The position numbers were made by a program, and so were the translations under genes. The notes below the pieces were generated by a model. The model was given only the letters and a program-made list of their open reading frames with translations. It did not search any database and was not told the DNA's origin. Below, piece by piece: positions 1 to 64,000 of a DNA stretch of 64,000 nt. How positions within the stretch are numbered: position 1 is the stretch's first letter; each line of letters begins with the position of its first letter. Origin of the DNA: Asaia bogorensis (GTDB lineage: Bacteria > Pseudomonadota > Alphaproteobacteria > Reyranellales > Reyranellaceae); the NCBI GenBank assembly GCA_945889625.1, contig CAMDCE010000026.1:1-64000 (forward strand), read 5' to 3'.

Positions 1-882
1 CCGACGCGGGCGCTATGGCCGGACGCGCCGATTCTCGTCGGCAGTGACGACACCTTCAATCCCAAGATGAACAACGTGCGCAAAGGTCTCGAAGCGGCGA
101 GCCGCCCCATCGTGGCGTTGTGCGACGCAGGCGTCGTGCTTGATTCCGAGGTGCTTGGCCGGATTGCCGCATCACTTTCGAAGGAAGTCGGGCTCGTGCT
201 GGCACTGAAGGCGGGAGAGACGCCGGAGAATTTCGCCGCCGAAATGGAGCGCGCCTACATTGACGGCCATCAGGCGAAGTTCCTGTTCGCAGCCGACAGG
301 ATCGGCATTGCCGTGGCCTCAGGTGGGGTCACCGTGCTGTCGCGCGAGACCCTCCAGCGGATCGGCAACTGGCAGGGCTTCAACCGCTGGATTGCCGACG
401 ACTATTCTGTCGTCCGGTCGGTGCGCGAACTCGGGCTTGCGACGCGCTTGGGCGATGTTATGCCGCAGCTACCGCTCGGCCGGCGCGATTGGTCGGTCGT
501 GTGGCGACGCCAGGTCCGCTGGGCGCGGACCCGGCTACGCCTGCCGGTGTGGCCGCTGGTGCTGTGGGAGCCGGCGATCGGCTGGGCCGTGTCGGGCATT
601 GCCGGGGCGGCGGCGTTGGGTGGTCTGGGTGCCGGCCCTGGTGTCGTCTTCGCCGGACTTCTGGTCCACACCGTCGCGTGGCTGAGCGGCGAGAAGTGGT
701 TCATGGCCGGCCGCGGCCTGTCGTTCGGGCCGCGCGCAGCAGCGGCGGCCCTGCTGCGCGAGGCGTTGGCGCCGGCGCTCATGGTGAGCGCCCTCAGCAG
801 CAGGTCGATCGATTGGCGCGGCACCGACCTCGGCGGGCAATGGCGTAGCCGAGGGGATGATGCCGCAGAGAAATCCGTATGA
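1..882 (+). CDS. GT21-like (ceramide glucosyltransferase family) membrane glycosyltransferase, 5' end missing
   Basis: The reading frame is open from base 1, so the start lies outside the window; the first internal Met is at 67. The motif NPKMNNV at the window edge is the family GT21 signature. It is followed by CDAG (the position of the second acidic motif, usually DSD), ADDY, and RRQVRW, which fits the (Q/R)xxRW acceptor motif. Two or three hydrophobic segments follow in the C-terminal third, as in GT21 proteins of bacterial envelopes. It probably transfers a sugar to a membrane lipid at the inner face of the cytoplasmic membrane; donor and acceptor cannot be read from sequence. It overlaps the STAS gene by ATGA, so the two are likely co-translated. 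It may start or prime the glycan made by the genes downstream. Confidence 0.8.
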   Translation, partial: PTRALWPDAPILVGSDDTFNPKMNNVRKGLEAASRPIVALCDAGVVLDSEVLGRIAASLSKEVGLVLALKAGETPENFAAEMERAYIDGHQAKFLFAADRIGIAVASGGVTVLSRETLQRIGNWQGFNRWIADDYSVVRSVRELGLATRLGDVMPQLPLGRRDWSVVWRRQVRWARTRLRLPVWPLVLWEPAIGWAVSGIAGAAALGGLGAGPGVVFAGLLVHTVAWLSGEKWFMAGRGLSFGPRAAAAALLREALAPALMVSALSSRSIDWRGTDLGGQWRSRGDDAAEKSV

Positions 883-1262
883 CAGGGGCTGAAGCGGAGG
901 AAGCGATCGCAACGGTCATGTTGCCGGAACGCGTTGATTCGGCGACTTCATCGTCGGTCCAGGCGACGATGCTGGATGCGCTGCGGCGCCGCGCGTCGGT
1001 GATCGTTGACGGCAGCGAAGTCACCTATATGAGCGCCGCCGGCGTGCGCGCCCTGGCCGTGGTTCTGCACCGGGCCAGGGAGCAGAATGTGCGCATCGTC
1101 TTCTGTCGTTTTGGCGGCCCTGCGGCGGATTGCCTGGAGGTCAGCGGCTTTTCAAAGCTCCTTGACGTGGCGGATTCAGTGGAAGAAGCGACACGTCGGC
1201 TGCGTCCCAAGCTCATGGGCAGGCCAGCCGACCGGTTGCACGTGCGCGGTACCACAGGCTAA
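879..1262 (+). CDS. STAS-domain protein, anti-sigma-factor-antagonist type
   Basis: A 127-residue single-domain protein. The stretch VIVDGSEVTYMSAAGVRAL matches the STAS core, with Ser52 where SpoIIAA-like proteins are phosphorylated. Such proteins act in the cytoplasm as partner-switching regulators or as small regulatory domains. The start ATG overlaps the stop of the upstream glycosyltransferase (ATGA). No cognate HPK-type kinase or phosphatase gene is visible in the window. Placed between a glycosyltransferase and the export genes, it most likely tunes glycan synthesis or export at the protein level, but that is inference. Confidence 0.8.
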   Translation: MTGAEAEEAIATVMLPERVDSATSSSVQATMLDALRRRASVIVDGSEVTYMSAAGVRALAVVLHRAREQNVRIVFCRFGGPAADCLEVSGFSKLLDVADSVEEATRRLRPKLMGRPADRLHVRGTTG

Positions 1263-1339
1263 TTACTGGATAATCTGAGGCAAGCCCCTGGGACGCGTGA
1301 CGGCGCGCGGTGCCAAGCGGTCCGGACGGAGATGGGATT

Positions 1340-2488
1340 TTGACAATTTGGAGCTCGCTGCGCGCCGTGGCGCTACCTGTGGCCATTGCTTGTGGCCTGG
1401 GTGTCGCCGGCTGTGCGGCCTTGCCGGGCGACGGTCCGTGGATGGGCGGCGCCGGGTCGGCCTCCACCGAGGCCCTGCCGTTTGATGTCATTGACCTCAC
1501 GCCAACCACCGTTGTCGCGTTCCGGCCTCCAGCCAGCGTCGATCGTCCGTCGATCACCAGCACCCTGTCGGCCGGCGCGCGCGTCGCGGTCGCCCCAGGC
1601 GATGTGCTGAGAGTCCGCATCTACGAAGCCTACGCGGGCAACATCTTTCCGACGATCCAGAGTCCTGGTGCCGATCTCGGTAGCCAACGTGTCGGCGATG
1701 ACGGCAACATCAACGTGCCCTACGTCGGAGTCGTGCGCGTCGCTGGCCTCGACCTGCCCGAGATCGAACGCCGAATCGTCCAGCAGATCGGCACCAAAGC
1801 GCAGGATCCGCAGGTCATTGTCGAGATCGTCGCCGACCGGACCCACACGGTCATGGTCTCGGGGGACGTGAAAACCCCCGGTCGCGTGTCGGTTCTCGAA
1901 GGCGTGCGATCGGTTATCGACGCGATCAACGCCCGGGGCGGCCCGGCGGCCACCGGTGGTGGCGGAGGAGGGCCAGCACCAGGGGCGAACCAGTTCGAGG
2001 TGGTTCTCCGGCGTCAAGGTCAGGTGATCCTCACGGCACAGTATTCGGACCTCTTGGCCGGAGCTGACGTTGGAATCCAGAAAGGCGACGAAATTGTCGT
2101 CCGCGCCAGTTCCAAACAGTTCACGGTCCTTGGGGCCGTCATGAAGGCCGGGAACTATGAATTGACCAAGTCCAACCTGACGCTCCTGGAGGCACTGGGG
2201 CAGGTGAGCGGTCTCAGAGACGAACGGGCGAACAAAACGGGCGTTTATGTATTTCGGATGGGGGACCTGTTGAACAATCCTACGGCAAAAGCCCGCGTTT
2301 TTCGGTTGGACCTGCAACAGCCAGTGTCTATCTTCGTGGCCCAGCAATTCGGGATGCAGGCCCGAGATGTGGTATATGTGTCGAATTCGCCACTGCATGA
2401 ATACGATAAGATCCTGACGCCGATTTATCGTACCTTCTCGATCATTGGTGTCGCGAGGGGCACGGTGATTCCAACGACGTTGTTCTGA
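1340..2488 (+). CDS. Polysaccharide export outer-membrane lipoprotein (Wza/OPX family)
   Basis: Start chosen at TTG 1340, with GGAG about 8 bases upstream; a GTG at 1310 would add 10 residues ahead of the signal peptide. The N-terminus is a lipoprotein signal peptide ending in a VAGC lipobox. A Poly_export domain follows (APGDVLRVRIYE ... QRVGDDGNINVPYVG ... EIERRI), then SLBB-type segments (VMVSGDVKTPGRVSV, FTVLGAVMKAGNYEL). About 382 residues is normal for the OPX family, which forms the outer-membrane channel for capsule or exopolysaccharide. No PCP/Wzc or Wzx/Wzy gene follows; the next genes encode a membrane-fusion protein and a DevCA-type ABC exporter, an unusual partnership. Confidence 0.88.
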   Translation: MTIWSSLRAVALPVAIACGLGVAGCAALPGDGPWMGGAGSASTEALPFDVIDLTPTTVVAFRPPASVDRPSITSTLSAGARVAVAPGDVLRVRIYEAYAGNIFPTIQSPGADLGSQRVGDDGNINVPYVGVVRVAGLDLPEIERRIVQQIGTKAQDPQVIVEIVADRTHTVMVSGDVKTPGRVSVLEGVRSVIDAINARGGPAATGGGGGGPAPGANQFEVVLRRQGQVILTAQYSDLLAGADVGIQKGDEIVVRASSKQFTVLGAVMKAGNYELTKSNLTLLEALGQVSGLRDERANKTGVYVFRMGDLLNNPTAKARVFRLDLQQPVSIFVAQQFGMQARDVVYVSNSPLHEYDKILTPIYRTFSIIGVARGTVIPTTLF

Positions 2489-2530
2489 CCCCGATATTGG
2501 GTAATTCGAGAGAGTTTAGGACAGTTTTGG

Positions 2531-3529
2531 ATGGCGAGAGCTAAGAAATTCAGATGGAGTGCAGCAGGGCTCGCCGTGATGTTCTTCATCGGCGCCCTGG
2601 TGCTGTGGATTACGCCCAGCCGCCAGACCAGCAGCGCCCAGGACGGGGTGCGTCCCTCCGGCCCCCTCATCTCGCGGGGCTACACCGACGCTCCGGCCGG
2701 GACCGCGGCGCTCGGCGGCAATCCCTCGGCCGGGCCCGTCATCGTCGAATTGCGCATCGTTGAAGGCCAGAAGGTCAAGCGTGACGACATCCTCGCCGTC
2801 ATGTCCAACTACGCCAAGTCTGCCATTACCGTGCGGTCGGTCGAAGCCGAACTCGTGAAGGCCAAGGAGCAGCACAAGGCGATGGTGTCGGGCTACCGTG
2901 TCGCCGAAATCGCCGAGCAGGAAGTCGCCGTGAAGTCGTCGGCCGAGGAGGCCAAGCTCAAGGTCCTCGAAATGCAGCGATCGGGAAAGCCCCCGGACGT
3001 GAGGCAACTCGAGGTCAACATCTCCCAGTGGAACTTCGAACGCGAGCAAGCGAAGCTTCGCGTCAAGAAGGAGACGCTCCAGTCCGACCTCGCCCAGATC
3101 GATAGCGACATTAGTGTCATCGCGGCGCGCCTCGACAACGCGCGTACCACCGCGGAGGAGTCGCTGGTGCGCTCGCCGATCGACGGCGTCGTGGTCCAGA
3201 TCTACGCGCGCCAGGGCGAGCGCGTGCCAGGGCCCGGCATCGTCAAGATCGTTGACATGAGCCAGCTCCGTGTATTGGCTGACGTTGACGAATTGCACCT
3301 CGGCCGCGTCGTGACAGGGGGCAAGGTCGAGGTCACGTTCCGCGGTAGCCCGACGGTTTACAAAGGCACGATCTCGCGCGTGGCGCCCACCGTGAAGCGG
3401 ATGCAGCGCGTCGAGCCTGACGGCGGTTCGTCGACCGACGCCCGGGTTGTGCAGGTCGAGATCGAACTCGACGATCCTTCCAGCATGCCTCAGGTGCTGG
3501 GACGCGAGACGCGCGTCACCTTCCTCTGA
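2531..3529 (+). CDS. Membrane-fusion (HlyD/DevB-like) subunit of an ABC exporter
   Basis: 332 residues. One transmembrane segment (about residues 13-30) is followed by a periplasmic body: a half-lipoyl motif (VIVELRIVEGQKVKRDDILAV), a long alpha-helical hairpin (about 100-200, rich in K, E and Q), then the second lipoyl half (VRSPIDGVVVQIYARQGERV) and a beta-barrel domain. This is the architecture of DevB-type adaptor proteins that link an inner-membrane ABC exporter to an outer-membrane channel. The stop overlaps the next start (TGATG), so it is translationally coupled to the permease. In cyanobacteria DevBCA exports glycolipids through TolC; here the linked outer-membrane protein is of the OPX type. 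Confidence 0.87.
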   Translation: MARAKKFRWSAAGLAVMFFIGALVLWITPSRQTSSAQDGVRPSGPLISRGYTDAPAGTAALGGNPSAGPVIVELRIVEGQKVKRDDILAVMSNYAKSAITVRSVEAELVKAKEQHKAMVSGYRVAEIAEQEVAVKSSAEEAKLKVLEMQRSGKPPDVRQLEVNISQWNFEREQAKLRVKKETLQSDLAQIDSDISVIAARLDNARTTAEESLVRSPIDGVVVQIYARQGERVPGPGIVKIVDMSQLRVLADVDELHLGRVVTGGKVEVTFRGSPTVYKGTISRVAPTVKRMQRVEPDGGSSTDARVVQVEIELDDPSSMPQVLGRETRVTFL

Positions 3530-4794
3530 TGGTTCTGACACTGCCTGCCATCGCGTCGCCGCGCCTGCGGCGCTGGTGGCCGCAGCTCTCCCTGTCTCGC
3601 CTGCGCGCCGCGGCCAAGACGGCGACGGCAATGCCGCTTGGTGCACAGCAGCTCAAGCGGCAGCGCACCAGCACTCTTTTGTCGCTTGCGGGCGTTACCG
3701 CCAGCCTGCTTGTGATCTTCGCTCAGCTCGGGATCGAGCGGGCAGTCTACGACTCGGCCGTTCGCCTCCATCGCTCGGTGCTGGGGGACCTTGTCTTGGT
3801 GCCGGCGGGGTTCAAGTCGATGCAGCTCCATGCCGAGGTGCCGGTCGCCATGACCGATATCGTGTCGGCCAATCCGGCTGTGGCCCAGACCTCGCCGTTC
3901 TGGTTCGGCGTCATGTCGATCGGCCACGCCGGCATGCCGGCGACGCGGCGACTTGCCTGGTATGCCGTCGATGTCGAGCGCCCGGCGATCGATGTTCCGG
4001 GACTGCGTGACAATCTCTACAAACTCCGTGTCGAACGCCGCATCCTGTTCGACCGCGCGTCGCGGCCTTATTTCGGCGATCTCGCGGAAGTCGTCGAGCG
4101 CGGCGTGGAAGTCCCGGTGCAGGGCCCTCCGGACAACCGTGGTCTCCTTCGCGAGATGTTCGTTGTCGGCACGATAGCGATCGGGCCCAACGTGGTGAAC
4201 GACGGTTCCGTCTTGATGTCCGAGGGCAGCATGTCCGAGCTGTTCGGCCCATGGTGGGGCGACCGACCGGCCTTTATTTCTGTCCGGCTCGTGCCCGGCG
4301 CCGATGTGGCCGCAATACGGGCGGAACTCAACAAGGCGATGGGCGGCCGCGCCGAGGCGATCACGCGCGAGGAATTCGAGAAGCGCGAGCGGAACTATTG
4401 GTCGCGCGAAACGCCGGTCGGCTACATCACCGACCTGGGCTTCGTCATGGGCCTGATGATCGGCATGGTTTTCATCTACTATGCCCAATACCAGATCATC
4501 CGCTTCTACCTCCCCGAATACGCTATCCTGAAAAGCCTTGGCTTCGACTGGTGGTTCTTTCTTTGCATGATCGGCCAGATCGGCGCCGCTATCATTACGC
4601 CCGCCTTTCTCGTCGCCTTCACCCTGGCACGCCTCACCTACGGCATCGCCGAAGCCTCGATCCACCTCGGCATGGCGATGGGGCTGCGCGAAATGGTCGT
4701 GGCGCTGGTGGCGTCCGTGATCATGACGGTCGTGTCGAGTCTGTTCGCGATCCGGCGCTTGTGGAAAGTCGACCCGATCATGTTGTTCGAGTGA
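3529..4794 (+). CDS. DevC-like ABC exporter permease (FtsX/MacB fold)
   Basis: 421 residues with one N-terminal transmembrane helix (around 45-65), a periplasmic domain of about 230 residues, and three C-terminal helices (around 300-325, 340-370 and 385-410). This is the four-helix type VII layout of MacB/LolCE/DevC permeases. The C-terminal cytoplasmic tail ends in RRLWKVDPIMLFE, typical of the family. It starts one base inside the stop of the fusion-protein gene, and its own stop is two bases before the ATPase start, so the three subunits form a compact operon. A mechanotransmission role in moving a lipid-linked glycan or glycolipid is inferred. Confidence 0.85.
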   Translation: MVLTLPAIASPRLRRWWPQLSLSRLRAAAKTATAMPLGAQQLKRQRTSTLLSLAGVTASLLVIFAQLGIERAVYDSAVRLHRSVLGDLVLVPAGFKSMQLHAEVPVAMTDIVSANPAVAQTSPFWFGVMSIGHAGMPATRRLAWYAVDVERPAIDVPGLRDNLYKLRVERRILFDRASRPYFGDLAEVVERGVEVPVQGPPDNRGLLREMFVVGTIAIGPNVVNDGSVLMSEGSMSELFGPWWGDRPAFISVRLVPGADVAAIRAELNKAMGGRAEAITREEFEKRERNYWSRETPVGYITDLGFVMGLMIGMVFIYYAQYQIIRFYLPEYAILKSLGFDWWFFLCMIGQIGAAIITPAFLVAFTLARLTYGIAEASIHLGMAMGLREMVVALVASVIMTVVSSLFAIRRLWKVDPIMLFE

Positions 4795-4796
4795 CC

Positions 4797-5513
<717 letters not shown>

Positions 5514-5527
5514 GCGGCGGGACGAGC

Positions 5528-6772
5528 GTGTTGCTTTCGGCCATCGACCTCGTTGTGGCGCTCTGTCTGGCCGTGCAGTTCGCTATCGCCGGCTACTACT
5601 TCTACCTGCTCTATTGGATGATGGAGGCGGCGCCAGCCGACCAGTCAGCGCCGCCGCTGCCCGGCGAGGTACCGTGCGTGCTGGTGCAGATTCCGGTCTA
5701 CAACGAACCGGTCGTGGTCGAGCGGGTGCTCTGCGCCGTCGCCGCGCTGGACTGGCCGCGCGATAGGCTGAAGATCCAGCTCCTCGACGACAGCACCGAC
5801 ATCACGTCCGATATCGCCGTTCATGTCGTGGCGCGCCTGCGTCGCGAGGGTGTCGACGTCGATCATGTCCGACGCTCCGATCGCGCCGGCTTCAAGGCAG
5901 GGGCGCTGGTGGCCGGCATGGCATTGAACGACGCTCCCTACATCGCGGTGTTCGACGCCGATTTCACGCCGTCTCCCGACTGGCTGGGCCGCGCCATGGC
6001 TGCGATGCTCGCCGAGCCCAAGGCCGCTTTCGTGCAGACCCGCATCGAATGGGGCAACGGCGAACAAAACTGGCTGACCCGGGCGCAGCGTCTGATGCAG
6101 GACGCGCACTTCGCCGTCGAACAGGACATCCGGGCCCGTCGCGGCGTGCCCTTCCAGTTCAACGGCACGGGAGGCATCTGGCGCCGCGCCGCGGTCGAGG
6201 AGGCCGGGGGGTGGTCGCACGACACCTTGTCAGAGGATCTGGACATGGTGCTGCGTACCCACCTCAAGGGATGGGGCGGGGTGTTTCTGATGGAGCCGCA
6301 TGTCGTCGGCGAGTTGCCGCAAAAGCTCGACGATTTCGGCGCCCAGCAGAGCCGCTGGTCGAAGGGCTTCGTGCAGGTTGCCCGCAAGCTGTTGCCGCAG
6401 ATCTGGAACTCTGGCTGGTCGACCGAGGCCAAGCTCACGACGACCGTTCAACTCGGCCAGCAGCTCATCTTCCCGGTGCTGGCGATCGGCGTCGTGTGCC
6501 TGGCGCTGTCAGTGTTCGGCCATGGCCGTCTGCTCGGTGGCTTCCGCTTCTTCCTTTGGCTGTGGCTGCTGGGCATGCTGGTCGTGCTGTTCGGCATGAC
6601 CTGGGGGGCCTATCGTCGGCTGAAGCGCGGCGGCGTGGCGGGCTACCTGGTCACGGCGGCGAGTGTGCCGGCCTTGATCGTCTACCTCGCCGTCGCCAAC
6701 GCCGGCGCGATCGTGGGCGCCGGCTTCGGCAAGAAGACCGAGTTCAAGCGAACGCCGAAGACGGGCGCCTGA
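5528..6772 (+). CDS. GT2 processive-type glycosyltransferase, CslA/CslC-like (copy 1)
   Basis: Start GTG 5528, preceded by a GGGACGAG purine tract; upstream in-frame codons belong to the shadow of the ATPase gene. The 414-residue protein has one N-terminal membrane helix, a cytoplasmic GT2 domain with DDSTD (87-91), DAD (143-145), ED (236-237) and QQSRW (273-277), and about four C-terminal helices. The stretches VQIPVYNE, FNGTGGIWRR and AGGWS resemble plant and bacterial CslA/CslC glucomannan and glucan synthases more than BcsA: there is no PilZ domain and the length is about half. It probably polymerises a beta-linked hexose chain at the inner membrane; the sugar is unknown, though ManC nearby points to GDP-mannose. 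Confidence 0.87.
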   Translation: MLLSAIDLVVALCLAVQFAIAGYYFYLLYWMMEAAPADQSAPPLPGEVPCVLVQIPVYNEPVVVERVLCAVAALDWPRDRLKIQLLDDSTDITSDIAVHVVARLRREGVDVDHVRRSDRAGFKAGALVAGMALNDAPYIAVFDADFTPSPDWLGRAMAAMLAEPKAAFVQTRIEWGNGEQNWLTRAQRLMQDAHFAVEQDIRARRGVPFQFNGTGGIWRRAAVEEAGGWSHDTLSEDLDMVLRTHLKGWGGVFLMEPHVVGELPQKLDDFGAQQSRWSKGFVQVARKLLPQIWNSGWSTEAKLTTTVQLGQQLIFPVLAIGVVCLALSVFGHGRLLGGFRFFLWLWLLGMLVVLFGMTWGAYRRLKRGGVAGYLVTAASVPALIVYLAVANAGAIVGAGFGKKTEFKRTPKTGA

Positions 6773-6779
6773 TCGACCG

Positions 6780-8078
6780 ATGGCCATCATCGCCACCCTA
6801 GCCCTTCTGTTTGCGACCATCTTCACGGTGTGCTGCCTGCTGCTCGCGGCATTCATCGGCAGTCTCCTGTATATGGTGATCCTGAATCATCGTCTGAGGC
6901 CGGCCGGGCTCGACCGCGAGGAGTCACTGCTCGCCACGCCGTTGCCGCCCGATGCCGAGCTGCCGCACGTCGTGGTGCAGATCCCGTCCTTCAACGAGGG
7001 GGCGGTGCTGCGGCGCGGTGTCGAGGCGGCGGCGCTTCTCGACTGGCCACGCGGCAAGCTCCATATCCAGGTCCTCGACGACAGCACCGACGAGACGGCC
7101 GAGCTTGCCCGCTCCGTCGTGGCTGAACTCAGGGCACAGGGCGTCGACGTCGTGGCCCTGCAGCGCACCGACCGCAGTGGCTTCAAGGGCGGTGCCCTGC
7201 ACGAGGCCATGCAGCAGACGCCATACGACTATTTCGCCATTTTCGACGTCGACTACGTGCCGCCGCCGGACTTCCTCCGCCGCTGCATGCGGGTATTCGC
7301 GGCCGAGCCCGACACGGCGTTCGTACAGGCGCGCTTCGACTTCCTCAATCCGCATGAGAATGCGCTCACCGAAATGCAGATGGTGACGCTCGACGCCCAT
7401 CTCGGCATCGAGCAGGCAACGCGCTCCTGGGCGGGCCATCCGCTGCCGTTTAACGGCACCTGCGGCATCTGGCAGCGCTCGGCGATCGAGGCCGGTGGCG
7501 GCTGGAAGGGCGATACGGTGACCGAAGATCTCGATCTCACCTATCGCGGCTGGATCAAGGGCTGGCGCGGCGCGTTCCTCACCAGCGTGGCGGTGCCGGG
7601 CGAACTGCCGGCCGATTCAAAGACCTGGCTGCGCCAGCAACAGCGCTGGCAGGACGGTTTTCGGCATGTCTCGATGCGGATGTTTCCGGCAATCCTGAAA
7701 AGCCGCGACATCGGGCGATCGGCCAAGGCCGCGGCGCTGTTGCATCTTTGCATGTCGCTCAACCAGCCGGTGCTGCTGGTCGGCGTCGTGTCAGGCCTGC
7801 TTGCCGCGTTGCTGGCGCCGGCGCTGGTGCCGCTCCTGCTGAAGTTGTTCGTACTCACCGTGGTCTGGGTGCTGGTCTGCGCCACGACCTTCTTGCGCGC
7901 CGGGCACAATTTTATCCGCAGTGGCGAGATGCCGCCACTACGCTTCGCCATCGTGCTACTGCGCTTCGTCGGCGGTCAGGTGGCTATGCTGGTGCGTTCG
8001 CTGAGTGTCCACGTCAGGAAGACCATGAATCGACCGAAGTCCGTCGTCTTCGACCGCACACCCAAACGCGGCAATTAA
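6780..8078 (+). CDS. GT2 processive-type glycosyltransferase, CslA/CslC-like (copy 2)
   Basis: 432 residues, 7 bases after the first GT2 gene. It has the same layout: an N-terminal helix (about 3-34), DDSTD (100-104), DVD (156-158), ED (249-250), QQQRW (286-290) and about four C-terminal helices. It is a diverged paralogue of the preceding gene, and all catalytic motifs are intact in both, so neither is an obvious relic. The pair could act on different donors or make alternating linkages. It ends just before a 98-base palindromic element shared with the convergent manC. Confidence 0.87.
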   Translation: MAIIATLALLFATIFTVCCLLLAAFIGSLLYMVILNHRLRPAGLDREESLLATPLPPDAELPHVVVQIPSFNEGAVLRRGVEAAALLDWPRGKLHIQVLDDSTDETAELARSVVAELRAQGVDVVALQRTDRSGFKGGALHEAMQQTPYDYFAIFDVDYVPPPDFLRRCMRVFAAEPDTAFVQARFDFLNPHENALTEMQMVTLDAHLGIEQATRSWAGHPLPFNGTCGIWQRSAIEAGGGWKGDTVTEDLDLTYRGWIKGWRGAFLTSVAVPGELPADSKTWLRQQQRWQDGFRHVSMRMFPAILKSRDIGRSAKAAALLHLCMSLNQPVLLVGVVSGLLAALLAPALVPLLLKLFVLTVVWVLVCATTFLRAGHNFIRSGEMPPLRFAIVLLRFVGGQVAMLVRSLSVHVRKTMNRPKSVVFDRTPKRGN

Positions 8079-8176
8079 AGCGCGATGACCTTTACTCGAA
8101 TCGCGCCGTCGGCGCGGCTCGTGCACCGCTTCGCTGCGGGAGCCGGGCCGACGGCCGAAGCAAGTGTCATCGCGCT
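8079..8176. repeat. Palindromic element between convergent genes, likely bidirectional terminator
   Basis: It begins at the base after the GT2 stop codon. Terminal inverted arms AGCGCGATGAC (8079-8089) and GTCATCGCGCT (8166-8176) enclose nested pairs GCCGTCGGC/GCCGACGGC (8105-8113 and 8147-8155), GGCTC/GAGCC (8116-8120 and 8140-8144) and CCGC/GCGG (8126-8129 and 8136-8139). The whole folds as one long interrupted hairpin between two gene ends. No T-tract follows. It resembles a dispersed REP-like element doing duty as a terminator. Confidence 0.6.
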
Positions 8177-8200
8177 GTAGAGTCTTTCGCTCGGAAATAC

Positions 8201-9607
8201 TCAAACGCGCGCGTAGATATCCTCGTAGCGGGTGATGTCGTCCTCTTCGAGGTAGTGGCCGGTCTGGACCTCGACCACCTCGAGCGGCTCGGTGCCGGGA
8301 TTGCTGAGGCGGTGGATGCCGCCCATCGGGATGTAGATCGATTCGTTTTCGTGCAGGGTCATGATCTTGCCGTCGAGGACCACCTCGGCAATGCCCTTCA
8401 CCACGACCCAATGTTCTGCCCGGTGCTTGTGGCTCTGCAGGCTGAGTTTGCCGTTGGGATTGACGGTCAGTCGCTTGGCGCGGAAGCGGTCGCCGCGGTC
8501 GATGTCCTGATAGCTGCCCCAGGGACGGTGCATGATGGCGTGCTCTGTCGCCGCGCGATGCTTGCTGTCGGACATGCGCTGCACGACATCCTTCAGTCGC
8601 GGAAGATTGTCGCGATGGCCAACCAGCACGGCGTCGCCCATCGCCACCACGACCACTTCCTCAACGCCGATGACGGCTGTCAGCGGCCCGTCGGAGCGGA
8701 TATAGGAGTTGCGCACATGGTCGAGTTCGACCGGGCCCTCGGTGACGTTGCCGGCCGAGTCGGCGTCGCCGATGTCGAGCAGGGCATCCCAGGTGCCGAG
8801 ATCGGACCAGCGGAACTTCGCCGGCACCACCCAGCACTTGTCGGTCCGCTCCATGACGGCGTAGTCGATCGACTTGGCCGGCGCCTTGGCGAAGGCCTCG
8901 GCGTCGAGGAACACGGTCGAGCCGATCCTCTTGGCCTTGGCGACAGCTTCCTCGGCGGCAGCAGCCATGGCCGGCTCGAAGCGGGCCATTTCCGACAGCA
9001 GCACGTCGGGCGCGAACAGGAAGTAGCTTGCATTCCAAAACAGCCCTTCGGCGATGTAGCGCAGCGCCGTCTGGGCGTTGGGCTTCTCGACGAAGGCCGT
9101 CACCTTCTGCACCGAGCCGATATGTTCGCCACCGGGCCGGATGTAGCCGTAGTCGGTCTTGGGCTCGGTGGGCGGGATGCCGAAGGTGACGATGCCACCG
9201 CGGTCGACAGCTGCCAGGCCGTCGCGGCAGGCTGCGCGGAATTCCTCGACGCCGATCACCATGTGGTCGGACGCCATTGCCAGAACCGCCTTGGCTCCCT
9301 GCGTCCGCGCATAGACCGCCGCAGCCGCCATCGCAGGCCCGGAATCGCGGCGCTCCGGTTCGACCAGGATGTCGATCTCCATGCCGACGTCCTTGGCTTG
9401 CTGTTCGGCCATGAAGCGGTAGGCATCGTTGGTCGCGATCACAGGTCGGCCGAACAGGCCCCGGTCGGCCACGCGCAGCAGCGTCTGGTGAAAGGTCGAC
9501 TGCTTGCCGAGCAGCGGCACGAACTGCTTGGGCATGCTCTCCCGCGATAGCGGCCACAGTCGCTTGCCGGAACCTCCGACCAGGATGACGGGCGTGATGA
9601 GCGACAT
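8201..9607 (-). CDS. manC: Mannose-1-phosphate guanylyltransferase / mannose-6-phosphate isomerase
   Basis: 468 residues, the usual length of the bifunctional AlgA/ManC/XanB type. The N-terminal nucleotidyltransferase begins MSLITPVILVGGSGKRLWPLSRE; the usual GGSGTRLWP has Lys in place of Thr. The FVEKPNAQTA region is followed by the C-terminal cupin (HRAEHWVVVKGIAEV) that holds the isomerase metal site. It supplies GDP-mannose in the cytoplasm. It lies convergent to the two CslA-like glycosyltransferases, and the association suggests that mannose is a building block of the exported glycan. Confidence 0.93.
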   Translation of the reverse strand: MSLITPVILVGGSGKRLWPLSRESMPKQFVPLLGKQSTFHQTLLRVADRGLFGRPVIATNDAYRFMAEQQAKDVGMEIDILVEPERRDSGPAMAAAAVYARTQGAKAVLAMASDHMVIGVEEFRAACRDGLAAVDRGGIVTFGIPPTEPKTDYGYIRPGGEHIGSVQKVTAFVEKPNAQTALRYIAEGLFWNASYFLFAPDVLLSEMARFEPAMAAAAEEAVAKAKRIGSTVFLDAEAFAKAPAKSIDYAVMERTDKCWVVPAKFRWSDLGTWDALLDIGDADSAGNVTEGPVELDHVRNSYIRSDGPLTAVIGVEEVVVVAMGDAVLVGHRDNLPRLKDVVQRMSDSKHRAATEHAIMHRPWGSYQDIDRGDRFRAKRLTVNPNGKLSLQSHKHRAEHWVVVKGIAEVVLDGKIMTLHENESIYIPMGGIHRLSNPGTEPLEVVEVQTGHYLEEDDITRYEDIYARV

Positions 9608-9631
9608 TACGGCGGCTTTCTTGAGGGACGT

Positions 9632-9763
9632 TCAGGCTGCGGCCGAAGCCGCGTGACGGGCCGCGATATAGCCGAAGGCGAGGGCGGGGCCAATGGTCAG
9701 GCCGGCCCCCAGGCAGGCGCCGCCCATGACGCGGGAAATGCCCGTGACCGGCCGAAGCTTCAT
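9632..9763 (-). pseudogene. C-terminal relic of a KstD-like FAD-binding dehydrogenase
   Basis: A 43-codon frame on the minus strand. The core SRVMGGACLGAGLTIGPAL, followed by AFGYIAARHA, matches the extreme C-terminus of 3-ketosteroid dehydrogenase/fumarate-reductase-type flavoproteins, where a VMGG-x-(Y)PGPGxTxGPAxxFGYIAA segment contributes to FAD binding. The rest of the gene (more than 500 residues) is absent. Its ATG overlaps the stop of the channel gene (ATGA), so it may still be translated as a short peptide. The match is made by eye, so a small unrelated membrane peptide cannot be excluded. Confidence 0.6.
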
Positions 9764-10947
9764 GATGCGGCTCTTGCGGCGTTACTTTCGTTCTCGCTGC
9801 GGCGACGTTGCGCCTCCTTCTCCACGGCGGCAACGAGGGAAGGGATGTGCGCGGCGACTTCGTAGAAGTCGCTGGCATACAGGACCAGCAGCGTGGTGGG
9901 CTGGGTGGTGACGACGGTGGCGCTGCGCGGCAGCCGATCGAGCAAAGCCATCTCGCCAAAGAATCCGCCTTGGCCCAAGCGGACCGGAGCGCGCGGCAGG
10001 CGCACCTCGACCTCGCCCTCTGAAATGAAGAACATCGAATCGCCTGCCTCGTCGCGGCGCACCACGACGATGCGTGGCGGATAGTGGCGCACCCGGAGTT
10101 TGCTCACGATCTCCGACAGGGTGACCGTGCCGAGCTCGGTGAACATCGGCACCTTGGTCACCTGATCCCAGACCCGTAGATATTCGCGTCGACGTTCTTC
10201 CTCGGCGAAGCCGGTGGCGAGGATACCTGTCATGAGCGCCAGCACGATGATGCCGCTCACCATGACGACCGAACCGACCATCTTGCCGCCCACCGATTGC
10301 GGCACGACATCGCCGTAGCCGGTCGTCGTCAGCGTCACGACAGCCCACCACAGGGCGGCGGGAATGTTCCCGAACAGCTCGGGCTGGCGGCTGCGTTCGA
10401 ACAAGTGCGTCGAGGTCGCGGCCATCACGAGAACGATGATGAAGACGATCAGCACGCTGGCCAGCGTCGCGCGCTCATTGGAGATCACGCGCGCCAGCGT
10501 GCCCATGGCTGGTGCGTGCAGGCCGAGCTTCAGGACCCACAGGACGCAGAACATCGCCGCATAGTCGCTGTCGGCGCCGACCGAGCCGGTGGTAATGGCG
10601 AAAGCTGGCAGCACCGCGACCAGGCCAATCAACCCGTTGGCCGAAAGTGCCCAGCGCAGGCGCGCGGACCCTTCCGATCGGCCGGCGAAGCGCGGCGCCT
10701 CGGGGGCCACCCAGAGGCGCATGATGTATTCGACAAGAAATATGGCAGCCACCATGACGATCACGATCGGCAGCAGCCGAGCGAGCCCGTATGGCAGCTT
10801 GTCGACCGACGAAATCGCGACCGCGAGCAGTCCGGAGCCAAGCGCGAGCAAATGAAAGGCGCGCCAGCGCCGTCCGCTGGAACTGTTATCGGAATGCCGC
10901 AGGATCGCGTAGATGCGCGCGCGGGCCGTCGATGCCGTTACCGCCAC
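9760..10947 (-). CDS. Cyclic-nucleotide-gated potassium channel (MlotiK1-like)
   Basis: 395 residues. Six hydrophobic segments lie between about 30 and 245. A pore loop with the potassium selectivity filter TTTGYGD sits before the last one. A cytoplasmic C-linker follows, then a cyclic-nucleotide-binding domain (about 275-375) whose phosphate-binding cassette reads GFFGEMALLDRLPRSATVV, with the Arg expected to contact the cyclic phosphate. The fourth helix lacks a regular ladder of Arg residues, so voltage gating is unlikely, as in Mesorhizobium MlotiK1. It may couple cAMP or cGMP to membrane potential. The start codon is not certain. Confidence 0.88.
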   Translation of the reverse strand: MAVTASTARARIYAILRHSDNSSSGRRWRAFHLLALGSGLLAVAISSVDKLPYGLARLLPIVIVMVAAIFLVEYIMRLWVAPEAPRFAGRSEGSARLRWALSANGLIGLVAVLPAFAITTGSVGADSDYAAMFCVLWVLKLGLHAPAMGTLARVISNERATLASVLIVFIIVLVMAATSTHLFERSRQPELFGNIPAALWWAVVTLTTTGYGDVVPQSVGGKMVGSVVMVSGIIVLALMTGILATGFAEEERRREYLRVWDQVTKVPMFTELGTVTLSEIVSKLRVRHYPPRIVVVRRDEAGDSMFFISEGEVEVRLPRAPVRLGQGGFFGEMALLDRLPRSATVVTTQPTTLLVLYASDFYEVAAHIPSLVAAVEKEAQRRRSENESNAARAAS

Positions 10948-11034
10948 GCGGCACCTTAGGCAGCTTGGCCCGCGAATTGCAACGCATGCGGCGCCGGTCT
11001 ACGGTCGCGCCCGCTTCGCGGGACGGGAGTTTGG

Positions 11035-13119
11035 GTGAAGGTGGCCAACGATCTGCGTATTGCCGTCGATATCGGCGGCACATTCACCGATGTGGTGCTG
11101 GAAGAGGGTGCGCGGCGGCTGACACGCAAGCTGCTGACGACGCCGCAGAGGCCAGAGGAAGCGGTTCTCGATGGTGTGCGACTGATTCTCGGCGATGCCG
11201 GTCGCGGCTTCGGCGATGTCGGCGTATTCGTGCACGGCACGACCTTGGCCACCAATGCGGTAATCGAGCGGCGTGGCGCGCGGACGGCGTTGATCGCCAC
11301 CGAGGGCTTCCGCGACACCCTGGATATCGCCAACGAGAGCCGCTACGACCAGTACGACCTCACCATCGAGAAACCCAAGCCGCTGGTGCCGCGAGCGTTG
11401 CGCTTCACGGTGCCCGAGCGCCTCGACGTCCATGGCGCGGTACGGCTGGCGCTCGACGAGACGGCCGTGCGGGCGCTTGTGCCCACGCTGCAGGCGCAGG
11501 GCATCGAAAGCCTCGCCATCGCCTTCATGCATTCCTATGCCAATCCGGCGCATGAGCGGCGGGTTCGCGACATCCTGAAAGCCGAGCTGCCTGATCTCTG
11601 GGTGACACTGTCGAGCGAGGCCTGTCCGGAAGTGCGCGAATACGAGCGTACCTCGACTGCAGTGGCCAATGCCTATGTGCAGCCGCTCATGGAGTCGTAT
11701 CTCGCGCGTATGCAAACTGCGCTTGCCGCCGAGGGCTTCATGGGGACCATCTATCTTGTGGCTTCGGGCGGCGGACTCACGGCCATCGAGACGGCGCGGC
11801 GGTTTCCCGTGCGCCTGGTCGAGTCGGGCCCGGCCGGCGGCGCGATTTTTGCTGCACAAATGGCAGCGCGAGCCGGTGAAAAGCGCGCGCTCAGCTACGA
11901 TATGGGTGGCACCACGGCCAAGATCTGCCTGATCGACGACTACCAGCCGCACACGGCGCGGCTGTTCGAGGTCGACCGCGCCGCCCGATTTCTCAAGGGG
12001 TCGGGACTGCCGGTGCGCATCCCGGTGATCGAAATGGTCGAGATCGGCGCCGGCGGCGGTTCAATCGCCCGTCTCGATGCCTTGCAGCGCGTCACCGTGG
12101 GACCCGAAAGCGCCGGGGCGGAACCAGGCCCGGCCTGCTACGGCCGCGGCGGCACGCACCCGGCCGTCACCGATGCCAACGTCGTCCTGGGCACGATCGA
12201 TCCCAAGGACTTTGCCGCCGGCACCATTGCGCTCGACGTCGAGGCCGCCAGGGGAGCACTGGAGCGCGACATTGGTAAGGGCATCGGGCTCTCGACCGAG
12301 ATGGCGGCCTACGCCGTCTATGAAATGGTGTCGGAGAATATGGCGAGCGCCGCCCGTGTCCACGCAGTCGAACGCGGTGCGATTGCCAATGACTATACCT
12401 TGATTGCGTTCGGTGGCGCCGCACCCCTGCATGCAGCCCGCGTCGCCGAGAAGATCGGCGTCAAGCGCGTGATCGTGCCGCCCAATGCCGGCGTTGGCTC
12501 CGCGGTCGGCTTTCTGGCGGCACCCGTCGCCTACGAACTGGTGCGCAGCAAGCATATGCGGCTCGACGACTTCGATGCCGCCGGCGCCAACGCCTTGCTG
12601 GCGGAGATGAGCCAGGAAGCCACCGGCCTCGTGGCGCCCGGCGCGCGCGGTGCGCCGACCTGGGAACGCCGTCTTGCCTTCATGCGCTATGTCGGCCAAG
12701 GTCACGAAATCACCGTGCCGTTGCCGCTGCAGGCACTGACGCCGGCCGACGCCCGGACGATGCGGGAAGCCTACGAGCGCGACTACGCCGCCTTGTTCGA
12801 GCGCCACATTCCGGGTGCGGCCATCGAGATCCTGAGCTGGTCGGTGCAGGTCTCGACTGAGGCGAAGATGCCGGCGGTGCAGGGTGGCACTCCATCGGTA
12901 CCGGCACCCGAGCCGGCGGGACGCCGGGCGGTGTTCGACGGCCGCTCCGGCCGCTCACTCGACGTTCCGGTCTACCGGCGCGAGAAGCTGCTGCCGGGCA
13001 GCGCCTTCGCCGGTCCGGCCGTGGTCGCTGAGGACGAGACTTCGACCTATATTTCGGCCAGTTTTGCCGCGCACATCGATGCGTCCGGCTGTATCGTCAT
13101 GGATCGCAAGGGCGGGTGA
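11035..13119 (+). CDS. hyuA: Hydantoinase/oxoprolinase A-type subunit
   Basis: 694 residues, start GTG 11035 behind GGGACGGGAG. The N-terminal Hydant_A_N domain has the ATPase motif VDIGGTFTDVV; the main Hydantoinase_A domain has SYDMGGTTAKICLIDD and IGAGGGSIA; the C-terminal domain of about 180 residues completes the fold. Members hydrolyse cyclic amides (5-oxoproline, N-methylhydantoin) or carboxylate ketones with ATP, always with a B subunit. The first gene of a long same-strand cluster, followed 10 bases later by hyuB. The substrate cannot be told from sequence; the following transporter and demethylase suggest a cyclic or N-methylated amide. Confidence 0.92.
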   Translation: MKVANDLRIAVDIGGTFTDVVLEEGARRLTRKLLTTPQRPEEAVLDGVRLILGDAGRGFGDVGVFVHGTTLATNAVIERRGARTALIATEGFRDTLDIANESRYDQYDLTIEKPKPLVPRALRFTVPERLDVHGAVRLALDETAVRALVPTLQAQGIESLAIAFMHSYANPAHERRVRDILKAELPDLWVTLSSEACPEVREYERTSTAVANAYVQPLMESYLARMQTALAAEGFMGTIYLVASGGGLTAIETARRFPVRLVESGPAGGAIFAAQMAARAGEKRALSYDMGGTTAKICLIDDYQPHTARLFEVDRAARFLKGSGLPVRIPVIEMVEIGAGGGSIARLDALQRVTVGPESAGAEPGPACYGRGGTHPAVTDANVVLGTIDPKDFAAGTIALDVEAARGALERDIGKGIGLSTEMAAYAVYEMVSENMASAARVHAVERGAIANDYTLIAFGGAAPLHAARVAEKIGVKRVIVPPNAGVGSAVGFLAAPVAYELVRSKHMRLDDFDAAGANALLAEMSQEATGLVAPGARGAPTWERRLAFMRYVGQGHEITVPLPLQALTPADARTMREAYERDYAALFERHIPGAAIEILSWSVQVSTEAKMPAVQGGTPSVPAPEPAGRRAVFDGRSGRSLDVPVYRREKLLPGSAFAGPAVVAEDETSTYISASFAAHIDASGCIVMDRKGG

Positions 13120-13129
13120 GGAGAAGGTC

Positions 13130-14803
13130 ATGAGCCAGTCCAACAGCGTCGGCCTGATCGACCTGCAGATCATGTGGAACCGCCTGATCGCGGTCGTTGA
13201 GGAACAGGCGCAGACCCTGATGCGGACCGCCTTCAGCCCGATCGTGCGCGAGTGCGGCGACCTGTCGGCCGGCGTTTTCGACCTTGAGGGCCGCATGCTT
13301 GCCCAAGCCGTGACCGGCACACCCGGCCACGTCAATTCGATGGCCGAATCGGTGAAGCACTTCCTTCGACATTTTCCGATCGACGGCATGAAAGCGGGTG
13401 ACGCCTACATCACCAACGATCCGTGGATGGGCACCGGCCATCTCAACGACTTCGTCGTCACCACGCCCTGCTTCCGCAACGGCAAGCTGGTGGCGCTGTT
13501 CTCCTGCACCAGCCATCTCATGGATATCGGCGGCATTGGCTTCGGGCCCGACGCCACCGACGTGTTCATGGAGGGCCTCTACATCCCGATGCTGAAGCTG
13601 ATCGACCGGGGCAAGGTGAACGAGACCTTGATGTCGATGATCCGCGCCAACACGCGCCTGCCGGTCGACACCGAGGGCGACGTCTATTCGCTGGCTGCCT
13701 GCAACGATGTCGGCGCGCGTCGTCTCGTGGAGATGATGGACGAGTTCGACATCGAGTCGCTCGACGATCTGGGCAACCACATCATCGAGCGCTCGCGCGA
13801 AGCAGTGCTGGTCGAGATCGCCAAGCTACCCAAGGGCACCTGGCACAACGCCATGACGGTCGACGGCTATGACGAGCCGGTGACGCTCAAGGCTGGGCTC
13901 ACCGTCTCCGACACCGGCATTCATGTCGACTACACCGGCACGTCGGGCGCCTCGACGCGCGGCATCAACGTCCCGCACGCCTACACTACGGCCTACACCG
14001 TCTTCGGCCTGGGCTGCGTGGTGGCGACCCAAATTCCCAACAACGCAGGCTCGCTCGAGCCGCTGACGGTGTCGGCACCGGCGGGCTGCATTCTGAACGC
14101 ACCCAAGCCCGCGGCGGTGGCCTCGCGCCATGTCATCGGCCAGATGCTGCCGGATGTGACCTTCGGCTGCCTGCGCCAGATCATTCCAAACCGCGTGCCG
14201 GCCGAGGGCACATCGTGCCTGTGGAATATCATCGTACGCGGCCACGTCCGCGGCGGCGAGGGCGGCAACTACGGCTTCGGCATGGCCATCACCTCCAACG
14301 GCGGTACCGGCGCGCGGGCCGACAAGGACGGCCTGTCGGCGACGGCCTATCCCAGCGGCGTCCGCGGCACGCCGGTCGAGATCGCCGAGACCCAGACGCC
14401 GCTCATCTTCTGGCGCAAGGAATTCCGCTCCGACTCCGGTGGCGCCGGCCGCACCCGTGGCGGGCTGGGCCAGATCATGGAGATTGAAAGCGGCATCTCC
14501 GAACCGTTCGATCTTCTGGCGGCGTTCGACCGCATCGATTACCCAGCGCGTGGCCGCGATGGCGGCGGCGACGGCCAGGCGGGCGTCGTGGCGCTGAAGT
14601 CAGGTCAGACGCTCAAGGGCAAGGGCTTCCAGCTCATCCCGCCGGGCGATCGCCTGGTCGTCATGACGCCCGGCGGCGCCGGCATCGGAGCACCTGCCGG
14701 GCGCGATCGGGCGCAGGTGGCACAGGATCTCGCCGACGAGCTGATCTCGCCCGAGTCGGCGAACAGGCTCTACGCGTACAAGCCGCCGCTGGCGGCTGAG
14801 TAG
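13130..14803 (+). CDS. hyuB: Hydantoinase/oxoprolinase B-type subunit
   Basis: Start ATG 13130, preceded by GAGGAGAAGG; an open frame reaches back to 12884 only as a shadow of hyuA. The 557-residue protein opens with LIDLQIMWNRLIAVVEEQAQTLMRTAFS and carries RECGDLSAGVFD, GHVNSM and the NDPWMGTGHLND motif, characteristic of the B subunit. It ends with the glycine-rich GGAGIGAPAGRDRAQVAQDL segment. It pairs with HyuA to form the ATP-dependent amidohydrolase. The stop codon is 36 bases before the TRAP binding-protein gene. Confidence 0.92.
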   Translation: MSQSNSVGLIDLQIMWNRLIAVVEEQAQTLMRTAFSPIVRECGDLSAGVFDLEGRMLAQAVTGTPGHVNSMAESVKHFLRHFPIDGMKAGDAYITNDPWMGTGHLNDFVVTTPCFRNGKLVALFSCTSHLMDIGGIGFGPDATDVFMEGLYIPMLKLIDRGKVNETLMSMIRANTRLPVDTEGDVYSLAACNDVGARRLVEMMDEFDIESLDDLGNHIIERSREAVLVEIAKLPKGTWHNAMTVDGYDEPVTLKAGLTVSDTGIHVDYTGTSGASTRGINVPHAYTTAYTVFGLGCVVATQIPNNAGSLEPLTVSAPAGCILNAPKPAAVASRHVIGQMLPDVTFGCLRQIIPNRVPAEGTSCLWNIIVRGHVRGGEGGNYGFGMAITSNGGTGARADKDGLSATAYPSGVRGTPVEIAETQTPLIFWRKEFRSDSGGAGRTRGGLGQIMEIESGISEPFDLLAAFDRIDYPARGRDGGGDGQAGVVALKSGQTLKGKGFQLIPPGDRLVVMTPGGAGIGAPAGRDRAQVAQDLADELISPESANRLYAYKPPLAAE

Positions 14804-14839
14804 TTGGGTCAGGATATCAACGAACGAATGGGGGTTTCG

Positions 14840-15856
14840 ATGAAACTAGGACGCAGGACGGCCTTGAAGGCTGGCGTGGGAGCAGGTGCGTTGGCCGCAG
14901 TGAGTGTGACGTCGATTGTGGGTGCGCAGGCGCCGATGAAGCTCGACCTGGCGACGGTCTGGCCCGACGGCAACTTCCACACCAAGAACGCCAAGCTGTT
15001 TGCTGAGGAAGTCGGCAAGGCGACCGGCGGGCAGGTGCAGATCACCGTCCATTCCGGCGGCTCGCTCGGCTACAAGGGGCCGGAGCAGCTCAACGCAGTA
15101 CGCGACGGCATGGTACCGATGGCCGATATTCTCAATATCCAGCAGGTCGGCGAGGCGCCGCTGCTTGGCATCGAGGGTGTGCCGTTCCTGGTCGGCAGCG
15201 CCGACGAGCTCAAGGTCCTGCAGAAGTACGCGCGGCCCGAGTTCGACAAGATCGCCACCAAGTTCAACCAGAAGATCCTCTACACCGTGCCGTGGCCGAC
15301 ACAGTACCTCCACGCCAGCGTCAAGACCGACAAACTGGACGGACTGAAGGGCCTCAAGATCCGTGTGCCCGATCGCCAGGCCGGCGACATGGTGAATGCG
15401 CTCGGCATGGCGGCCGTGCAGATCCCGTGGGGCGAGACGGTGCCTGCACTGGCGTCGGGCGCGGTCGTAGGCGTCACGACCTCCGCGGTCTCCGGCGTCG
15501 ACGGCAAATTCTGGGAGTTCCTCAAGGTCTTCTACAAGACCAATCACGTCTGGAGCTCGCAGATCGTCACGATCAACAACGATGTCTGGAAGAAGATCTC
15601 GCCGGCCAACCAGAAGGCGATCCTGGACCTTGCGGCAAAGCTCGAACCCGAGTTCTGGAAAGTCTCGGCCGAGGCCGACGTTGCCAGCGCCAAGCGCCTG
15701 ACCGAAGGCGGCATGGAGATGATCATAGTCCCCGCGCCGATGATGAAGGACATGCGCGAGAAGACCGTCACTCTCGAGAAAGCCTTCATCGATCGCGCCG
15801 GCCCGATGGCCGCCGAGATTATTGCCAAGTACAAGAAGGACCTGGGACGCTCCTAA
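14840..15856 (+). CDS. dctP: TRAP transporter solute-binding protein (DctP family)
   Basis: Start ATG 14840 has a GGGGG tract 6-10 bases upstream and gives a clean signal peptide MKLGRRTALKAG...GAQA with a twin arginine; TTG 14804 and ATG 14828 are upstream alternatives. The 338-residue periplasmic protein has DctP features: WPDGNFHTKNAKLFAEEV near the N-terminus and the conserved region KGLKIRVPDRQAG containing the ligand-carboxylate Arg. It delivers an organic acid, probably the substrate of the surrounding enzymes, to the DctQM permease encoded next. Confidence 0.9.
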   Translation: MKLGRRTALKAGVGAGALAAVSVTSIVGAQAPMKLDLATVWPDGNFHTKNAKLFAEEVGKATGGQVQITVHSGGSLGYKGPEQLNAVRDGMVPMADILNIQQVGEAPLLGIEGVPFLVGSADELKVLQKYARPEFDKIATKFNQKILYTVPWPTQYLHASVKTDKLDGLKGLKIRVPDRQAGDMVNALGMAAVQIPWGETVPALASGAVVGVTTSAVSGVDGKFWEFLKVFYKTNHVWSSQIVTINNDVWKKISPANQKAILDLAAKLEPEFWKVSAEADVASAKRLTEGGMEMIIVPAPMMKDMREKTVTLEKAFIDRAGPMAAEIIAKYKKDLGRS

Positions 15857-15858
15857 TC

Positions 15859-16422
15859 GTGTCCTTGGGATCAAGCGATCGCCCGCCCGATCCGATCGGG
15901 CGGGTGCTCGACGCCGTCGATCGGCTGTCGACATGGGGAGCGTGGGCGTCGGCTGCCGCGATCGTGTCGATCCTCGGCCTCATCGTCGCCGAGGTCATCA
16001 CGCGCAACGCGTTCAATTTCAGCATCTACTTCGCCTGGGAATTCAGCGCCTATCTGATGGGCGCTGCGTTCCTCATGGGCGCCGCCTACACCCTGCGCGC
16101 CGGCGCGCAGATCCGCGTCAATGTGTTGCTGGAGAACGTGCCCAGGCCCGTGGCGCGCCTCTTCGACCTGTTGTCGACCGTCTGCGGCATCGCCATCGGC
16201 ATCTACCTCACCTGGGCGCTGGCGGAGATGACGTGGCTCTCTTGGATGCGCGAATCGCGCTCGCCGGAGAAGAGCGAGATCCTGCGCTGGATCACGCAGT
16301 TGCCGCTGGCGCTTGGATCTCTTCTTTTCACGCTGCAGACCTTCGCGCGGCTGGGACGCCTCCTGCGCGGCGAGCCGGGCGAGGATGCGAGCTTGCGCAT
16401 CGGCCAGGATATCGAGACCTAG
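15859..16422 (+). CDS. dctQ: TRAP transporter small permease (DctQ family)
   Basis: Start GTG 15859, two bases after the dctP stop. The 187-residue protein has four transmembrane helices (about 27-50, 60-83, 103-125 and 143-165) and the family motif EFSAYLMGAAFLMGAAYTLR. It is the membrane subunit that stabilises DctM. The following dctM gene begins directly at the next base after the stop, so the three TRAP genes are translationally linked. Confidence 0.88.
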   Translation: MSLGSSDRPPDPIGRVLDAVDRLSTWGAWASAAAIVSILGLIVAEVITRNAFNFSIYFAWEFSAYLMGAAFLMGAAYTLRAGAQIRVNVLLENVPRPVARLFDLLSTVCGIAIGIYLTWALAEMTWLSWMRESRSPEKSEILRWITQLPLALGSLLFTLQTFARLGRLLRGEPGEDASLRIGQDIET

Positions 16423-17724
16423 ATGACCGCAATTCTCACCTGGCTACTGGTCCTCATGACGGTGACGCTCTGCGTCGGCATCTGGATCGGACCGGCGCTG
16501 ATCGCCACGGCGATCTTGCTGCTGGAGATGTACACCAACCTGCCGACGCACAAGCTGATCGCTAACTGGGCGTTCAATGTCGCGACCTCGTCGGAAATTG
16601 TCTCGCTGCCGCTGTTCATCCTGATGGGCGAGCTGTTGTTTCGCACGCGCCTGTCGCAGTCGCTGTTCTCCGGCATCGCACCGTGGATGGCGTTCCTGCC
16701 CGGTCGGCTGTTCCACACCACGGTGATCGGGTGCTCGATGTTCGCGGCCATCTCCGGCTCGTCAGCGGCAACCACGCAGGTGGTCGGCCGCATCGCCCTA
16801 ACGGAGCTGCTCAACCGCGGCTACGACAGGGGCCTGGCAGTCGGCAGCCTGGCAGGGGCGGGCACGCTCGGCTTCCTGATTCCGCCCTCGATCCCGATGA
16901 TCATCTACGCCGTGCTGGCCGAGGAATCGCTCTTGCGCCTGTTCACGGCGGGCTTCCTGCCGGGTTTCGCCCTGGCCGGCTGTTTCATGGGTTACATGGC
17001 CATCCGCGCCATCCTGAACCCCAGGCTGGTGCCTGCCGACGATCATACGACGTGGACTTGGGGTGACCGCTTCAGGAGCCTGATCGAGCTGGGGCCGGTA
17101 GCCTTTCTGATCCTGACCGTGCTCGGCACCATGTATGCCGGCATCGCCAGCCCGTCGGAGGCCTCGGCCATTGGCGTGATGGGGGCGCTCGCCGTCGCCG
17201 CCTTCCAGAGAACGCTCAACTGGAAGGGCATCCGCGACGCCTTGCTGGGGTCCGTCCAGACGACCTGCATGATCGGCATGATCGTGATCGGCGCGTTCAT
17301 GGTCGGCACGGTGCTGGCCAGCCTGCGGGTGCCACAGTTCGTGTCGGGAGCCATCACCTCGTGGCAGCTCTCGCCCTTCGTGCTGATCATGTTCCTGATG
17401 CTCTTCTACATTGTGCTCGGCACGGTGCTGGAAGGCTTCTCCATGATCGTGCTGACCTTGCCGATCGTGCTGCCTGTGGTGCTGGCGGCGGGCTTCGACA
17501 AGCTATGGTTCGGCATCTTCCTGATCCTGACCATCGAGATGGCCCAGATCAGCCCGCCGGTCGCCTTCAACCTGTTCGTCATCCAGAACATAACCGGCGA
17601 TTCCCAGACCTACGTCGCCTGGAAGGTCATTCCGTTCTTCCTCATCATGATGATGTTCACGGCGGTTCTGACGATCTTCCCCAAGTTGGTCACTTGGCCG
17701 GTCGATTTCATCCTGTCGAGATAG
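16423..17724 (+). CDS. dctM: TRAP transporter large permease (DctM family)
   Basis: 433 residues with about twelve hydrophobic segments. Family motifs include PLFILMGELLFRT near residue 65, GAGTLGFLIPPSIPMIIYAV in the first half and QISPPVAFNLFVIQ in the C-terminal half. It carries out sodium-driven uptake of the ligand held by DctP. It is the last of the three TRAP genes; a 49-base gap with GGGGGAG leads to the glutamine-synthetase-like gene. Confidence 0.92.
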   Translation: MTAILTWLLVLMTVTLCVGIWIGPALIATAILLLEMYTNLPTHKLIANWAFNVATSSEIVSLPLFILMGELLFRTRLSQSLFSGIAPWMAFLPGRLFHTTVIGCSMFAAISGSSAATTQVVGRIALTELLNRGYDRGLAVGSLAGAGTLGFLIPPSIPMIIYAVLAEESLLRLFTAGFLPGFALAGCFMGYMAIRAILNPRLVPADDHTTWTWGDRFRSLIELGPVAFLILTVLGTMYAGIASPSEASAIGVMGALAVAAFQRTLNWKGIRDALLGSVQTTCMIGMIVIGAFMVGTVLASLRVPQFVSGAITSWQLSPFVLIMFLMLFYIVLGTVLEGFSMIVLTLPIVLPVVLAAGFDKLWFGIFLILTIEMAQISPPVAFNLFVIQNITGDSQTYVAWKVIPFFLIMMMFTAVLTIFPKLVTWPVDFILSR

Positions 17725-17773
17725 ATCGGCCTCTGCCAAACTCCGGACATCGGATTTTGCCTCGGGGGAGTGA

Positions 17774-19138
17774 ATGGAACCGCGCCAGATCAAGACGGCG
17801 GCTGATGCGCGCAAGATCGTCAAGGAACGCGGCTTGACTCACGTAAAAGTGGGCGTCCACGACATCGACGGCATCCTGCGCGGCAAATACATCCATATCG
17901 ACAAGTTCCATTCGGCGCTCGACGGCGGCATGGGCTTCTGCGACGTGGTCCTGGGCTGGGATTCGAACGACCAGCTCTACGACAACGTCAGCTACACCGG
18001 CTGGGACACCGCCTATCCCGACGCCAACGTCCGCATCCTGCCCGACACTTGCCGCGAGATCGCGACCGAGCCCGGCAACCTGATGTTCCTTTGCGAGTTC
18101 ACCGACAGGGCGGAGGAGATCTGTCCGCGCGCCACCTTGCGTCGCGTTCTGGCCCGCGCCAGGAAAATGGGCTTCGAGGTCAAGGTCGGCTTCGAATACG
18201 AGTTCTTCGTCTTCGCAGAGACGGCGTTCTCGATCCGCGAGAAGGGCTACAGGAACCTCAAGCCAATCTCGCCCGGGTTCTTCGGCTATTCGGTGTTGCG
18301 CAATTCGGTCCTGTCGGACTGGTACAAGGACCTGCTCGCCATGTGCGAGACCATGGACATGGGCATCGAGGGCCTGCACACCGAGACCGGTGCGGGCGTG
18401 CTGGAAGCAGCTCTCCGGGCCAAGGATGGCCTGCCGGCCGCCGACAGCGCGGCGCTGTTCAAGCTCTTCACCAAGGTGCTGGCGCAAAAGCGCGACTGGC
18501 TGGCCACCTTCATGGCCAAATGGTCGAAGGACTGGCCGGGCTGCGGTGGGCACATGCACATGTCGCTGTGGAAGGACGGCAAGTCGGTCTTCTTCGACGT
18601 CAAGGCACCGCATCGCATGAGCAGGACCATGCGCCACTTCATCGGCGGCCAGCAGGCGCTGATGCCCGAGACCCTGGCGATGGTCGCCTCGACGGTGAAC
18701 GCCTATCGTCGTCTCATCCCGGGTTTCTGGGCGCCGACGGCCTCGGCCTGGGGTGTCGAGAACCGCACCACAGCGCTGCGCGTCATTCCGGGTTCGGCCA
18801 AGTCGACGCGGGTCGAATATCGCGTGGCCGCGGCCGACGCCAACCCCTATCTGGCGCTGGCCGCCGCCGTCGGCGCCGGCCTGTGGGGCATCGAGCACAA
18901 GATCGATCCCGGCGAGCCGGTCATGGGCAACAGCTACGCGAAAAAGCATCCGGCAAAATCGCAGCTGCCGCGCACGCTGATGGAGGCGGCGGGACGGCTC
19001 AAGGCCTCCAAGGCGTCGCGCGACCTGTTCGGCGATGCCTTCGTCGATCATTATTCTGCAACGCGTGAGTGGGAAGAGCGGGAGTTCCGCAAGGCCATCA
19101 CCGACTGGGAACTCGAACGGTATATGGAAATCATCTGA
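17774..19138 (+). CDS. Glutamine-synthetase-family ligase (gamma-glutamyl-amine type)
   Basis: 454 residues. Glutamine-synthetase landmarks are present but altered: GFEYEFFVF (metal Glu), HTETGAGVLEAAL in place of ExGxGQxE, GGHMHMSLW in place of GSHxHxSLW, NAYRRLIPGFWAPT, WGVENRTTALR and RVEYRVAAADANPYLALAA. These patterns are typical of the GlnT/GlnA-like branch that includes gamma-glutamylmethylamide and gamma-glutamylpolyamine synthetases rather than ammonia-assimilating GlnA. No adenylylation-site Tyr loop is evident. It sits between a TRAP importer and an alcohol dehydrogenase, so it probably gamma-glutamylates an imported or derived amine; the substrate is unknown. Confidence 0.82.
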   Translation: MEPRQIKTAADARKIVKERGLTHVKVGVHDIDGILRGKYIHIDKFHSALDGGMGFCDVVLGWDSNDQLYDNVSYTGWDTAYPDANVRILPDTCREIATEPGNLMFLCEFTDRAEEICPRATLRRVLARARKMGFEVKVGFEYEFFVFAETAFSIREKGYRNLKPISPGFFGYSVLRNSVLSDWYKDLLAMCETMDMGIEGLHTETGAGVLEAALRAKDGLPAADSAALFKLFTKVLAQKRDWLATFMAKWSKDWPGCGGHMHMSLWKDGKSVFFDVKAPHRMSRTMRHFIGGQQALMPETLAMVASTVNAYRRLIPGFWAPTASAWGVENRTTALRVIPGSAKSTRVEYRVAAADANPYLALAAAVGAGLWGIEHKIDPGEPVMGNSYAKKHPAKSQLPRTLMEAAGRLKASKASRDLFGDAFVDHYSATREWEEREFRKAITDWELERYMEII

Positions 19139-20310
19139 TGACTGCGTCGCAGCCTTTGGTCGGCAACTGGAGCTATCCCACGTCGATCCGCTTCGGTGCC
19201 GGCCGCATCCGTGAACTGCCTGAGGCCTGCAAGGCCGTTGGCCTCAAGCGGCCGCTGCTGGTCACCGATCCCGGTCTGGCCAGGCTGCCGATGATTGCCG
19301 ATGCCCTGGTGGCGTTGCGTAAGGCTGGACTCGAAGTAGCCTTGTTCAGCGACGTGAAACCCAATCCCATCGCCAGCAACGTCGAATCGGGCGTGGCGGT
19401 ACTGCGCGCCGGCAAGCATGACGGCGTGATCGCCTGGGGCGGCGGCTCGGGCATCGATGCCGCCAAGGCGATCGCCTTCATGGCCGGCCAGACGCGGCCG
19501 ATGTGGGATTTCGAGGATATCGGCGACTGGTGGACGCGCGCCAATCCCGCCGGGATCTTTCCCTCGATCGCCGTGCCCACGACCGCGGGCACCGGATCGG
19601 AGACCGGTCGCGCCTCGGTGATCACAAACGAGGAGACTCACACCAAGAAGGTGATCTTCCATCCCAGGATGATGCCTGCCATCGTCATCGCCGATCCTGA
19701 ACTGACGGTCGGCCTGCCGCCCAGGCTGACGGCTGGCACCGGCATGGATGCCTTCATCCACTGCCTCGAGGCCTATTGCGCACCGGGCTATCACCCTTAC
19801 GCCGAGGGCATTGCCGTCGAGGGCATGCGGCTGGTGAAGGAGAACCTGCTGCGCGCGGTCAAGGACGGCAGGGACCTCGAAGCCCGCGGCCACATGCTGG
19901 CGGCCTCGCAGATGGGCTCCACGGCCTTCCAGAAGGGGCTGGGGGCCATTCATTCGCTGTCCCACCCCGTCGGATCGACGCTCGACACGCACCACGGCCT
20001 GACCAACGCCGTCGCCATGCCCTATGTGCTGAAATTCAATCGCCCGGCGATCGACAACAAGATCGTGCGGCTGTCACGCTGGCTCGGCCTGCGCAACCCC
20101 ACCTTCGACGGGTTCATGGAATGGACGCTGGAAATCCGCCGAGAGATCGGCATCCCGCACACGCTGGCCGAGCTCGGGGTCAAGGTCGAGCATCTCGACA
20201 AGTTCTCCGAGATGGCCGCGGTCGATCCGACGGCCGGCGGCAATCCGGTGAAAGCGGGCGTCCCGGAAATGCGCAAGATGTACGACGCGGCCCTCGCCGG
20301 TCGCCTCTGA
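19138..20310 (+). CDS. Iron-containing (group III) alcohol dehydrogenase
   Basis: Start ATG 19138 overlaps the previous stop (TGATG); a longer open frame exists but runs through that gene. The 390-residue protein has the NAD-binding GGGSGIDAAKA, PTTAGTGSETG, and the metal-ligand segments DAFIHCLEAY and GLGAIHSLSHPVGS, then DTHHGLTNAV. Asp and three His residues are in place, so it should be active. It oxidises an alcohol or reduces an aldehyde/semialdehyde arising from the neighbouring amine-handling steps. Two bases separate it from the next gene. Confidence 0.88.
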   Translation: MTASQPLVGNWSYPTSIRFGAGRIRELPEACKAVGLKRPLLVTDPGLARLPMIADALVALRKAGLEVALFSDVKPNPIASNVESGVAVLRAGKHDGVIAWGGGSGIDAAKAIAFMAGQTRPMWDFEDIGDWWTRANPAGIFPSIAVPTTAGTGSETGRASVITNEETHTKKVIFHPRMMPAIVIADPELTVGLPPRLTAGTGMDAFIHCLEAYCAPGYHPYAEGIAVEGMRLVKENLLRAVKDGRDLEARGHMLAASQMGSTAFQKGLGAIHSLSHPVGSTLDTHHGLTNAVAMPYVLKFNRPAIDNKIVRLSRWLGLRNPTFDGFMEWTLEIRREIGIPHTLAELGVKVEHLDKFSEMAAVDPTAGGNPVKAGVPEMRKMYDAALAGRL

Positions 20311-20311
20311 C

Positions 20312-22765
20312 ATGGCGGCCAATTTCCCCACCCAGGCACGGGTCGTCATCATCGGTGGCGGCATCATGGGCTGCTCGACGGCCTATCATCTGGCCAGGAA
20401 CGGCTGGAAGGACGTGGTCCTGCTGGAGCAGGGCAGGCTGAGCGGCGGCACGACGTGGCACGCCGCGGGCCTCGTTGGCCAACTGCGCAGCTACCAGAAC
20501 CTGACGCGGCTGATCCGCTACAGCACCGAGCTCTACTCGAAACTCGAGGCCGAGACGGGCCTGGCGACCGGCTGGAAGCAGTGTGGCTCGCTGTCGGTGG
20601 CGCGTACCGAGGAGCGCATGACGCTGCTGCGCCGCTCGGCCGCCATGGCCAACGCGCAGAACGTGGCGTGCGAGGAGCTGACGCCCAGGCAGGCCGGCGA
20701 GAAGTATCCGATCATGCGCACCGACGACCTGGTGGGCGCCGTCTGGCTGCCGGGCGACGGCAAGGCGAACCCGGCCGATATCACCCAGGCGCTGGCCAGG
20801 GGCGCGCGCAACGGCGGTGTGCGCATCTTCGAGAAGACGCGGGTCACCAGGATCGGCACCAAGGATGGCCGCGTGACAGGCGTGCAAACCACGGAAGGCC
20901 CGGTCACGGCCGAGATCGTGGTCAATTGTGCCGGCCAATGGGCGCGCCAGGTCGGGCGCATGGTCGGCGTTACGGTGCCGCTCTATTCCTGCGAGCACAT
21001 GTACATCGTCACCGAGAAGATGGAGAACGTGCCGCGCGACCTGCCGGTGATGCGCGATCCCGACGGCTACATCTACTTCAAGGAGGAGGTCGGCGGCCTG
21101 TTGATGGGTGGCTTCGAGCCCGAGGCCAAGCCGTGGAACAAGGACGTCATCCCCGACGATTTCGAGTTCGGCATGCTGCCGGACGACTGGGACCAGTTCC
21201 AGATCCTGATGGACAACGCCCTGATCCGCGTCCCGGCGCTCGAGAAGACCGGCATCAAGACCTTCATGAACGGCCCGGAAAGCTTTACGCCGGATCTCAA
21301 CTACATCCTGGGCGAGGCGCCGCAGCTCAAGGGCTTTTTCGTCGGCGCGGGATTCAACTCGATGGGCATCGCGAGTTCGGGCGGCGCCGGCATGGCGCTG
21401 GCCGAATGGATCATCGCCGGCGAGCCGACACTCGATCTCTGGCCGGTCGACATTCGCCGCTTCGCCGGCTTTCATGGCAACGACGCCTGGCTGCGCGACC
21501 GCGTCGCCGAGACGCTGGGGCTGCACTACAAGATGCCGTGGCCGCAGCGCGAGAACGAAAGCGGCCGGCCGTTCCGCCGTTCGCCGCTTTACGATCGGCT
21601 CAAGGCCCGCGGCGGCTGGTTCGGCAACAAGATGGGCTGGGACCGTCCCAACTGGTTCGCCGGCGTCGGCAAGACGCCCGACATGCAGTATGGCTGGGGT
21701 CGCAGCGCCTGGTTCGATGCGGTCGCCGCCGAGCATCGCGCCACGCGGGAGGCCGTCACGGTGGTCGACGAGACCTCGTTCGGCAAATTTCTGGTGCAGG
21801 GTCGTGACGCCGAGGCCGCGCTTCAGCGCCTTTGTACCAACGACATTGCCGTACCGGTGGGCCGCACCGTCTATACTGGCCTGCTGAACGAGCGCGGCAC
21901 CTACGAAAGCGATCTTACGCTAGCGAGGCTCGCGCGAGACAAGTTCATGGTCATCACAGGTTCGGCGCAGGTGACGCGAGACGCCGACTGGATTGGTCGT
22001 CATATCGCCGAAGACGCGCATGTGACGCTGACCGACGTGACGGGCGGCTGGACGGTGCTGTCGGTGATGGGACCAAACAGCCGCGCGCTCTTGCAGAGAG
22101 TGAGCAAGGCCGACTTCTCCAACGAGGCCTTTCCCTTCGCCACCATCCGGGAGATCGGCGTCGGCTACGCTACGGTGCTGGCGTCGCGGCGCACCTACAT
22201 GGGCGAGCTGGGCTGGGAACTCTACACGCCGGCTGAGTTCGCCGTAACGGTGTTCGAGACCCTGCATGCGGCGGGCGGCGAGTTCGGCCTGCGCGATGCC
22301 GGCTACTACGCCGTCGAATCGTTACGCCTGGAGAAGGCCTACCGGGCCTGGGGCCGCGAGCTGACGCCCGACGACACGCCGTGGCAGGCCGGCCTCGGCT
22401 GGGCGGTGAAGCTCGACAAACCCAGCGGCTTCATGGGTCGCCAGGCGCTGATCGACGCCAAGGCCAGGCCACTGGCGCGCCGCCTGGTGTCGGTGGTGCT
22501 GGAAGACCGCGAGCCGCTGCTGTGGGGAGCCGAGACGCTGCTGCGCGACGGCAAACCGGTGGGCGATCTCACCTCGGCGGGCTACGGCCACACGATCGGC
22601 GCGTCGGTCGGTCTGGGCTACGTGCGCCGCGACGACGGATTGGCGATCGATGCGGCATGGCTGGAGGGCGGCCTCTTCGAAGTCGATCTCGCCGGCGTGA
22701 GGCTCAAGGCCAAGGTGTCGTTTAGGGCGCCTTACGACCCTGCCGGGGCACGCATCAAAGGCTGA
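20312..22765 (+). CDS. Dimethylglycine/sarcosine dehydrogenase-like flavoprotein with GcvT domain (copy 1)
   Basis: 817 residues. An N-terminal FAD-binding DAO domain (VVIIGGGIMGCSTAYHLA) has TTWHAAGL with His50, at the covalent FAD attachment site of dimethylglycine dehydrogenase. The C-terminal half (about 430-810) is a FAO_M linker plus GcvT folate-binding domain. It oxidatively removes N-methyl groups and passes formaldehyde to tetrahydrofolate. Last gene of the run beginning at hyuA; its final 34 bases overlap the end of the convergent Na/Pi transporter gene. A paralogue with the same layout is at 36955-39399. Confidence 0.88.
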   Translation: MAANFPTQARVVIIGGGIMGCSTAYHLARNGWKDVVLLEQGRLSGGTTWHAAGLVGQLRSYQNLTRLIRYSTELYSKLEAETGLATGWKQCGSLSVARTEERMTLLRRSAAMANAQNVACEELTPRQAGEKYPIMRTDDLVGAVWLPGDGKANPADITQALARGARNGGVRIFEKTRVTRIGTKDGRVTGVQTTEGPVTAEIVVNCAGQWARQVGRMVGVTVPLYSCEHMYIVTEKMENVPRDLPVMRDPDGYIYFKEEVGGLLMGGFEPEAKPWNKDVIPDDFEFGMLPDDWDQFQILMDNALIRVPALEKTGIKTFMNGPESFTPDLNYILGEAPQLKGFFVGAGFNSMGIASSGGAGMALAEWIIAGEPTLDLWPVDIRRFAGFHGNDAWLRDRVAETLGLHYKMPWPQRENESGRPFRRSPLYDRLKARGGWFGNKMGWDRPNWFAGVGKTPDMQYGWGRSAWFDAVAAEHRATREAVTVVDETSFGKFLVQGRDAEAALQRLCTNDIAVPVGRTVYTGLLNERGTYESDLTLARLARDKFMVITGSAQVTRDADWIGRHIAEDAHVTLTDVTGGWTVLSVMGPNSRALLQRVSKADFSNEAFPFATIREIGVGYATVLASRRTYMGELGWELYTPAEFAVTVFETLHAAGGEFGLRDAGYYAVESLRLEKAYRAWGRELTPDDTPWQAGLGWAVKLDKPSGFMGRQALIDAKARPLARRLVSVVLEDREPLLWGAETLLRDGKPVGDLTSAGYGHTIGASVGLGYVRRDDGLAIDAAWLEGGLFEVDLAGVRLKAKVSFRAPYDPAGARIKG

Positions 22766-24411
22766 GACGTCTTCAGCCTTGTGTCGGCCAGTTCGCCGGC
22801 GGCCTCGAGGATGGGATAGGCCACCGAGGCGAGGTGGCCGTTGATGCGCTTGAGATCGCGGATCACGTCCATGTGGATCGCGCTGGTCTCGATCGATTCC
22901 GTCCTGCCTTCACGCAGGCGCGCGAAGTGGCTGTCGGCGGCCTTGGCCTCGGCCTCGCGCATGGCGGTCTTTTCGGCCACCAGCCGGCGAGCCAGCGCAA
23001 TGTCGCGCGTGGTGAAGACGTTCAGCGCCAGCCGCAGGTTCTCCAACACCAGGGCATGGAACGCCCGCAGCTCGGCCATGCCCTCGGGCGAGAAGGCGTA
23101 GCGGTTCCTGATCTTCTTGGCCGCGAGCTCCATCAGGTTCTTGTCGACGATATCGCCGATATGCTCGAGGTTCGTCGTGAAGGTGAGGATCTCGATATAG
23201 CGCCTGCCGTCGTCCTCGCCGAGCTCGGTGCGCGAGGTCTGGATGAGATAGAGCTTGATCGCCTCGTAGAGACGGTCGACGGCGTCGTCGGCATCCTCGA
23301 TCGCCTTTACCGCCCTGGGGTCGTTGCGCTCGAAGACGTCGATGGTCCGGCGCAGCATGTCGGCGACGCGATCGCCGAGGTTCAGCGTCTCGCGCAGCGC
23401 GCAGCCCAGCGCCTCGGCGGGCGAATCGAGCACGTTGGGGTCGAGATGGCGCGGCTTGCCGGGATCGTCGGTCACCGGCCTGTCGGGCAGCAGGCGGCGG
23501 CACAGCCAGGCCACCACGTCGACCAGCGGCAGGAAGACGAGAGCCGCGACGATGTTGAAGAACGTGTGGAAGTTCACCGGCAGGCGCGTCGCCGAGGCAT
23601 CGACCAGCGCCAGCCACTCGACGGCCGGGCCGAGGAAGGGTAGCAGCGCCACGCCGATGATGGCGCGGGTCAGCAGGTTGGCCAACGGCACGCGGCGCGC
23701 CTCGACGTCGGCGCCCGACTGCGCCATGTAGGGCGCCAGCGCGCCGCCGATATTGGCGCCGATCACCAGGGCGAGGGCGAGCCGGGGCTCGATCAGGCCG
23801 CTGCCGGCGAACGACATCACCAGCAGCACGATCGACAGGCTCGAATGCACGAACCAGGTCGCCAGCGTGGCGACGATGACGGCGATCACATATTCGTCCT
23901 GCAGCCCCTGCAGCATGGCCATGAAGGCCGGTGCGCTGCGCAGCGGCTGGGTGGCGAGCGCCAGCAGCTTCAGCGACAGCAGCATCAGGCCGAGCCCGAT
24001 GGCGACCCGGCCGAGGTGGCGCGGCTTGTCGGCTTCGCTCGACAGGAAGGTGATGACGCCGGCGCCGATCAGCAGCGGCGAGGCCCAGCCGAGGTCGAAG
24101 GACAGGACTTGGGCCGCAATCGTGGTGCCGATGTCGGCGCCCAGCATGACCGCGAAGGCGATCGACAGCGGAATCAGGCCGCGACCGGCAAAGGAGGAGA
24201 CCAGCAGCGAGGTGGCCGTGCTCGACTGCAGCAGGCCGGTGACGGCGATGCCGCCCAGGAAGGCGGTGAAGCGGTTGCGCGAGCAGGCGGAGATGGCGCG
24301 GCGAAGGGCGGCGCCAAAGGCACGCGTCAGCCCGGTGCGGACCATACGCACGCCCCACAGCAGCAGCGTCACGCTGCCCAGCACGTTCAGGACGGTCTCT
24401 ACGCCATGCAT
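22732..24411 (-). CDS. Na/Pi cotransporter family protein with C-terminal PhoU-like domain
   Basis: 559 residues. Two repeated Na_Pi_cotrans blocks in the N-terminal 310 residues carry the QSS motif (GLLQSSTATSLLVSSF) and the second repeat near FVHSSLSIVLLVMSF. A helical PhoU-like domain follows at about 340-540 (ETLNLGDRVADMLRRT, TNLEHIGDIVDKNLMELA). It resembles the YjbB/NptA group, which moves phosphate across the inner membrane. A near-consensus Pho box lies 33 bases upstream of the start, so it is likely induced on phosphate starvation. It stands next to phosphonate catabolic genes. The 3' end overlaps the convergent flavoprotein gene. Confidence 0.9.
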   Translation of the reverse strand: MHGVETVLNVLGSVTLLLWGVRMVRTGLTRAFGAALRRAISACSRNRFTAFLGGIAVTGLLQSSTATSLLVSSFAGRGLIPLSIAFAVMLGADIGTTIAAQVLSFDLGWASPLLIGAGVITFLSSEADKPRHLGRVAIGLGLMLLSLKLLALATQPLRSAPAFMAMLQGLQDEYVIAVIVATLATWFVHSSLSIVLLVMSFAGSGLIEPRLALALVIGANIGGALAPYMAQSGADVEARRVPLANLLTRAIIGVALLPFLGPAVEWLALVDASATRLPVNFHTFFNIVAALVFLPLVDVVAWLCRRLLPDRPVTDDPGKPRHLDPNVLDSPAEALGCALRETLNLGDRVADMLRRTIDVFERNDPRAVKAIEDADDAVDRLYEAIKLYLIQTSRTELGEDDGRRYIEILTFTTNLEHIGDIVDKNLMELAAKKIRNRYAFSPEGMAELRAFHALVLENLRLALNVFTTRDIALARRLVAEKTAMREAEAKAADSHFARLREGRTESIETSAIHMDVIRDLKRINGHLASVAYPILEAAGELADTRLKTSQPLMRAPAGS

Positions 24412-24443
24412 GATTTGCGAATCCTACGCCTCGCTGCCCGAAG

Positions 24444-24461
24444 GTTAAAGTTTTTTGACAG
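24444..24461 (-). promoter_or_regulatory. Putative Pho box
   Basis: On the minus strand the 18-mer CTGTCAAAAAACTTTAAC matches the PhoB consensus CTGTCATAAAACTGTCAC at 15 of 18 positions: two 7-base half sites 11 bases apart. It lies 33 bases before the start of the Na/Pi transporter and reads in its direction. A possible -10 (TAGGAT) is found a little over 10 bases downstream, as at PhoB-activated promoters. The match was scored by eye. Confidence 0.6.
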
Positions 24462-24466
24462 TTTCG

Positions 24467-25333
24467 TTACGATGCCAGTCGAGTCGCCTCCTCCATGAAG
24501 GCCCGCACCAGCGCGACGCGCCGGCGCTCCTGCAGGCAGACGGCATATTCGGCGACGTCGAGCTCACCGTCGGTGACGGCGATGCGGCGGAAGCGGCGGT
24601 CGTCGCCCAGTTCGCTGGCGAACACCGCGCCGACGCCGAAGCCTGCCGCCACCGCCTCGCGCACACCCTCGCGGGTTTGCACCTCGACGATGGCGCGCGG
24701 TCTGATGTCGGCGGCGGCCATTGCCTGTTCAAGGACCTCCCGGGTGATCGAGCCGCGCTCGCGCAACACCAGTTCCTGGTCGGCGAGCGCCGCCAAGGCG
24801 GCGCGGCCGCTGCGGGCGAGCGGATGACGCGCCGGCGCGAACAGGACCACCCGGTCGGTGCGCAGGCGTAGTGCGTGCAGGCGCGGGTCGGAGATGCTCT
24901 TGGCCATCACCGCGACATCGGCCTCATGGCGCAGCAGGCGCTCCAGCACGATCGCGGAATTGTCGATCGAGAGCGCGAAGGTGAGCGACCCCGCGCGCTT
25001 CTTGAGCGCCGCCATGATGGGCACGACGTGGTGGGCGCTGTCGGCGGCGATGCGGAGGTGGCCCCGGGTCAGGGTCTGCTCGCCGGCGAGCAGCGCCTGT
25101 GCCTCGTCCTGCAGGGCAAACAGCCGGGAGGTCACTCCCTGGAGCTGCCGGCCGGTTTCGGTAGGGGTGACGGAGCGGCCGCGGCGGTCGAACAGGCGCA
25201 CGCCATAGGCCTTCTCCAGGGCCGTCACCTGGCCCGACAGGTTGGGCTGGCTGAGGCCGGAGGACCGGGCGGCGGCCGAGAACGAGCCCTGTTCGGCCAC
25301 CAGATGGAAGGCGCGGAGCTGGCTGGGTGTCAT
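24467..25333 (-). CDS. LysR-family transcriptional regulator, probable regulator of phnWAY
   Basis: 288 residues. The N-terminal winged helix-turn-helix (MTPSQLRAFHLVAEQGSFSA, then LSQPNLSGQVTALE) is followed by a LysR substrate-binding domain from about residue 90. It is divergent from phnW with 73 bases between the starts, the classic layout of a LysR regulator and its target. The probable inducer is 2-aminoethylphosphonate or a breakdown product, inferred from context only. Confidence 0.88.
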   Translation of the reverse strand: MTPSQLRAFHLVAEQGSFSAAARSSGLSQPNLSGQVTALEKAYGVRLFDRRGRSVTPTETGRQLQGVTSRLFALQDEAQALLAGEQTLTRGHLRIAADSAHHVVPIMAALKKRAGSLTFALSIDNSAIVLERLLRHEADVAVMAKSISDPRLHALRLRTDRVVLFAPARHPLARSGRAALAALADQELVLRERGSITREVLEQAMAAADIRPRAIVEVQTREGVREAVAAGFGVGAVFASELGDDRRFRRIAVTDGELDVAEYAVCLQERRRVALVRAFMEEATRLAS

Positions 25334-25406
25334 ATCAATGAAACCGATAGATCACATAGGGATTATATACTGGACGGATAGGGGATGCGAGACGATCATT
25401 CGCGAC
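25334..25406. promoter_or_regulatory. Divergent lysR-phnW control region
   Basis: In the minus direction there is a consensus -10 TATAAT (25364-25369) without a good -35. In the plus direction TATACT (25368-25373) can act as a -10 for phnW, again without a clear -35. The two -10 elements overlap, so transcription in the two directions would be mutually exclusive; absence of -35 boxes fits activator dependence. The AT-rich stretch is the natural place for a LysR-type operator. Confidence 0.5.
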
Positions 25407-26561
25407 ATGCCAAAGACCCGACCTGCCGCTTCCGAAACCGGCGATCCGCTGCTGCTGACGCCTGGCCCGCTCACTACCTCAGCCACGGTCAAGCAGGCCA
25501 TGGTCCACGACTGGGGCTCGCGCGATGCCGAGTTCCTGCGCATCAACAAGATGGTGCTCGACAGGATCGTCGAATTGGCCGGCGGCCAGGGTACGCACGT
25601 GACGGTCCCAGTGCAGGGCTCGGGCACCTTCGCCGTCGAGGCGATGATCACGTCTTTCGTGCCGAGGACCGGCAAGCTGCTGGTGCTGATCAACGGCGCC
25701 TACGGCCAGCGCGCCAATAAGATCGCCGAGATCGCCGGCCGCGCCGTCATCCCCTACGAGACGGCCGAGGACACCCCCCCCGATCTCGGCAAGCTCGAGG
25801 CGCTGCTGGCGGGCGACAAGGCCATCACCCACGTCTTCGCCGTCCATTGCGAGACCACTTCTGGCGTCCTGAATCCGATCGGCGAGATTGCCGCGCTCGT
25901 CGCCAAGCTAGGTCGCCGCCTGCTCGTCGACTCCATGAGCGCTTTCGGCGCGCTGGAGATCGATGCCCGCAAGATCCCCTACGACGCGCTGGCTGCATCC
26001 TCAAACAAGTGCCTGGAAGGCGTGCCGGGTCTGGGTTTCGTGGTGTGCCGCAACACTGCACTCGCCGAGTGCAAGGGCAACGCCACCACGCTGGTGCTCG
26101 ACCTGTTCGACCAGGCCGAGGGCTTCGCCAGGACCGGCCAATGGCGCTTCACGCCACCCATCCATGTCATCGTGGCGCTGGGCAAGGCGATCGAGGAGCA
26201 CGCGGCCGAAGGCGGCGTGGCGGGGCGCGGCAAGCGCTACCGCGAGAATGCCAAAGTGCTGATCGACGGCATGCGCGCCATGGGCTTCCGCACGCTGCTG
26301 CCAGAGAAGCTGCAGGCGCCGATCATCGTCACCTTCCACATGCCGACCGACCCCAAGTTCCTCTTCCAGCGCTTCTATGACGGGCTGAAGGACCGCGGCT
26401 ATGTGATCTATCCCGGCAAGCTCACCGTGGCGGATTCCTTCCGCATGGGCTGCATCGGGCGTCTCTATCCCGAGCATATGAAGGGCGCCCTTGCCGCCGT
26501 GCGCGAGGTGCTGGACGAATTGCGCGTATCCAACGGCGGCCCGGCACTGGCCGCCGAGTAG
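25407..26561 (+). CDS. phnW: 2-Aminoethylphosphonate-pyruvate transaminase
   Basis: Start ATG 25407; the frame is open back to 25242, but only through the lysR gene and with no further Met close by. The 384-residue class V aminotransferase has LLTPGPLTTS at the N-terminus, HDWGSRDAEF, VQGSGTFAVEAM, VDSMSAFGA and the PLP Lys201 in ASSNKCLEGVPG, all typical of PhnW. It converts 2-aminoethylphosphonate plus pyruvate to phosphonoacetaldehyde plus alanine in the cytoplasm. It is followed by phnA and phnY rather than phnX, so the aldehyde is oxidised, not cleaved directly. Confidence 0.93.
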   Translation: MPKTRPAASETGDPLLLTPGPLTTSATVKQAMVHDWGSRDAEFLRINKMVLDRIVELAGGQGTHVTVPVQGSGTFAVEAMITSFVPRTGKLLVLINGAYGQRANKIAEIAGRAVIPYETAEDTPPDLGKLEALLAGDKAITHVFAVHCETTSGVLNPIGEIAALVAKLGRRLLVDSMSAFGALEIDARKIPYDALAASSNKCLEGVPGLGFVVCRNTALAECKGNATTLVLDLFDQAEGFARTGQWRFTPPIHVIVALGKAIEEHAAEGGVAGRGKRYRENAKVLIDGMRAMGFRTLLPEKLQAPIIVTFHMPTDPKFLFQRFYDGLKDRGYVIYPGKLTVADSFRMGCIGRLYPEHMKGALAAVREVLDELRVSNGGPALAAE

Positions 26562-26573
26562 GGGATCACGATC

Positions 26574-27836
26574 ATGGCACCCGACAGCATCAACACGACC
26601 GGCGGAGAGATCGCCGTCAACGGCCGGCGCTACCGGCTCCCCAAGCGCCCCACGGTCGTCGTCTGCATCGACGGTTCCGAACCCGGCTACATCGAGGCCG
26701 CCGTCGACGCCGGCCGTGCGCCGTGGTTCACCAAGGTGCTCAAGGGCGGCACCAACCTGATCGGCGACTGCGTGGTGCCGTCCTTCACCAATCCCAACAA
26801 TCTCTCGATCGTCACCGGCCAGCCGCCGGCCGTGCACGGCATTTGCGGCAACTACTTCCTCGATCCCGACACCGGGAAAGAGGTGATGATGAACGATCCG
26901 AAGTTCCTGCGCGTCGAGACGCTGTTTCCGGCCTTCCAGCGCGCCGGCCTGCGCATCGCCGTGATCACCGCCAAGGACAAGCTGCGCGGCCTCCTGGGCA
27001 AGGGCCTGACCCTGGCGCCGGGCAAGGCCTGCAGCTTCTCTTCGGAGAAGTCGGACAAAGCGAGCCTCGCCGAAAACGGCATCGACAACGTCAACGCCCT
27101 GGTCGGCATGCCCGTGCCCGACGTCTACAGCGCCGGACTCTCGGAGTTCGTCTTCGCCGCCGGCGTCAGGCTGATGGAGCGCGACCGGCCGGAGATCATG
27201 TATCTGTCGACCACCGACTACATTCAGCACAAGCACGCGCCCGGCACGCCGGTGGCCAACGACTTCTACGCCATGATGGACGGCTACATGGCCAGGCTCG
27301 ACGCCATGGGCTGCACGATCGTGTTGACGGCGGACCACGGCATGAATGCCAAGTTCGGGAAAGACGGCCAGCCCGACGTCATCTACCTGCAGGATTTGTT
27401 CGATAAATGGCTGGGCAAGGCCAGGGCCCGCGTCATCCTGCCGATCACCGATCCCTACGTCGTCCATCACGGCGCGCTGGGATCCTTCGCGGTCGTCTAC
27501 CTGCCGGCTGGCGCCTCGCACACCGAGTGGGCCGCCAGGTTGAAGGCGCTGCCGGGCATCGAGGCGGCGCTGACCAGGGAAGAGGCGGCGCAGCGCTACG
27601 AGCTGCCGGCCGATCGGCTGGGCGATCTCGTCGTCGTCTCGACCAAGCACAAGGTGCTGGGCACCTCGGCGGCGCGCCACGACCTGTCGGGCCTCACCGA
27701 GCCCCTGCGCAGCCATGGCGGCACGAGCGAGCAGAAGGTGCCGCTGATCTGCAATGCCCCGCTCGCCAACCCGGCGGCATCGCGTCGCTGGCGCAATTTC
27801 GACGCCTTCGACATCGCCCTCAACCTCGTCGCCTGA
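26574..27836 (+). CDS. phnA: Phosphonoacetate hydrolase
   Basis: 420-residue member of the alkaline phosphatase/nucleotide pyrophosphatase superfamily. First metal Asp in VVVCIDGSEPGY; nucleophile Thr72 in VVPSFTNPNNLSIVTG; later metal ligands in STTDYIQHKHAPG and LTADHGMNAKFG; and a conserved C-terminal His in PLRSHGGTSEQ. It cleaves phosphonoacetate to acetate and phosphate. It stands 12 bases after phnW and 9 before phnY, so a three-gene operon is likely. Confidence 0.92.
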   Translation: MAPDSINTTGGEIAVNGRRYRLPKRPTVVVCIDGSEPGYIEAAVDAGRAPWFTKVLKGGTNLIGDCVVPSFTNPNNLSIVTGQPPAVHGICGNYFLDPDTGKEVMMNDPKFLRVETLFPAFQRAGLRIAVITAKDKLRGLLGKGLTLAPGKACSFSSEKSDKASLAENGIDNVNALVGMPVPDVYSAGLSEFVFAAGVRLMERDRPEIMYLSTTDYIQHKHAPGTPVANDFYAMMDGYMARLDAMGCTIVLTADHGMNAKFGKDGQPDVIYLQDLFDKWLGKARARVILPITDPYVVHHGALGSFAVVYLPAGASHTEWAARLKALPGIEAALTREEAAQRYELPADRLGDLVVVSTKHKVLGTSAARHDLSGLTEPLRSHGGTSEQKVPLICNAPLANPAASRRWRNFDAFDIALNLVA

Positions 27837-27845
27837 GAGAGCTCC

Positions 27846-29300
27846 ATGGACACCCTGGCCCGCCCCGCAGCCGACGTGCGGCACGAGTTCCTGCGCATCG
27901 CCGGCAAGAAGGTCGAGACGGCGACGCGGCTGGAAGTGCGCTTCCCCTGGGACAACCGCCTGGTCGGCACCGTGCCACGCGCCACGCCGGAGCTGGTGGC
28001 CGAGGCGTTCAAGATCGCCCATGCCTATCAACCCAAGCTGACGCGCTACCAGCGCCAGAAGATCCTGCTCAAGACTGCCGACCTGCTGGTTGCGCGCAAG
28101 GAAGAGCTGGCGCGCCTCATAACGCTGGAAAGCGGCCTTTGCCTCAAGGACTCGCTGTACGAGGTCGGCCGCGCCTACGACGTCTTCACCTTTGCCGGCC
28201 AGCTCTGCCTGCTCGACGACGGCCAGACTTTCTCCTGCGATCTCACCCCGCACGGCAAGCCGCGCAAGATCTTCACCCTGCGCCAGCCGCTGAACGCCAT
28301 CTCGGCGATCACGCCGTTCAACCACCCGCTCAACATGGTGGCACACAAACTCGCGCCGGCCTTTGCCACCAACAACTGCGTGGTGCTGAAGCCGACGGAA
28401 CTCACACCGCTCACCGCTCTGTTCCTGGCCGACACGCTCTACGAGGCGGGTCTGCCGCCCGAGATGCTGTCGGTCATCACCGGCAATCCGGTGGATATCG
28501 GCGATGCCATGATCACCGATCCGCGCGCCGACCTGATCACCTTCACCGGCTCGGTGCGCGTCGGCAAATACATCGCGGCCACCGCGGGTTACAAGCGGCT
28601 GGTCCTCGAACTGGGCGGCAACGACCCGCTGATCGTCATGGAGGATGCCGACCTCGACAAGGCGGCCGAGCTCGCCGTGGCCGGCGCCACCAAGAATTCC
28701 GGCCAGCGCTGCACCGCGGTCAAGCGCATCATCGTCGTCGACAGGGTGGCTGACGCCTTCGTCGAGCGCGTGCTCGCCAGGGCGAAGAAACTGAAGGCAG
28801 GCGATCCCCTCGATCCCGAGACCGACGTCGGCACCGTGATCAACGAGCGCTCGGCCACGCTCTTCCAGAACAGGGTGAGCGAAGCGGTTGCCAAGTACGG
28901 GGCCAAGCTGCTGCACGGCAATGATCGCCGCGGCGCACTCTTTCCGCCCACGGTCGTCGACAACGTCGATCCCACGTGCGAGCTGGTGCGTGAGGAGACG
29001 TTCGGTCCGGCGATTCCGATCATCCGGGTGAAGGACATCGCTCACGCCATTCAGGTGTCCAACGGCACGGCCTACGGCCTGTCGTCCGGCGTCTGCACCG
29101 ACCGCCTCGATTACATCACGCGCTTCGTCGATGAGCTGCAGGTCGGAACAGTAAATATCTGGGAAGTCCCCGGCTATCGCATAGAGATGTCGCCGTTCGG
29201 CGGCATCAAGGATTCCGGCCTCGGCTACAAGGAGGGGGTCCTTGAAGCGATGAAAAGCTTCACCAATGTGAAGACCTGGTCGTTGCCCTGGCCGGGCTAG
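27846..29300 (+). CDS. phnY: Phosphonoacetaldehyde dehydrogenase
   Basis: 484-residue aldehyde dehydrogenase. Nucleophile Cys289 lies in [11 protein letters not shown], the general-base Glu in [10 protein letters not shown], and the NAD-binding GSVRVGK before it. It shows the phosphonoacetaldehyde dehydrogenase pattern rather than that of succinate semialdehyde dehydrogenase, and the operon position decides the assignment. It oxidises phosphonoacetaldehyde to phosphonoacetate with NAD, linking PhnW to PhnA. A short hairpin (GGCCCG/CGGGCC, 29301-29322) directly after the stop may be a weak terminator. Confidence 0.9.
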
Positions 29301-29345
29301 GCCCGGACCAAGAATCGGGCCAAGCGTCGGCCAAGGCAGGTTCAC

Positions 29346-29705
29346 ATGGCTGAAGCGAAGACCTATGCGGGCGCCTGCCATTGCGGCACCGTTGCCTATG
29401 AGGTCGAGGTCGACCTGTCAGGCGCGCTGAAGTGCAACTGCTCGATCTGTACCAAGCTTGGCGCGGTGTGGGCGTTCGCTCCGAGGAGCAAGTTCAAGCT
29501 CAAGTCCGGCATCGACGCGCTGGGCGACTATCAATTCGGCAAGAAGCATCTCCACCATCGCCATTGCACGCGCTGTGGCATCGAGACCTTCGCTGAAGGA
29601 ACGGCGCCGGATGGCACGGCCACTGTGGGCATCAATCTTCGTTGCCTCGACGGGATCGACGTCGACGAGCTCAGTCCGCGCCTTTGGGATGGGCGCAGCA
29701 AGTAA
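29346..29705 (+). CDS. GFA-family (CENP-V) zinc protein
   Basis: 119 residues with the family's cysteine pattern: CHCGTVAYEVE, then CNCSICTKLGAVW, then HCTRCGIETF. These Cys residues bind two zinc ions in the glutathione-dependent formaldehyde-activating (Gfa) fold. Most members are not proven formaldehyde enzymes, so a specific activity is not claimed. Its stop is three bases before the end of the convergent oxidoreductase gene. Confidence 0.87.
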   Translation: MAEAKTYAGACHCGTVAYEVEVDLSGALKCNCSICTKLGAVWAFAPRSKFKLKSGIDALGDYQFGKKHLHHRHCTRCGIETFAEGTAPDGTATVGINLRCLDGIDVDELSPRLWDGRSK

Positions 29706-29708
29706 GGC

Positions 29709-30692
29709 CTATGACGTGCCGTCCATGGTGACGACGACGCTGCCGCTCTTGCGGCCGCTGTCGGCGCGCTTGTGTGCCTCGACAATGTGATCCAACGGAT
29801 AGGTGCTGTCGATCACCGGCTTGACGATGCCGTCGTCGCAGAGCTTGGCCAGCAGGGCGAGGTCCTCCGACCGCTCGGGTGAGGCGCCGCCGGCGATGGT
29901 CCGGCCGCTGGTCATCGACTGGAATGGCGCCTTAAGAAGCGCGGGCAAACCCGCCGCGACCAGTAGCATCCGGCCTTTCGCGTTTAGGACGTCGCGCACG
30001 CGCGTGAACGGCGCGTTGCCGACCGTGTCCATGATGACGTCCCAGCGTTCGCCACCGTTGGCGAAGTCGGAGGTCTGGTAGTCGATCACCACATCGGCGC
30101 CGAGCGAGCGCACCAGGTCGGCCTTGGCGCCGGAGCAGATTCCGGTTACGTGGGCGCCGAAATGCTTGGCGAGCTGGACGGCGGCGACGCCGACGCAGCT
30201 TGACGCTCCGTTGATCAGCACCCGCTCGCCGTGTTGCAGGCGTCCCGGACCGCGCAGGAAATGCAGCGCGGTCAGGCCGCCGAAGCCGATGGCGGCCGCC
30301 TGCTCGAACGGGATGCCGGCCGGCTTCGCGGCCATGGCGCGGGCATCGCGCATGATCGCGTACTCGGCGTGGCATCCGAACCGGGCGCCGGAATAGGCGA
30401 TGATCGCATCGCCCGGCTTGAACCGCCTGATGGCGACGCCGACCGCCTCGACCACGCCGGCGCATTCCGTGCCGAGGATCGGCTGGTTGGGCCGGTTGAA
30501 TCCGAGGACCAGCCGTCCCAGCCAGGCGAAGCCGTCGGGAAAGTTGGCGCTGCGCACCCGGCAATCGCCCGAGGACACGGTGCTGGCGTGGACGCGGATC
30601 AGGAGTTCGTGGTGCTGGAGGCGCCGGGGCTCGACGTCGCGCAGCTGCACGATTTCGGGGCCGCCGTAGGCCGGGCAGAAGGCCGCTCGCAT
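29709..30692 (-). CDS. Quinone-oxidoreductase-like MDR-family NADPH dehydrogenase
   Basis: 327 residues. The GroES-like N-terminal domain (ELLIRVHASTVSSGDCRVRS, GTECAGVVEAVG) lacks the zinc-binding Cys/His set, so it belongs to the zinc-free quinone-reductase branch. The Rossmann domain has INGASSCVGVAAVQLAKHFGA, with Ser in the usual Gly-rich turn. It ends with SGSVVVTMDG. A soluble NADPH-dependent reductase of quinones or enones; substrate unknown. Divergent from the PEP-mutase-superfamily gene at 30800. Confidence 0.85.
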   Translation of the reverse strand: MRAAFCPAYGGPEIVQLRDVEPRRLQHHELLIRVHASTVSSGDCRVRSANFPDGFAWLGRLVLGFNRPNQPILGTECAGVVEAVGVAIRRFKPGDAIIAYSGARFGCHAEYAIMRDARAMAAKPAGIPFEQAAAIGFGGLTALHFLRGPGRLQHGERVLINGASSCVGVAAVQLAKHFGAHVTGICSGAKADLVRSLGADVVIDYQTSDFANGGERWDVIMDTVGNAPFTRVRDVLNAKGRMLLVAAGLPALLKAPFQSMTSGRTIAGGASPERSEDLALLAKLCDDGIVKPVIDSTYPLDHIVEAHKRADSGRKSGSVVVTMDGTS

Positions 30693-30799
30693 GCAGCGGC
30701 ATCTCTGTTGGAGCCGCTTGTCGATGTCAAGGCGAGCGCGGTGTTGCGTCGGAGGCTACCCTCTGCAAACTGCGCCGATAGCAAGTAGAGGAGACTCCC

Positions 30800-31624
30800 A
30801 TGACTGTCAGCCAGGCCGACAAGGCCAAGAAATTCCGCGCCCTGCACGAGGCGCCAGGCGCCTTCGTGATCGCCAATCCCTGGGATGCCGGCTCGGCGCG
30901 CGTGCTGGCCGGACTTGGCTATCAGGCGCTGGCCACCTCGAGCGGCGCCAAGGCGGGCGTCCTGGGCAAGCGCGACGGCAAGGTGAGCCGCGAAGAGGCC
31001 CTGGCCAACGCCAAGGCGATCGTCGACGCCTGCGATCTGCCGGTCGCGGCCGATCTCGAGAAGGGCTTTGGCGACGGTCCGGATGCTGCCGCTGAAACCA
31101 TCCGTCAGGCGGGCGCCATTGGCCTGGTCGGCGGGTCGATCGAGGATGCGAGCGGCAACAAGGACAAGCCGCTTTATGACATCCAGACCGCGACGGAGCG
31201 TGTCGCGGCGGCGGTGAAAGCTGCACGGGCCATGTCTATTCCTTTCATGCTGACGGCGCGCGCCGAGGGATTTTTGCGTGGGCAACCCGACCTCGACGAC
31301 GTCATCAAGCGGCTGCAGGCTTTCGAGGCGGCGGGCGCCGATGTGCTGTTCGCGCCCGGCCTGCCCGACCTGGCGGCAGTGAAAAAGGTTTGTGGCTCAT
31401 TGAAGAAGCCGTTCAACTTCATGGTCGGCATCAAGGGAAAGTCGTTCACCAAGGCCGAGCTGGAAGCCGCTGGCGTCAAGCGCATCAGCCTGGCCACGTC
31501 GCTCTATCGTGCTGCGATTACCGGTCTTGTGGACGCCGCCAAGGAAGTGAAGGACAAAGGCACCTTCACCTATCTCGATCGGTCGATCTCGACGCCCGAT
31601 TTCAACGCCTTCATGAAGGACTGA
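30800..31624 (+). CDS. Isocitrate lyase/PEP mutase superfamily protein (copy 1)
   Basis: 274 residues, a single TIM-barrel, start ATG 30800 behind GAGGAG. Family landmarks: IANPWDAGSARVLAGLGYQALATSS, then ADLEKGFGD in place of the usual ADxDxGYG, GGSIEDASG, and LTARAEGFL. It lacks the KKCGH loop of isocitrate and methylisocitrate lyases and the EDKxxxxxNS segment of true PEP mutase, so neither activity should be assigned. A C-C or C-O lyase acting on a 2-hydroxy or 2-oxo acid is a reasonable guess. A paralogue is at 34953. Confidence 0.85.
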   Translation: MTVSQADKAKKFRALHEAPGAFVIANPWDAGSARVLAGLGYQALATSSGAKAGVLGKRDGKVSREEALANAKAIVDACDLPVAADLEKGFGDGPDAAAETIRQAGAIGLVGGSIEDASGNKDKPLYDIQTATERVAAAVKAARAMSIPFMLTARAEGFLRGQPDLDDVIKRLQAFEAAGADVLFAPGLPDLAAVKKVCGSLKKPFNFMVGIKGKSFTKAELEAAGVKRISLATSLYRAAITGLVDAAKEVKDKGTFTYLDRSISTPDFNAFMKD

Positions 31625-31650
31625 GAAAAGAACTGAGGGAGTTTAGAGTC

Positions 31651-32628
31651 ATGACCGGAATTTCTCGCCGCGGCGTGATCGCCGCTTCGTTCGCGCTGGG
31701 GTCGCTGCCGATGGCCGTCCGGGCCCAGGCCTGGCCGTCCAAGCAGATTCGCGTGATCGCGCCTTATCCGCCGGGCGGCGGCGTCGATAGCGTGTCGCGC
31801 GCCTTCTCCGAGAAGGCCTCGGTGAAGCTAGGCCAGACGATGGTCGTCGACAACCAGCCCGGCGCCGGCGCCACCATCGGCGCGGCCGCGTTGGCGCGCA
31901 GCGCGCCCGACGGCTACACGATCATGGTGGGTAGCCCGATCGACTATTCGATCGCGCCCTTCTTCCATCAGAACCTCACCTTCGACATGACGCGCGATTT
32001 CGTGCCGATCCTCGAGATCGGTAACGGCACAATCGCCGTGCTGGTCACGCCCAGCCTGCCGGTGAAATCGGTGCAGGAGCTGATCGCCTTGGCCAAATCC
32101 AAGCCGGGACAGCTTTCCTATGCCTCGTCCGGCTTTGGCGGGCTCATCCATCTCAACTACGAGATGTTCAAGCAGATGACCGGCGCGGAGATGACGCACG
32201 TGCCCTACAAGGGCACCTCGTTTTTACAGCCCGATCTCTACGAAGGTCGCGTCCAGGTGTCGTTCGACAGCGTGCCGGCGCACCTGCCGCATATCGCCGC
32301 CGGCAAGGTGCGGGTCCTGGCCGTCACCAACAAGAACCGCTCGCCGCTGCTGCCCGACGCGCCGACCATGGCCGAGGCCGGCCTCCCTGGCTTCGAATCG
32401 GCGACCAACTACATGCTGTTCGCGCCCAAGGCCGTACCTGCCGAGGTCGTCCGTCGCCTCAACGAGGTCGGCAACGAGGTGATCAAGGACCCGGACTTCC
32501 GAGCGCGCATGTTGAAGCTCGGCATCGTGGTTTCCGGCGGCTCGACGGCCGATGCCGAGGCCAATATGCAGGCGACGCAGCAGCGCTGGGCCGATGTCAT
32601 CCGCAAGGGCAACATCAAGCCGAGCTGA
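31651..32628 (+). CDS. Tripartite tricarboxylate transporter binding protein (TctC/Bug family)
   Basis: Start ATG 31651; the frame is open upstream only through the preceding gene. 325 residues with an export signal MTGISRRGVIAASFALG...VRAQA (twin Arg). The mature part begins WPSKQIRVIAPYPPGGGVD, the diagnostic Bug-family opening, and has VVDNQPGAGATIGA and YASSGFGGLIHLNYEMF. A periplasmic carboxylate-binding protein. No TctA/TctB membrane genes are nearby, so, as with many orphan Bug proteins, the partner lies elsewhere. The 26-base gap to the previous gene suggests co-transcription. Confidence 0.9.
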   Translation: MTGISRRGVIAASFALGSLPMAVRAQAWPSKQIRVIAPYPPGGGVDSVSRAFSEKASVKLGQTMVVDNQPGAGATIGAAALARSAPDGYTIMVGSPIDYSIAPFFHQNLTFDMTRDFVPILEIGNGTIAVLVTPSLPVKSVQELIALAKSKPGQLSYASSGFGGLIHLNYEMFKQMTGAEMTHVPYKGTSFLQPDLYEGRVQVSFDSVPAHLPHIAAGKVRVLAVTNKNRSPLLPDAPTMAEAGLPGFESATNYMLFAPKAVPAEVVRRLNEVGNEVIKDPDFRARMLKLGIVVSGGSTADAEANMQATQQRWADVIRKGNIKPS

Positions 32629-32633
32629 TTACG

Positions 32634-34124
32634 ATGGATGCGCTCGTTGCGCCCGGTGCCGGGCCGGACCTTGCCGCGGAACATTTCGACGTCCTGATCG
32701 TCGGCGCCGGCCTCTCGGGTATCGGCGCCGCCTGGCACCTGCAGAAGGAATGCCGCGGCAAGAGCTACGCCATCCTCGAGGGGCGCGAGGCGAGCGGCGG
32801 CACGTGGGATCTCTTCCGCTATCCCGGTGTCCGCTCCGACTCCGACATGTACACGCTGGGCTACCGTTTCCGGCCATGGAAGGAGGCCAAGGCGATCGCC
32901 GACGGCCCGTCGATCCTGACCTACATCCGCGAAGTCGCGAGCGATCACCGCATCGACGACAGGATCCGTTACCGGCATCGCGTCGTGAGTGCTTCGTGGT
33001 CGACACCCGATGCCAAATGGACGGTCGAGGTCGAGCGCGGGCCGTCGAAGGAGCGCCAGCACTTCACCTGCAGCTTTCTGTGGATGTGCAGCGGCTACTA
33101 CGACACTAACAACGGCTATCTGCCGGAATTTGCCGGCATCGACCGCTTCAAGGGCCGCGTCGCCCATCCGCAGAAATGGACCGACGACATCGACTACGCC
33201 GGCAAGCGCGTGGTGGTGATCGGCAGCGGCGCCACGGCGGTCACGCTGGTGCCGGCGATGGCGCACACGGCCGAGCACGTCACCATGCTGCAGCGATCGC
33301 CGACCTACATGGTGGCGCGCCCGTCGCGGGACAAGACTGCCAACAGGCTGCGCCGGCGTCTGCCGCTCAAGCTTGCCTATGCGATGACGCGCTGGAAGAA
33401 TGTGCTGCTCGGCATGTATTTCTACCAGATGTGCAGGCGCAAGCCGGACAAGGTGAAGGGCCTGCTGCTGGGCGGCGTGCGCCAGATGCTGGGGCCGGAC
33501 TACGACATCGATACTCATTTCACGCCGCGCTACAATCCATGGGACCAGCGGCTCTGCCTGGTGCCGGACGCCGATTTCTTCCGTGCCATGCGTCGGGGCA
33601 AGGTCTCGATCGCCACCGACCACATCGAAACCTTCACCGAGACCGGCATCAAGCTGAAATCCGGCGCGGAACTGCCTGCCGACCTGATCGTGACGGCGAC
33701 CGGATTGGTGCTGATCCCTCTGGGCGGCGTGAAGCTCGCCGTCGACGGGCGGGCCGTCGATCCGGCCAAGACGTTTCTCTACAAGGGCATGATGTACTCG
33801 GACGTCCCCAACCTCGCTTCGGTGTTCGGCTACACCAACGCTTCGTGGACGCTGAAAGCCGATCTGGTCTGTGAATATGTCTGCCGGCTACTCAATTACA
33901 TGGACCGCAAGGGCTATCGCCAATGCACGCCGCACAACGGCGATCCGACCTTGGCCGAAGAGCCGTGGGTCAGCTTCTCCTCGGGTTACATCCAGCGCGC
34001 GCTGGCCAAGCAGCCCAAGCAGGGCTCCAAGCGGCCGTGGAAGCTTTACCAGAACTACGCGCTCGACCTCTTGAGCCTGCGCTTCGGCAAGGTGCGCGAC
34101 AACGCGATGACGTTTACCCGCTAG
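32634..34124 (+). CDS. Flavin-containing monooxygenase, Baeyer-Villiger type
   Basis: 496 residues. FAD-binding GxGxxG in DVLIVGAGLSGIGAAWHL; NADPH-binding VVVIGSGATAVTL near residue 195; and between them FKGRVAHPQKWTDD, which fits the Baeyer-Villiger fingerprint FxGxxxHxxxW. YPGVRSDSDMYTLGYRF is also typical. It inserts oxygen into ketones or heteroatoms using NADPH. Five bases after the TctC-type gene, hence probably the same operon. Its TAG stop lies in the first copy of a 22-base tandem duplication. Confidence 0.9.
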   Translation: MDALVAPGAGPDLAAEHFDVLIVGAGLSGIGAAWHLQKECRGKSYAILEGREASGGTWDLFRYPGVRSDSDMYTLGYRFRPWKEAKAIADGPSILTYIREVASDHRIDDRIRYRHRVVSASWSTPDAKWTVEVERGPSKERQHFTCSFLWMCSGYYDTNNGYLPEFAGIDRFKGRVAHPQKWTDDIDYAGKRVVVIGSGATAVTLVPAMAHTAEHVTMLQRSPTYMVARPSRDKTANRLRRRLPLKLAYAMTRWKNVLLGMYFYQMCRRKPDKVKGLLLGGVRQMLGPDYDIDTHFTPRYNPWDQRLCLVPDADFFRAMRRGKVSIATDHIETFTETGIKLKSGAELPADLIVTATGLVLIPLGGVKLAVDGRAVDPAKTFLYKGMMYSDVPNLASVFGYTNASWTLKADLVCEYVCRLLNYMDRKGYRQCTPHNGDPTLAEEPWVSFSSGYIQRALAKQPKQGSKRPWKLYQNYALDLLSLRFGKVRDNAMTFTR

Positions 34125-34149
34125 GTAGATGACGTTTACTCGCTAGGTA
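34106..34149. repeat. 22-base tandem duplication across two convergent stop codons
   Basis: Two adjacent copies (34106-34127 and 34128-34149) of GATGACGTTTAC(c/t)CGCTAGGTA differ at one base. Copy 1 holds the TAG stop of the monooxygenase gene. Copy 2 holds, on the opposite strand, the TAG stop of the hydratase-like gene. The duplication therefore forms the whole junction between the two genes. Confidence 0.9.
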
Positions 34150-34922
34150 AACGACAAGGTCACGCTGCCGAATGCCCCAAAATTTGCGACGTACGTCTCG
34201 CCCGGCTTGGGCGCCAGCATGCCGGTCAGGGTTCCTGTGCTGATCATCTGGCCGGCCTTCAGGCCGATGCCGGTCCGCGAGAGTTCATTGACGAGCCAGG
34301 CGAGCGGCGCCATGGGGTGATCGAGCGCCGCGGCGGCCGTGCCCTTGCGGCGGAGCTTGCCGTTCGACGACAGGGTCGCTTCCTGAGCCGCGATGTCGCG
34401 CTTCCTCCAGTCGGCAATGGCGGCGCCGTAGACGATCGTGCCGGCGCCCGCGCCATCGGCGAGGATGGCGGGCAGGGGTGGGAAGGCGGCATCGTGGACG
34501 AAGCGGCATTCCGCGAGCTCGAGGCCCGGATGCAGCGACGCCACGGCCTCCGTGACTTCCTCGACACTGTAGGGCTTGGTGCGCGGCGGGAGATCGATGC
34601 CGAGCGTCGCCTGGTACTCGACTTCGGGAATCGGACTCGCGAGTTTCGCGTGCGCGACGGAGAACGGCGAGGGCTCGATGCTGAAGGTTCGGCCGTAGAT
34701 CGGCGAATCGGTGCGCAACGCCTTCTGCATCTCCGCCTTGAAGGCCGCGATCTTCCAGCCCACGACCGGCCAGTCGAGCTCCTCGGCCACCATCGCTGCG
34801 ACCCGATAGGCGGTGGCGCTGTCGGGCGGCACGAGGTGCGTCTCGAGGCCGCTTTGCTGGCGGCCTTCCCGACGGAGGGAGGCGAGCAGTCGGGCGAGTT
34901 CTCGTTGCGCAGAAAGGTTCAT
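34143..34922 (-). CDS. 2-Keto-4-pentenoate hydratase/fumarylacetoacetase-family protein
   Basis: 259 residues, the length of MhpD/DmpE-type hydratases and decarboxylases. Features: VGWKIAAFKAEMQKAL, SPIPEVEYQATLGIDLPP (metal Glu region), AECRFVHDAAFPPLPAILADGAGAG and the C-terminal GQMISTGTLTGMLAPKPGETY, where Gly and Thr line the active site. It hydrates or decarboxylates a 2-oxo-enoic acid from ring or side-chain breakdown. Only 30 bases separate its start from the divergent PEP-mutase-superfamily gene. Confidence 0.87.
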   Translation of the reverse strand: MNLSAQRELARLLASLRREGRQQSGLETHLVPPDSATAYRVAAMVAEELDWPVVGWKIAAFKAEMQKALRTDSPIYGRTFSIEPSPFSVAHAKLASPIPEVEYQATLGIDLPPRTKPYSVEEVTEAVASLHPGLELAECRFVHDAAFPPLPAILADGAGAGTIVYGAAIADWRKRDIAAQEATLSSNGKLRRKGTAAAALDHPMAPLAWLVNELSRTGIGLKAGQMISTGTLTGMLAPKPGETYVANFGAFGSVTLSFT

Positions 34923-34952
34923 CGGTGTTCCCTAGCAGAAGTTGGAGGAAAC

Positions 34953-35774
34953 ATGATGCGCACCCAAGCCGAAAAAGGCCGCCTGTTCCGGGAGCTTCAC
35001 AGCAAGCCCGGCATCCTGATCCTGCCCAACCCGTGGGACGCGGGCACCGCAAAGTTGCTCCAGTCGCTGGGCTTCGAGGCGCTAGCGACCACCAGCCTCG
35101 GCATGTCCAACGCGCTCGGCCGTCCCGACGGCGAGGGCGTGGTGAGCCGCGCCGAGCTTCTGGAGAATTGCCGCGTCATCGCCGAGGCGACCGGCCTGCC
35201 GGTCAATGCCGATCTCGAGAACGGCTACGCCGACGATCCGAAGGAAGCCGCGTCCATCCTGCGCGACGCCGCCGCCGTAGGCATCGTCGGCGGCTCGATC
35301 GAGGATTGGAGCGGCGAGCGCATCTACGATTTCAACCATGCCGTCGAACGGGTCGCGGCGGGCGTCGAGGTGGCGCGCTCGCTTGCGGTGCCGTTCACCT
35401 TCGTGGCGCGGGCGGACAGCCTGGTCCGCGGCGGCACTGACCTCGACGACACTATCAGGCGCCTGCAGGCCTTCGAGAAGGCCGGCGCCGACGTGCTCTA
35501 CGCGCCTGGCCTGCGCGACCTCGCCACCATGAAGCTGGTGGCCTCGTCGGTCGGCAAGCCGCTGAACGTGGTGATGAGCGCCGCCGATCCCTCGCTCACG
35601 GCCGCCGAAATGGCCGCGGTCGGGGTCAAGCGGCTGAGCGTCGGCGGCGCCCTGTCGCGGCTGGCGCTTGCCGCCTTCATGACGGGCGCCCGCGAGATGA
35701 GGGAAAAGGGCGGCTTCACCTGGATGCGCCAGACCATGGCGAGCAAGGACCTCAAGGCTGCCTTCAGGGGCTGA
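34953..35774 (+). CDS. Isocitrate lyase/PEP mutase superfamily protein (copy 2)
   Basis: 273 residues; GGAGG at 34944-34948 serves ATG 34953 or ATG 34956. It shares layout with the copy at 30800: LPNPWDAGTAKLLQSLGFEALATTS, NADLENGYADDP, GGSIEDWSG, FVARADSLVRGG. The metal loop reads DLENGYAD rather than DxDxGYG, and KKCGH is absent, so methylisocitrate lyase or true PEP mutase activity is not supported. It probably acts on a 2-oxo or 2-hydroxy acid. The paired paralogues flank the monooxygenase and hydratase genes. Confidence 0.85.
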   Translation: MMRTQAEKGRLFRELHSKPGILILPNPWDAGTAKLLQSLGFEALATTSLGMSNALGRPDGEGVVSRAELLENCRVIAEATGLPVNADLENGYADDPKEAASILRDAAAVGIVGGSIEDWSGERIYDFNHAVERVAAGVEVARSLAVPFTFVARADSLVRGGTDLDDTIRRLQAFEKAGADVLYAPGLRDLATMKLVASSVGKPLNVVMSAADPSLTAAEMAAVGVKRLSVGGALSRLALAAFMTGAREMREKGGFTWMRQTMASKDLKAAFRG

Positions 35775-35847
35775 ATTGTCGGTCTAGGTCCGCCATCGAA
35801 CGACCTGGAACGCTTGGCCGCTATTCACTGCAAATTGTTCAGGCGGC

Positions 35848-36297
35848 CTACCGGTGTGCCAGCCCGCCCAACGCCGGGATCGGGTCGGCGCCGATCTGAC
35901 GGACCAGCGAGGCGAGGTCGTAGTGGAAGCGCTCGCCTTCCATCAACCCATCCCTGAAGGTCAGGACTACGACGAAGGGCTGCACGATCGTCCGTCCGGT
36001 CGGTGCGATGCCGAGGAACGGGCCGATATGCTTTCCGTGCCAGGTCGACTCGGCCATGAAGAAATCGTCGGGTGACCAGCTCGCGCGTTGGCCGGGGCCG
36101 CGCTGAACCGCGACGTCGAAGGTGGACCACCATTGGCGATAATGTGCCGCGGCGCCCTCGTGGCCCGACCAGCTCTGGCCGGTGGCGAAGTCGTCGAAGC
36201 GGCACTCGGGATGAAGGGTGGCCAGCGTGCCCGGCAGGTCGTGGGCATTCTCGGCCTCGAGATGGCGGCGGACGAGGGCGGCGAGTTGGTGGTTCAT
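35848..36297 (-). CDS. SnoaL-like / NTF2-fold protein
   Basis: Start ATG 36297, with AGGAAA upstream; a longer open frame continues into the MarR gene and is not real. 149 residues with the polyketide-cyclase/SnoaL pattern: LVRRHLEAENAHDLPGTLATLHPECRF, then WWSTFDVAVQ, HGKHIGPFLGIAPTGR and FRDGLMEGERFHYDLASLVRQIG. A small alpha+beta barrel binding a hydrophobic ligand; enzymatic role unknown. Divergent from the MarR gene with 51 bases between, so likely its regulatory target. Confidence 0.85.
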   Translation of the reverse strand: MNHQLAALVRRHLEAENAHDLPGTLATLHPECRFDDFATGQSWSGHEGAAAHYRQWWSTFDVAVQRGPGQRASWSPDDFFMAESTWHGKHIGPFLGIAPTGRTIVQPFVVVLTFRDGLMEGERFHYDLASLVRQIGADPIPALGGLAHR

Positions 36298-36348
36298 TGG
36301 GGTTTCCTGTGATATATTCGAGTACTGATAACATATAAGAAAGCTGAT

Positions 36349-36828
36349 ATGCGGCGCAAGATCAAGACTCCCGTCGCCGTCGCCATTCCGCGTCCCGGCG
36401 AGGGCAAGCGCGGCCCGGATGGGCACCTCGGCTATCTGGTGCGCCAGGCCAACGTGGCGGTGCGGGCCGCGATGGAGCGGACGTTGGCCGATCTCGACGT
36501 CACGCCGGCGCAGTTCGCGGTATTGACCATGATCGTGGCCTATCCCGGCGTCTCCGGCGCCGAGCTGGCGCGGCTGACGTTCCTGACGCCGCAGACCATC
36601 AACGTGATCGTGCGCAACCTCGTGCGCGCCGCTGCCATCGCCAAGACCGCGGATACCACGCACGGCCGCATTCTGCAGCTCGACGCGACCGCCAAGGGCC
36701 AGGTGCTGCTGAAGCGCTGCCGGGCGCGGGTGGCCAAGCTCGAGGATCGCCTCGCCGCGTCGCTCTCCAAGGCCGACGAGCAGGCGGTCAGGCGCTGGCT
36801 CGCCGCCGTGGGCGAGACGCTACGCTAG
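36349..36828 (+). CDS. MarR-family transcriptional regulator
   Basis: 159 residues with the winged helix: VTPAQFAVLTMIVAYPGVSGAELARLTFLTPQTINVIVRNLV, with DTTHGRILQLDATAKGQ as the wing. The N-terminal 25 residues are basic and probably disordered. It lies divergent from the SnoaL-like gene, and the AT-rich 51-base gap with an AGTACT core is the likely operator. Its TAG stop forms part of the terminal repeat of a palindromic element. Confidence 0.88.
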   Translation: MRRKIKTPVAVAIPRPGEGKRGPDGHLGYLVRQANVAVRAAMERTLADLDVTPAQFAVLTMIVAYPGVSGAELARLTFLTPQTINVIVRNLVRAAAIAKTADTTHGRILQLDATAKGQVLLKRCRARVAKLEDRLAASLSKADEQAVRRWLAAVGETLR

Positions 36829-36969
36829 AGCGGCTTCCGGTCTCCTGGAACTGCGGAGCGGTTCCAGGAGACCGGAAACGCGTTGTACGAAGCGTTTCCT
36901 TCAATGGCATGTTCCGTCCGGCCGATTGCGGCGGGTTTACGCGCCTCAGCCGGACTAAACATGCTCTAG
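36825..36969. repeat. Composite palindromic element A between convergent genes
   Basis: Terminal inverted repeats CTAGAGC (36825-36831) and GCTCTAG (36963-36969). Inside is a 20-bp hairpin with 3-base loop, arms 36835-36854 and 36858-36877, with one T/G mismatch. A small AAACGC/GCGTTT pair follows (36876-36881 and 36892-36897). A second hairpin has CATGTT/AACATG (36909-36914 and 36958-36963) and GTCCGGC/GCCGGAC (36916-36922 and 36949-36955). The left repeat contains the MarR stop codon, and the right one encodes the last codons before the stop of the flavoprotein gene. Same design as element B at 56750-56878. Confidence 0.8.
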
Positions 36970-39399
36970 GATCTTCGCTCGCTGCGGATCGACCGCGGCG
37001 GCGTCGATGCGGCGCGCGGCGTGGCGCCGGGTGAAGGCCTCGATCTCGTAGTCCTGGTGGCCCGCGTCCTCGGCCGCGACATAGCCGAAGGCGATGGCCT
37101 TGCCGATCGTGTGGCCCCAGCCGGCAGAGGAGGTGACGCCCAGCACCTTGCCGTCGCGGTGGATGGCCTCGCCGCCATAGAGCTGCAGAGGTGCGTCGAC
37201 CAGCAGGGTGATCAGCTTGCGCTTGGGCCCTGCAGCCTTTGCCTTCTCCAATGCGGCCCGGCCGATGAAGTCGGATTTTTTCTTCAGCGAGACGGCAAAG
37301 CCCAGCCCGGCTTCGTAGGGCGTGTAGTCGGGCGTGATGTCAGAGCCCCAATAGAGGTAGCGCTTCTCCAGCCGGAGCGAATCGATGGCGCGATAGCCCG
37401 CATCGGCGATGTCGAACTCGCGACCGGCGGCCCACAGGAGTTCGTAGACGTGACCCGCGTACTCGGTCGGCAGGTGCAATTCCCAGCCAAGCTCGCCAAG
37501 GTAGGTGACGCGCATCGCCAGCACCGGCGCAAGGCCGATGCGCAGCTCGCGGGCGCTCATGTACGGGAAGGCGGCGTTGCTGACGTCGCCGTCGGCAACC
37601 TTCTCCAGGACCTTGCGCGATTGCGGTCCGGCGAGATTGATGGTGGCGCGCGCCGAGGTGAGGTCCTGCGCCGCGATCGAGCCGTCGGCGGGCAGGTGAG
37701 CCTTGATCCAGCCCATGTCGCGCACGCCGAAGGCCGAGCCGGTCACCATGTAGAAGCGGTTTTCGTCGAGGCGGGCGAAAGTGAGGTCGGCCTCGATGCC
37801 GCCGCGCTCGTTGCAGAGCTGGGTATAGACCAGCGTGCCCGCCGGTTTGTCGAGATCGTTGGCGGCGAGCCGCTGCAGGGCGGCAGCGGCGCCGGGGCCG
37901 GAAATCTCGAACTTGGAGAAGGAGCTCTGGTCGATCAGCACGACCCGTTCGCGCGCCGCCTGGCACTCAGCCGCGACCGGGCCGAACCAGTTGGGCCGGC
38001 CTTCGAAGGAGGGCCGGTCGATCGCCTCCGTGCCGGCCGGCGCGAACCAGTTCGGCCGCTCCCAGCCGAAGCGCGAGCCGAACACGGCGTTCTTGGCCGC
38101 CAGGATCGGATAGAGCGGCGAGCGCCGGCCGCCGCGGGCGCTCGACAGCTCCTCGATGGGATAGTGGATCTGGTAGTAACGCCAGTAGCTGTCGACGCTG
38201 CGCTCGGCCAGGTACCTGGCGCTCATGTGATGGCCGCCGAAGCGGCGCACGTCGAAGGCCCACAGGTCGAGGCCCGGTTCGCCCTCGATTATCCATTCCG
38301 CCATCGCCTTGCCCGCCCCGCCGGACGCAGCGATCCCCGAGGTGAAACCGCAGGCCACGTAGAAATTGTCGCGCTCCGGCGCCAGACCCATGATCGGCTC
38401 GCCGTCGGGCGAGATCGGGATCGGCCCGTTGATCACCGTACGGATGCCGATCTCGTTCAGGATCGGCAGGCGTTCGGCGGCGGGCAGCACGAACTGCTCG
38501 AGGCGATCCTGGTTGGCCTGGAAAAGCTCGCGGCCGAAATCGAACGGCACGCCGTTTGCGCCGAAGGTCGGCGTGCCCTTCTCCCAGCCGCCGATGGCCA
38601 GCGCGCCCGGCTCGGGCTTCAAATAGAAGATCCTGTCGGGGTCGCGCAGGGTCGGCAGGCCCTTGGGGATGGCGTCGCTCTTCTCGGTGATCAGATATTG
38701 ATGCTCGACCGCGCCGGCCGGCACCTGCGCGCCTGCCATTTTGGCCACGTCGCGCGCCCAGATGCCGGCGGCGTTGACCACGATCTCGCAGTCGATGGCG
38801 CCGTGGTCGGTGAGCACGCGCTTCACGCGCCGGCCGGCCGATTCGAAGCCGGTGACCAGCACACCCTCGACAATGCGCACGCCGCCCGCCCGCGCGCCCT
38901 TTGCATACGCCATCGTGAGGCTGGAGGGTTCGACCGAGCCGTCGTTGGGCACGAACACCGCACCGACGATGCCGTCGGTGGTGATCAGCGGGAATTTTTT
39001 CTGGGCCTCCTGGGGCGACAGCATGTGCAGCTCGAAGTCGAAGCTGCGCGCGGTCGTGGCCATGCGCTTGAGCTCGCTCCAGCGCTCCTCTGAGGAGGCC
39101 AGCCGCAGGCTGCCAACCGGCTTCCATTCCGTGGCTTGGCCGGTCTCGGCCTCGAGCCGGCCGTAGAGCTGGGCGCTGTACTGCATGAGGCGCGTAAGGT
39201 TGCGCTTGCTGCGCAGCTGCCCCACCAGGCCTGCGGCGTGCCAGGTCGAGCCATGCGTCAGGCCGCTCTTTTCCAGCACGACGACATCGCGCTGACCCAT
39301 CTTGGCGAGATGGTAGGCGATCGAGCAGCCGACCGCGCCGCCGCCGATGACGACAACCCGCGCTTGAGTGGGGATACGCGCCTGGGAAGGCAAGCTCAC
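36955..39399 (-). CDS. Dimethylglycine/sarcosine dehydrogenase-like flavoprotein with GcvT domain (copy 2)
   Basis: 814 residues. FAD-binding VVVIGGGAVGCSIAYHLA; STWHAAGL with His54 as the likely covalent FAD site; C-terminal FAO_M and GcvT-like folate-binding halves. It probably demethylates dimethylglycine, sarcosine or a related N-methyl amine, feeding methylene-tetrahydrofolate. The start overlaps the stop of the upstream Rieske oxygenase gene (ATGA), so the two act in sequence: the oxygenase removes one methyl group, this enzyme the next. The last codons lie inside repeat element A. It is a diverged paralogue of the gene at 20312. Confidence 0.88.
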   Translation of the reverse strand: MSLPSQARIPTQARVVVIGGGAVGCSIAYHLAKMGQRDVVVLEKSGLTHGSTWHAAGLVGQLRSKRNLTRLMQYSAQLYGRLEAETGQATEWKPVGSLRLASSEERWSELKRMATTARSFDFELHMLSPQEAQKKFPLITTDGIVGAVFVPNDGSVEPSSLTMAYAKGARAGGVRIVEGVLVTGFESAGRRVKRVLTDHGAIDCEIVVNAAGIWARDVAKMAGAQVPAGAVEHQYLITEKSDAIPKGLPTLRDPDRIFYLKPEPGALAIGGWEKGTPTFGANGVPFDFGRELFQANQDRLEQFVLPAAERLPILNEIGIRTVINGPIPISPDGEPIMGLAPERDNFYVACGFTSGIAASGGAGKAMAEWIIEGEPGLDLWAFDVRRFGGHHMSARYLAERSVDSYWRYYQIHYPIEELSSARGGRRSPLYPILAAKNAVFGSRFGWERPNWFAPAGTEAIDRPSFEGRPNWFGPVAAECQAARERVVLIDQSSFSKFEISGPGAAAALQRLAANDLDKPAGTLVYTQLCNERGGIEADLTFARLDENRFYMVTGSAFGVRDMGWIKAHLPADGSIAAQDLTSARATINLAGPQSRKVLEKVADGDVSNAAFPYMSARELRIGLAPVLAMRVTYLGELGWELHLPTEYAGHVYELLWAAGREFDIADAGYRAIDSLRLEKRYLYWGSDITPDYTPYEAGLGFAVSLKKKSDFIGRAALEKAKAAGPKRKLITLLVDAPLQLYGGEAIHRDGKVLGVTSSAGWGHTIGKAIAFGYVAAEDAGHQDYEIEAFTRRHAARRIDAAAVDPQRAKILEHV

Positions 39400-40643
39400 G
39401 AGCGCAGCTCTCCGAGATACCAGTCGAGGAAATGCGCCACGTTGCGCTCACGCACCTTGGAGAACGGACCGGGCACGTAGGCCAGCGAGCTGACGCCCAT
39501 CTGCTGGTCGGCGCAGATCGTCCAGTCCTGCCTGTTGGTAATGTCCCAGATCGGCAGCAGGCGCTCGAGCGTGTAGTCTTTGCCTTCGACCGCCTCGGCG
39601 TCGACCAGCCAATATCCGCGCACATGCGTCTCGTCGGGACCGATCGGCGTCAGGCGTGCGGCGGCGGCGTAGTCGCAATTGGTGTGCTGCCAGAAATTGG
39701 GAAACACCGTGGTGCGCAAGGTGCCGGAGTCCCACTCCTTGATGTCGCCCATCAGGCGATTGCACAGCGGCTTGCCGTCCATGCTTTGCGTCACGAAGCC
39801 CTCCATCACCGGCGTGCGGTGACAGCGGAAGGCGACGCCGGTCATCGTCGACATGGCGTCGCCCTCGTCGAGGCCGAGCGAGCGGAAGCGGGCGTTGGCG
39901 CGCGCCACGATGGCATCCATGCCGGGCTGCAGGCCGGGATCGAGCATCGCTGCGTCGCGCTGCACGTCGTAGGCGGCGGTGTTGTATTCCTTGTGGTTGG
40001 GCGGACAATGGTAGCACTCGCGATTGTTCTCGAACACGATCTTCCAGTTGGCCTTCACGACATAGTCGATCTGGTGCGCGATCTTGGCGCGCTCGATGGC
40101 GTGCGGCTTCATCTTGCGGCTGATCGTCGCCAGCGCGTCGGAGAAATCGGGCGGCGCGGCGCTGAACGAGAAGAACAGCAGGCCGGCTGCGTTGACGATC
40201 GAAACCGGGCGCAGCGACAGGCCTTCCTTGTCGACGCCGAACTCGCGGCGCGTATCGAGCACCAGAGAGCCGTCGAGCTCGTAGGTCCAGCGATGGTAGG
40301 GACAGACCAGGCGATGGGCGTTGCCGGCCTCGGTCTTGCAGATTTGCGAGCCGCGGTGACGGCAGACATTGTGAAAGGCGCGGATCTCGCCTTGGCGGTC
40401 GCACACCACGATGATCGACTCGGTGCCAACCCGGTACGTGAAAAAATCGCCCGGCCGCGCGACCTGGAAGGCATAGCCGGCGAACAGCCAATGGCGGTGA
40501 AAAATTCGTGCCAGATCAGCGTCGAAAACCTCTGCCGCGACGTAAAAGTCGCGCTCCAGCGGGCCCCCCGGCTTGTGTTCGGTGACCAGCCGGAGGATTT
40601 CCGGCTTTATCGGATGACGCGCCTGAAGCGCCGTGCCGTCCAT
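39396..40643 (-). CDS. Rieske non-heme iron oxygenase alpha subunit, glycine-betaine-monooxygenase-like
   Basis: 415 residues. Rieske [2Fe-2S] ligands in CRHRGSQICKTE, then CPYHRWTYELDG; mononuclear iron region ENNRECYHCPPNHKEYN, with the late Asp in FPNFWQHTNCDY. This pattern and length match the GbcA/carnitine-oxygenase group, which demethylates quaternary amines. The ATGA overlap with a dimethylglycine-dehydrogenase-like gene supports glycine betaine or a similar betaine as substrate. The usual ferredoxin-reductase partner is not in the window. The substrate assignment is inference. Confidence 0.87.
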   Translation of the reverse strand: MDGTALQARHPIKPEILRLVTEHKPGGPLERDFYVAAEVFDADLARIFHRHWLFAGYAFQVARPGDFFTYRVGTESIIVVCDRQGEIRAFHNVCRHRGSQICKTEAGNAHRLVCPYHRWTYELDGSLVLDTRREFGVDKEGLSLRPVSIVNAAGLLFFSFSAAPPDFSDALATISRKMKPHAIERAKIAHQIDYVVKANWKIVFENNRECYHCPPNHKEYNTAAYDVQRDAAMLDPGLQPGMDAIVARANARFRSLGLDEGDAMSTMTGVAFRCHRTPVMEGFVTQSMDGKPLCNRLMGDIKEWDSGTLRTTVFPNFWQHTNCDYAAAARLTPIGPDETHVRGYWLVDAEAVEGKDYTLERLLPIWDITNRQDWTICADQQMGVSSLAYVPGPFSKVRERNVAHFLDWYLGELRS

Positions 40644-40804
40644 TGTCCTCTCCTTGTCGTGGCCAGCGTAGCATGCAGCCCTTGCCCGGCCCCAGACCCG
40701 TGTTAAGGTTTTGTGAATGAAAGACTCGAGAAGAGCGCCGTAACGGAAACATCATACGGCGCGTGTAGCGGGGATAGGGTTTCGCTCGAAGGGGAGACAA
40801 GGGG

Positions 40805-41851
40805 ATGACGATGAATTTCACCATGAGGCGTGCCGCGACTGCGGGTCTGGCGGCGCTGGCTGTGATCGGTTTCTGTAGCACCGCGCTGGCACAGAAAACC
40901 AAGCTCACGGTCTACACTGCGATCGAGAACGAACAGCTCGATCCGTTCAAGAAGGCCTTCGAGGCCGACAACCCCACCATCGAGATCGCCTGGGTGCGTG
41001 ATTCGACCGGTGTGATGACCGCACGCCTGATCGCCGAGAAAGACAATCCCCGCGCCGACGTGATCTGGGGCCTCGCCGCGTCCAGCGTCGGCGCGTTCGC
41101 CAGCTTGGGCATGATCGAACCCTACACGCCGTCCGGCGCCGCGGCGCTGAAGCCGATGTTCAGGAGTGGCAAGACGCCCGACACCTGGGTCGGCATGGAC
41201 GCCTTCCTGGCCGTCCTGTGCTTCAACACTGCCGAGGCGGCCAAGGGCAAGAAGGCGAAGCCCACGAGCTGGGCCGACCTCGCCAAGCCCGAGTACAAGG
41301 ATTCGATCGTGATGCCCAACCCCGCGTCGTCGGGCACCGGCTATCTCACCATCGCGGGCTGGCTCACCATCATGGGCGAGGAGGCGGGCTGGAAATACAT
41401 GGATGCGCTGCATCAGAACATCGCGCAGTACCTCCATTCCGGTTCAGCGCCGTGCGTGCAGGCTGCCAAAGGCGAGCGCCTCATGGGCATCGGCTTCGAC
41501 ATGCGCGGCGCCACCGAGAAGACCAAGGGCGCACCGATCGATCTCATCGTGCCAAAGGAGGGCCTCGGCTGGGAGATGGAAGCGACCGCCATCATGAAAG
41601 GCACCAAGAACCTCGAGGCTGCCAAGAAGCTCGCCGACTGGGCGTCTTCGCTCAAGGCCAACGAGCTCTACGGCAAGTACTACGCCATCGTGGCCAATCC
41701 CGCGGTGAAGGCGGCGCCGGCCAACTATCCGCCGGACGGCGAAAAGGCGATGGCCAAGATGGACGTCGAGTGGATGGCCAAGAACCGCGACCGCATTCTT
41801 GCCGAGTGGACCAAGCGCTACGACGGCAAGTCGGCGCCCAAGGCGAAGTGA
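40805..41851 (+). CDS. phnS: 2-Aminoethylphosphonate ABC transporter binding protein
   Basis: 348 residues; GGGGAGACAAGGGG upstream sets the start at 40805, and an in-frame ATG 40811 is possible. Signal peptide with a core AATAGLAALAVIGF and cleavage after ALA. The mature part starts KTKLTVYTAIENEQLDPFKKAFE and contains VRDSTGVMTARLIAEKDNP, a pattern typical of the iron/2-AEP binding-protein group (PhnS/AepX). It supplies the phosphonate used by phnW-phnA-phnY 15 kb away. A 7-8-bp stem over AAA begins at its stop codon. Confidence 0.87.
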   Translation: MTMNFTMRRAATAGLAALAVIGFCSTALAQKTKLTVYTAIENEQLDPFKKAFEADNPTIEIAWVRDSTGVMTARLIAEKDNPRADVIWGLAASSVGAFASLGMIEPYTPSGAAALKPMFRSGKTPDTWVGMDAFLAVLCFNTAEAAKGKKAKPTSWADLAKPEYKDSIVMPNPASSGTGYLTIAGWLTIMGEEAGWKYMDALHQNIAQYLHSGSAPCVQAAKGERLMGIGFDMRGATEKTKGAPIDLIVPKEGLGWEMEATAIMKGTKNLEAAKKLADWASSLKANELYGKYYAIVANPAVKAAPANYPPDGEKAMAKMDVEWMAKNRDRILAEWTKRYDGKSAPKAK

Positions 41852-41863
41852 CACGCAAAGCGT

Positions 41864-41933
41864 GTCATCACGAGCGAAGCGAGGGATCTTCCCATGGGCT
41901 TGAAGATCCCTCGGCCTGCGGCCTCGGGATGAC
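41864..41933. repeat. REP-like palindrome carrying the phnT start codon
   Basis: Outer arms GTCATCACGAG (41864-41874) and CTCGGGATGAC (41923-41933) pair with one mismatch. Inner arms GAGGGATCTTC (41881-41891) and GAAGATCCCTC (41902-41912) pair perfectly. The sequence is of the widespread GTCATCCTGAGCGAAGCGAAGGATC type. The right outer arm contains ATG 41929, the first available start of phnT, so the hairpin could mask it in the mRNA. Confidence 0.85.
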
Positions 41934-43005
41934 CTCCGGTCATTACCTCGAGGTTCGTAACCTCACCAAACGCTTCGGCGACTTCACCGCCCTCCGCGAT
42001 GTCTCACTGGACATCACGGAGGGTGAGTTCGTCTGCTTCCTGGGGCCTTCGGGCTGCGGCAAGACCACTTTGCTGCGCGCCATCGCCGGACTCGACCCGC
42101 AGACGTCGGGCACGATCCGCCAGAAGGGGCGGGACGTCTCGGCCCTGCCGCCGGCCAAGCGCGACTTCGGCATCGTCTTCCAGTCCTACGCGCTCTTTCC
42201 CAACCTGACGGTCGACGAGAACGTGGGTTACGGCCTGGTCAGCCGGCGCGACGCCAGGATCGAGATCGTCAAGCGGGTCACCGAGCTGCTGGCGCTGGTC
42301 GGCCTGCCCGATTCCGGCACGAAATATCCGGCCCAGCTTTCCGGCGGCCAGCAGCAGCGCGTTGCGCTGGCGCGGGCTCTTGCCACCTCTCCCGGCCTGC
42401 TGCTGCTCGACGAGCCCCTCTCGGCGCTCGACGCGCGCGTGCGGCTGAGACTCCGGCACGAGGTCAAGGCGCTGCAGCGCCGGCTTGGTGTGACCACCAT
42501 CATGGTGACGCACGACCAGGAGGAAGCGCTGACCATGGCCGACCGCATCGTGGTGATGAACCACGGTGTCGTCGATCAGGTCGGCACGCCGCAGGAAATC
42601 TACCGCCGGCCGGCCTCGGCCTTCGTGGCCGATTTCGTCGGCACCATGAACTTCCTCGACGGCAAGCTCGAAGCCGGCGATCGGGTGAGGGTGGGCCAGC
42701 TCGGCTTCGCCTGCCCGCCGCAGACCAGCCTCGCCGTCGGCTCCGGCGTGCGGCTCTGCATCCGGCCCGAGGATGTGCGCGTGCGCGACCTGCCGGCCGA
42801 CATCGCCAACCGCGTGCCGATCGAGGTGACCGATTTGGACTTCGTCGGCTCGTTCTGCCGCGCCTCGCTCAAGATCGTGAGCGCCCCGGAGGTCGTCCTG
42901 GTCGCCGACTTCTCGAGCAACCTGATCCGCGACCTCGGCGTGGTTCAGGGCGGCCGCCTCGACGTCGCCTTGCCACCGGACCGCCTGCAGGTCTTTGCCG
43001 CGTGA
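41929..43005 (+). CDS. phnT: 2-Aminoethylphosphonate ABC transporter ATPase
   Basis: Start ATG 41929, inside a REP-like palindrome; the open frame further upstream translates the repeat and the phnS shadow and is not coding. 358 residues: Walker [10 protein letters not shown], signature [14 protein letters not shown], Walker [13 protein letters not shown], and a C-terminal TOBE-like domain (about 280-355), as in the Pot/Fut/PhnT branch. It has no recognisable Shine-Dalgarno sequence, since the bases before the ATG are the repeat arm. It ends in a GTGA overlap with phnU. Confidence 0.88.
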
Positions 43006-44708
43006 CCGACGCGGCCGTTCGCACGCCTGGCATTCGCGCGCTGCGGATGGGCCTGTCGCGCGACGACCTGATGATGCGCGCCGGCTTGCTGCTGCTCGCC
43101 GCCTGGCTGGTGGTGATCCTCGGCCTGCCGCTGTGGGCGCTGCTGTCCAAGGGTTTCCAGGACCGTGACGGCAATTTCGTCGGGCTTGCAAACTACGTCT
43201 CGTATTTCTCCACGCCGGCGCTGTTCAAGTCGGCGCTGAACAGCCTGCACGTATCGGCGGTGTGCACCGCGATCGTGGTGCCGATCTCCTTCCTCTACGC
43301 CTATGCGCTGACGCGCGCCGTGCTGCCGATGCGCTGGCTGTTCCAGGGCGTGGCGCTGATCCCGATCTTCGCGCCCTCGCTGCTGCCCGGCCTGGCGCTC
43401 ATCTACCTGTTCGGCAATCAGGGGTTCTTCAAGGCGCTGATGGGCGGCGGCTCGATCTACGGCTTCGACGGCATGGTCATCGCCCAGGTCTTCTATTGCT
43501 TCCCGCACGCCACCATGATCCTGGTGACGGCGCTCGCCACGGCCGACGCGCGCCTCTACGAGGCGGCCGATGCGCTGGGCGCTTCCAAGGTGCGCGTGTT
43601 CTTCACCGTGACGCTGCCCGGCGCCAAGTACGGCCTGATCAGTGCGGCGCTGGTGGTGTTCACGATGGTGATGACCGATTTCGGCATCGCCAAGGTGATC
43701 GCCGGCAACTTCAACGTGCTGGCGACCGACGTCTACAAGCAGGTGATCGGCCAGCAGAACTTCTCGATGGGCGCGGTGGTCGGCATGGTGCTGCTCGCCC
43801 CGGCGGCGCTCGCGTTCGTCGTCGACCGCCTGGTGCAGCGCAAGCAGGTGGCGTTGCTCACGGCGCGCGCCGTGCCGCTGATCCCGCGGCCGAAGCGCGC
43901 CCGCGACGTCGTCTTGACCATCTTCTGCTCGATCGTTTGTCTCTGGATCCTGGCGATCCTCGGCATGGCGGCGTGGGGCTCGCTGATCAAGTACTGGCCC
44001 TACAATCTAAGTCTCACGCTGGCCAACTACGAATTCGGCAATTTCGATTCCAACGGCTGGGGCTCGTACGTCAACTCGCTGTGGATGGCGACGGGCGCGG
44101 CGGTGATCGGCACGACCATCATGTTCGTCGGCGCCTGGCTGAACGAGAAGACCAAGGGCTTCTACCTGGTGCGCGGGCTGGTCCAGCTGCTCGCATTTCT
44201 GCCGATGGCGGTGCCCGGGCTGGTGCTGGGGCTGGGCTACATCTTCTTCTTCAACGCACCCAACAACCCGCTCAACTTCCTCTACGCCACCATGGCGATC
44301 CTGGTGATCAACACCGTGGCGCATTTCTACACCGTGGGACACCTGACCTCGACCACGGCGCTGAAGCAGATCGACCCCGAGTTCGAATCGGTGTCGGCCT
44401 CGCTCAAGGTGCCGCTGTGGAAGACCTTCGGGCGTGTCACGGCGCCGATCTGCCTGCCCTCGATCGTCGATATCGCGATCTACATGTTCGTCAACGCCAT
44501 GACGACCGTGTCGTCGGTGATCTTCCTCTACGCACCCGACACCAAGCTCGCCTCGGTCGCCGCCGTGAACATCGAGGAAAGCGGCGCCACGGCCGCCGCG
44601 ACGGCGCTCTGCCTGGTGATCGTGGCGACCTCGGCCGCGGTGAAGGCGGTGCACCTGATCGTCGACCGCTACCTGTTCGGCCGCCTGCAGGCGTGGCGCC
44701 GGCGTTGA
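43002..44708 (+). CDS. phnU: 2-Aminoethylphosphonate ABC transporter permease, two fused permease domains
   Basis: 568 residues, start GTG 43002 overlapping the phnT stop (GTGA). Twelve hydrophobic segments form two BPD permease halves, each with an EAA-like loop: YEAADALGASKVRVFFTVTLP in the first half, and ESVSASLKVPLWKTFGRVTAP in the second. A single fused permease works with PhnT and PhnS, as in the PhnU2/AepW family. Confidence 0.9.
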   Translation: MTDAAVRTPGIRALRMGLSRDDLMMRAGLLLLAAWLVVILGLPLWALLSKGFQDRDGNFVGLANYVSYFSTPALFKSALNSLHVSAVCTAIVVPISFLYAYALTRAVLPMRWLFQGVALIPIFAPSLLPGLALIYLFGNQGFFKALMGGGSIYGFDGMVIAQVFYCFPHATMILVTALATADARLYEAADALGASKVRVFFTVTLPGAKYGLISAALVVFTMVMTDFGIAKVIAGNFNVLATDVYKQVIGQQNFSMGAVVGMVLLAPAALAFVVDRLVQRKQVALLTARAVPLIPRPKRARDVVLTIFCSIVCLWILAILGMAAWGSLIKYWPYNLSLTLANYEFGNFDSNGWGSYVNSLWMATGAAVIGTTIMFVGAWLNEKTKGFYLVRGLVQLLAFLPMAVPGLVLGLGYIFFFNAPNNPLNFLYATMAILVINTVAHFYTVGHLTSTTALKQIDPEFESVSASLKVPLWKTFGRVTAPICLPSIVDIAIYMFVNAMTTVSSVIFLYAPDTKLASVAAVNIEESGATAAATALCLVIVATSAAVKAVHLIVDRYLFGRLQAWRRR

Positions 44709-44751
44709 TTCCGCGTTTCCGAGGGTCGCCAACTATATTACCTTCGCCGAT

Positions 44752-45252
44752 ATGACGAACGTTCATCAGGTGCGGACGCTGGCAAGAAACCGCATGTGGG
44801 CCGACCAACTCACCTTCGATGCGGTTGCGGCCCTCCCGCCCGGCGAGGCCGCCAAGCGACGGCCGACGCTGTTCAAGACGATGATCGGAACGCTCAACCA
44901 CAACTACGTCATCGATTTGATCTGGCAGGCACATCTCGAAGGTCGCGACCATGGTTTCAAGGCGCGCGATCTCGTCCTGCACGAAGATCTCGGGGATCTC
45001 TGGACCGCGCAGAAAGCGATGAACCAGTGGTACATCGACTGGAGCAAGGCGCAGTCGGAAGAATCGCTGGCTGACGTCGTGCGGTACGCCTTCATCGGTG
45101 GCGAACGCGGGGCAACGACACGCGGCGACATCCTGCTGCACGTCGTCAATCATGCGACATACCATCGGGGCTGGGTCGCCCAGATGTTCTTCCAGGTGCC
45201 GGCCCGGAACCCGGCGGCCGATCTGCCGGTGTTCCTGGGCAAGGTGGCCTGA
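44752..45252 (+). CDS. DinB-family four-helix protein
   Basis: 166 residues. The metal-binding His triad is in place: the first His in TLNHNYVIDLIW (about residue 47), the second and third in HVVNHATYHRGW (about 132 and 136). ARNRMWADQLTFDAVAALP opens helix 1. DinB proteins are putative thiol-dependent metal enzymes; the activity here is unknown. It stands 43 bases after phnU and 24 before the oxidase gene, so it could belong to either transcript. Confidence 0.88.
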   Translation: MTNVHQVRTLARNRMWADQLTFDAVAALPPGEAAKRRPTLFKTMIGTLNHNYVIDLIWQAHLEGRDHGFKARDLVLHEDLGDLWTAQKAMNQWYIDWSKAQSEESLADVVRYAFIGGERGATTRGDILLHVVNHATYHRGWVAQMFFQVPARNPAADLPVFLGKVA

Positions 45253-45276
45253 GCTCTGGTGTCCCTTGTTGCGTGC

Positions 45277-46431
45277 ATGACTGACGTCGTCATCGTCGGT
45301 GGCGGCGTCATGGGCTCGTCCATCGCCTGGCACCTCAAAAGCGATCCAAACTTCACTGGCGATGTTGTGGTGGTCGAGCGTGACCCGACCTATGCGCGGG
45401 CCTCGTCGGCGCTGTCGGCGAGCTCGATCCGCCAGCAATTCTCCACGCCGCTCAACATCCATCTGTCGCGCTACGGCATCGGCTTCCTGCGCCGTGCCCC
45501 GCAGCTTCTCGGAGTAGATCTTGGCCTGAAGGAGCTCGGCTACCTCTTCCTGGCGAGCCCGGCGGGCGAGGCCGTATTGCGGGCCAACAATGCCATTCAG
45601 CGGGCCGAGAATTGTTCGGTCGAGTTGCTCGACCCATCGGCGCTCGCGGCGCGCTTTCCCTGGATATCGACTGACGGCATCACGCTTGCCTCGCACGGCA
45701 CGGCCAACGAGGGCTGGTTCGACGGGCCGGCGCTGATGCAGGGTTTTCGGCGCAAGGCGCGCGAGCTGGGAGCGACATACATTGCCGACGAGGTAGTGGG
45801 GCTGGCGCCCAATGCCGTCACCCTGCGCTCGGGGGCGACGATCACGGCGGACACGGTCGTGATCGCCGCCGGTCCATGGTCGGGGCAGGTGGCGGCGCTG
45901 GCGGGCATCGCGCTGCCGGTCGAGCCGCGGCGTCGCTCGGTGTTCGTCTACGACCTCCGTCAGTTGCCAGGCCCCCTTTCTCCGACTTTGGCCCCGCTCA
46001 CCATCGACGCCTCGGGCGTGTGGTTTCGTCCGGAGGGACGCTTCTACATAGGTGGCGGGTCGCCTGCCGAGGGCAACGATCCGGCCGAGCCGCCGCTCGA
46101 GGTCCAGCACGCCGAATGGGACGATACTGTCTGGCCGGCACTGGCGGCGCGCGTGCCGGCCTTCGAGGCGGCCAAGGTGGTGAATTGCTGGGCGGGCTAC
46201 TACGAGTACAACACCTTCGACCAGAACGGCATTGTCGGCCGCCATCCGGATGTCGAGAGCCTGATATTCGCCACCGGCTTCTCCGGCCACGGCATCCAGC
46301 AATCGCCGGCCGTGGGCCGCGCCGTCGCCGAGCTGATCGTGCATGGCAGCTATCGAACGCTCGACCTGTCGCCGTTCAGTTATGAACGGATATCCGCCGG
46401 CCGGCCTATCCGGGAGCTGAACGTTGTCTGA
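45277..46431 (+). CDS. DAO-type FAD-dependent amine/amino-acid oxidoreductase
   Basis: Start ATG 45277 puts the FAD motif DVVIVGGGVMGSSIAWHL close to the N-terminus; GTG 45259 is an alternative, and neither has a strong ribosome site. 384 residues, single DAO domain; late FAD motif VGRHPDVESLIFATGFSGHGIQQSP. It has no GcvT domain, so it is a sarcosine oxidase/D-amino acid oxidase-size enzyme. Its last 16 codons (YERISAGRPIRELNVV) are partly duplicated 200 bases downstream, where a relic reads HERISTDAPIRELNVV. Confidence 0.85.
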   Translation: MTDVVIVGGGVMGSSIAWHLKSDPNFTGDVVVVERDPTYARASSALSASSIRQQFSTPLNIHLSRYGIGFLRRAPQLLGVDLGLKELGYLFLASPAGEAVLRANNAIQRAENCSVELLDPSALAARFPWISTDGITLASHGTANEGWFDGPALMQGFRRKARELGATYIADEVVGLAPNAVTLRSGATITADTVVIAAGPWSGQVAALAGIALPVEPRRRSVFVYDLRQLPGPLSPTLAPLTIDASGVWFRPEGRFYIGGGSPAEGNDPAEPPLEVQHAEWDDTVWPALAARVPAFEAAKVVNCWAGYYEYNTFDQNGIVGRHPDVESLIFATGFSGHGIQQSPAVGRAVAELIVHGSYRTLDLSPFSYERISAGRPIRELNVV

Positions 46432-46563
46432 CCTCTCCCTGAGGAGGGCGCGAAGCGCCCGTCTCGATTAGCGCGGGCTAACCCCCGCGCCTTGGTGGGC
46501 AACACCAAGACTGCTGCCCACCCTTCGAGACGCGGTCCTGCGGACCGCTCCTCAGGGTGAGGT
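46431..46563. repeat. Multi-branched palindromic repeat
   Basis: Outer arms ACCTCTCCCTGAGGAG (46431-46446) and CTCCTCAGGGTGAGGT (46548-46563) pair with one mismatch. Next inward, GTCTCGA (46461-46467) pairs with TCGAGAC (46525-46531 region). Several local hairpins branch from it: GGGCGCGAAGCGCCC, GCGCGGG/CCCGCGC, GGTGGGCA/TGCCCACC and GCGGTCC/GGACCGC. It resembles the CCTGAGGAGC-type repeats common in alphaproteobacteria. It starts on the last base of the oxidase stop codon. Confidence 0.8.
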
Positions 46564-46578
46564 GAGTTTGTTTCTGTC

Positions 46579-46628
46579 ATGAGCGGATATCAACCGATGC
46601 GCCTATCCGGGAGCTGAACGTGGTGTGA
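46579..46628 (+). pseudogene. C-terminal relic of a second DAO-type oxidase
   Basis: 50 bases align without gaps to the last 50 bases of the oxidase gene (46382-46431) at 41 of 50 positions. Translated in frame they give HERISTDAPIRELNVV then TGA, against YERISAGRPIRELNVV in the intact gene. Two of the differences are synonymous third-position changes in Val codons, so the copy evolved as coding sequence before it was lost. Only this tail remains, stranded between two REP-like elements. Confidence 0.75.
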
Positions 46629-46635
46629 TAAGATT

Positions 46636-46756
46636 TGTCGTCCTGAGCGCAGCGAAGGACCTAGCAGAACGACCAAAGGCGGTGTAGCGGTCGCTAGATC
46701 CTTCTGGGCGTTTCGGGCGTAATACGCCCGAAAGCGCCTATTCGCTCAGGATGACA
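46636..46756. repeat. REP-like palindrome with a second hairpin nested in one arm
   Basis: Outer arms TGTCGTCCTGAGC (46636-46648) and GCTCAGGATGACA (46744-46756), one mismatch. Inner arms GAAGGACCTAGC (46654-46665) and GCTAGATCCTTC (46693-46704), one mismatch. Between the inner and outer right arms lies an extra hairpin, GGCGTTTCGGGCGTA against TACGCCCGAAAGCGCC (46706-46738), with no counterpart on the left side, as if one palindrome had inserted into another. The right arm carries ATG 46751, a false start for the aminotransferase. Confidence 0.8.
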
Positions 46757-46764
46757 GAATGGCT

Positions 46765-46771
46765 TAAGGAG
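46765..46771 (+). promoter_or_regulatory. Shine-Dalgarno sequence deciding the aminotransferase start
   Basis: TAAGGAG lies 6 bases before GTG 46778. The in-frame ATG 46751 has only repeat sequence upstream, so the GTG is preferred as the start. Confidence 0.7.
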
Positions 46772-46777
46772 CATGCC

Positions 46778-48115
46778 GTGCCTGATTCACCCTTGGTCAA
46801 TTCAGACATGCAGTCCGCGCTCGGCGAAGCGCGCCAGGCCTATGTCGATCGCAATCCAAAAAGTCTCGCGCGCCAACAGGAGGCCGTCCTGGCAATGCCG
46901 GGCGGCAATACCCGCACGACCCTGCACAATTCGCCGTTTCCGCTCACCGTGGTGCGTGGCGAGGGCTGCCGGCTGTGGGACGCCGATGGCCATGAGTACA
47001 TCGACGTGCTGGGCGAATACACTGCCGGCATCTACGGCCATTCCCATCCGGTGATCCGCGCCGCCATCGACCGCGCGCTAAATCACGGCTGGAACTACGG
47101 CGGCCGCAACGCCAACGAGGCCAAGCTCTCCAAGATGATCGCCGACCGCATGCCGTCGATCGACCTGGTGCGCTTCACCAATTCCGGCACCGAGGGCAAT
47201 GTCATGGCGCTGGCCGGCGCCCGCGTCTTCGCCCAGCGCAAGGGACGCACGAAGGCCACCAAGGTCATGGTGTTCCACGGCGGCTATCACGGCGGCGTGC
47301 TCTATTTCGTGAGCGGCGGCAGCCCGGTGAACATCCCCTACGAATACATCGTGGCGCCCTACAACGACGTCGAAGGCACGCGCGCGCTGATTGCCAAGCA
47401 CGGCGAGGAAATCTTCGCCGTCCTGCTCGAGCCCATGCAGGGCAGCCACGGTTGCCTGCCGGGCGATCTCGCGTTCCTGAAGATGGTGCGCGAGGAAACC
47501 AGGGCGCGCGGCATCACCATGATCTTCGACGAGGTCATGACCTCGCGCCTGTCGCCGGGCGGCCTGCAGGAGAAGACCGGCGTCATCCCCGACATGACGA
47601 CGCTCGGCAAATATATCGGCGGCGGCATGTCGTTCGGCGCCTTCGGCGGCCGGCGCGACATCATGGAGCTGTTCGATCCGACCAAGCCCGACCACCTGCC
47701 GCATGCCGGCACCTTCAACAACAACGCGCTCACCATGGCGGCGGGCGTGGCGGGCTACGGCGAAGTCTACACCCCGGAGGCGGCCAAGGAGCTGAACGAC
47801 CGCGGCGACAAGATCCGCACCCGGCTGAACGCGATCTGCACCAAGCAGAAGGTGGCCTTCCAGTTCTCCGGCATCGGCTCGATGATGACGGCGCATGCCA
47901 CGGCGCGGCCGATCAGGACGGCGGCCGACATCGCTGCCGGCAGCCAGGACGCCAAGGAGCTGTTCTTCTTCGACATGTCGGCGGCCGGCATCTGGATCGC
48001 CCGCCGCGGCTTCGTGGCGCTCAACATCATGATCGGCGACAGTGAGGCCGACCGCTTCGTGGCTGCCGTCGAGGAATTTGTCGCAGCCCGCAAGGCTCTG
48101 TTGCAGCCGCAATAA
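46778..48115 (+). CDS. Class III aminotransferase, glutamate-1-semialdehyde-aminomutase-like
   Basis: Start GTG 46778, chosen because TAAGGAG precedes it and because the upstream ATG 46751 is part of a repeat. 445 residues: MPGGNTRTTLHNSPFPLTV, GHSHPVIRAAIDRAL, FTNSGTEGNVMALAGAR, DEVMTSRLSPGG and the expected PLP Lys in TTLGKYIGGGMSFGAFGG. The overall pattern is that of HemL-like aminotransferases, but the setting (oxidase before, agmatinase-family enzyme after) points to amine catabolism rather than haem synthesis. It is flanked on both sides by REP-like repeats. Confidence 0.87.
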   Translation: MPDSPLVNSDMQSALGEARQAYVDRNPKSLARQQEAVLAMPGGNTRTTLHNSPFPLTVVRGEGCRLWDADGHEYIDVLGEYTAGIYGHSHPVIRAAIDRALNHGWNYGGRNANEAKLSKMIADRMPSIDLVRFTNSGTEGNVMALAGARVFAQRKGRTKATKVMVFHGGYHGGVLYFVSGGSPVNIPYEYIVAPYNDVEGTRALIAKHGEEIFAVLLEPMQGSHGCLPGDLAFLKMVREETRARGITMIFDEVMTSRLSPGGLQEKTGVIPDMTTLGKYIGGGMSFGAFGGRRDIMELFDPTKPDHLPHAGTFNNNALTMAAGVAGYGEVYTPEAAKELNDRGDKIRTRLNAICTKQKVAFQFSGIGSMMTAHATARPIRTAADIAAGSQDAKELFFFDMSAAGIWIARRGFVALNIMIGDSEADRFVAAVEEFVAARKALLQPQ

Positions 48116-48128
48116 GTACCTATATCCC

Positions 48129-48221
48129 TGTCGTCCTGAGCGCAGCGAAGGACCTAATGGCATTTCAACGAGCGCGCCGGTCGTCATAGCGATGAGATCC
48201 TTCGCTTCGCTCAGGATGACA
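48129..48221. repeat. REP-like palindrome between aminotransferase and agmatinase-family genes
   Basis: Left arm TGTCGTCCTGAGCGCAGCGA continues to AGGACCT (48129-48155). Right arm AGATCCTTCGCTTCGCTCAG continues to GATGACA (48195-48221). The arms pair over 27 bases with few mismatches. It is the same family as the elements at 41864 and 46636. The right arm ends 10 bases before the agmatinase-family start. Confidence 0.85.
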
Positions 48222-48231
48222 AGGTAGAGCA

Positions 48232-49206
48232 ATGAACGACGTTTCTTCGAAATTCCCCGAGCCGGTCTCCGGCACCGTGACGCCGCGCTTCGGCGACGTC
48301 GCCACTTTCATGCGCCTGCCGGTGTTCCGCGACCCGGCCGACGTCGAGATCGGCATGGTCGGCGTGCCGTGGGACGGCGGCACCACCAACCGCCCGGGCG
48401 CCCGCCACGGCCCGCGCCAGATGCGCGACCTGTCGACCATGATGCGCCGCGTCCATCACGTGACGGGCGTGGCGCCCTACGAACTCGCCAAGTGCGGCGA
48501 CCTCGGCGACGCGCCGGTCAATCCCGCCAGCCTTGAGGATTCGCTGGTCCGCATCGAGAAGCACTTCGCCAAGATCCATGCCGCCGGCACAGTGCCGCTG
48601 TCGGCCGGCGGCGATCACCTGATTACCCTGCCGATCTTCCGTGCCATCGCCAAAGGCGGGCCGCTGGGCATGGTCCATTTCGACGCCCACAGCGACACCT
48701 GGGACACCTATTTCGGCGGCTACAAATACACCCACGGCACGCCGTTCCGCCGCGCTGTCGAGGAGGGCCTGCTCGACCCCAAGCGCGTCGTGCAGATCGG
48801 CATCCGCGGCTCGCTCTACAAGCGCGACGACAACCAGTGGGCGGCAGACCAGGGCATGCGGGTGATCACTATCGAGGAGTATTTCGACCTCGGCGTCGAC
48901 AAGGTGATCGCCGAGGCGCGCCGCGTCGTGGGCGACAAGCCGACCTATGTCAGCTTCGACGTCGACGGCCTCGACCCGGCCTTTGCGCCGGGCACCGGCA
49001 CGCCGGAGATCGGCGGCTACACGCCGCATGAGGCGCAGCGCATGCTGCGCGGCCTGCGCGGGCTCGACCTGGTGGGCGGCGACGTAGTCGAGGTCTCGCC
49101 GCCATTCGACATGAGCGGCAACACCGCCCTGGTCGGTGTCACCATGATGTGGGAGATCCTCTGCCTGCTGGCCGAGTCGGTGGCGAGGAGGAAGGGGCGG
49201 CTCTAG
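48232..49206 (+). CDS. speB: Agmatinase/ureohydrolase-family enzyme
   Basis: 324 residues. Manganese ligands in LSAGGDHLITLP, MVHFDAHSDTWD and SFDVDGLDPAFAPGTGTPE, all intact. N-terminal VGVPWDGGTTNRPGARHGPRQMR is typical of agmatinase, guanidinobutyrase and guanidinopropionase rather than arginase. It hydrolyses a guanidino compound to urea and an amine. The precise substrate is open; the preceding aminotransferase could take the amine product. A diverged C-terminal tail of a second such gene is found at 50219-50311. Confidence 0.87.
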   Translation: MNDVSSKFPEPVSGTVTPRFGDVATFMRLPVFRDPADVEIGMVGVPWDGGTTNRPGARHGPRQMRDLSTMMRRVHHVTGVAPYELAKCGDLGDAPVNPASLEDSLVRIEKHFAKIHAAGTVPLSAGGDHLITLPIFRAIAKGGPLGMVHFDAHSDTWDTYFGGYKYTHGTPFRRAVEEGLLDPKRVVQIGIRGSLYKRDDNQWAADQGMRVITIEEYFDLGVDKVIAEARRVVGDKPTYVSFDVDGLDPAFAPGTGTPEIGGYTPHEAQRMLRGLRGLDLVGGDVVEVSPPFDMSGNTALVGVTMMWEILCLLAESVARRKGRL

Positions 49207-49589
49207 GCCGGCCGATAGCTCACGACCTCGTATTCGATGCCGTCGGGATCGAGGAAGTAGAACCGGCGGCCCGGTTCGTAATCGTCGTGGGAGAACGGCT
49301 TCAGACCGGCGGCCACGACCTTGGCCTCGACGGCGTCGAGGTCGTCGACCTCCACGCCGATGTGGTTGAGCGGCTGGCCCTTGGCGAAGTCGTCGGCCGC
49401 ATAGGCGACGCCCTTGCCGGTGTAGAGCGCGATGTAGTGATCGTCCGACCCGACATGGATCGTGTGCCCGTCGTTGCGGGCGGCGCCCTGCCAGCGCACG
49501 TGCCAGCCGAACAGCGCCGTCATCAACCTGGCGGCTCGGTCGGGGTCGCTGACGGTGACATTGACGTGTTCTATGCGCGGCGTGGACAT
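49203..49589 (-). CDS. VOC-family (glyoxalase/dioxygenase fold) protein
   Basis: Start ATG 49589, with AAGGAG 9 bases upstream; the longer open frame covers the SoxR-box region. 128 residues with two beta-alpha-beta-beta-beta modules: IEHVNVTVSDPDRAARLMTALFGW and LNHIGVEVDDLDAVEAKVVAAGL, ending FYFLDPDGIEYEVVSYRP. The metal positions His, Glu and Glu are present. It overlaps the end of the agmatinase-family gene by 4 bases, tail to tail. Divergent from soxR with a SoxR box between, so it is probably redox-induced and may detoxify a reactive aldehyde, antibiotic or quinone. Confidence 0.88.
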   Translation of the reverse strand: MSTPRIEHVNVTVSDPDRAARLMTALFGWHVRWQGAARNDGHTIHVGSDDHYIALYTGKGVAYAADDFAKGQPLNHIGVEVDDLDAVEAKVVAAGLKPFSHDDYEPGRRFYFLDPDGIEYEVVSYRPA

Positions 49590-49640
49590 GGCTGGAGCTC
49601 CTTCGAAAGCGTCGCTCTGGATCGCTTGCGCAGGTTCCAA

Positions 49641-49658
49641 CCTCAACCTAACTTTAGG
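49641..49658. promoter_or_regulatory. SoxR box
   Basis: CCTCAACCTAACTTTAGG matches the soxS-promoter SoxR site CCTCAAGTTAACTTGAGG at 15 of 18 positions; the core ACCTAA-CT-TTAGGT (49646-49659) is a perfect inverted repeat. It lies between soxR (start 49682) and the divergent VOC gene (start 49589), where a MerR-type activator would act on one or both promoters. Confidence 0.75.
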
Positions 49659-49681
49659 TCAAGCATGGATTTGGAGGAGGC

Positions 49682-50170
49682 ATGCCCCCTGCAGGGCTGT
49701 TGTCGATCGGCGAGCTCGCCCGGCGCACCGGCCTGTCTGTCTCGGCGATCCGCTTCTACGAGGCACGCGGCCTCCTCACCGCGATCCGCACCAGCGGCAA
49801 CCAGCGGCGCTTCCCGCGAGCCGACATAAGGCGGTTGTCCTTCGCCCTGATCGCCCAGCAGCTCGGGCTGACGCTGGCCGAGATCAGCGCCGAGCTTGCG
49901 ACGCTGCCGCAGGGACGGGCGCCGACCCAGGCCGATTGGCAGGCGATCAGCGTGCATATCCGCGGCGCGCTGCAGCGACGGATCGGCATGCTCGAGAGGA
50001 CGCGCGACCGCCTCGACGGCTGCATCGGCTGCGGCTGCCTGTCGCTCGACCGCTGCGCCCTCTACAACCCCGGCGACCGCGCCGCCAGCGCCGGCGCGGG
50101 CCCGCGTTTCCTGCTGGGCGATCCGATGCCGACAGGCCGGATCGGCGACAGGAAAGGGCGCAGAGTGTGA
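49682..50170 (+). CDS. soxR: Redox-sensitive MerR-family regulator SoxR
   Basis: 162 residues. N-terminal MerR helix-turn-helix LLSIGELARRTGLSVSAIRFYE, dimerisation helix to about 110, then the [2Fe-2S] loop CIGCGCLSLDRC with Cys114, Cys117, Cys119 and Cys125, and ALYNPGD after it. All four SoxR cysteines are present, so it should sense redox-cycling compounds by cluster oxidation. The C-terminal tail is about 10 residues longer than in E. coli. No soxS is present; as in most non-enteric bacteria it is expected to activate target genes directly, here the divergent VOC gene. Confidence 0.93.
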   Translation: MPPAGLLSIGELARRTGLSVSAIRFYEARGLLTAIRTSGNQRRFPRADIRRLSFALIAQQLGLTLAEISAELATLPQGRAPTQADWQAISVHIRGALQRRIGMLERTRDRLDGCIGCGCLSLDRCALYNPGDRAASAGAGPRFLLGDPMPTGRIGDRKGRRV

Positions 50171-50218
50171 GCCGGGGTCGCGAACAAGATCCTACTCGGC
50201 GTTCGCCTCACTCTGGTT

Positions 50219-50311
50219 AGCGGCAATACGGCGCTGGCCGGCGCCATCGTGATGTGGGAAATCCTCTGTCTATTGGTGGAGTCGATCCCCAAACGCAAAG
50301 GACGAACATGA
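50219..50311 (+). pseudogene. C-terminal relic of an agmatinase-family gene
   Basis: Translation from 50219 gives SGNTALAGAIVMWEILCLL, then VESIPKRKGRT and TGA, against the end of the gene at 48232, SGNTALVGVTMMWEILCLL then AESVARRKGRL. Only these 30 codons remain. Nucleotide identity to the intact gene is clearly lower than protein similarity, with many third-position changes, so it is a diverged paralogue rather than a recent duplication. Its TGA overlaps the ATG of the M20 peptidase (ATGA), preserving an ancestral operon junction. Confidence 0.8.
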
Positions 50312-51711
50312 CAGGCAGCAGGGATGGCGCGATCGGCCGCGCGGAAAAATACTTCGACGACGGCGGCTTCCTCGCCGACCTGCAGCGGCGGGTGGCGATC
50401 CCGAGCACCAGCCAGGAATCTGGCTCGATGCCGGCGCTGCAAAGCTACGTCGCCGGCGAGATGTCGGAGTCGCTCGGCAAGCTCGGCTACGACTGTACGG
50501 TGTCGCCCAATCCGCGCGCCGAGTACGGGCCGTTCCTGATCGCCCGCCGCGTCGAGGATCCCGCCAAGCCGACCGTGCTGACCTACGGCCATGGCGACGT
50601 GATCCGCGGCCAGGAAGATCAATGGCGCGAGGGCCTGTCGCCGTGGAAGATCGTGATCGAAGGCGATCGCATATATGGCCGTGGCACTGCCGACAACAAG
50701 GGCCAGCACACCATCAACATTGCAGCCCTTGCCAGCGTGCTCGAGGAGCGCGGCGCGCTCGGCTTCAATTCCACCATCCTGATCGAGACCGGCGAGGAGA
50801 CGGGCTCGCCCGGCCTGGCGGATTTCTGCAGGGCCAACAAGGCGGCGCTCAAGGCCGACGCGCTGATCGCCTCGGACGGGCCGCGGCTCGATCATCGCCG
50901 GCCGACCATCTTCGGCGGCACACGCGGCACCATGAACTTCAATTTGAAGCTCACCTACCGCGAGGGCGGGCATCACTCCGGCAACTGGGGCGGGCTGCTG
51001 GCCAATCCCGGTATCGTCATGGCCCATGCGCTGGCCACCATCACCGACCAACGCGGCCAGATCAAAGTGCCCGAATGGCGGCCCAAGACGCTGACCAATT
51101 CGGTGCGTGCAGCACTTGCCGACGCCCATGTCGATGCCGGCGAGGGCGCACCGGAGATCAACGAGGATTGGGGCGAGAAGTCGCTGACGCCGGTGGAGCG
51201 CGTGTTCGGCTGGAACTCCTTCGAGGTGCTGGCCTTCAAGACGGGCAATCCCGACCGGCCGGTCAACGCCATCCCGCCCAGCGCCATCGCCTACTGCCAG
51301 CTGCGCTTCGTGGTCGGCACCGATCCACACGAGATCCTGCCGGCGCTCAAGCGCCATCTCGCCAAGCATGGCTTCGGCCAGATCGAAATCGAGCCGGCGC
51401 GCGACGTGATCATGAATGCCACGCGGCTGGATCCCGAGAACCCGTGGGCCAGGTTCGCCGCCGCCTCGATCGAGAAGACGGGCGGCCAGAAGCCCAACAT
51501 GCTGCCCAATCTCGGCGGCTCGCTGCCCAACGAGGTGTTCACCGACATCCTCGGCATGCCGACCGTGTGGGTGCCGCATTCCTACGCCGCCTGCTCCCAG
51601 CATGCGCCCAACGAGCACCTGCTGGCGCCGGTGGTGCGCAACGGGCTCAGGCTGATGACCGGCATCTTCTGGGACCTTGGCGCGCACCCTCCAATTACCT
51701 CCCCCGTCTGA
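50308..51711 (+). CDS. M20-family metallopeptidase/amidohydrolase
   Basis: Start ATG 50308, in ATGA overlap with the agmatinase relic; an open frame from 50254 runs through the relic in another frame. 467 residues. Metal-site motifs YGHGDVI (His, Asp), GRGTADNKGQ (bridging Asp) and LIETGEETGSPGL (catalytic and metal Glu) are intact, and EGGHHSGNWGGLLANPG marks the dimerisation domain. It hydrolyses a dipeptide or N-acyl/N-carbamoyl amino acid. The lost agmatinase upstream suggests the two once acted in one pathway. Confidence 0.87.
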   Translation: MTGSRDGAIGRAEKYFDDGGFLADLQRRVAIPSTSQESGSMPALQSYVAGEMSESLGKLGYDCTVSPNPRAEYGPFLIARRVEDPAKPTVLTYGHGDVIRGQEDQWREGLSPWKIVIEGDRIYGRGTADNKGQHTINIAALASVLEERGALGFNSTILIETGEETGSPGLADFCRANKAALKADALIASDGPRLDHRRPTIFGGTRGTMNFNLKLTYREGGHHSGNWGGLLANPGIVMAHALATITDQRGQIKVPEWRPKTLTNSVRAALADAHVDAGEGAPEINEDWGEKSLTPVERVFGWNSFEVLAFKTGNPDRPVNAIPPSAIAYCQLRFVVGTDPHEILPALKRHLAKHGFGQIEIEPARDVIMNATRLDPENPWARFAAASIEKTGGQKPNMLPNLGGSLPNEVFTDILGMPTVWVPHSYAACSQHAPNEHLLAPVVRNGLRLMTGIFWDLGAHPPITSPV

Positions 51712-51929
51712 CGGGTCGGCGTTTTGGCCGCGCATCGGCCAAAAGCGCCCAGGTGGCCCGAAGGACCGGAGGGGGAGAGCCTCAGTCGCGGCCGTCGCCA
51801 TGAATGAGATCATGCAGAATCTTTGTCGCCTTCCCCCTCCGCCCCGTATGACGGGGCACCTGCGCGACTTTGGCCGCTTAGCGGCCAAAGCGCTAACCCG
51901 CATGGCGGGGGAGGGTTAAGGTTAAAGCG
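51712..51929. repeat. Repeat-rich spacer before the ECF sigma gene
   Basis: No gene is visible. It contains hairpins TTTTGGCCG-CGCAT-CGGCCAAAA (51722-51744), GCCCCGT-ATG-ACGGGGC (51841-51857) and TTTGGCCGC-TTA-GCGGCCAAA (51869-51889), framed by CCTCCCCC and GGGGGAGG tracts. It appears to be two REP-like elements with related central hairpins. The first may terminate M20 transcription; a promoter for the sigma factor must overlap the second. Confidence 0.6.
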
Positions 51930-52490
51930 ATGCTCTCCGCCGACGAGGCCGCCGATCTGATCGAAGCCATCGCGAACCGGCAGGATCGCGAGGCTTTCGC
52001 TGCCTTGTTCCGGCACTACGCGCCGCGGGTGAAGGCCTTCATCATGCGTGGCAGCGCAGATGCAGAGTCCGCGCAGGAAATCGCCCAGGAAGCCCTGATC
52101 ATGGTGTGGCGCAAGGCCGCGAGCTTCGACCGCGCCCGCGCCTCGGCCGGCACCTGGATTTATACGATTGCCCGCAACAAACGGATTGATCTTTTGCGCC
52201 GGACCGGCCGGCCGCCGATCGAAACCGAGGATTGGCTGACGACATTTCATCCTGAACCGGACGATCCGGACAAATCCGTCCTGGCCGGACAAACGTACAC
52301 GAAGGTGCAAGAACTTTTGGCCGGCCTGTCGGCCGAGCAGTTGATCGTCATTCGCATGGCATTCTTCGAGGACAAGACCCACACCGCGATTGCCGAGCAA
52401 CTGAAGCTGCCGCTGGGCACCGTGAAGTCCCGCATTCGTCTGGCCCTCGGACGTCTGCGGGAAGCATTGGAGAAAGAAAACGAGTCATGA
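51930..52490 (+). CDS. ECF sigma factor, RpoE/ECF11-like
   Basis: 186 residues. Region 2 is LFRHYAPRVKAFIMRGSADAESAQEIAQEALIMVWRKAASFD, then TWIYTIARNKRIDLLRR. Region 4 is LSAEQLIVIRMAFFEDKTHTAIAEQLKLPLGTVKSRIRLALGRLREAL. It directs RNA polymerase to stress genes, probably to singlet-oxygen or oxidative-stress promoters, judged by the ChrR-like partner. The stop overlaps the anti-sigma start (ATGA). Confidence 0.92.
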   Translation: MLSADEAADLIEAIANRQDREAFAALFRHYAPRVKAFIMRGSADAESAQEIAQEALIMVWRKAASFDRARASAGTWIYTIARNKRIDLLRRTGRPPIETEDWLTTFHPEPDDPDKSVLAGQTYTKVQELLAGLSAEQLIVIRMAFFEDKTHTAIAEQLKLPLGTVKSRIRLALGRLREALEKENES

Positions 52491-53137
52491 GCCGCCATCC
52501 GGCCCCTGAAGAGCTGCTGCTGGACTACGCCACCGGTGCCTTGCCTGAAGGGCTGGCGCTGGCGGTGGCGCTCCATGCCGCGCTCGATCCGGACGCGCGG
52601 CGGGTGGTCGAGCGCCTGGGCGCGCTGGGCGGCGCGCTGATGGAAGGCGAGGGCGATGCCGCGCTCGATCCCGCAGTGCTCGAGCGGACGCTCGCCCGGC
52701 TCGATGACATCCCCGTCGACCCGCGACCCGCACCGTACGTGCCGCGTCCCGGATTCGAATGGGCGCCACCGCCGCTGGCGCGCTATCTCGGACCGACGTC
52801 GCGTTGGCGCAGGGTCCTCGGCGGCTTCGAGGAAATGCGCCTGGGCATGCGGGGCGACAGCCACATCGTCTCGCTGCTGCGCCTGATGCCGGGCCGCGGT
52901 CTGCCGGTTCATCGCCACGCCGGCACCGAGCACACGGTCGTCCTGCAGGGCGGCTATACCGATTCGACCGGAAACTTCGGTGTCGGCGATTTCACCATGG
53001 GGCCGACCGGCGAGCACGAGCCGATCGCCGATCCGGGCGATCCCTGCATCGCCTTGATCGTGCTCGAAAAGCCCATCGTGCTGACCGGCCCGATCGGCCG
53101 ATGGATGAATCCGCTGGTTCGTCGCGACTGGATTTGA
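52487..53137 (+). CDS. chrR: ChrR-like anti-sigma factor with degenerate zinc motif
   Basis: 216 residues: an N-terminal anti-sigma domain (1-85) and a C-terminal cupin (about 105-195) with LPVHRHAGTEHTVVLQGGYTD, which keeps the His/His/Glu metal site. ChrR binds zinc in the N-terminal domain through His6, His31, Cys35 and Cys38. Here His4 and His30 remain, but the CPAC-type pair reads DPDA (Asp34, Ala37), so both cysteines are lost. It may fold without zinc or use Asp in place of Cys. It should hold the ECF sigma factor and release it on stress. Confidence 0.85.
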   Translation: MSRHPAPEELLLDYATGALPEGLALAVALHAALDPDARRVVERLGALGGALMEGEGDAALDPAVLERTLARLDDIPVDPRPAPYVPRPGFEWAPPPLARYLGPTSRWRRVLGGFEEMRLGMRGDSHIVSLLRLMPGRGLPVHRHAGTEHTVVLQGGYTDSTGNFGVGDFTMGPTGEHEPIADPGDPCIALIVLEKPIVLTGPIGRWMNPLVRRDWI

Positions 53138-53160
53138 CAGGCTCCCCGCGGGAGGAAGTC

Positions 53161-53709
53161 ATGTCGCGCATTCCGTATTACGAAGTCGAAAACGCCACCG
53201 GCAAGCACGCCGAGTTTCTCGGCAAGCTGAAGCCGCACCTCAACATCTACCGCATGCTGGCGAACTCCGAGTACGGCATGAAGGGCTTCGTGCGCATGGG
53301 CAATGCGCTGCTCTATCGCTGCGAACTCGACCCGGTGATGCGCGAGCTGGCCATCATCCGCGTCGGACGTCTCAGCCGTGCCGCCTACGAGGTGTTTCAG
53401 CACGAGCGAATCGGCCGCGAGGTCGGCGTGGCGGAAGACAAGATCGCGGCCCTGCGCGATGCCACCGTCGAGGCGGCAGTCTTCAACGACAACGAGAAGG
53501 CTGTGCTGCGATACGCCGACGACGTGGTGCGCAACGTCAGGGCATCTGACAAGAATCTGAAGGCGGTGCAGGCGTTCCTGACGCCTGGTGCGCTGGTCGA
53601 GCTGACGCTCACCGTCGGCTACTACATGATGGTCTGCCGTTTCCTAGAAACCACCGGCGTCGACGGCGAGGAAGGCCAGGCGGAGTGGCTCAAGACGGCG
53701 AAGTTGTAG
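53161..53709 (+). CDS. Carboxymuconolactone-decarboxylase (AhpD-like) family protein
   Basis: Start ATG 53161, after GGAGGAAG; the open frame upstream is a shadow of chrR. 182 residues: PVMRELAIIRVGRLSRAAYEVFQHERIGREVG is the core helix pair. The CxxC of redox-active AhpD is replaced (AAYEVFQH), so it is not a thiol peroxidase helper; it belongs to the large Cys-less CMD group of unknown function. Adjacent to the sigma/ChrR-like pair and probably in their transcript, so possibly part of the stress response. Confidence 0.85.
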   Translation: MSRIPYYEVENATGKHAEFLGKLKPHLNIYRMLANSEYGMKGFVRMGNALLYRCELDPVMRELAIIRVGRLSRAAYEVFQHERIGREVGVAEDKIAALRDATVEAAVFNDNEKAVLRYADDVVRNVRASDKNLKAVQAFLTPGALVELTLTVGYYMMVCRFLETTGVDGEEGQAEWLKTAKL

Positions 53710-53726
53710 GCGCAGGAGTAGTAGAG

Positions 53727-55241
53727 ATGGCGTACCGAGTCCTGATCGCGCAGTTCATGCACGAGACCAACACCTTCTCGAAACTGCCGACCACCCTCGA
53801 CGATTATCGCCGGCGCTGGCTGATCGAGGGCGAGGCGATGGTGCCGCGCTTCACGGGCACCAAGAGCGAGATCGGCGGCTATATCGATTCGGCGAAGAAA
53901 TACGGTTGGCAGCCGGTGTGGGCGGGGGCGGCCAATGCCACGCCCTCGGGCAAGCTCACCAAGGAGACCTGGGAGACGATCCGCGACATGATCGTCGGCG
54001 CGGCGAAGAAGGCAGGCAAGCTCGACGGCATTTGTCTCTCGCTGCACGGGGCCATGGTCACCGCGACCGAGGACGATGCCGAGGGCGCGCTGCTCGAGCT
54101 GCTGCGCGGCGTGGTCGGTCCAGACGTGCCGATCCTGGCCACCCTCGACTTGCACGCCAATGCGACAACGCGCATGGCGAGGAACGCCAACGCGCTGGTG
54201 AGCTATCGGACCTATCCGCACATCGACGGCTACGAGCGCGCCGTCCAGGCCGCGGCCCTCGCAGAGGCAGCGATGGACGGCGAGAAGAAGCCGCGCTGCC
54301 TGCTGGTGCAGCCCGCCATGCTGGAAGGCGCCGATCATGGCCGCACGACGCAGCCCGGCCTGATGCGCGACCTGCTGGCCAAGGCCGACGGTTTCGAGAA
54401 AGAGCCCGGCATCAACGTGGTCAGCATCCAGGCAGGATTCACCTGGGCCGACATCCCCTACACCGGCCCGTCGGTGGCCGTGAGCTATGAGCCTGCCGCC
54501 GAGGCGCGTGCCAAGGCGATCGCGGCCGGCCTGCTCGACGAGATCTGGCGGCGGCGCGACGAAAGTTCGTCGGACTATCGTTCGATCGCCGACGGCATCG
54601 CCGCAGCACGGAGTGGCATGGGCAAGCAGGGCCCGCTGGTGATCGCCGACGGCACCGACAATCCAGGCGGCGGCGGCTACAACGACACCACGCCGGTGCT
54701 GCAGGCGCTGATCGACGCCAAGGTGCCGAACGTGGCTTACGGCACTATCTACGATCCCGGCACGGTGCAGCAGGCGATCAAGGCTGGCGTCGGAGCGGAG
54801 ATCGACGTCGTCCTGGGCGGCCACACCGACGCCTCGATGGGCGCGCCGGTGAAGGCCAGGGCCGTGGTCAGGATGCTGTCCGACGGCATCTTCAGGAACG
54901 ACGGGCCGATGAATGCCGGCGTGGAGACTGCCATGGGCGCGACGGCCGTGCTGCGCATCGGCGGCATCGACGTGGTGACGATCTCGAGCCGCATCCAGAC
55001 CATCGACCTGCAGGTCTTTCTCAGCCAGGGCATCGATCCCACGGCCAAGAGCGTCGTCGTGGTCAAGAGCGTGCAGCACTTTCGCGCTGCCTATGCGCCG
55101 ATCGCGCGCGAGATCGTGCTGGTCGATTCGGGCGGCATCTGCTCGCCCGACATCGCGCGCCTGAAATTCACCAAGCTGCGCCGGCCGATCTGGCCGCTCG
55201 ACGGCGTCAACGATCCTTACGCCGGTGTCCGCCCGACCTAG
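53727..55241 (+). CDS. M81-family metallopeptidase (MlrC-like)
   Basis: Start ATG 53727, with AGGAG about 8 bases upstream; an in-frame ATG at 53685 lies in the previous gene. 504 residues. The N-terminal DUF1485 domain begins MAYRVLIAQFMHETNTFS and contains ICLSLHGAMVT and LATLDLHANATTRMA, the likely zinc ligands; the C-terminal MlrC domain has ADGTDNPGGGGYNDTT and VLGGHTDASMG. It is related to microcystinase C but found widely in bacteria lacking microcystin breakdown, so probably hydrolyses small linear peptides or amides. Confidence 0.88.
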   Translation: MAYRVLIAQFMHETNTFSKLPTTLDDYRRRWLIEGEAMVPRFTGTKSEIGGYIDSAKKYGWQPVWAGAANATPSGKLTKETWETIRDMIVGAAKKAGKLDGICLSLHGAMVTATEDDAEGALLELLRGVVGPDVPILATLDLHANATTRMARNANALVSYRTYPHIDGYERAVQAAALAEAAMDGEKKPRCLLVQPAMLEGADHGRTTQPGLMRDLLAKADGFEKEPGINVVSIQAGFTWADIPYTGPSVAVSYEPAAEARAKAIAAGLLDEIWRRRDESSSDYRSIADGIAAARSGMGKQGPLVIADGTDNPGGGGYNDTTPVLQALIDAKVPNVAYGTIYDPGTVQQAIKAGVGAEIDVVLGGHTDASMGAPVKARAVVRMLSDGIFRNDGPMNAGVETAMGATAVLRIGGIDVVTISSRIQTIDLQVFLSQGIDPTAKSVVVVKSVQHFRAAYAPIAREIVLVDSGGICSPDIARLKFTKLRRPIWPLDGVNDPYAGVRPT

Positions 55242-55603
55242 GCCTGGGGCCGTCCCAGACAGTTGTAGAGGCTCTCGACGATCGCTGTCTTGTTCTCCAG
55301 CGAGAACCGCACGCTCGGCACGTAGCCGGCGGGGCAGGCGGTAAACATGAAGCCGCCGGACTCACCCCAGCGGGCGGCGGTGTCGAACGATCCTCCCGGT
55401 GCCACGTCAGCCTCGACCACGCGCTGATCGCCCAACGCCATGAACAGGATCGTGACCGGCCGGCTGCACTCGTTGTGCGCCCCGATGCGGCCGCTGGCGT
55501 TCCACACGAGGCAGCCCTCCATATGGGGACGCGATGGTTCCTGTGCCGCTGCCGCAGTCGCGGCGAGGAGCAGCGCCGAGCCGAACAGCAGAGAGCGCAT
55601 CAT
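55238..55603 (-). CDS. Small secreted protein of unknown function
   Basis: 121 residues with a signal peptide MMRSLLFGSALLLAATAAAA cut before QEPSRP. The mature part has four Cys (EGCLVW, NECSRPV, TACPAGY, YNCLGRP), probably two disulfides, and a beta-rich composition. I do not recognise the family. Its ATG overlaps the stop of the upstream relic gene (ATGA), and its own stop overlaps the convergent M81 gene by 4 bases. Confidence 0.7.
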   Translation of the reverse strand: MMRSLLFGSALLLAATAAAAQEPSRPHMEGCLVWNASGRIGAHNECSRPVTILFMALGDQRVVEADVAPGGSFDTAARWGESGGFMFTACPAGYVPSVRFSLENKTAIVESLYNCLGRPQA

Positions 55604-55881
55604 TTCTTGGCGCGAAAGAACGTCGTCAGCACGAAGCGGCGGCCACGCGTCACTGGCAAGGCCTGGTGAAGCACCGAGCATGAGAACACGGCGGCGTCGC
55701 GGCACCGGGCGAGCAGGGTGGCGAATTGCTCTGTATCGAGGCTCTTGAGGTCGTCGACCTCGAGCAGCGCCACGGGCTTGCCGGTGAACGACCAGATGAA
55801 CTTGCGCAATTTGCCGTCGAGGCCGGGCAGCGCGAAATCGGGAACGCGATCACCGGGACGAAGCGACAGCGCGTTGGTCAT
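55600..55881 (-). pseudogene. Internally deleted redoxin / 2OG-Fe(II) oxygenase fusion relic
   Basis: 93 codons. Residues 5-65 (LRPGDRVPDFALPGLDGKLR ... VALLEVDDLKSL) read as the start of a peroxiredoxin-like domain. Residues 69-90 (SVLHQALPVTRGRRFVLTTF) read as the very end of a prolyl-4-hydroxylase-type oxygenase, where the last iron-ligand His and the 2-oxoglutarate Arg lie (LHxxxPVTxGRR). Intact redoxin-2OG oxygenase fusions are over 300 residues, so the middle appears deleted in frame. Such a protein would lack the HxD motif and be inactive as an oxygenase. Confidence 0.65.
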
Positions 55882-55909
55882 CGGAATTCACGCAAGCCGG
55901 GCAAAGAAA

Positions 55910-55984
55910 TGGTGGGCGCTGTAGGGATTGAACCTACGACCCCACCCGTGTGAAGGGTGTGCTCTCCCGCTGAGCTAAGCGCCC
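55910..55984 (-). tRNA. tRNA-Val (anticodon CAC)
   Basis: On the minus strand GGGCGCT pairs with AGCGCCC as a perfect acceptor stem. D-arm GCTC/GAGC, anticodon stem CACCC/GGGTG with loop TTCACAC (anticodon CAC), and T-arm GTAGG-TTCAATC-CCTAC follow. The discriminator is A and the 3' CCA is encoded. Confidence 0.97.
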
Positions 55985-56035
55985 GGAAGGGGCGTGTTTA
56001 GGGCCTGCCGGCAGACCCGTCAACCTATGGCGCCG

Positions 56036-56737
56036 TCAACGGACGGCGAGCCGCTCGAGGGCCTCGGGCAGCGCCCCGAATTTCTCGATCACCGCCTCGG
56101 CGCCCAACTCGCTGGCCGGCCGCGCGGTGTAGCCCCAGCTCACCAGAACGGCGGGGAGGCCGGCGGCGTGGGCGGCCTCCACGTCGTGGATCGAATCGCC
56201 GATCATGACGGTCCGCGTGGCGTCGCCGCCCATGCGCTCGACCAGCATCAGGATGTGCCTGGGATCCGGCTTGCGGACGGGAAAGGTGTCGGCGCCGGCG
56301 ACGTCGGTGATCGGCGGCATCAGCTTCAGGTGCTTGAGGATGGTGCGGGCCGGCCGCTCGAACTTGTTGGTGCACACGCCCTGTTTCAGGCCGAGGCGGC
56401 CGAAGCGGGCGATCACTTCGGCGACGCCGTCGAAGGCGATGGTGTGGCTCACCGGATCGGCCTCGTAGTAGCGCACGAACTCGCGGGTCACGGCGCTCAG
56501 CGTGGCATCGTCGAGGGTGCGGCCATTCTTGGCGAAAGCCTTGCCCATGGTCACCTTGCTGCCCTGGCCCATGAAGATGCGGGCATCCTGGTCGGTGATC
56601 GGCGGCAGGCCGTGGTCGGCCAGCACGCGGCTCACGGCCACGCACATGTCGCGGGCGCTGTCGATCAGGGTGCCATCGAGATCGTAGATCACGGTGTCGA
56701 AGCGGCTGGCGATCAGGTTGTCGGCGTTGGGGTGCAT
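56036..56737 (-). CDS. gph: Phosphoglycolate phosphatase (HAD family)
   Basis: 233 residues. HAD motif I DTVIYDLDGTLIDS (nucleophile and acid Asp), a helical cap domain typical of Gph (about 25-95), motif II VCTNKF (Thr), motif III Lys in RKPDPRHI and motif IV VMIGDSIHDVEAA. It removes 2-phosphoglycolate formed by DNA repair or oxygenation. Divergent from glmU, with palindromic element B filling the space between. Confidence 0.88.
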   Translation of the reverse strand: MHPNADNLIASRFDTVIYDLDGTLIDSARDMCVAVSRVLADHGLPPITDQDARIFMGQGSKVTMGKAFAKNGRTLDDATLSAVTREFVRYYEADPVSHTIAFDGVAEVIARFGRLGLKQGVCTNKFERPARTILKHLKLMPPITDVAGADTFPVRKPDPRHILMLVERMGGDATRTVMIGDSIHDVEAAHAAGLPAVLVSWGYTARPASELGAEAVIEKFGALPEALERLAVR

Positions 56738-56749
56738 GCCGTTTCCTTA

Positions 56750-56878
56750 GAGCGGCTTCAGCCCAAATGGAACCGCAAAGCGGTTCCATTTGGGCTGAAA
56801 CGCATTGGTCCAGGTATCTCCCTTGTTCGCACACTCCATCCGGCTGATTCCAGCCGGATGGAGTGTGCTTGAGCACAT
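56750..56878. repeat. Composite palindromic element B between gph and glmU
   Basis: It begins AGAGCGGCTT, as element A does. First hairpin: perfect 20-bp arms 56757-56776 and 56780-56799 with loop AAA. Then AAACGC(A)TTG, matching element A's AAACGCGTTG. Second hairpin: perfect 17-bp arms GCACACTCCATCCGGCT (56829-56845) and its complement (56852-56868). The inner TGGAAC(C/T)GC part of the first arm is shared with element A, while the outer stem sequence is different yet still self-complementary. Confidence 0.8.
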
Positions 56879-56918
56879 CCGCCTTGCGGGACCGCCAGCC
56901 CCATGGCATCGGACGAGC

Positions 56919-58280
56919 ATGAAATCGTCTGTCGCCGTGGTGGTACTGGCAGCGGGGGCCGGGACGCGCATGAAATCGGCGGTCCCGAAGGTCCTGCATC
57001 CGCTGGCCGGCTGGCCGATGCTGCGCCATGTGCTGGAAAACATCGCCAGGCTGGAGCCTGCCAAGGTCGTGGGCGTGGTGGCGCCGGGCGCCAAGGCGGT
57101 CTCGGCGGCCTTCAGTCCGCATCGCACGGTCGTGCAGCGCCAGGCGCTGGGGACAGGACATGCGGCGCGGACGGCTCTGCCGGCAATCGCCGGCCACTCT
57201 GGGCCGGTGCTGGTCGTGTTCGGTGATGCGCCGCTGGTCACGACGGCGGCGATGAAAAAGCTGGTGGCCGCCTGCGCCCGCGACAAGACCGCGGTCGGCG
57301 TGCTGGGCTTCAAGGCGAGCGACCCCACGCCCTACGGCCGGCTGATCGTGCGCGATGGCCTGCTGGAGAAGATCGTCGAGAGCCGCGACGCGACCGGAGC
57401 CGAGCGCGCCGTCGACTACTGCAATTCCGGCGTGATGTGCCTCGACGGCGGGCTGGCGGCAGGGCTGTTGGCCGGCATCGGCAACGACAACGTCAAACGC
57501 GAATTCTATCTGGTCGATGCCGTGGCCGTCGCTCGCGCTGCCGGCCACCGCGCCATTGCCGTCGAGGGCGAGGAGGCGGAGTTCCAGGGCATCAATTCGC
57601 GCGCCGAGCTGGCCGCCGCCGAGCGCGCCTTGCAGCAGCGGCTGCGCGCGGCGGCGCTCGAAGCGGGCGTCAGCATGACCGACCCCGAGACGGTGTGGCT
57701 GGCCGCCGATACCAGGCTGTCGGCCGACGTCAGCATCGGCCCCAACGTGCGCTTCGGTCTCGGTGTCACGGTGGCTTCGAATGTCGAGATCAAGGCCTTC
57801 TGCGACATCGAAGGCGCGCGCATCGGCCGGGGCGCCATCATCGGACCTTTCGCCCGCATCCGGCCGGGCTCGGAAGTGGCCGAGAACGTCCATATCGGCA
57901 ATTTCGTCGAACTCAAGGCCACGCGCATGGGGCGCGGCGCCAAGGCCAACCATCTCGCCTATCTCGGCGACTCCGATATCGGCGCAGCCAGCAACATCGG
58001 CGCCGGCACCATCGCGGTGAACTACGACGGCTTCGGCAAGTGGCGCACGGTCATCGGAGCCGATGCCTTCGTCGGCTCGAACAGCTCGCTGGTGGCGCCC
58101 ATACGCATCGGCCGGGGATCCAACATCACGGCCGGCAGCGTCATCACCGAGGACGTGCCGGCCGGCGCCGTGGCGTTCGGCCGGGCCCGCCAGGTCACAA
58201 AGAAGGGGCGCGCAGCCCCGCTTCGTGCGAAACTGAAGGCCCGGGCGGCTGCAGCCAAACGGGCCATAAAGAAGAAATAG
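56919..58280 (+). CDS. glmU: Bifunctional N-acetylglucosamine-1-phosphate uridyltransferase / glucosamine-1-phosphate acetyltransferase
   Basis: Start ATG 56919, with GGACGAG before it; the frame is open back into element B but that is repeat. 453 residues. N-terminal uridyltransferase: VVLAAGAGTRMKSAVPKVLH, GTGHAARTA, VVFGDAPLVT, YCNSGVMC. C-terminal left-handed beta-helix with hexapeptide repeats (GPFARIRPGSEVAENVHIGN, NYDGFGKWRTVIG), including the acetyltransferase Asn/Tyr region. It makes UDP-GlcNAc for the cell wall and lipid A. The basic tail AAAAKRAIKKK is unusual. glmS follows 34 bases later. Confidence 0.95.
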   Translation: MKSSVAVVVLAAGAGTRMKSAVPKVLHPLAGWPMLRHVLENIARLEPAKVVGVVAPGAKAVSAAFSPHRTVVQRQALGTGHAARTALPAIAGHSGPVLVVFGDAPLVTTAAMKKLVAACARDKTAVGVLGFKASDPTPYGRLIVRDGLLEKIVESRDATGAERAVDYCNSGVMCLDGGLAAGLLAGIGNDNVKREFYLVDAVAVARAAGHRAIAVEGEEAEFQGINSRAELAAAERALQQRLRAAALEAGVSMTDPETVWLAADTRLSADVSIGPNVRFGLGVTVASNVEIKAFCDIEGARIGRGAIIGPFARIRPGSEVAENVHIGNFVELKATRMGRGAKANHLAYLGDSDIGAASNIGAGTIAVNYDGFGKWRTVIGADAFVGSNSSLVAPIRIGRGSNITAGSVITEDVPAGAVAFGRARQVTKKGRAAPLRAKLKARAAAAKRAIKKK

Positions 58281-58314
58281 CCACCCCTCAACTTCCTCGG
58301 GCCGGACCCCCTCC

Positions 58315-60138
58315 ATGTGCGGCATCATCGGAATCCTCGGCAAGGCTGCCGTCACGCCCCTGTTGATCGAAGCGCTGAAGCGGCTGGAGTATCGCGGCTA
58401 CGATTCGGCCGGCGTCGCCACGCTGGTGAACGGCCATATCGATCGACGCCGGGCCGAGGGCAAGCTGGTCAATCTCGAGGCACGGCTGGCCAAGAAGCCG
58501 CTGCCCGGCATCATCGGCATCGGCCACACGCGCTGGGCGACGCACGGCAAGCCATCCGAGCGCAACGCCCACCCCATCGCCACCGACCGGGTGGCGATCG
58601 TGCACAACGGCATCATCGAGAATTTCCAGGATCTGAAGGACGAGCTGCTGGCCGAGGGCCGCAAGTTCGAGAGCGACACCGACACCGAGGTCGTGGCCCA
58701 GCTGCTCACCTCGTACCTCGAGCGCCAGATGTCGCCCGAGGACGCCATGGGCAAGGCGATGGGGCGCTTGCGAGGCGCCTTCGCGCTGGTGGCCCTTTTC
58801 AGCGGCCGCCATGACATCCTGATAGGCGCGCGGCGCGGCAGTTCGCTCGCGGTCGGCTACGGCGACGGCGAGATGTATATCGGCACCGACGCGCTGGCGC
58901 TGGCGCCCTTCACCAATCGGGTGAGCTACCTCGAGGACGACGACTGGGTGGTGCTGCGGACCGACGGCTGCACCGTCTACCAGGGCCGCACCGAGGTGAA
59001 GCGCGAGATCCGCCAGAGCGGCATCTCCGGCGCCATGATGGGGAAGGGCAATCATCGGCACTTCATGCTGAAGGAGATTCACGAACAGCCGGCCGTGGTG
59101 GGCGACACGCTGCAGACCTATCTCGATCCGGCGACGCGCTCGGTCAGCCTGCCGGCCGTGCCGTTCAACTGGAACAAGGTCACTCGGCTCACGATCACGG
59201 GCTGCGGCACGGCCTGCTATGCCGGCATGGTGGCGAAGTACTGGTTCGAGAAGCTGGCGCGTTTGCCGGTCGAGGTCGAGGTGGCTTCGGAGCTGCGCTA
59301 TCGCGAGCCGCCGATGTCCGAAGGCGGCGTGTGCATCGTCGTGTCCCAGTCGGGCGAAACAATCGATACCCTGGCGGCGTTGCGCTACGCGAAGGCGCAG
59401 AAGCAGACCATCCTGTCGGTGGTGAACGTGCCGGAGAGCGCCATCGCACGCGAATCACACGTCGTGCTGCCGACCCTGGCTGGCCCGGAAATCGGCGTCG
59501 CCTCGACCAAGGCCTTCACCACGCAGCTTACGGTGCTGTTGGCTGCCGCCGTCGCGGCAGGTCGCGAACGCGGCACGCTCAGTCGCACCGACGAGGAGCG
59601 CATCGCCAACGCCATGATCGAGCTGCCGGGACGGCTCAACGAAGCCCTCAACCTCGAGGAGGAATATCGCTGCATCGCGGAGACGGTTCTCGCCGAGGCG
59701 CGCGACGTGCTCTACATGGGGCGCGGGTCTTCCTTTCCAATCGCCCTCGAAGGCGCGCTGAAGCTCAAGGAAATTTCGTATATCCATGCCGAAGGCTATG
59801 CCGGCGGCGAGATGAAGCACGGGCCGATCGCGCTGATCGACGAGTTTGTGCCTGTTGTGGTGGTGGCGCCGACCGATGCGATTTTTGACAAGACGGCCTC
59901 GAATTTCGAGCAGGTCAAGGCGCGTGGCGGCAAGCTGGTGCTGCTGAGCGATCGCGCTGGCGTGGCGCGACTCGGCGGTCATGCGGCGGCGGCGCTCACC
60001 TTGCCGACCGTCGATCCAATCGTGTCGCCGATCCTCTATACGATCCCGGTGCAGCTGCTCGCCTACTACACAGCGGTGGCCAAGGGCACCGATGTCGACC
60101 AGCCGCGCAATCTCGCCAAGAGCGTAACGGTCGAATAG
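58315..60138 (+). CDS. glmS: Glutamine-fructose-6-phosphate aminotransferase (isomerizing)
   Basis: 607 residues. Catalytic Cys2 follows the initiator Met (MCGIIGILG); the glutaminase domain has LEYRGYDSAG, HTRWATHG and HNGIIENF; two SIS domains follow (TGCGTACYAG, SQSGETIDTL, GRGSSFPIALEGALKLKEISYIHAEGYAGGEMKHGPIAL), and DQPRNLAKSVTVE is the conserved end. It makes glucosamine-6-phosphate and commits fructose-6-phosphate to amino-sugar synthesis with GlmU. The stop codon begins the terminator palindrome. Confidence 0.97.
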   Translation: MCGIIGILGKAAVTPLLIEALKRLEYRGYDSAGVATLVNGHIDRRRAEGKLVNLEARLAKKPLPGIIGIGHTRWATHGKPSERNAHPIATDRVAIVHNGIIENFQDLKDELLAEGRKFESDTDTEVVAQLLTSYLERQMSPEDAMGKAMGRLRGAFALVALFSGRHDILIGARRGSSLAVGYGDGEMYIGTDALALAPFTNRVSYLEDDDWVVLRTDGCTVYQGRTEVKREIRQSGISGAMMGKGNHRHFMLKEIHEQPAVVGDTLQTYLDPATRSVSLPAVPFNWNKVTRLTITGCGTACYAGMVAKYWFEKLARLPVEVEVASELRYREPPMSEGGVCIVVSQSGETIDTLAALRYAKAQKQTILSVVNVPESAIARESHVVLPTLAGPEIGVASTKAFTTQLTVLLAAAVAAGRERGTLSRTDEERIANAMIELPGRLNEALNLEEEYRCIAETVLAEARDVLYMGRGSSFPIALEGALKLKEISYIHAEGYAGGEMKHGPIALIDEFVPVVVVAPTDAIFDKTASNFEQVKARGGKLVLLSDRAGVARLGGHAAAALTLPTVDPIVSPILYTIPVQLLAYYTAVAKGTDVDQPRNLAKSVTVE

Positions 60139-60183
60139 CGGCAGCGCCGCTATTCGTGGTCGAATAGCGGCGCTGCCGCTCTA
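60136..60183. terminator. Bidirectional terminator between glmS and the EF-hand gene
   Basis: Perfect 20-bp arms AGCGGCAGCGCCGCTATTCG (60137-60156) and its complement (60161-60180) around loop TGGT. Each arm contains a smaller palindrome (AGCGGC-AGC-GCCGCT), and GGTCGAATAGCGGC also recurs as a direct repeat 29 bases apart. The hairpin fills the space between the two convergent stop codons; there is no T-tract. Confidence 0.75.
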
Positions 60184-61260
60184 ACGTGTCCCTTGCGGCA
60201 GCCCGGGCGCCAGGCCTTGCGGCTGCTGCGCCTGCGGCGGCTGCTGTGCCGGACGGGCCGGCGCCGGCCGCGGCTGGGCGGGCTGGGCGGGCATCAGGGT
60301 CTGGATGAGCGCCTTCAGCCTGGCGGTTTCGACTTCGTTGGCCTTCTTGAACTCTTCTTCGTTCAGGAAGCGGTCCTTGTTGAGGTCCATCTGGAGAAAC
60401 TGTTGGACCGCATAGGCCGTCAGCTCGACGCGGTCGAGCATCGCATCCTTGTTGGTGTCGATCTCCGTAAACCGGCGCATCGCGACCTGGCGGCGGACCT
60501 CGAACGGCGGCAGGCCCTGGGCCTGCGGCCCGTCGGCGGGCCCGGCCACGGTGACGTATTCCTGCTGGTTGATCTTGCCGTCGTTGTTCTTGTCGAGCTG
60601 GTCGGCGCTGCGCAGCTGCATGTCAATGAAATCGTTGATCGTGACCAGGCCTTTGCGACGCTGCGCCTCGGCCTGCTGTCGCTCGGCCGCTTCGCGCTGC
60701 ATTGAACGCTGCACGATCAGGCGAACCTCGGGCTCGGTCACCTTGTTGTCGCGATCGGTGTCGAATTGGTTGAACTCGGCATGGACGAGAGCCTCGGCTT
60801 CGGGTCGCGCGACGAAGCCGTCGCGATTGGTGTCGAGATTCTGGAATTCGGCGCGGGCGCGGGCCTTGCGCTCCTCGAGTGGCGGCACGTTCGGGCCGTC
60901 GTTCGAGTAGGGTGGCTCCGCAACCTTGAGGAACTCCTCCAGCGAAAGCTTGCCGTCCTTGTTGGTGTCGAGCTGCTCGAAGGTCTTCATGCGGTACTTG
61001 AGGAAGTCTGCGCGCGTTACTTCGCCGGTCTTGCCGGTGTCGATTTCTGCAAACCAGCTCGGCAGCGGCACTGCCGCAGTGGGTGCGGCCTGCGGTGCAG
61101 GCGGCGTCGCTTGCGGTGGCGGCTGGGCGGGGCGAGCCGGAGGCGCTGCCTGGGCGGGGGGGCGGTTCTGCGGCCAGCCCTGAGTGGGCGGGGTCTGCGC
61201 GGCGGCCGGGAAGGTCACAACGGCGGCAACTAAAAAGATCGGACGAAGAAGGCGGTTCAT
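60181..61260 (-). CDS. Exported multi-EF-hand calcium-binding protein
   Basis: Start ATG 61260; an open frame reaches further upstream but without a better start. 359 residues. Signal peptide to about residue 21 (AAAQ), a Pro/Gln/Ala-rich linker (24-66), then EF-hand loops at 98-109 (DTNKDGKLSLEE), 143-154, 167-178, 223-234, 268-279 and 292-303, plus a degenerate one at 74-85 (DTGKTGEVTRAD). The tail (323-359) is again Pro/Gln-rich. Probably periplasmic or surface-located, with flexible ends that may cross or bind the cell wall. Function unknown. A good sigma-70-type promoter lies just upstream. Confidence 0.87.
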   Translation of the reverse strand: MNRLLRPIFLVAAVVTFPAAAQTPPTQGWPQNRPPAQAAPPARPAQPPPQATPPAPQAAPTAAVPLPSWFAEIDTGKTGEVTRADFLKYRMKTFEQLDTNKDGKLSLEEFLKVAEPPYSNDGPNVPPLEERKARARAEFQNLDTNRDGFVARPEAEALVHAEFNQFDTDRDNKVTEPEVRLIVQRSMQREAAERQQAEAQRRKGLVTINDFIDMQLRSADQLDKNNDGKINQQEYVTVAGPADGPQAQGLPPFEVRRQVAMRRFTEIDTNKDAMLDRVELTAYAVQQFLQMDLNKDRFLNEEEFKKANEVETARLKALIQTLMPAQPAQPRPAPARPAQQPPQAQQPQGLAPGLPQGTR

Positions 61261-61293
61261 CGGCGGCGGGTCCGCTACTTGAAAGGGGAAATT

Positions 61294-61322
61294 CGTATCG
61301 GCGGCAATGCGCAGTCTGTCAA
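61294..61322 (-). promoter_or_regulatory. Sigma-70-type promoter of the EF-hand gene
   Basis: Minus strand: -35 TTGACA (61317-61322), 17-base spacer, -10 GATACG (61294-61299). The predicted transcript starts about 25-30 bases before ATG 61260. The rest of 61261-61520 holds no gene; a TTGCGT/ACGCAA inverted pair near 61390-61425 is the only other structure seen, and no clear liv promoter was found. Confidence 0.55.
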
Positions 61323-61520
61323 CGCCCGGCCTCCGCCGCCATCCTGCGGCGCAATCGCGCCGAAAGCATGGCGTCACGCCATTTGGGTTGCGTCGCCCTT
61401 CGGGATGGGCCATCGTGCAACGCAAGCCGGCTCCGGAGAAGGGTCGCAAGTACTTGGGAGGCAAGGGTAATTTCGCTGTTCCGGCGTGTTGATTGCGTCG
61501 ACGGCGAAACCAGCGTGAAC

Positions 61521-62308
61521 ATGGCAGGACCGACTTCATCCAGCGGATCGCCGCTGCTTAGCGTCCGTAACGTCTCGGTACGCTTCGGTGGCATCGTGGC
61601 GCTCGACGGTGTGACTTTCGACGTGTTTGCCGGGCAGATCGCCGGGCTCATCGGGCCGAACGGCGCGGGCAAGACCACCCTTTTCAACTGTCTCAGCCGC
61701 CTCTACACGCCGAACGGAGGCGACGTGCTGTTCGAGGGCAAGTCGATCCTCAACCGGCCGCGCTACGCGATCCCGCAGATCGGCATCGGCCGCACTTTCC
61801 AGAACGTGGCGCTGTTCGATCGCATGACGGTGCTCGACAACGTCAAGGTCGGCTACCACAGCCGCAGTTCGACCAGCTTCTTCGACAATGCGGTCCGGCT
61901 GCCCAAGGTCCATGTCGAAGAGGAGCTCACCGCCAAGCGTGCGCTCGAACTGATCGAGTTCATGGACCTGGTGCCCTTCACCAACGCCATCGCCGGCGGC
62001 CTGCCGTTCCCGATCCGCAAGCGGGTCGAGCTGGCACGGGCGCTGGCGTCCAGCCCCAAGCTGCTGCTGCTTGACGAGCCGGCGGCCGGATTGAACCACG
62101 AGGAGATCGAGACCCTGAAGGGGCAGATCAGGCGGGTGCGCGACCTGCAGCATGTCACCGTGCTGCTGGTCGAGCATCATATGAGCCTCGTCATGTCGGT
62201 GTCCGACAAAGTTGTCGCCATCGATTTCGGCAAGAAGATCGCCGATGGCACGCCGGCGGAAGTGCAGCGCGATCCCGAAGTGATCCGCGCCTATCTGGGG
62301 ACGTCGTG

Positions 62309-62309
<1 letters not shown>
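61521..62309 (+). CDS. livG: Branched-chain amino-acid ABC transporter ATPase
   Basis: Start ATG 61521 (GTG 61515 possible). 262 residues: Walker A GPNGAGKTT, a LivG-type insertion with NRPRYAIPQIGIGRTFQNVALF, signature-region LPFPIRKRVELARALA (the usual LSYGxQR is altered to GLPFPIRKR) and Walker B LLLLDEPAAGLNHEE. The weak signature is common in LivG. It powers uptake of branched-chain or other hydrophobic amino acids or related amides. First gene of a livG-F-H-M operon; the binding-protein gene is not in the window. Confidence 0.9.
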
Positions 62310-63022
<713 letters not shown>

Positions 63023-63032
63023 GGCACAAGAG

Positions 63033-63938
63033 ATGGAACAACTCCTCCAGCAACTCGCTTCCGGCCTCGCCAACGGCGCGATCTACGCGTGCGTGGCGCT
63101 GGCACTGGTCATGATCTACGTCTCGACCGACCATATCAATTTCGCCCAGGGCGAGATGGCGATGTTCAGCACCTACCTCAGCTGGCAGCTCATGAGCTGG
63201 GGGGTCGAGTACTGGGTCGCCTTCGTGTGCGCGGTCGTGCTGTCGTTCATCCTGGGCGTGATCATCGAGCGGGTGATCCTGCGACCGCTGCACAACGCGC
63301 CCGTACTGTCGATCATCGTGGTGTTCATCGGCCTGCTGGCGATCTGCAACTCGATGGCCGGTGCGATCTGGAGCTACCTGATCAAGGAGTTTCCCTCACC
63401 GTTTCCCAAGTCGAGCTTCGGCATTGCCGGCGTGATCGGCCCGCATCAGCTCGGCGTCGTGCTGGTGACGCTGGTCGTCCTCAGCTTCCTGTACGTGTTC
63501 TTTCGTTACACGCCGCTGGGACTGGCGATGCGGGCGGCGGCGCAGAACCCGCAGATGGCCCGGCTCGTCGGCGTGCGTGTCGACTGGATGCTGGCGCTGG
63601 GCTGGGGCCTTGCGGCCGCGGTCGGCGCGGTGGCCGGCATCATGGTCGCCCACATCGTCTATCTCGATCCCAACATGATGGGCGGCATCCTGCTCTACGC
63701 TTTCGCCAGCGCCCTGGTCGGCGGCATCGGCAACCCCGGCGGGGCGGTGATCGGCGGCTTCATCGTCGGCGTGCTCGAGAATATGGTGGCCTATGCCGGC
63801 AACCAGATCGAGAAGGCGACCGGCGTCTACATCATCGGCAACGGCGAGAAGCTCACGGTGGCGTTGATCATCGTCATCTTCGTGCTCACCGTGAAACCGG
63901 CCGGCCTGTTCGGCCGCGTCGTCGTGAAGAGGGTCTGA
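63033..63938 (+). CDS. livH: Branched-chain amino-acid ABC transporter permease
   Basis: 301 residues with about eight membrane helices. LivH motifs: LASGLANGAIYACVALALVMIY at the start, HINFAQGEMAMFSTYL, the EAA-like loop MRAAAQNPQMARLVGV, and VGGIGNPGGAVIGGFIVGVLENM. It forms the inner-membrane channel together with LivM. Ten bases after livF. Confidence 0.93.
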   Translation: MEQLLQQLASGLANGAIYACVALALVMIYVSTDHINFAQGEMAMFSTYLSWQLMSWGVEYWVAFVCAVVLSFILGVIIERVILRPLHNAPVLSIIVVFIGLLAICNSMAGAIWSYLIKEFPSPFPKSSFGIAGVIGPHQLGVVLVTLVVLSFLYVFFRYTPLGLAMRAAAQNPQMARLVGVRVDWMLALGWGLAAAVGAVAGIMVAHIVYLDPNMMGGILLYAFASALVGGIGNPGGAVIGGFIVGVLENMVAYAGNQIEKATGVYIIGNGEKLTVALIIVIFVLTVKPAGLFGRVVVKRV

Positions 63939-63939
63939 C

Positions 63940-64000
63940 ATGCCGTCATTCCCCAGGAAGTGGCTGCTGGTCATCATCGCCCTGGCGGTCTTCGTGCCGT
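63940..64000 (+). CDS. livM: Branched-chain amino-acid ABC transporter permease, 5' end only
   Basis: ATG 63940, one base after the livH stop; 20 codons reach the window edge (MPSFPRKWLLVIIALAVFVP), the start of a first membrane helix. The identity is taken from gene order livG-F-H followed by livM. Confidence 0.7.
   Translation, partial: MPSFPRKWLLVIIALAVFVP

Follow-up and report, generated by a model that had tools for sequence, protein, structure and literature searches.

The genes GT21-STAS-OPX-MFP-DevC-DevA may form the core of a glycolipid exporter in which a Wza-type OPX lipoprotein stands in the place of TolC, with a Wzm/Wzt ABC exporter and a pair of GT2 synthases added in Reyranella; we put the probability of this reading slightly below one half (0.48). 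In the window, as the whole stretch of 64,000 nucleotides analysed is called here, profile searches revealed a tightly packed run GT21-STAS-OPX-MFP-DevC-DevA-GT2-GT2 on the forward strand (Table 1). The last six genes had been described in the first-pass annotation as consecutive, with TGATG and 2-base junctions, and this description is accurate: the MFP/DevC junction is TGATG and two bases lie between the DevC stop and the DevA ATG. The first base of the window is base 1 of contig C26, and because the window thus begins at a contig end, its upstream context is invisible. GT21 and STAS belong to the same run as OPX; the 5' end of GT21 is cut, and contig C99, the tail of which overlaps the window start exactly over 149 bases, supplies its first 136 codons. 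Directly upstream of GT21, contig C99 carries a Wzm/Wzt ABC exporter pair, and the joined order in the source genome, a draft of 94% completeness, is Wzm-Wzt-GT21-STAS-OPX-MFP-DevC-DevA-GT2-GT2. A locus without any polysaccharide exporter was therefore rejected as a contig-end artefact. TolC is not encoded in the operon, and the Wzx, Wzy and Wzc families were found neither among the ten operon genes nor among the annotated neighbours. Because Wzm/Wzt lies directly upstream in this genome, DevBCA is not necessarily the only way out for the glycan.

Table 1. Features of the gene run, with positions in the window
Feature	Position	Strand	Evidence
GT21-type membrane glycosyltransferase (ceramide-glucosyltransferase / HpnI-like)	1..882	+	PF13506, 112 bits
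STAS-domain protein	879..1262	+	PF01740, 49 bits
OPX lipoprotein, Wza class	1340 (TTG start)..2488	+	Poly_export PF02563, SLBB; lipobox, C-terminal segment
MFP (adaptor), DevB/MacA-like	2531..3529	+	HlyD_D23, HlyD_3, Biotin_lipoyl_2
MFP adaptor hairpin, predicted helices at residues 94-150 and 155-212	2810..3166	+	AlphaFold2 model
MFP adaptor tip RSGKPPD, without R-x3-L-x6-S motif	2978..2998	+	Tip alignment
DevC/MacB-type permease	3529..4794	+	TIGR01185
DevA-type ATPase	4797..5513	+	TIGR02982; Walker A, LSGG present
GT2 synthase a (GT2a), BcsA/CslA-like	5528..6772	+	PF13632, PF13641
GT2 synthase b (GT2b)	6780..8078	+	PF13641

The full ten-gene order is present in 41 of 52 distinct loci, in one of which (L047) OPX is split into two fragments; five further loci are cut by contig ends, and sister genera account for the last six. 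Conservation in relatives, which the first-pass annotation had set as its test, is thus borne out, and OPX-MFP-DevC-DevA forms a conserved block in Reyranella and three sister genera. Each of the four genera with this DevC keeps OPX next to DevBCA. One of the six sister-genus loci resembles that of Reyranella; the other five keep GT21-OPX-MFP-DevC-DevA, and within the stretches fetched neither Wzm/Wzt nor the GT2 pair was matched. The joint occurrence of OPX and DevBCA at these five loci indicates that OPX is not merely there to serve a linked polysaccharide exporter. A partner set just upstream had been named as evidence against an OPX-DevBCA unit: Reyranella has one, although it is Wzm/Wzt and not Wzc/Wzx/Wzy, and none was found at the five sister loci, where the pairing nevertheless persists. 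GT21 was found in all six sister-genus loci. The constant enzyme is therefore the lipid-type GT21 and not the GT2 pair, from which the exported glycan or glycolipid had originally been derived. All five sister loci where Wzm/Wzt was not found have, ahead of GT21, a gene for a fatty-acid hydroxylase, identified by PF04116 in three loci that were scanned and by BLAST in the other two; it had no match in the other loci searched, which points to a lipid substrate.

Within the genus, DevC had no match in nine genomes and a weak match in one (10 of 65), mostly fragmented drafts. The genes of the run are under purifying selection, with dN/dS values relative to the nearest relative, L033, of 0.08-0.18 for GT21, STAS, OPX, MFP, DevC and DevA and of 0.12 for GT2a, and of 0.14 for GT2b relative to L043. 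An OPX gene within 10 kb of a DevC-like gene on the same contig occurred in none of 32 other alphaproteobacterial genomes that have a DevC-like gene, many of them so fragmented that an OPX just past a contig end would be missed, versus three of three other Reyranella tested.

The OPX lipoprotein belongs to the Wza class: its profile aligns to residues 32-344 of the 359 residues of E. coli Wza (2j58), including the C-terminal segment, and all 24 aligned OPX proteins share the lipobox Cys; its structure model is poor (pLDDT 50). A MacA/DevB-type adaptor adjoins a MacB/DevC-type permease and its ATPase, which is the composition of a DevBCA/MacAB-type exporter. All three proteins remain below the curated NCBIfam cut-offs (MFP versus DevB, 94.4 bits, cut-off 129; DevC versus TIGR01185, 177.7 bits over 1-380 of 380, cut-off 290.35; DevA versus TIGR02982, 248.6 bits, cut-off 295.8), so that the system is filed as DevBCA-like and not as DevBCA proper. 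The best solved matches of MFP are MacA chains. It has one N-terminal hydrophobic segment (residues 7-31), and the pLDDT of its AlphaFold2 model is about 81-95 for residues 101-210, 66 for residues 91-100 and 61.5 for the whole chain. DevC has hydrophobic segments near residues 47-70, 297-318, 342-370 and 380-411 and no Pfam match at E 0.001; a sister-genus ortholog matches FtsX with 37.7 bits. GT21 scores 93 bits against the HpnI profile, under the cut-off of 310. The best solved match of GT2a, the start codon of which is either GTG 5528 or TTG 5531, is bacterial cellulose synthase; it contains the processive motifs DDS, DAD, SED and QQSRW, and GT2b, 44% identical to GT2a over 333 residues, contains DDS, DVD, TED and QQQRW.

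In the proposed mechanism, GT21 would put a sugar on a membrane lipid. In Reyranella and one sister genus, the BcsA/CslA-like GT2 pair could then lengthen the sugar chain and Wzm/Wzt could carry the lipid-linked product across the inner membrane. The DevBCA/MacB-type pump, acting from the periplasmic side, would drive the product outward via the adaptor into the Wza-type OPX channel, which would replace TolC. Wzm/Wzt and the DevBCA-type pump would be two ABC engines in series, in the order that we infer. According to PMC5985334, MacB picks up its substrate in the periplasm, so that crossing the inner membrane requires another pump, and PMC8277102 describes glycolipid export by Anabaena DevBCA. 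The heterocyst glycolipid exporter of Anabaena, DevBCA-HgdD(TolC), shares with our system the order MFP, DevC, DevA and the link to glycolipids; it differs in that here the outer-membrane component of the operon is a Wza-type OPX instead of TolC, that a lipid-type glycosyltransferase gene and a STAS gene lie inside the operon and that the scores fall below the Dev cut-offs. MacAB-TolC likewise has a MacA-like adaptor and a MacB-type permease and ATPase, whereas here permease and ATPase are separate genes and the operon encodes OPX and no TolC. Among the matches listed in the literature (titles and abstract openings; full texts under open licence), no description of an OPX working with DevBCA was found. 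The system could even represent a new class of exporter that spans the envelope, though this is somewhat less likely than not: a mechanotransmission pump of the MacB type with an OPX exit, fed by Wzm/Wzt in Reyranella, in which two ABC engines in one operon would supply a step so far lacking, the extraction of a lipid-anchored glycan from the inner membrane. The combination points to a novel partnership that would bring sugar-coated lipids to the cell surface, and its occurrence in a natural operon makes the pump-channel pairing testable; if it is true, outer-membrane parts are interchangeable between tripartite pumps and capsule channels.

Family assignments, gene content, gene order and its conservation are observed, whereas contact between MFP and OPX, a lipid substrate and the order of the two pumps are presumed; a shared operon is no proof of a shared complex. 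The adaptor tip RSGxxP[DE] is conserved in 25 of 25 proteins, none of which has the strict TolC-binding RLS motif. The motif is also absent from three of five comparison DevB proteins, which makes its lack weak evidence, and a review notes TolC-binding adaptors without RLS. A paralogous MFP (L121) has the same tip and no OPX match within its 16 kb. Passage of lipids through an OPX is putative. GfcE is presumably an OPX. A modelling study of GfcD gives GfcE a presumed role with free chains and states that for lipid-anchored chains none of the operon's proteins has been implicated.

A somewhat unlikely alternative places two machines in one operon: Wzm/Wzt and OPX would export a polysaccharide, with the co-polymerase unlinked or dispensed with, and DevBCA would export a related lipid via a genomic TolC homologue. 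Besides the position of Wzm/Wzt directly upstream, it is favoured by OEP/TolC-family genes at three other places in the source genome and by a Wzc-like gene on contig C71, the single match of a genome-wide Wzz search. None of five comparison DevBCA clusters has an annotated tolC within 5 kb of the match (in an incomplete gene table), so that its absence from the cluster says little. DevB and MacA adaptors are described as hexamers and Wza as an octamer, which makes a ring-to-ring fit not obvious and is a difficulty for the reading with an OPX exit. Arguing against two machines is the OPX-DevBCA adjacency at the five sister loci with no Wzm/Wzt nearby. The kind of Wzt also speaks against it: the best scores of Wzt, up to 214 bits in alignments that begin at residue 10-14, are against TagH/TarH and against chains that are presumably O-antigen Wzt of A. 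aeolicus, a kind that is not known to need an OPX. To 8tsi/8tsh, presumably KpsT, it aligns only from residue 36 (124 bits), and it does not share the KpsT trait of lacking an N-terminal gate-helix segment.

For want of KpsE and KpsC/S, and because Wzm/Wzt was not found at five sister loci, we discarded the reading as an ordinary capsule locus of the KpsMT type. KpsMT-KpsE-KpsD resembles the Reyranella system in combining an ABC exporter with an OPX; it differs in that here Wzt is of the Wzt/TarH kind, DevBCA is added, KpsE-type PCP-3 (TIGR01010) is not encoded in the operon and KpsC/KpsS (PF05159) had no match in the eight Reyranella genomes tested. Group 1 capsule export by Wza-Wzc shares the Wza-class OPX with its C-terminal segment, whereas here Wzc, Wzx and Wzy are absent from the operon and the Wzc-like gene is on another contig. 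That the adaptor links Wzm/Wzt to OPX in place of KpsE, while DevCA merely gates or resets the channel, is improbable. PCP-3 indeed went unmatched in the source genome, in G014 and in the closed genome G016, and Kuklewicz and Zimmer (PMC11041684) compare the role of KpsE with that of AcrA. However, adaptor, DevCA and OPX are retained at the sister loci where no Wzm/Wzt is nearby, and KpsE homologues occur at other places in four other Reyranella, besides a marginal match in G024. A LolCDE-like or lipid-homeostasis function of DevBCA, with OPX as a historical neighbour, is very improbable: DevA scores 170 bits against LolD, but the adjacency of OPX and DevBCA extends across the four genera and OPX itself is under selection.

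The STAS residues A53, A54 and G55 are invariant in 22 of 22 aligned proteins. This AAG presumably lies where anti-sigma antagonists have their phospho-serine motif. The solved chains matched by the STAS protein are sporulation or anti-sigma antagonist proteins.

The operon, Wzm-Wzt-GT21-STAS-OPX-MFP-DevC-DevA-GT2a-GT2b, enters the window within its third gene (see the table), on contig C26 of 64,085 bases, of which the window covers 1-64,000, from a 5.2-Mb draft genome that is 94% complete. Named relatives of DevC, 75-89% identical, are mostly records of Reyranella, Enhydrobacter aerosaccus and Rhodospirillales, and partly from these names we infer that the genome belongs to Reyranella.

Genes of the operon and its downstream neighbours, in window coordinates
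Feature	Coordinates	Strand	Remark
GT21	1-882	+	5' end cut by the contig end
STAS	879-1262	+	
OPX	1340-2488	+	
MFP	2531-3529	+	
DevC	3529-4794	+	
DevA	4797-5513	+	
GT2a	about 5528-6772	+	
GT2b	6780-8078	+	
Bifunctional ManC	8201-9607	-	TIGR01479, 544 bits; follows the operon
Ion channel with cyclic-nucleotide-binding domain	9760-10947	-	adjoins manC

The missing start of GT21, its first 136 codons, forms the end of contig C99, which overlaps the window start by 149 identical bases and carries directly upstream a Wzm-like permease (94% identical to the relative L033) and a Wzt-like ATPase (98%). In relatives, the pair comes after a gene that is, judging from its sequence, presumably gyrA and, in all five loci scanned, a tRNA-Lys. 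The permease belongs to ABC2_membrane, and TarG is among the solved chains that it matches. The ATPase aligns with TagH/TarH and with chains that we take to be A. aeolicus Wzt from its residue 10-14 onwards, and with 8tsi/8tsh, which we take to be KpsT, only from residue 36. The N-terminal stretch of the ATPase is taken for a putative gate helix of the Wzt/TarH kind. Excerpts of the KpsMT paper PMC11041684 describe such a helix as present in Wzt and TarH and absent from KpsT, and mention a suggestion that it recognises undecaprenyl-diphosphate-linked substrates. A second Wzm/Wzt pair is found on contig C3 of the same genome (L092, 8679-9554 and the following ATPase, the latter 67% identical) amid other glycan genes; genome-wide searches placed neither OPX nor DevC on that contig.

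Among 58 loci with a DevC gene, 52 of them distinct (L047 and L117 are the same contig from two collections), all ten genes occur in order in 41, including L047, whose OPX is in two fragments (8074-9000). Contig ends cut five of the 52 (L035, L036, L044, L045 and L048), and sister genera supply six. The DevC alignment was matched in 62 of 76 genomes of the whole order: within the genus strongly in 55 of 65 genomes (one partial), weakly in one and not at all in nine, and in the sister genera in every genome (g455 1/1, g456 4/4, g457 1/1); there was no match in another genus, g26 (0/4), or in the other family (0/1). When five of the ten Reyranella genomes with weak or no DevC were re-examined with the adaptor, one proved to hold the operon as far as its contig reaches, another a fragment of the adaptor at the edge of a contig; two had just a paralogous adaptor, and the fifth had nothing.

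The sister genera provide the strongest test. In g457 (L114) the locus begins with Wzt at the contig start and continues through GT21, STAS, OPX, MFP, DevC, DevA, GT2a and GT2b as in Reyranella. The five loci from g455 and g456 (L109-L113) all retain GT21-OPX-MFP-DevC-DevA, and four of them a detectable STAS; Wzm, Wzt, GT2a and GT2b had no match in the fetched stretches, that of L109 ending about 2 kb past DevA. The constant unit is therefore a lipid-type glycosyltransferase with OPX and a DevBCA-like pump. Wzm/Wzt and the synthases may have been gained in Reyranella or else lost in g455/g456. Directly before GT21, all five loci of these two genera carry a fatty-acid hydroxylase gene, identified by PF04116 in the three that were scanned and by BLAST in the remaining two, which hints that the lipid acceptor may be hydroxylated; the gene had no match in the other loci searched (L033-L060, L071-L095, L105-L123).

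In a survey of 385 alphaproteobacterial genomes, DevC was matched at E 1e-15 or better in 36, four of them Reyranella. OPX was then searched for in the 32 others and in four controls. It occurred somewhere in 18 of the 32, and in none of the 32 at 10 kb or less from DevC on a shared contig (the smallest distance was about 17 kb; several genomes are fragmented and contig ends could hide a neighbour). OPX adjoined DevC in all three Reyranella controls; the fourth control, from g26, had no DevC. For five plasmid DevBCA clusters, picked from the best matches, the annotation shows no OPX and no TolC within 5 kb.

According to excerpts of PMC5985334, MacB-type pumps move substrate from the periplasm through the adaptor to the outer-membrane channel, and crossing of the inner membrane requires another pump. 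In Anabaena, DevBCA exports heterocyst glycolipids via the TolC homologue HgdD (excerpts of PMC8277102). The outer-membrane gene within the present operon is OPX. Most economically, the locus is read as a pump of the DevBCA type that would drive a glycolipid outward with OPX as its exit, and that in Reyranella would be joined by Wzm/Wzt and the two GT2 synthases. The literature matches listed contained no description of such a combination; the nearest published link between the MFP and OPX families that was found, in excerpts of PMC2850547, concerns OPX proteins of Alphaproteobacteria that contain helical regions resembling those of MFPs, a domain exchange and not a joint complex. The other papers drawn on are PMC9603273, PMC11041684, PMC8277102, PMC4446572, PMC5985334, PMC4971617 and PMC11494523.

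The glycolipid pump with an OPX exit implies contact between adaptor and OPX, which we infer. Of the 359 residues of E. coli Wza, the OPX profile aligned with 32-344, which places the protein in the Wza class with C-terminal segment. The adaptor has a single N-terminal hydrophobic segment and a hairpin of predicted helices (residues 94-150 and 155-212); its tip reads RSGxxP[DE] in 25 of 25 sequences, none with the strict RLS motif for TolC, and the sister genera retain S and P. As a sign of a non-TolC partner this is only suggestive, since RLS is likewise missing in three of five comparison DevB proteins and the tip recurs in a paralogous adaptor that has no OPX next to it. Wza forms octamers and the adaptors form hexamers, a mismatch that disfavours a simple fit of the rings. 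The alternative, that the operon houses two independent machines, we consider less probable.

Both GT2 proteins keep the D, DxD, ED and QxxRW motifs. At the usual phosphorylation motif, presumably the phosphorylated serine site of anti-sigma antagonists, all 22 aligned STAS sequences read AAG. MlaB controls MlaF, and by analogy the STAS protein might control Wzt or DevA.

Searches for a KpsE-type co-polymerase (PCP-3) gave no match in the genome itself, in G014 or in the closed genome G016, and a marginal match in G024; homologues occur in four other Reyranella genomes, away from the operon locus. KpsC/S was found in none of eight Reyranella genomes. The genome contains a Wzc-like gene on contig C71, OEP/TolC-family genes at three other places and, on contig C79, a second OPX (L093, 2533-3708) 63% identical to that of the operon. 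Paralogs of the MFP, about 50% identical, occur in four other Reyranella genomes (L120 8165-9163, L121 8941-9930, L122 2027-3016, L123 8897-9892), in fetched stretches with no OPX or DevC match; that of L121, whose tip equals that of the operon MFP, sits between a P450-matching frame and an amidohydrolase. A further OPX paralog (L105, 9509-10720) is 58% identical to the operon OPX. No second such cluster was seen around L093 or L105, where neighbours are only partly annotated; the OPX tree places both on its Reyranella/g457 side.
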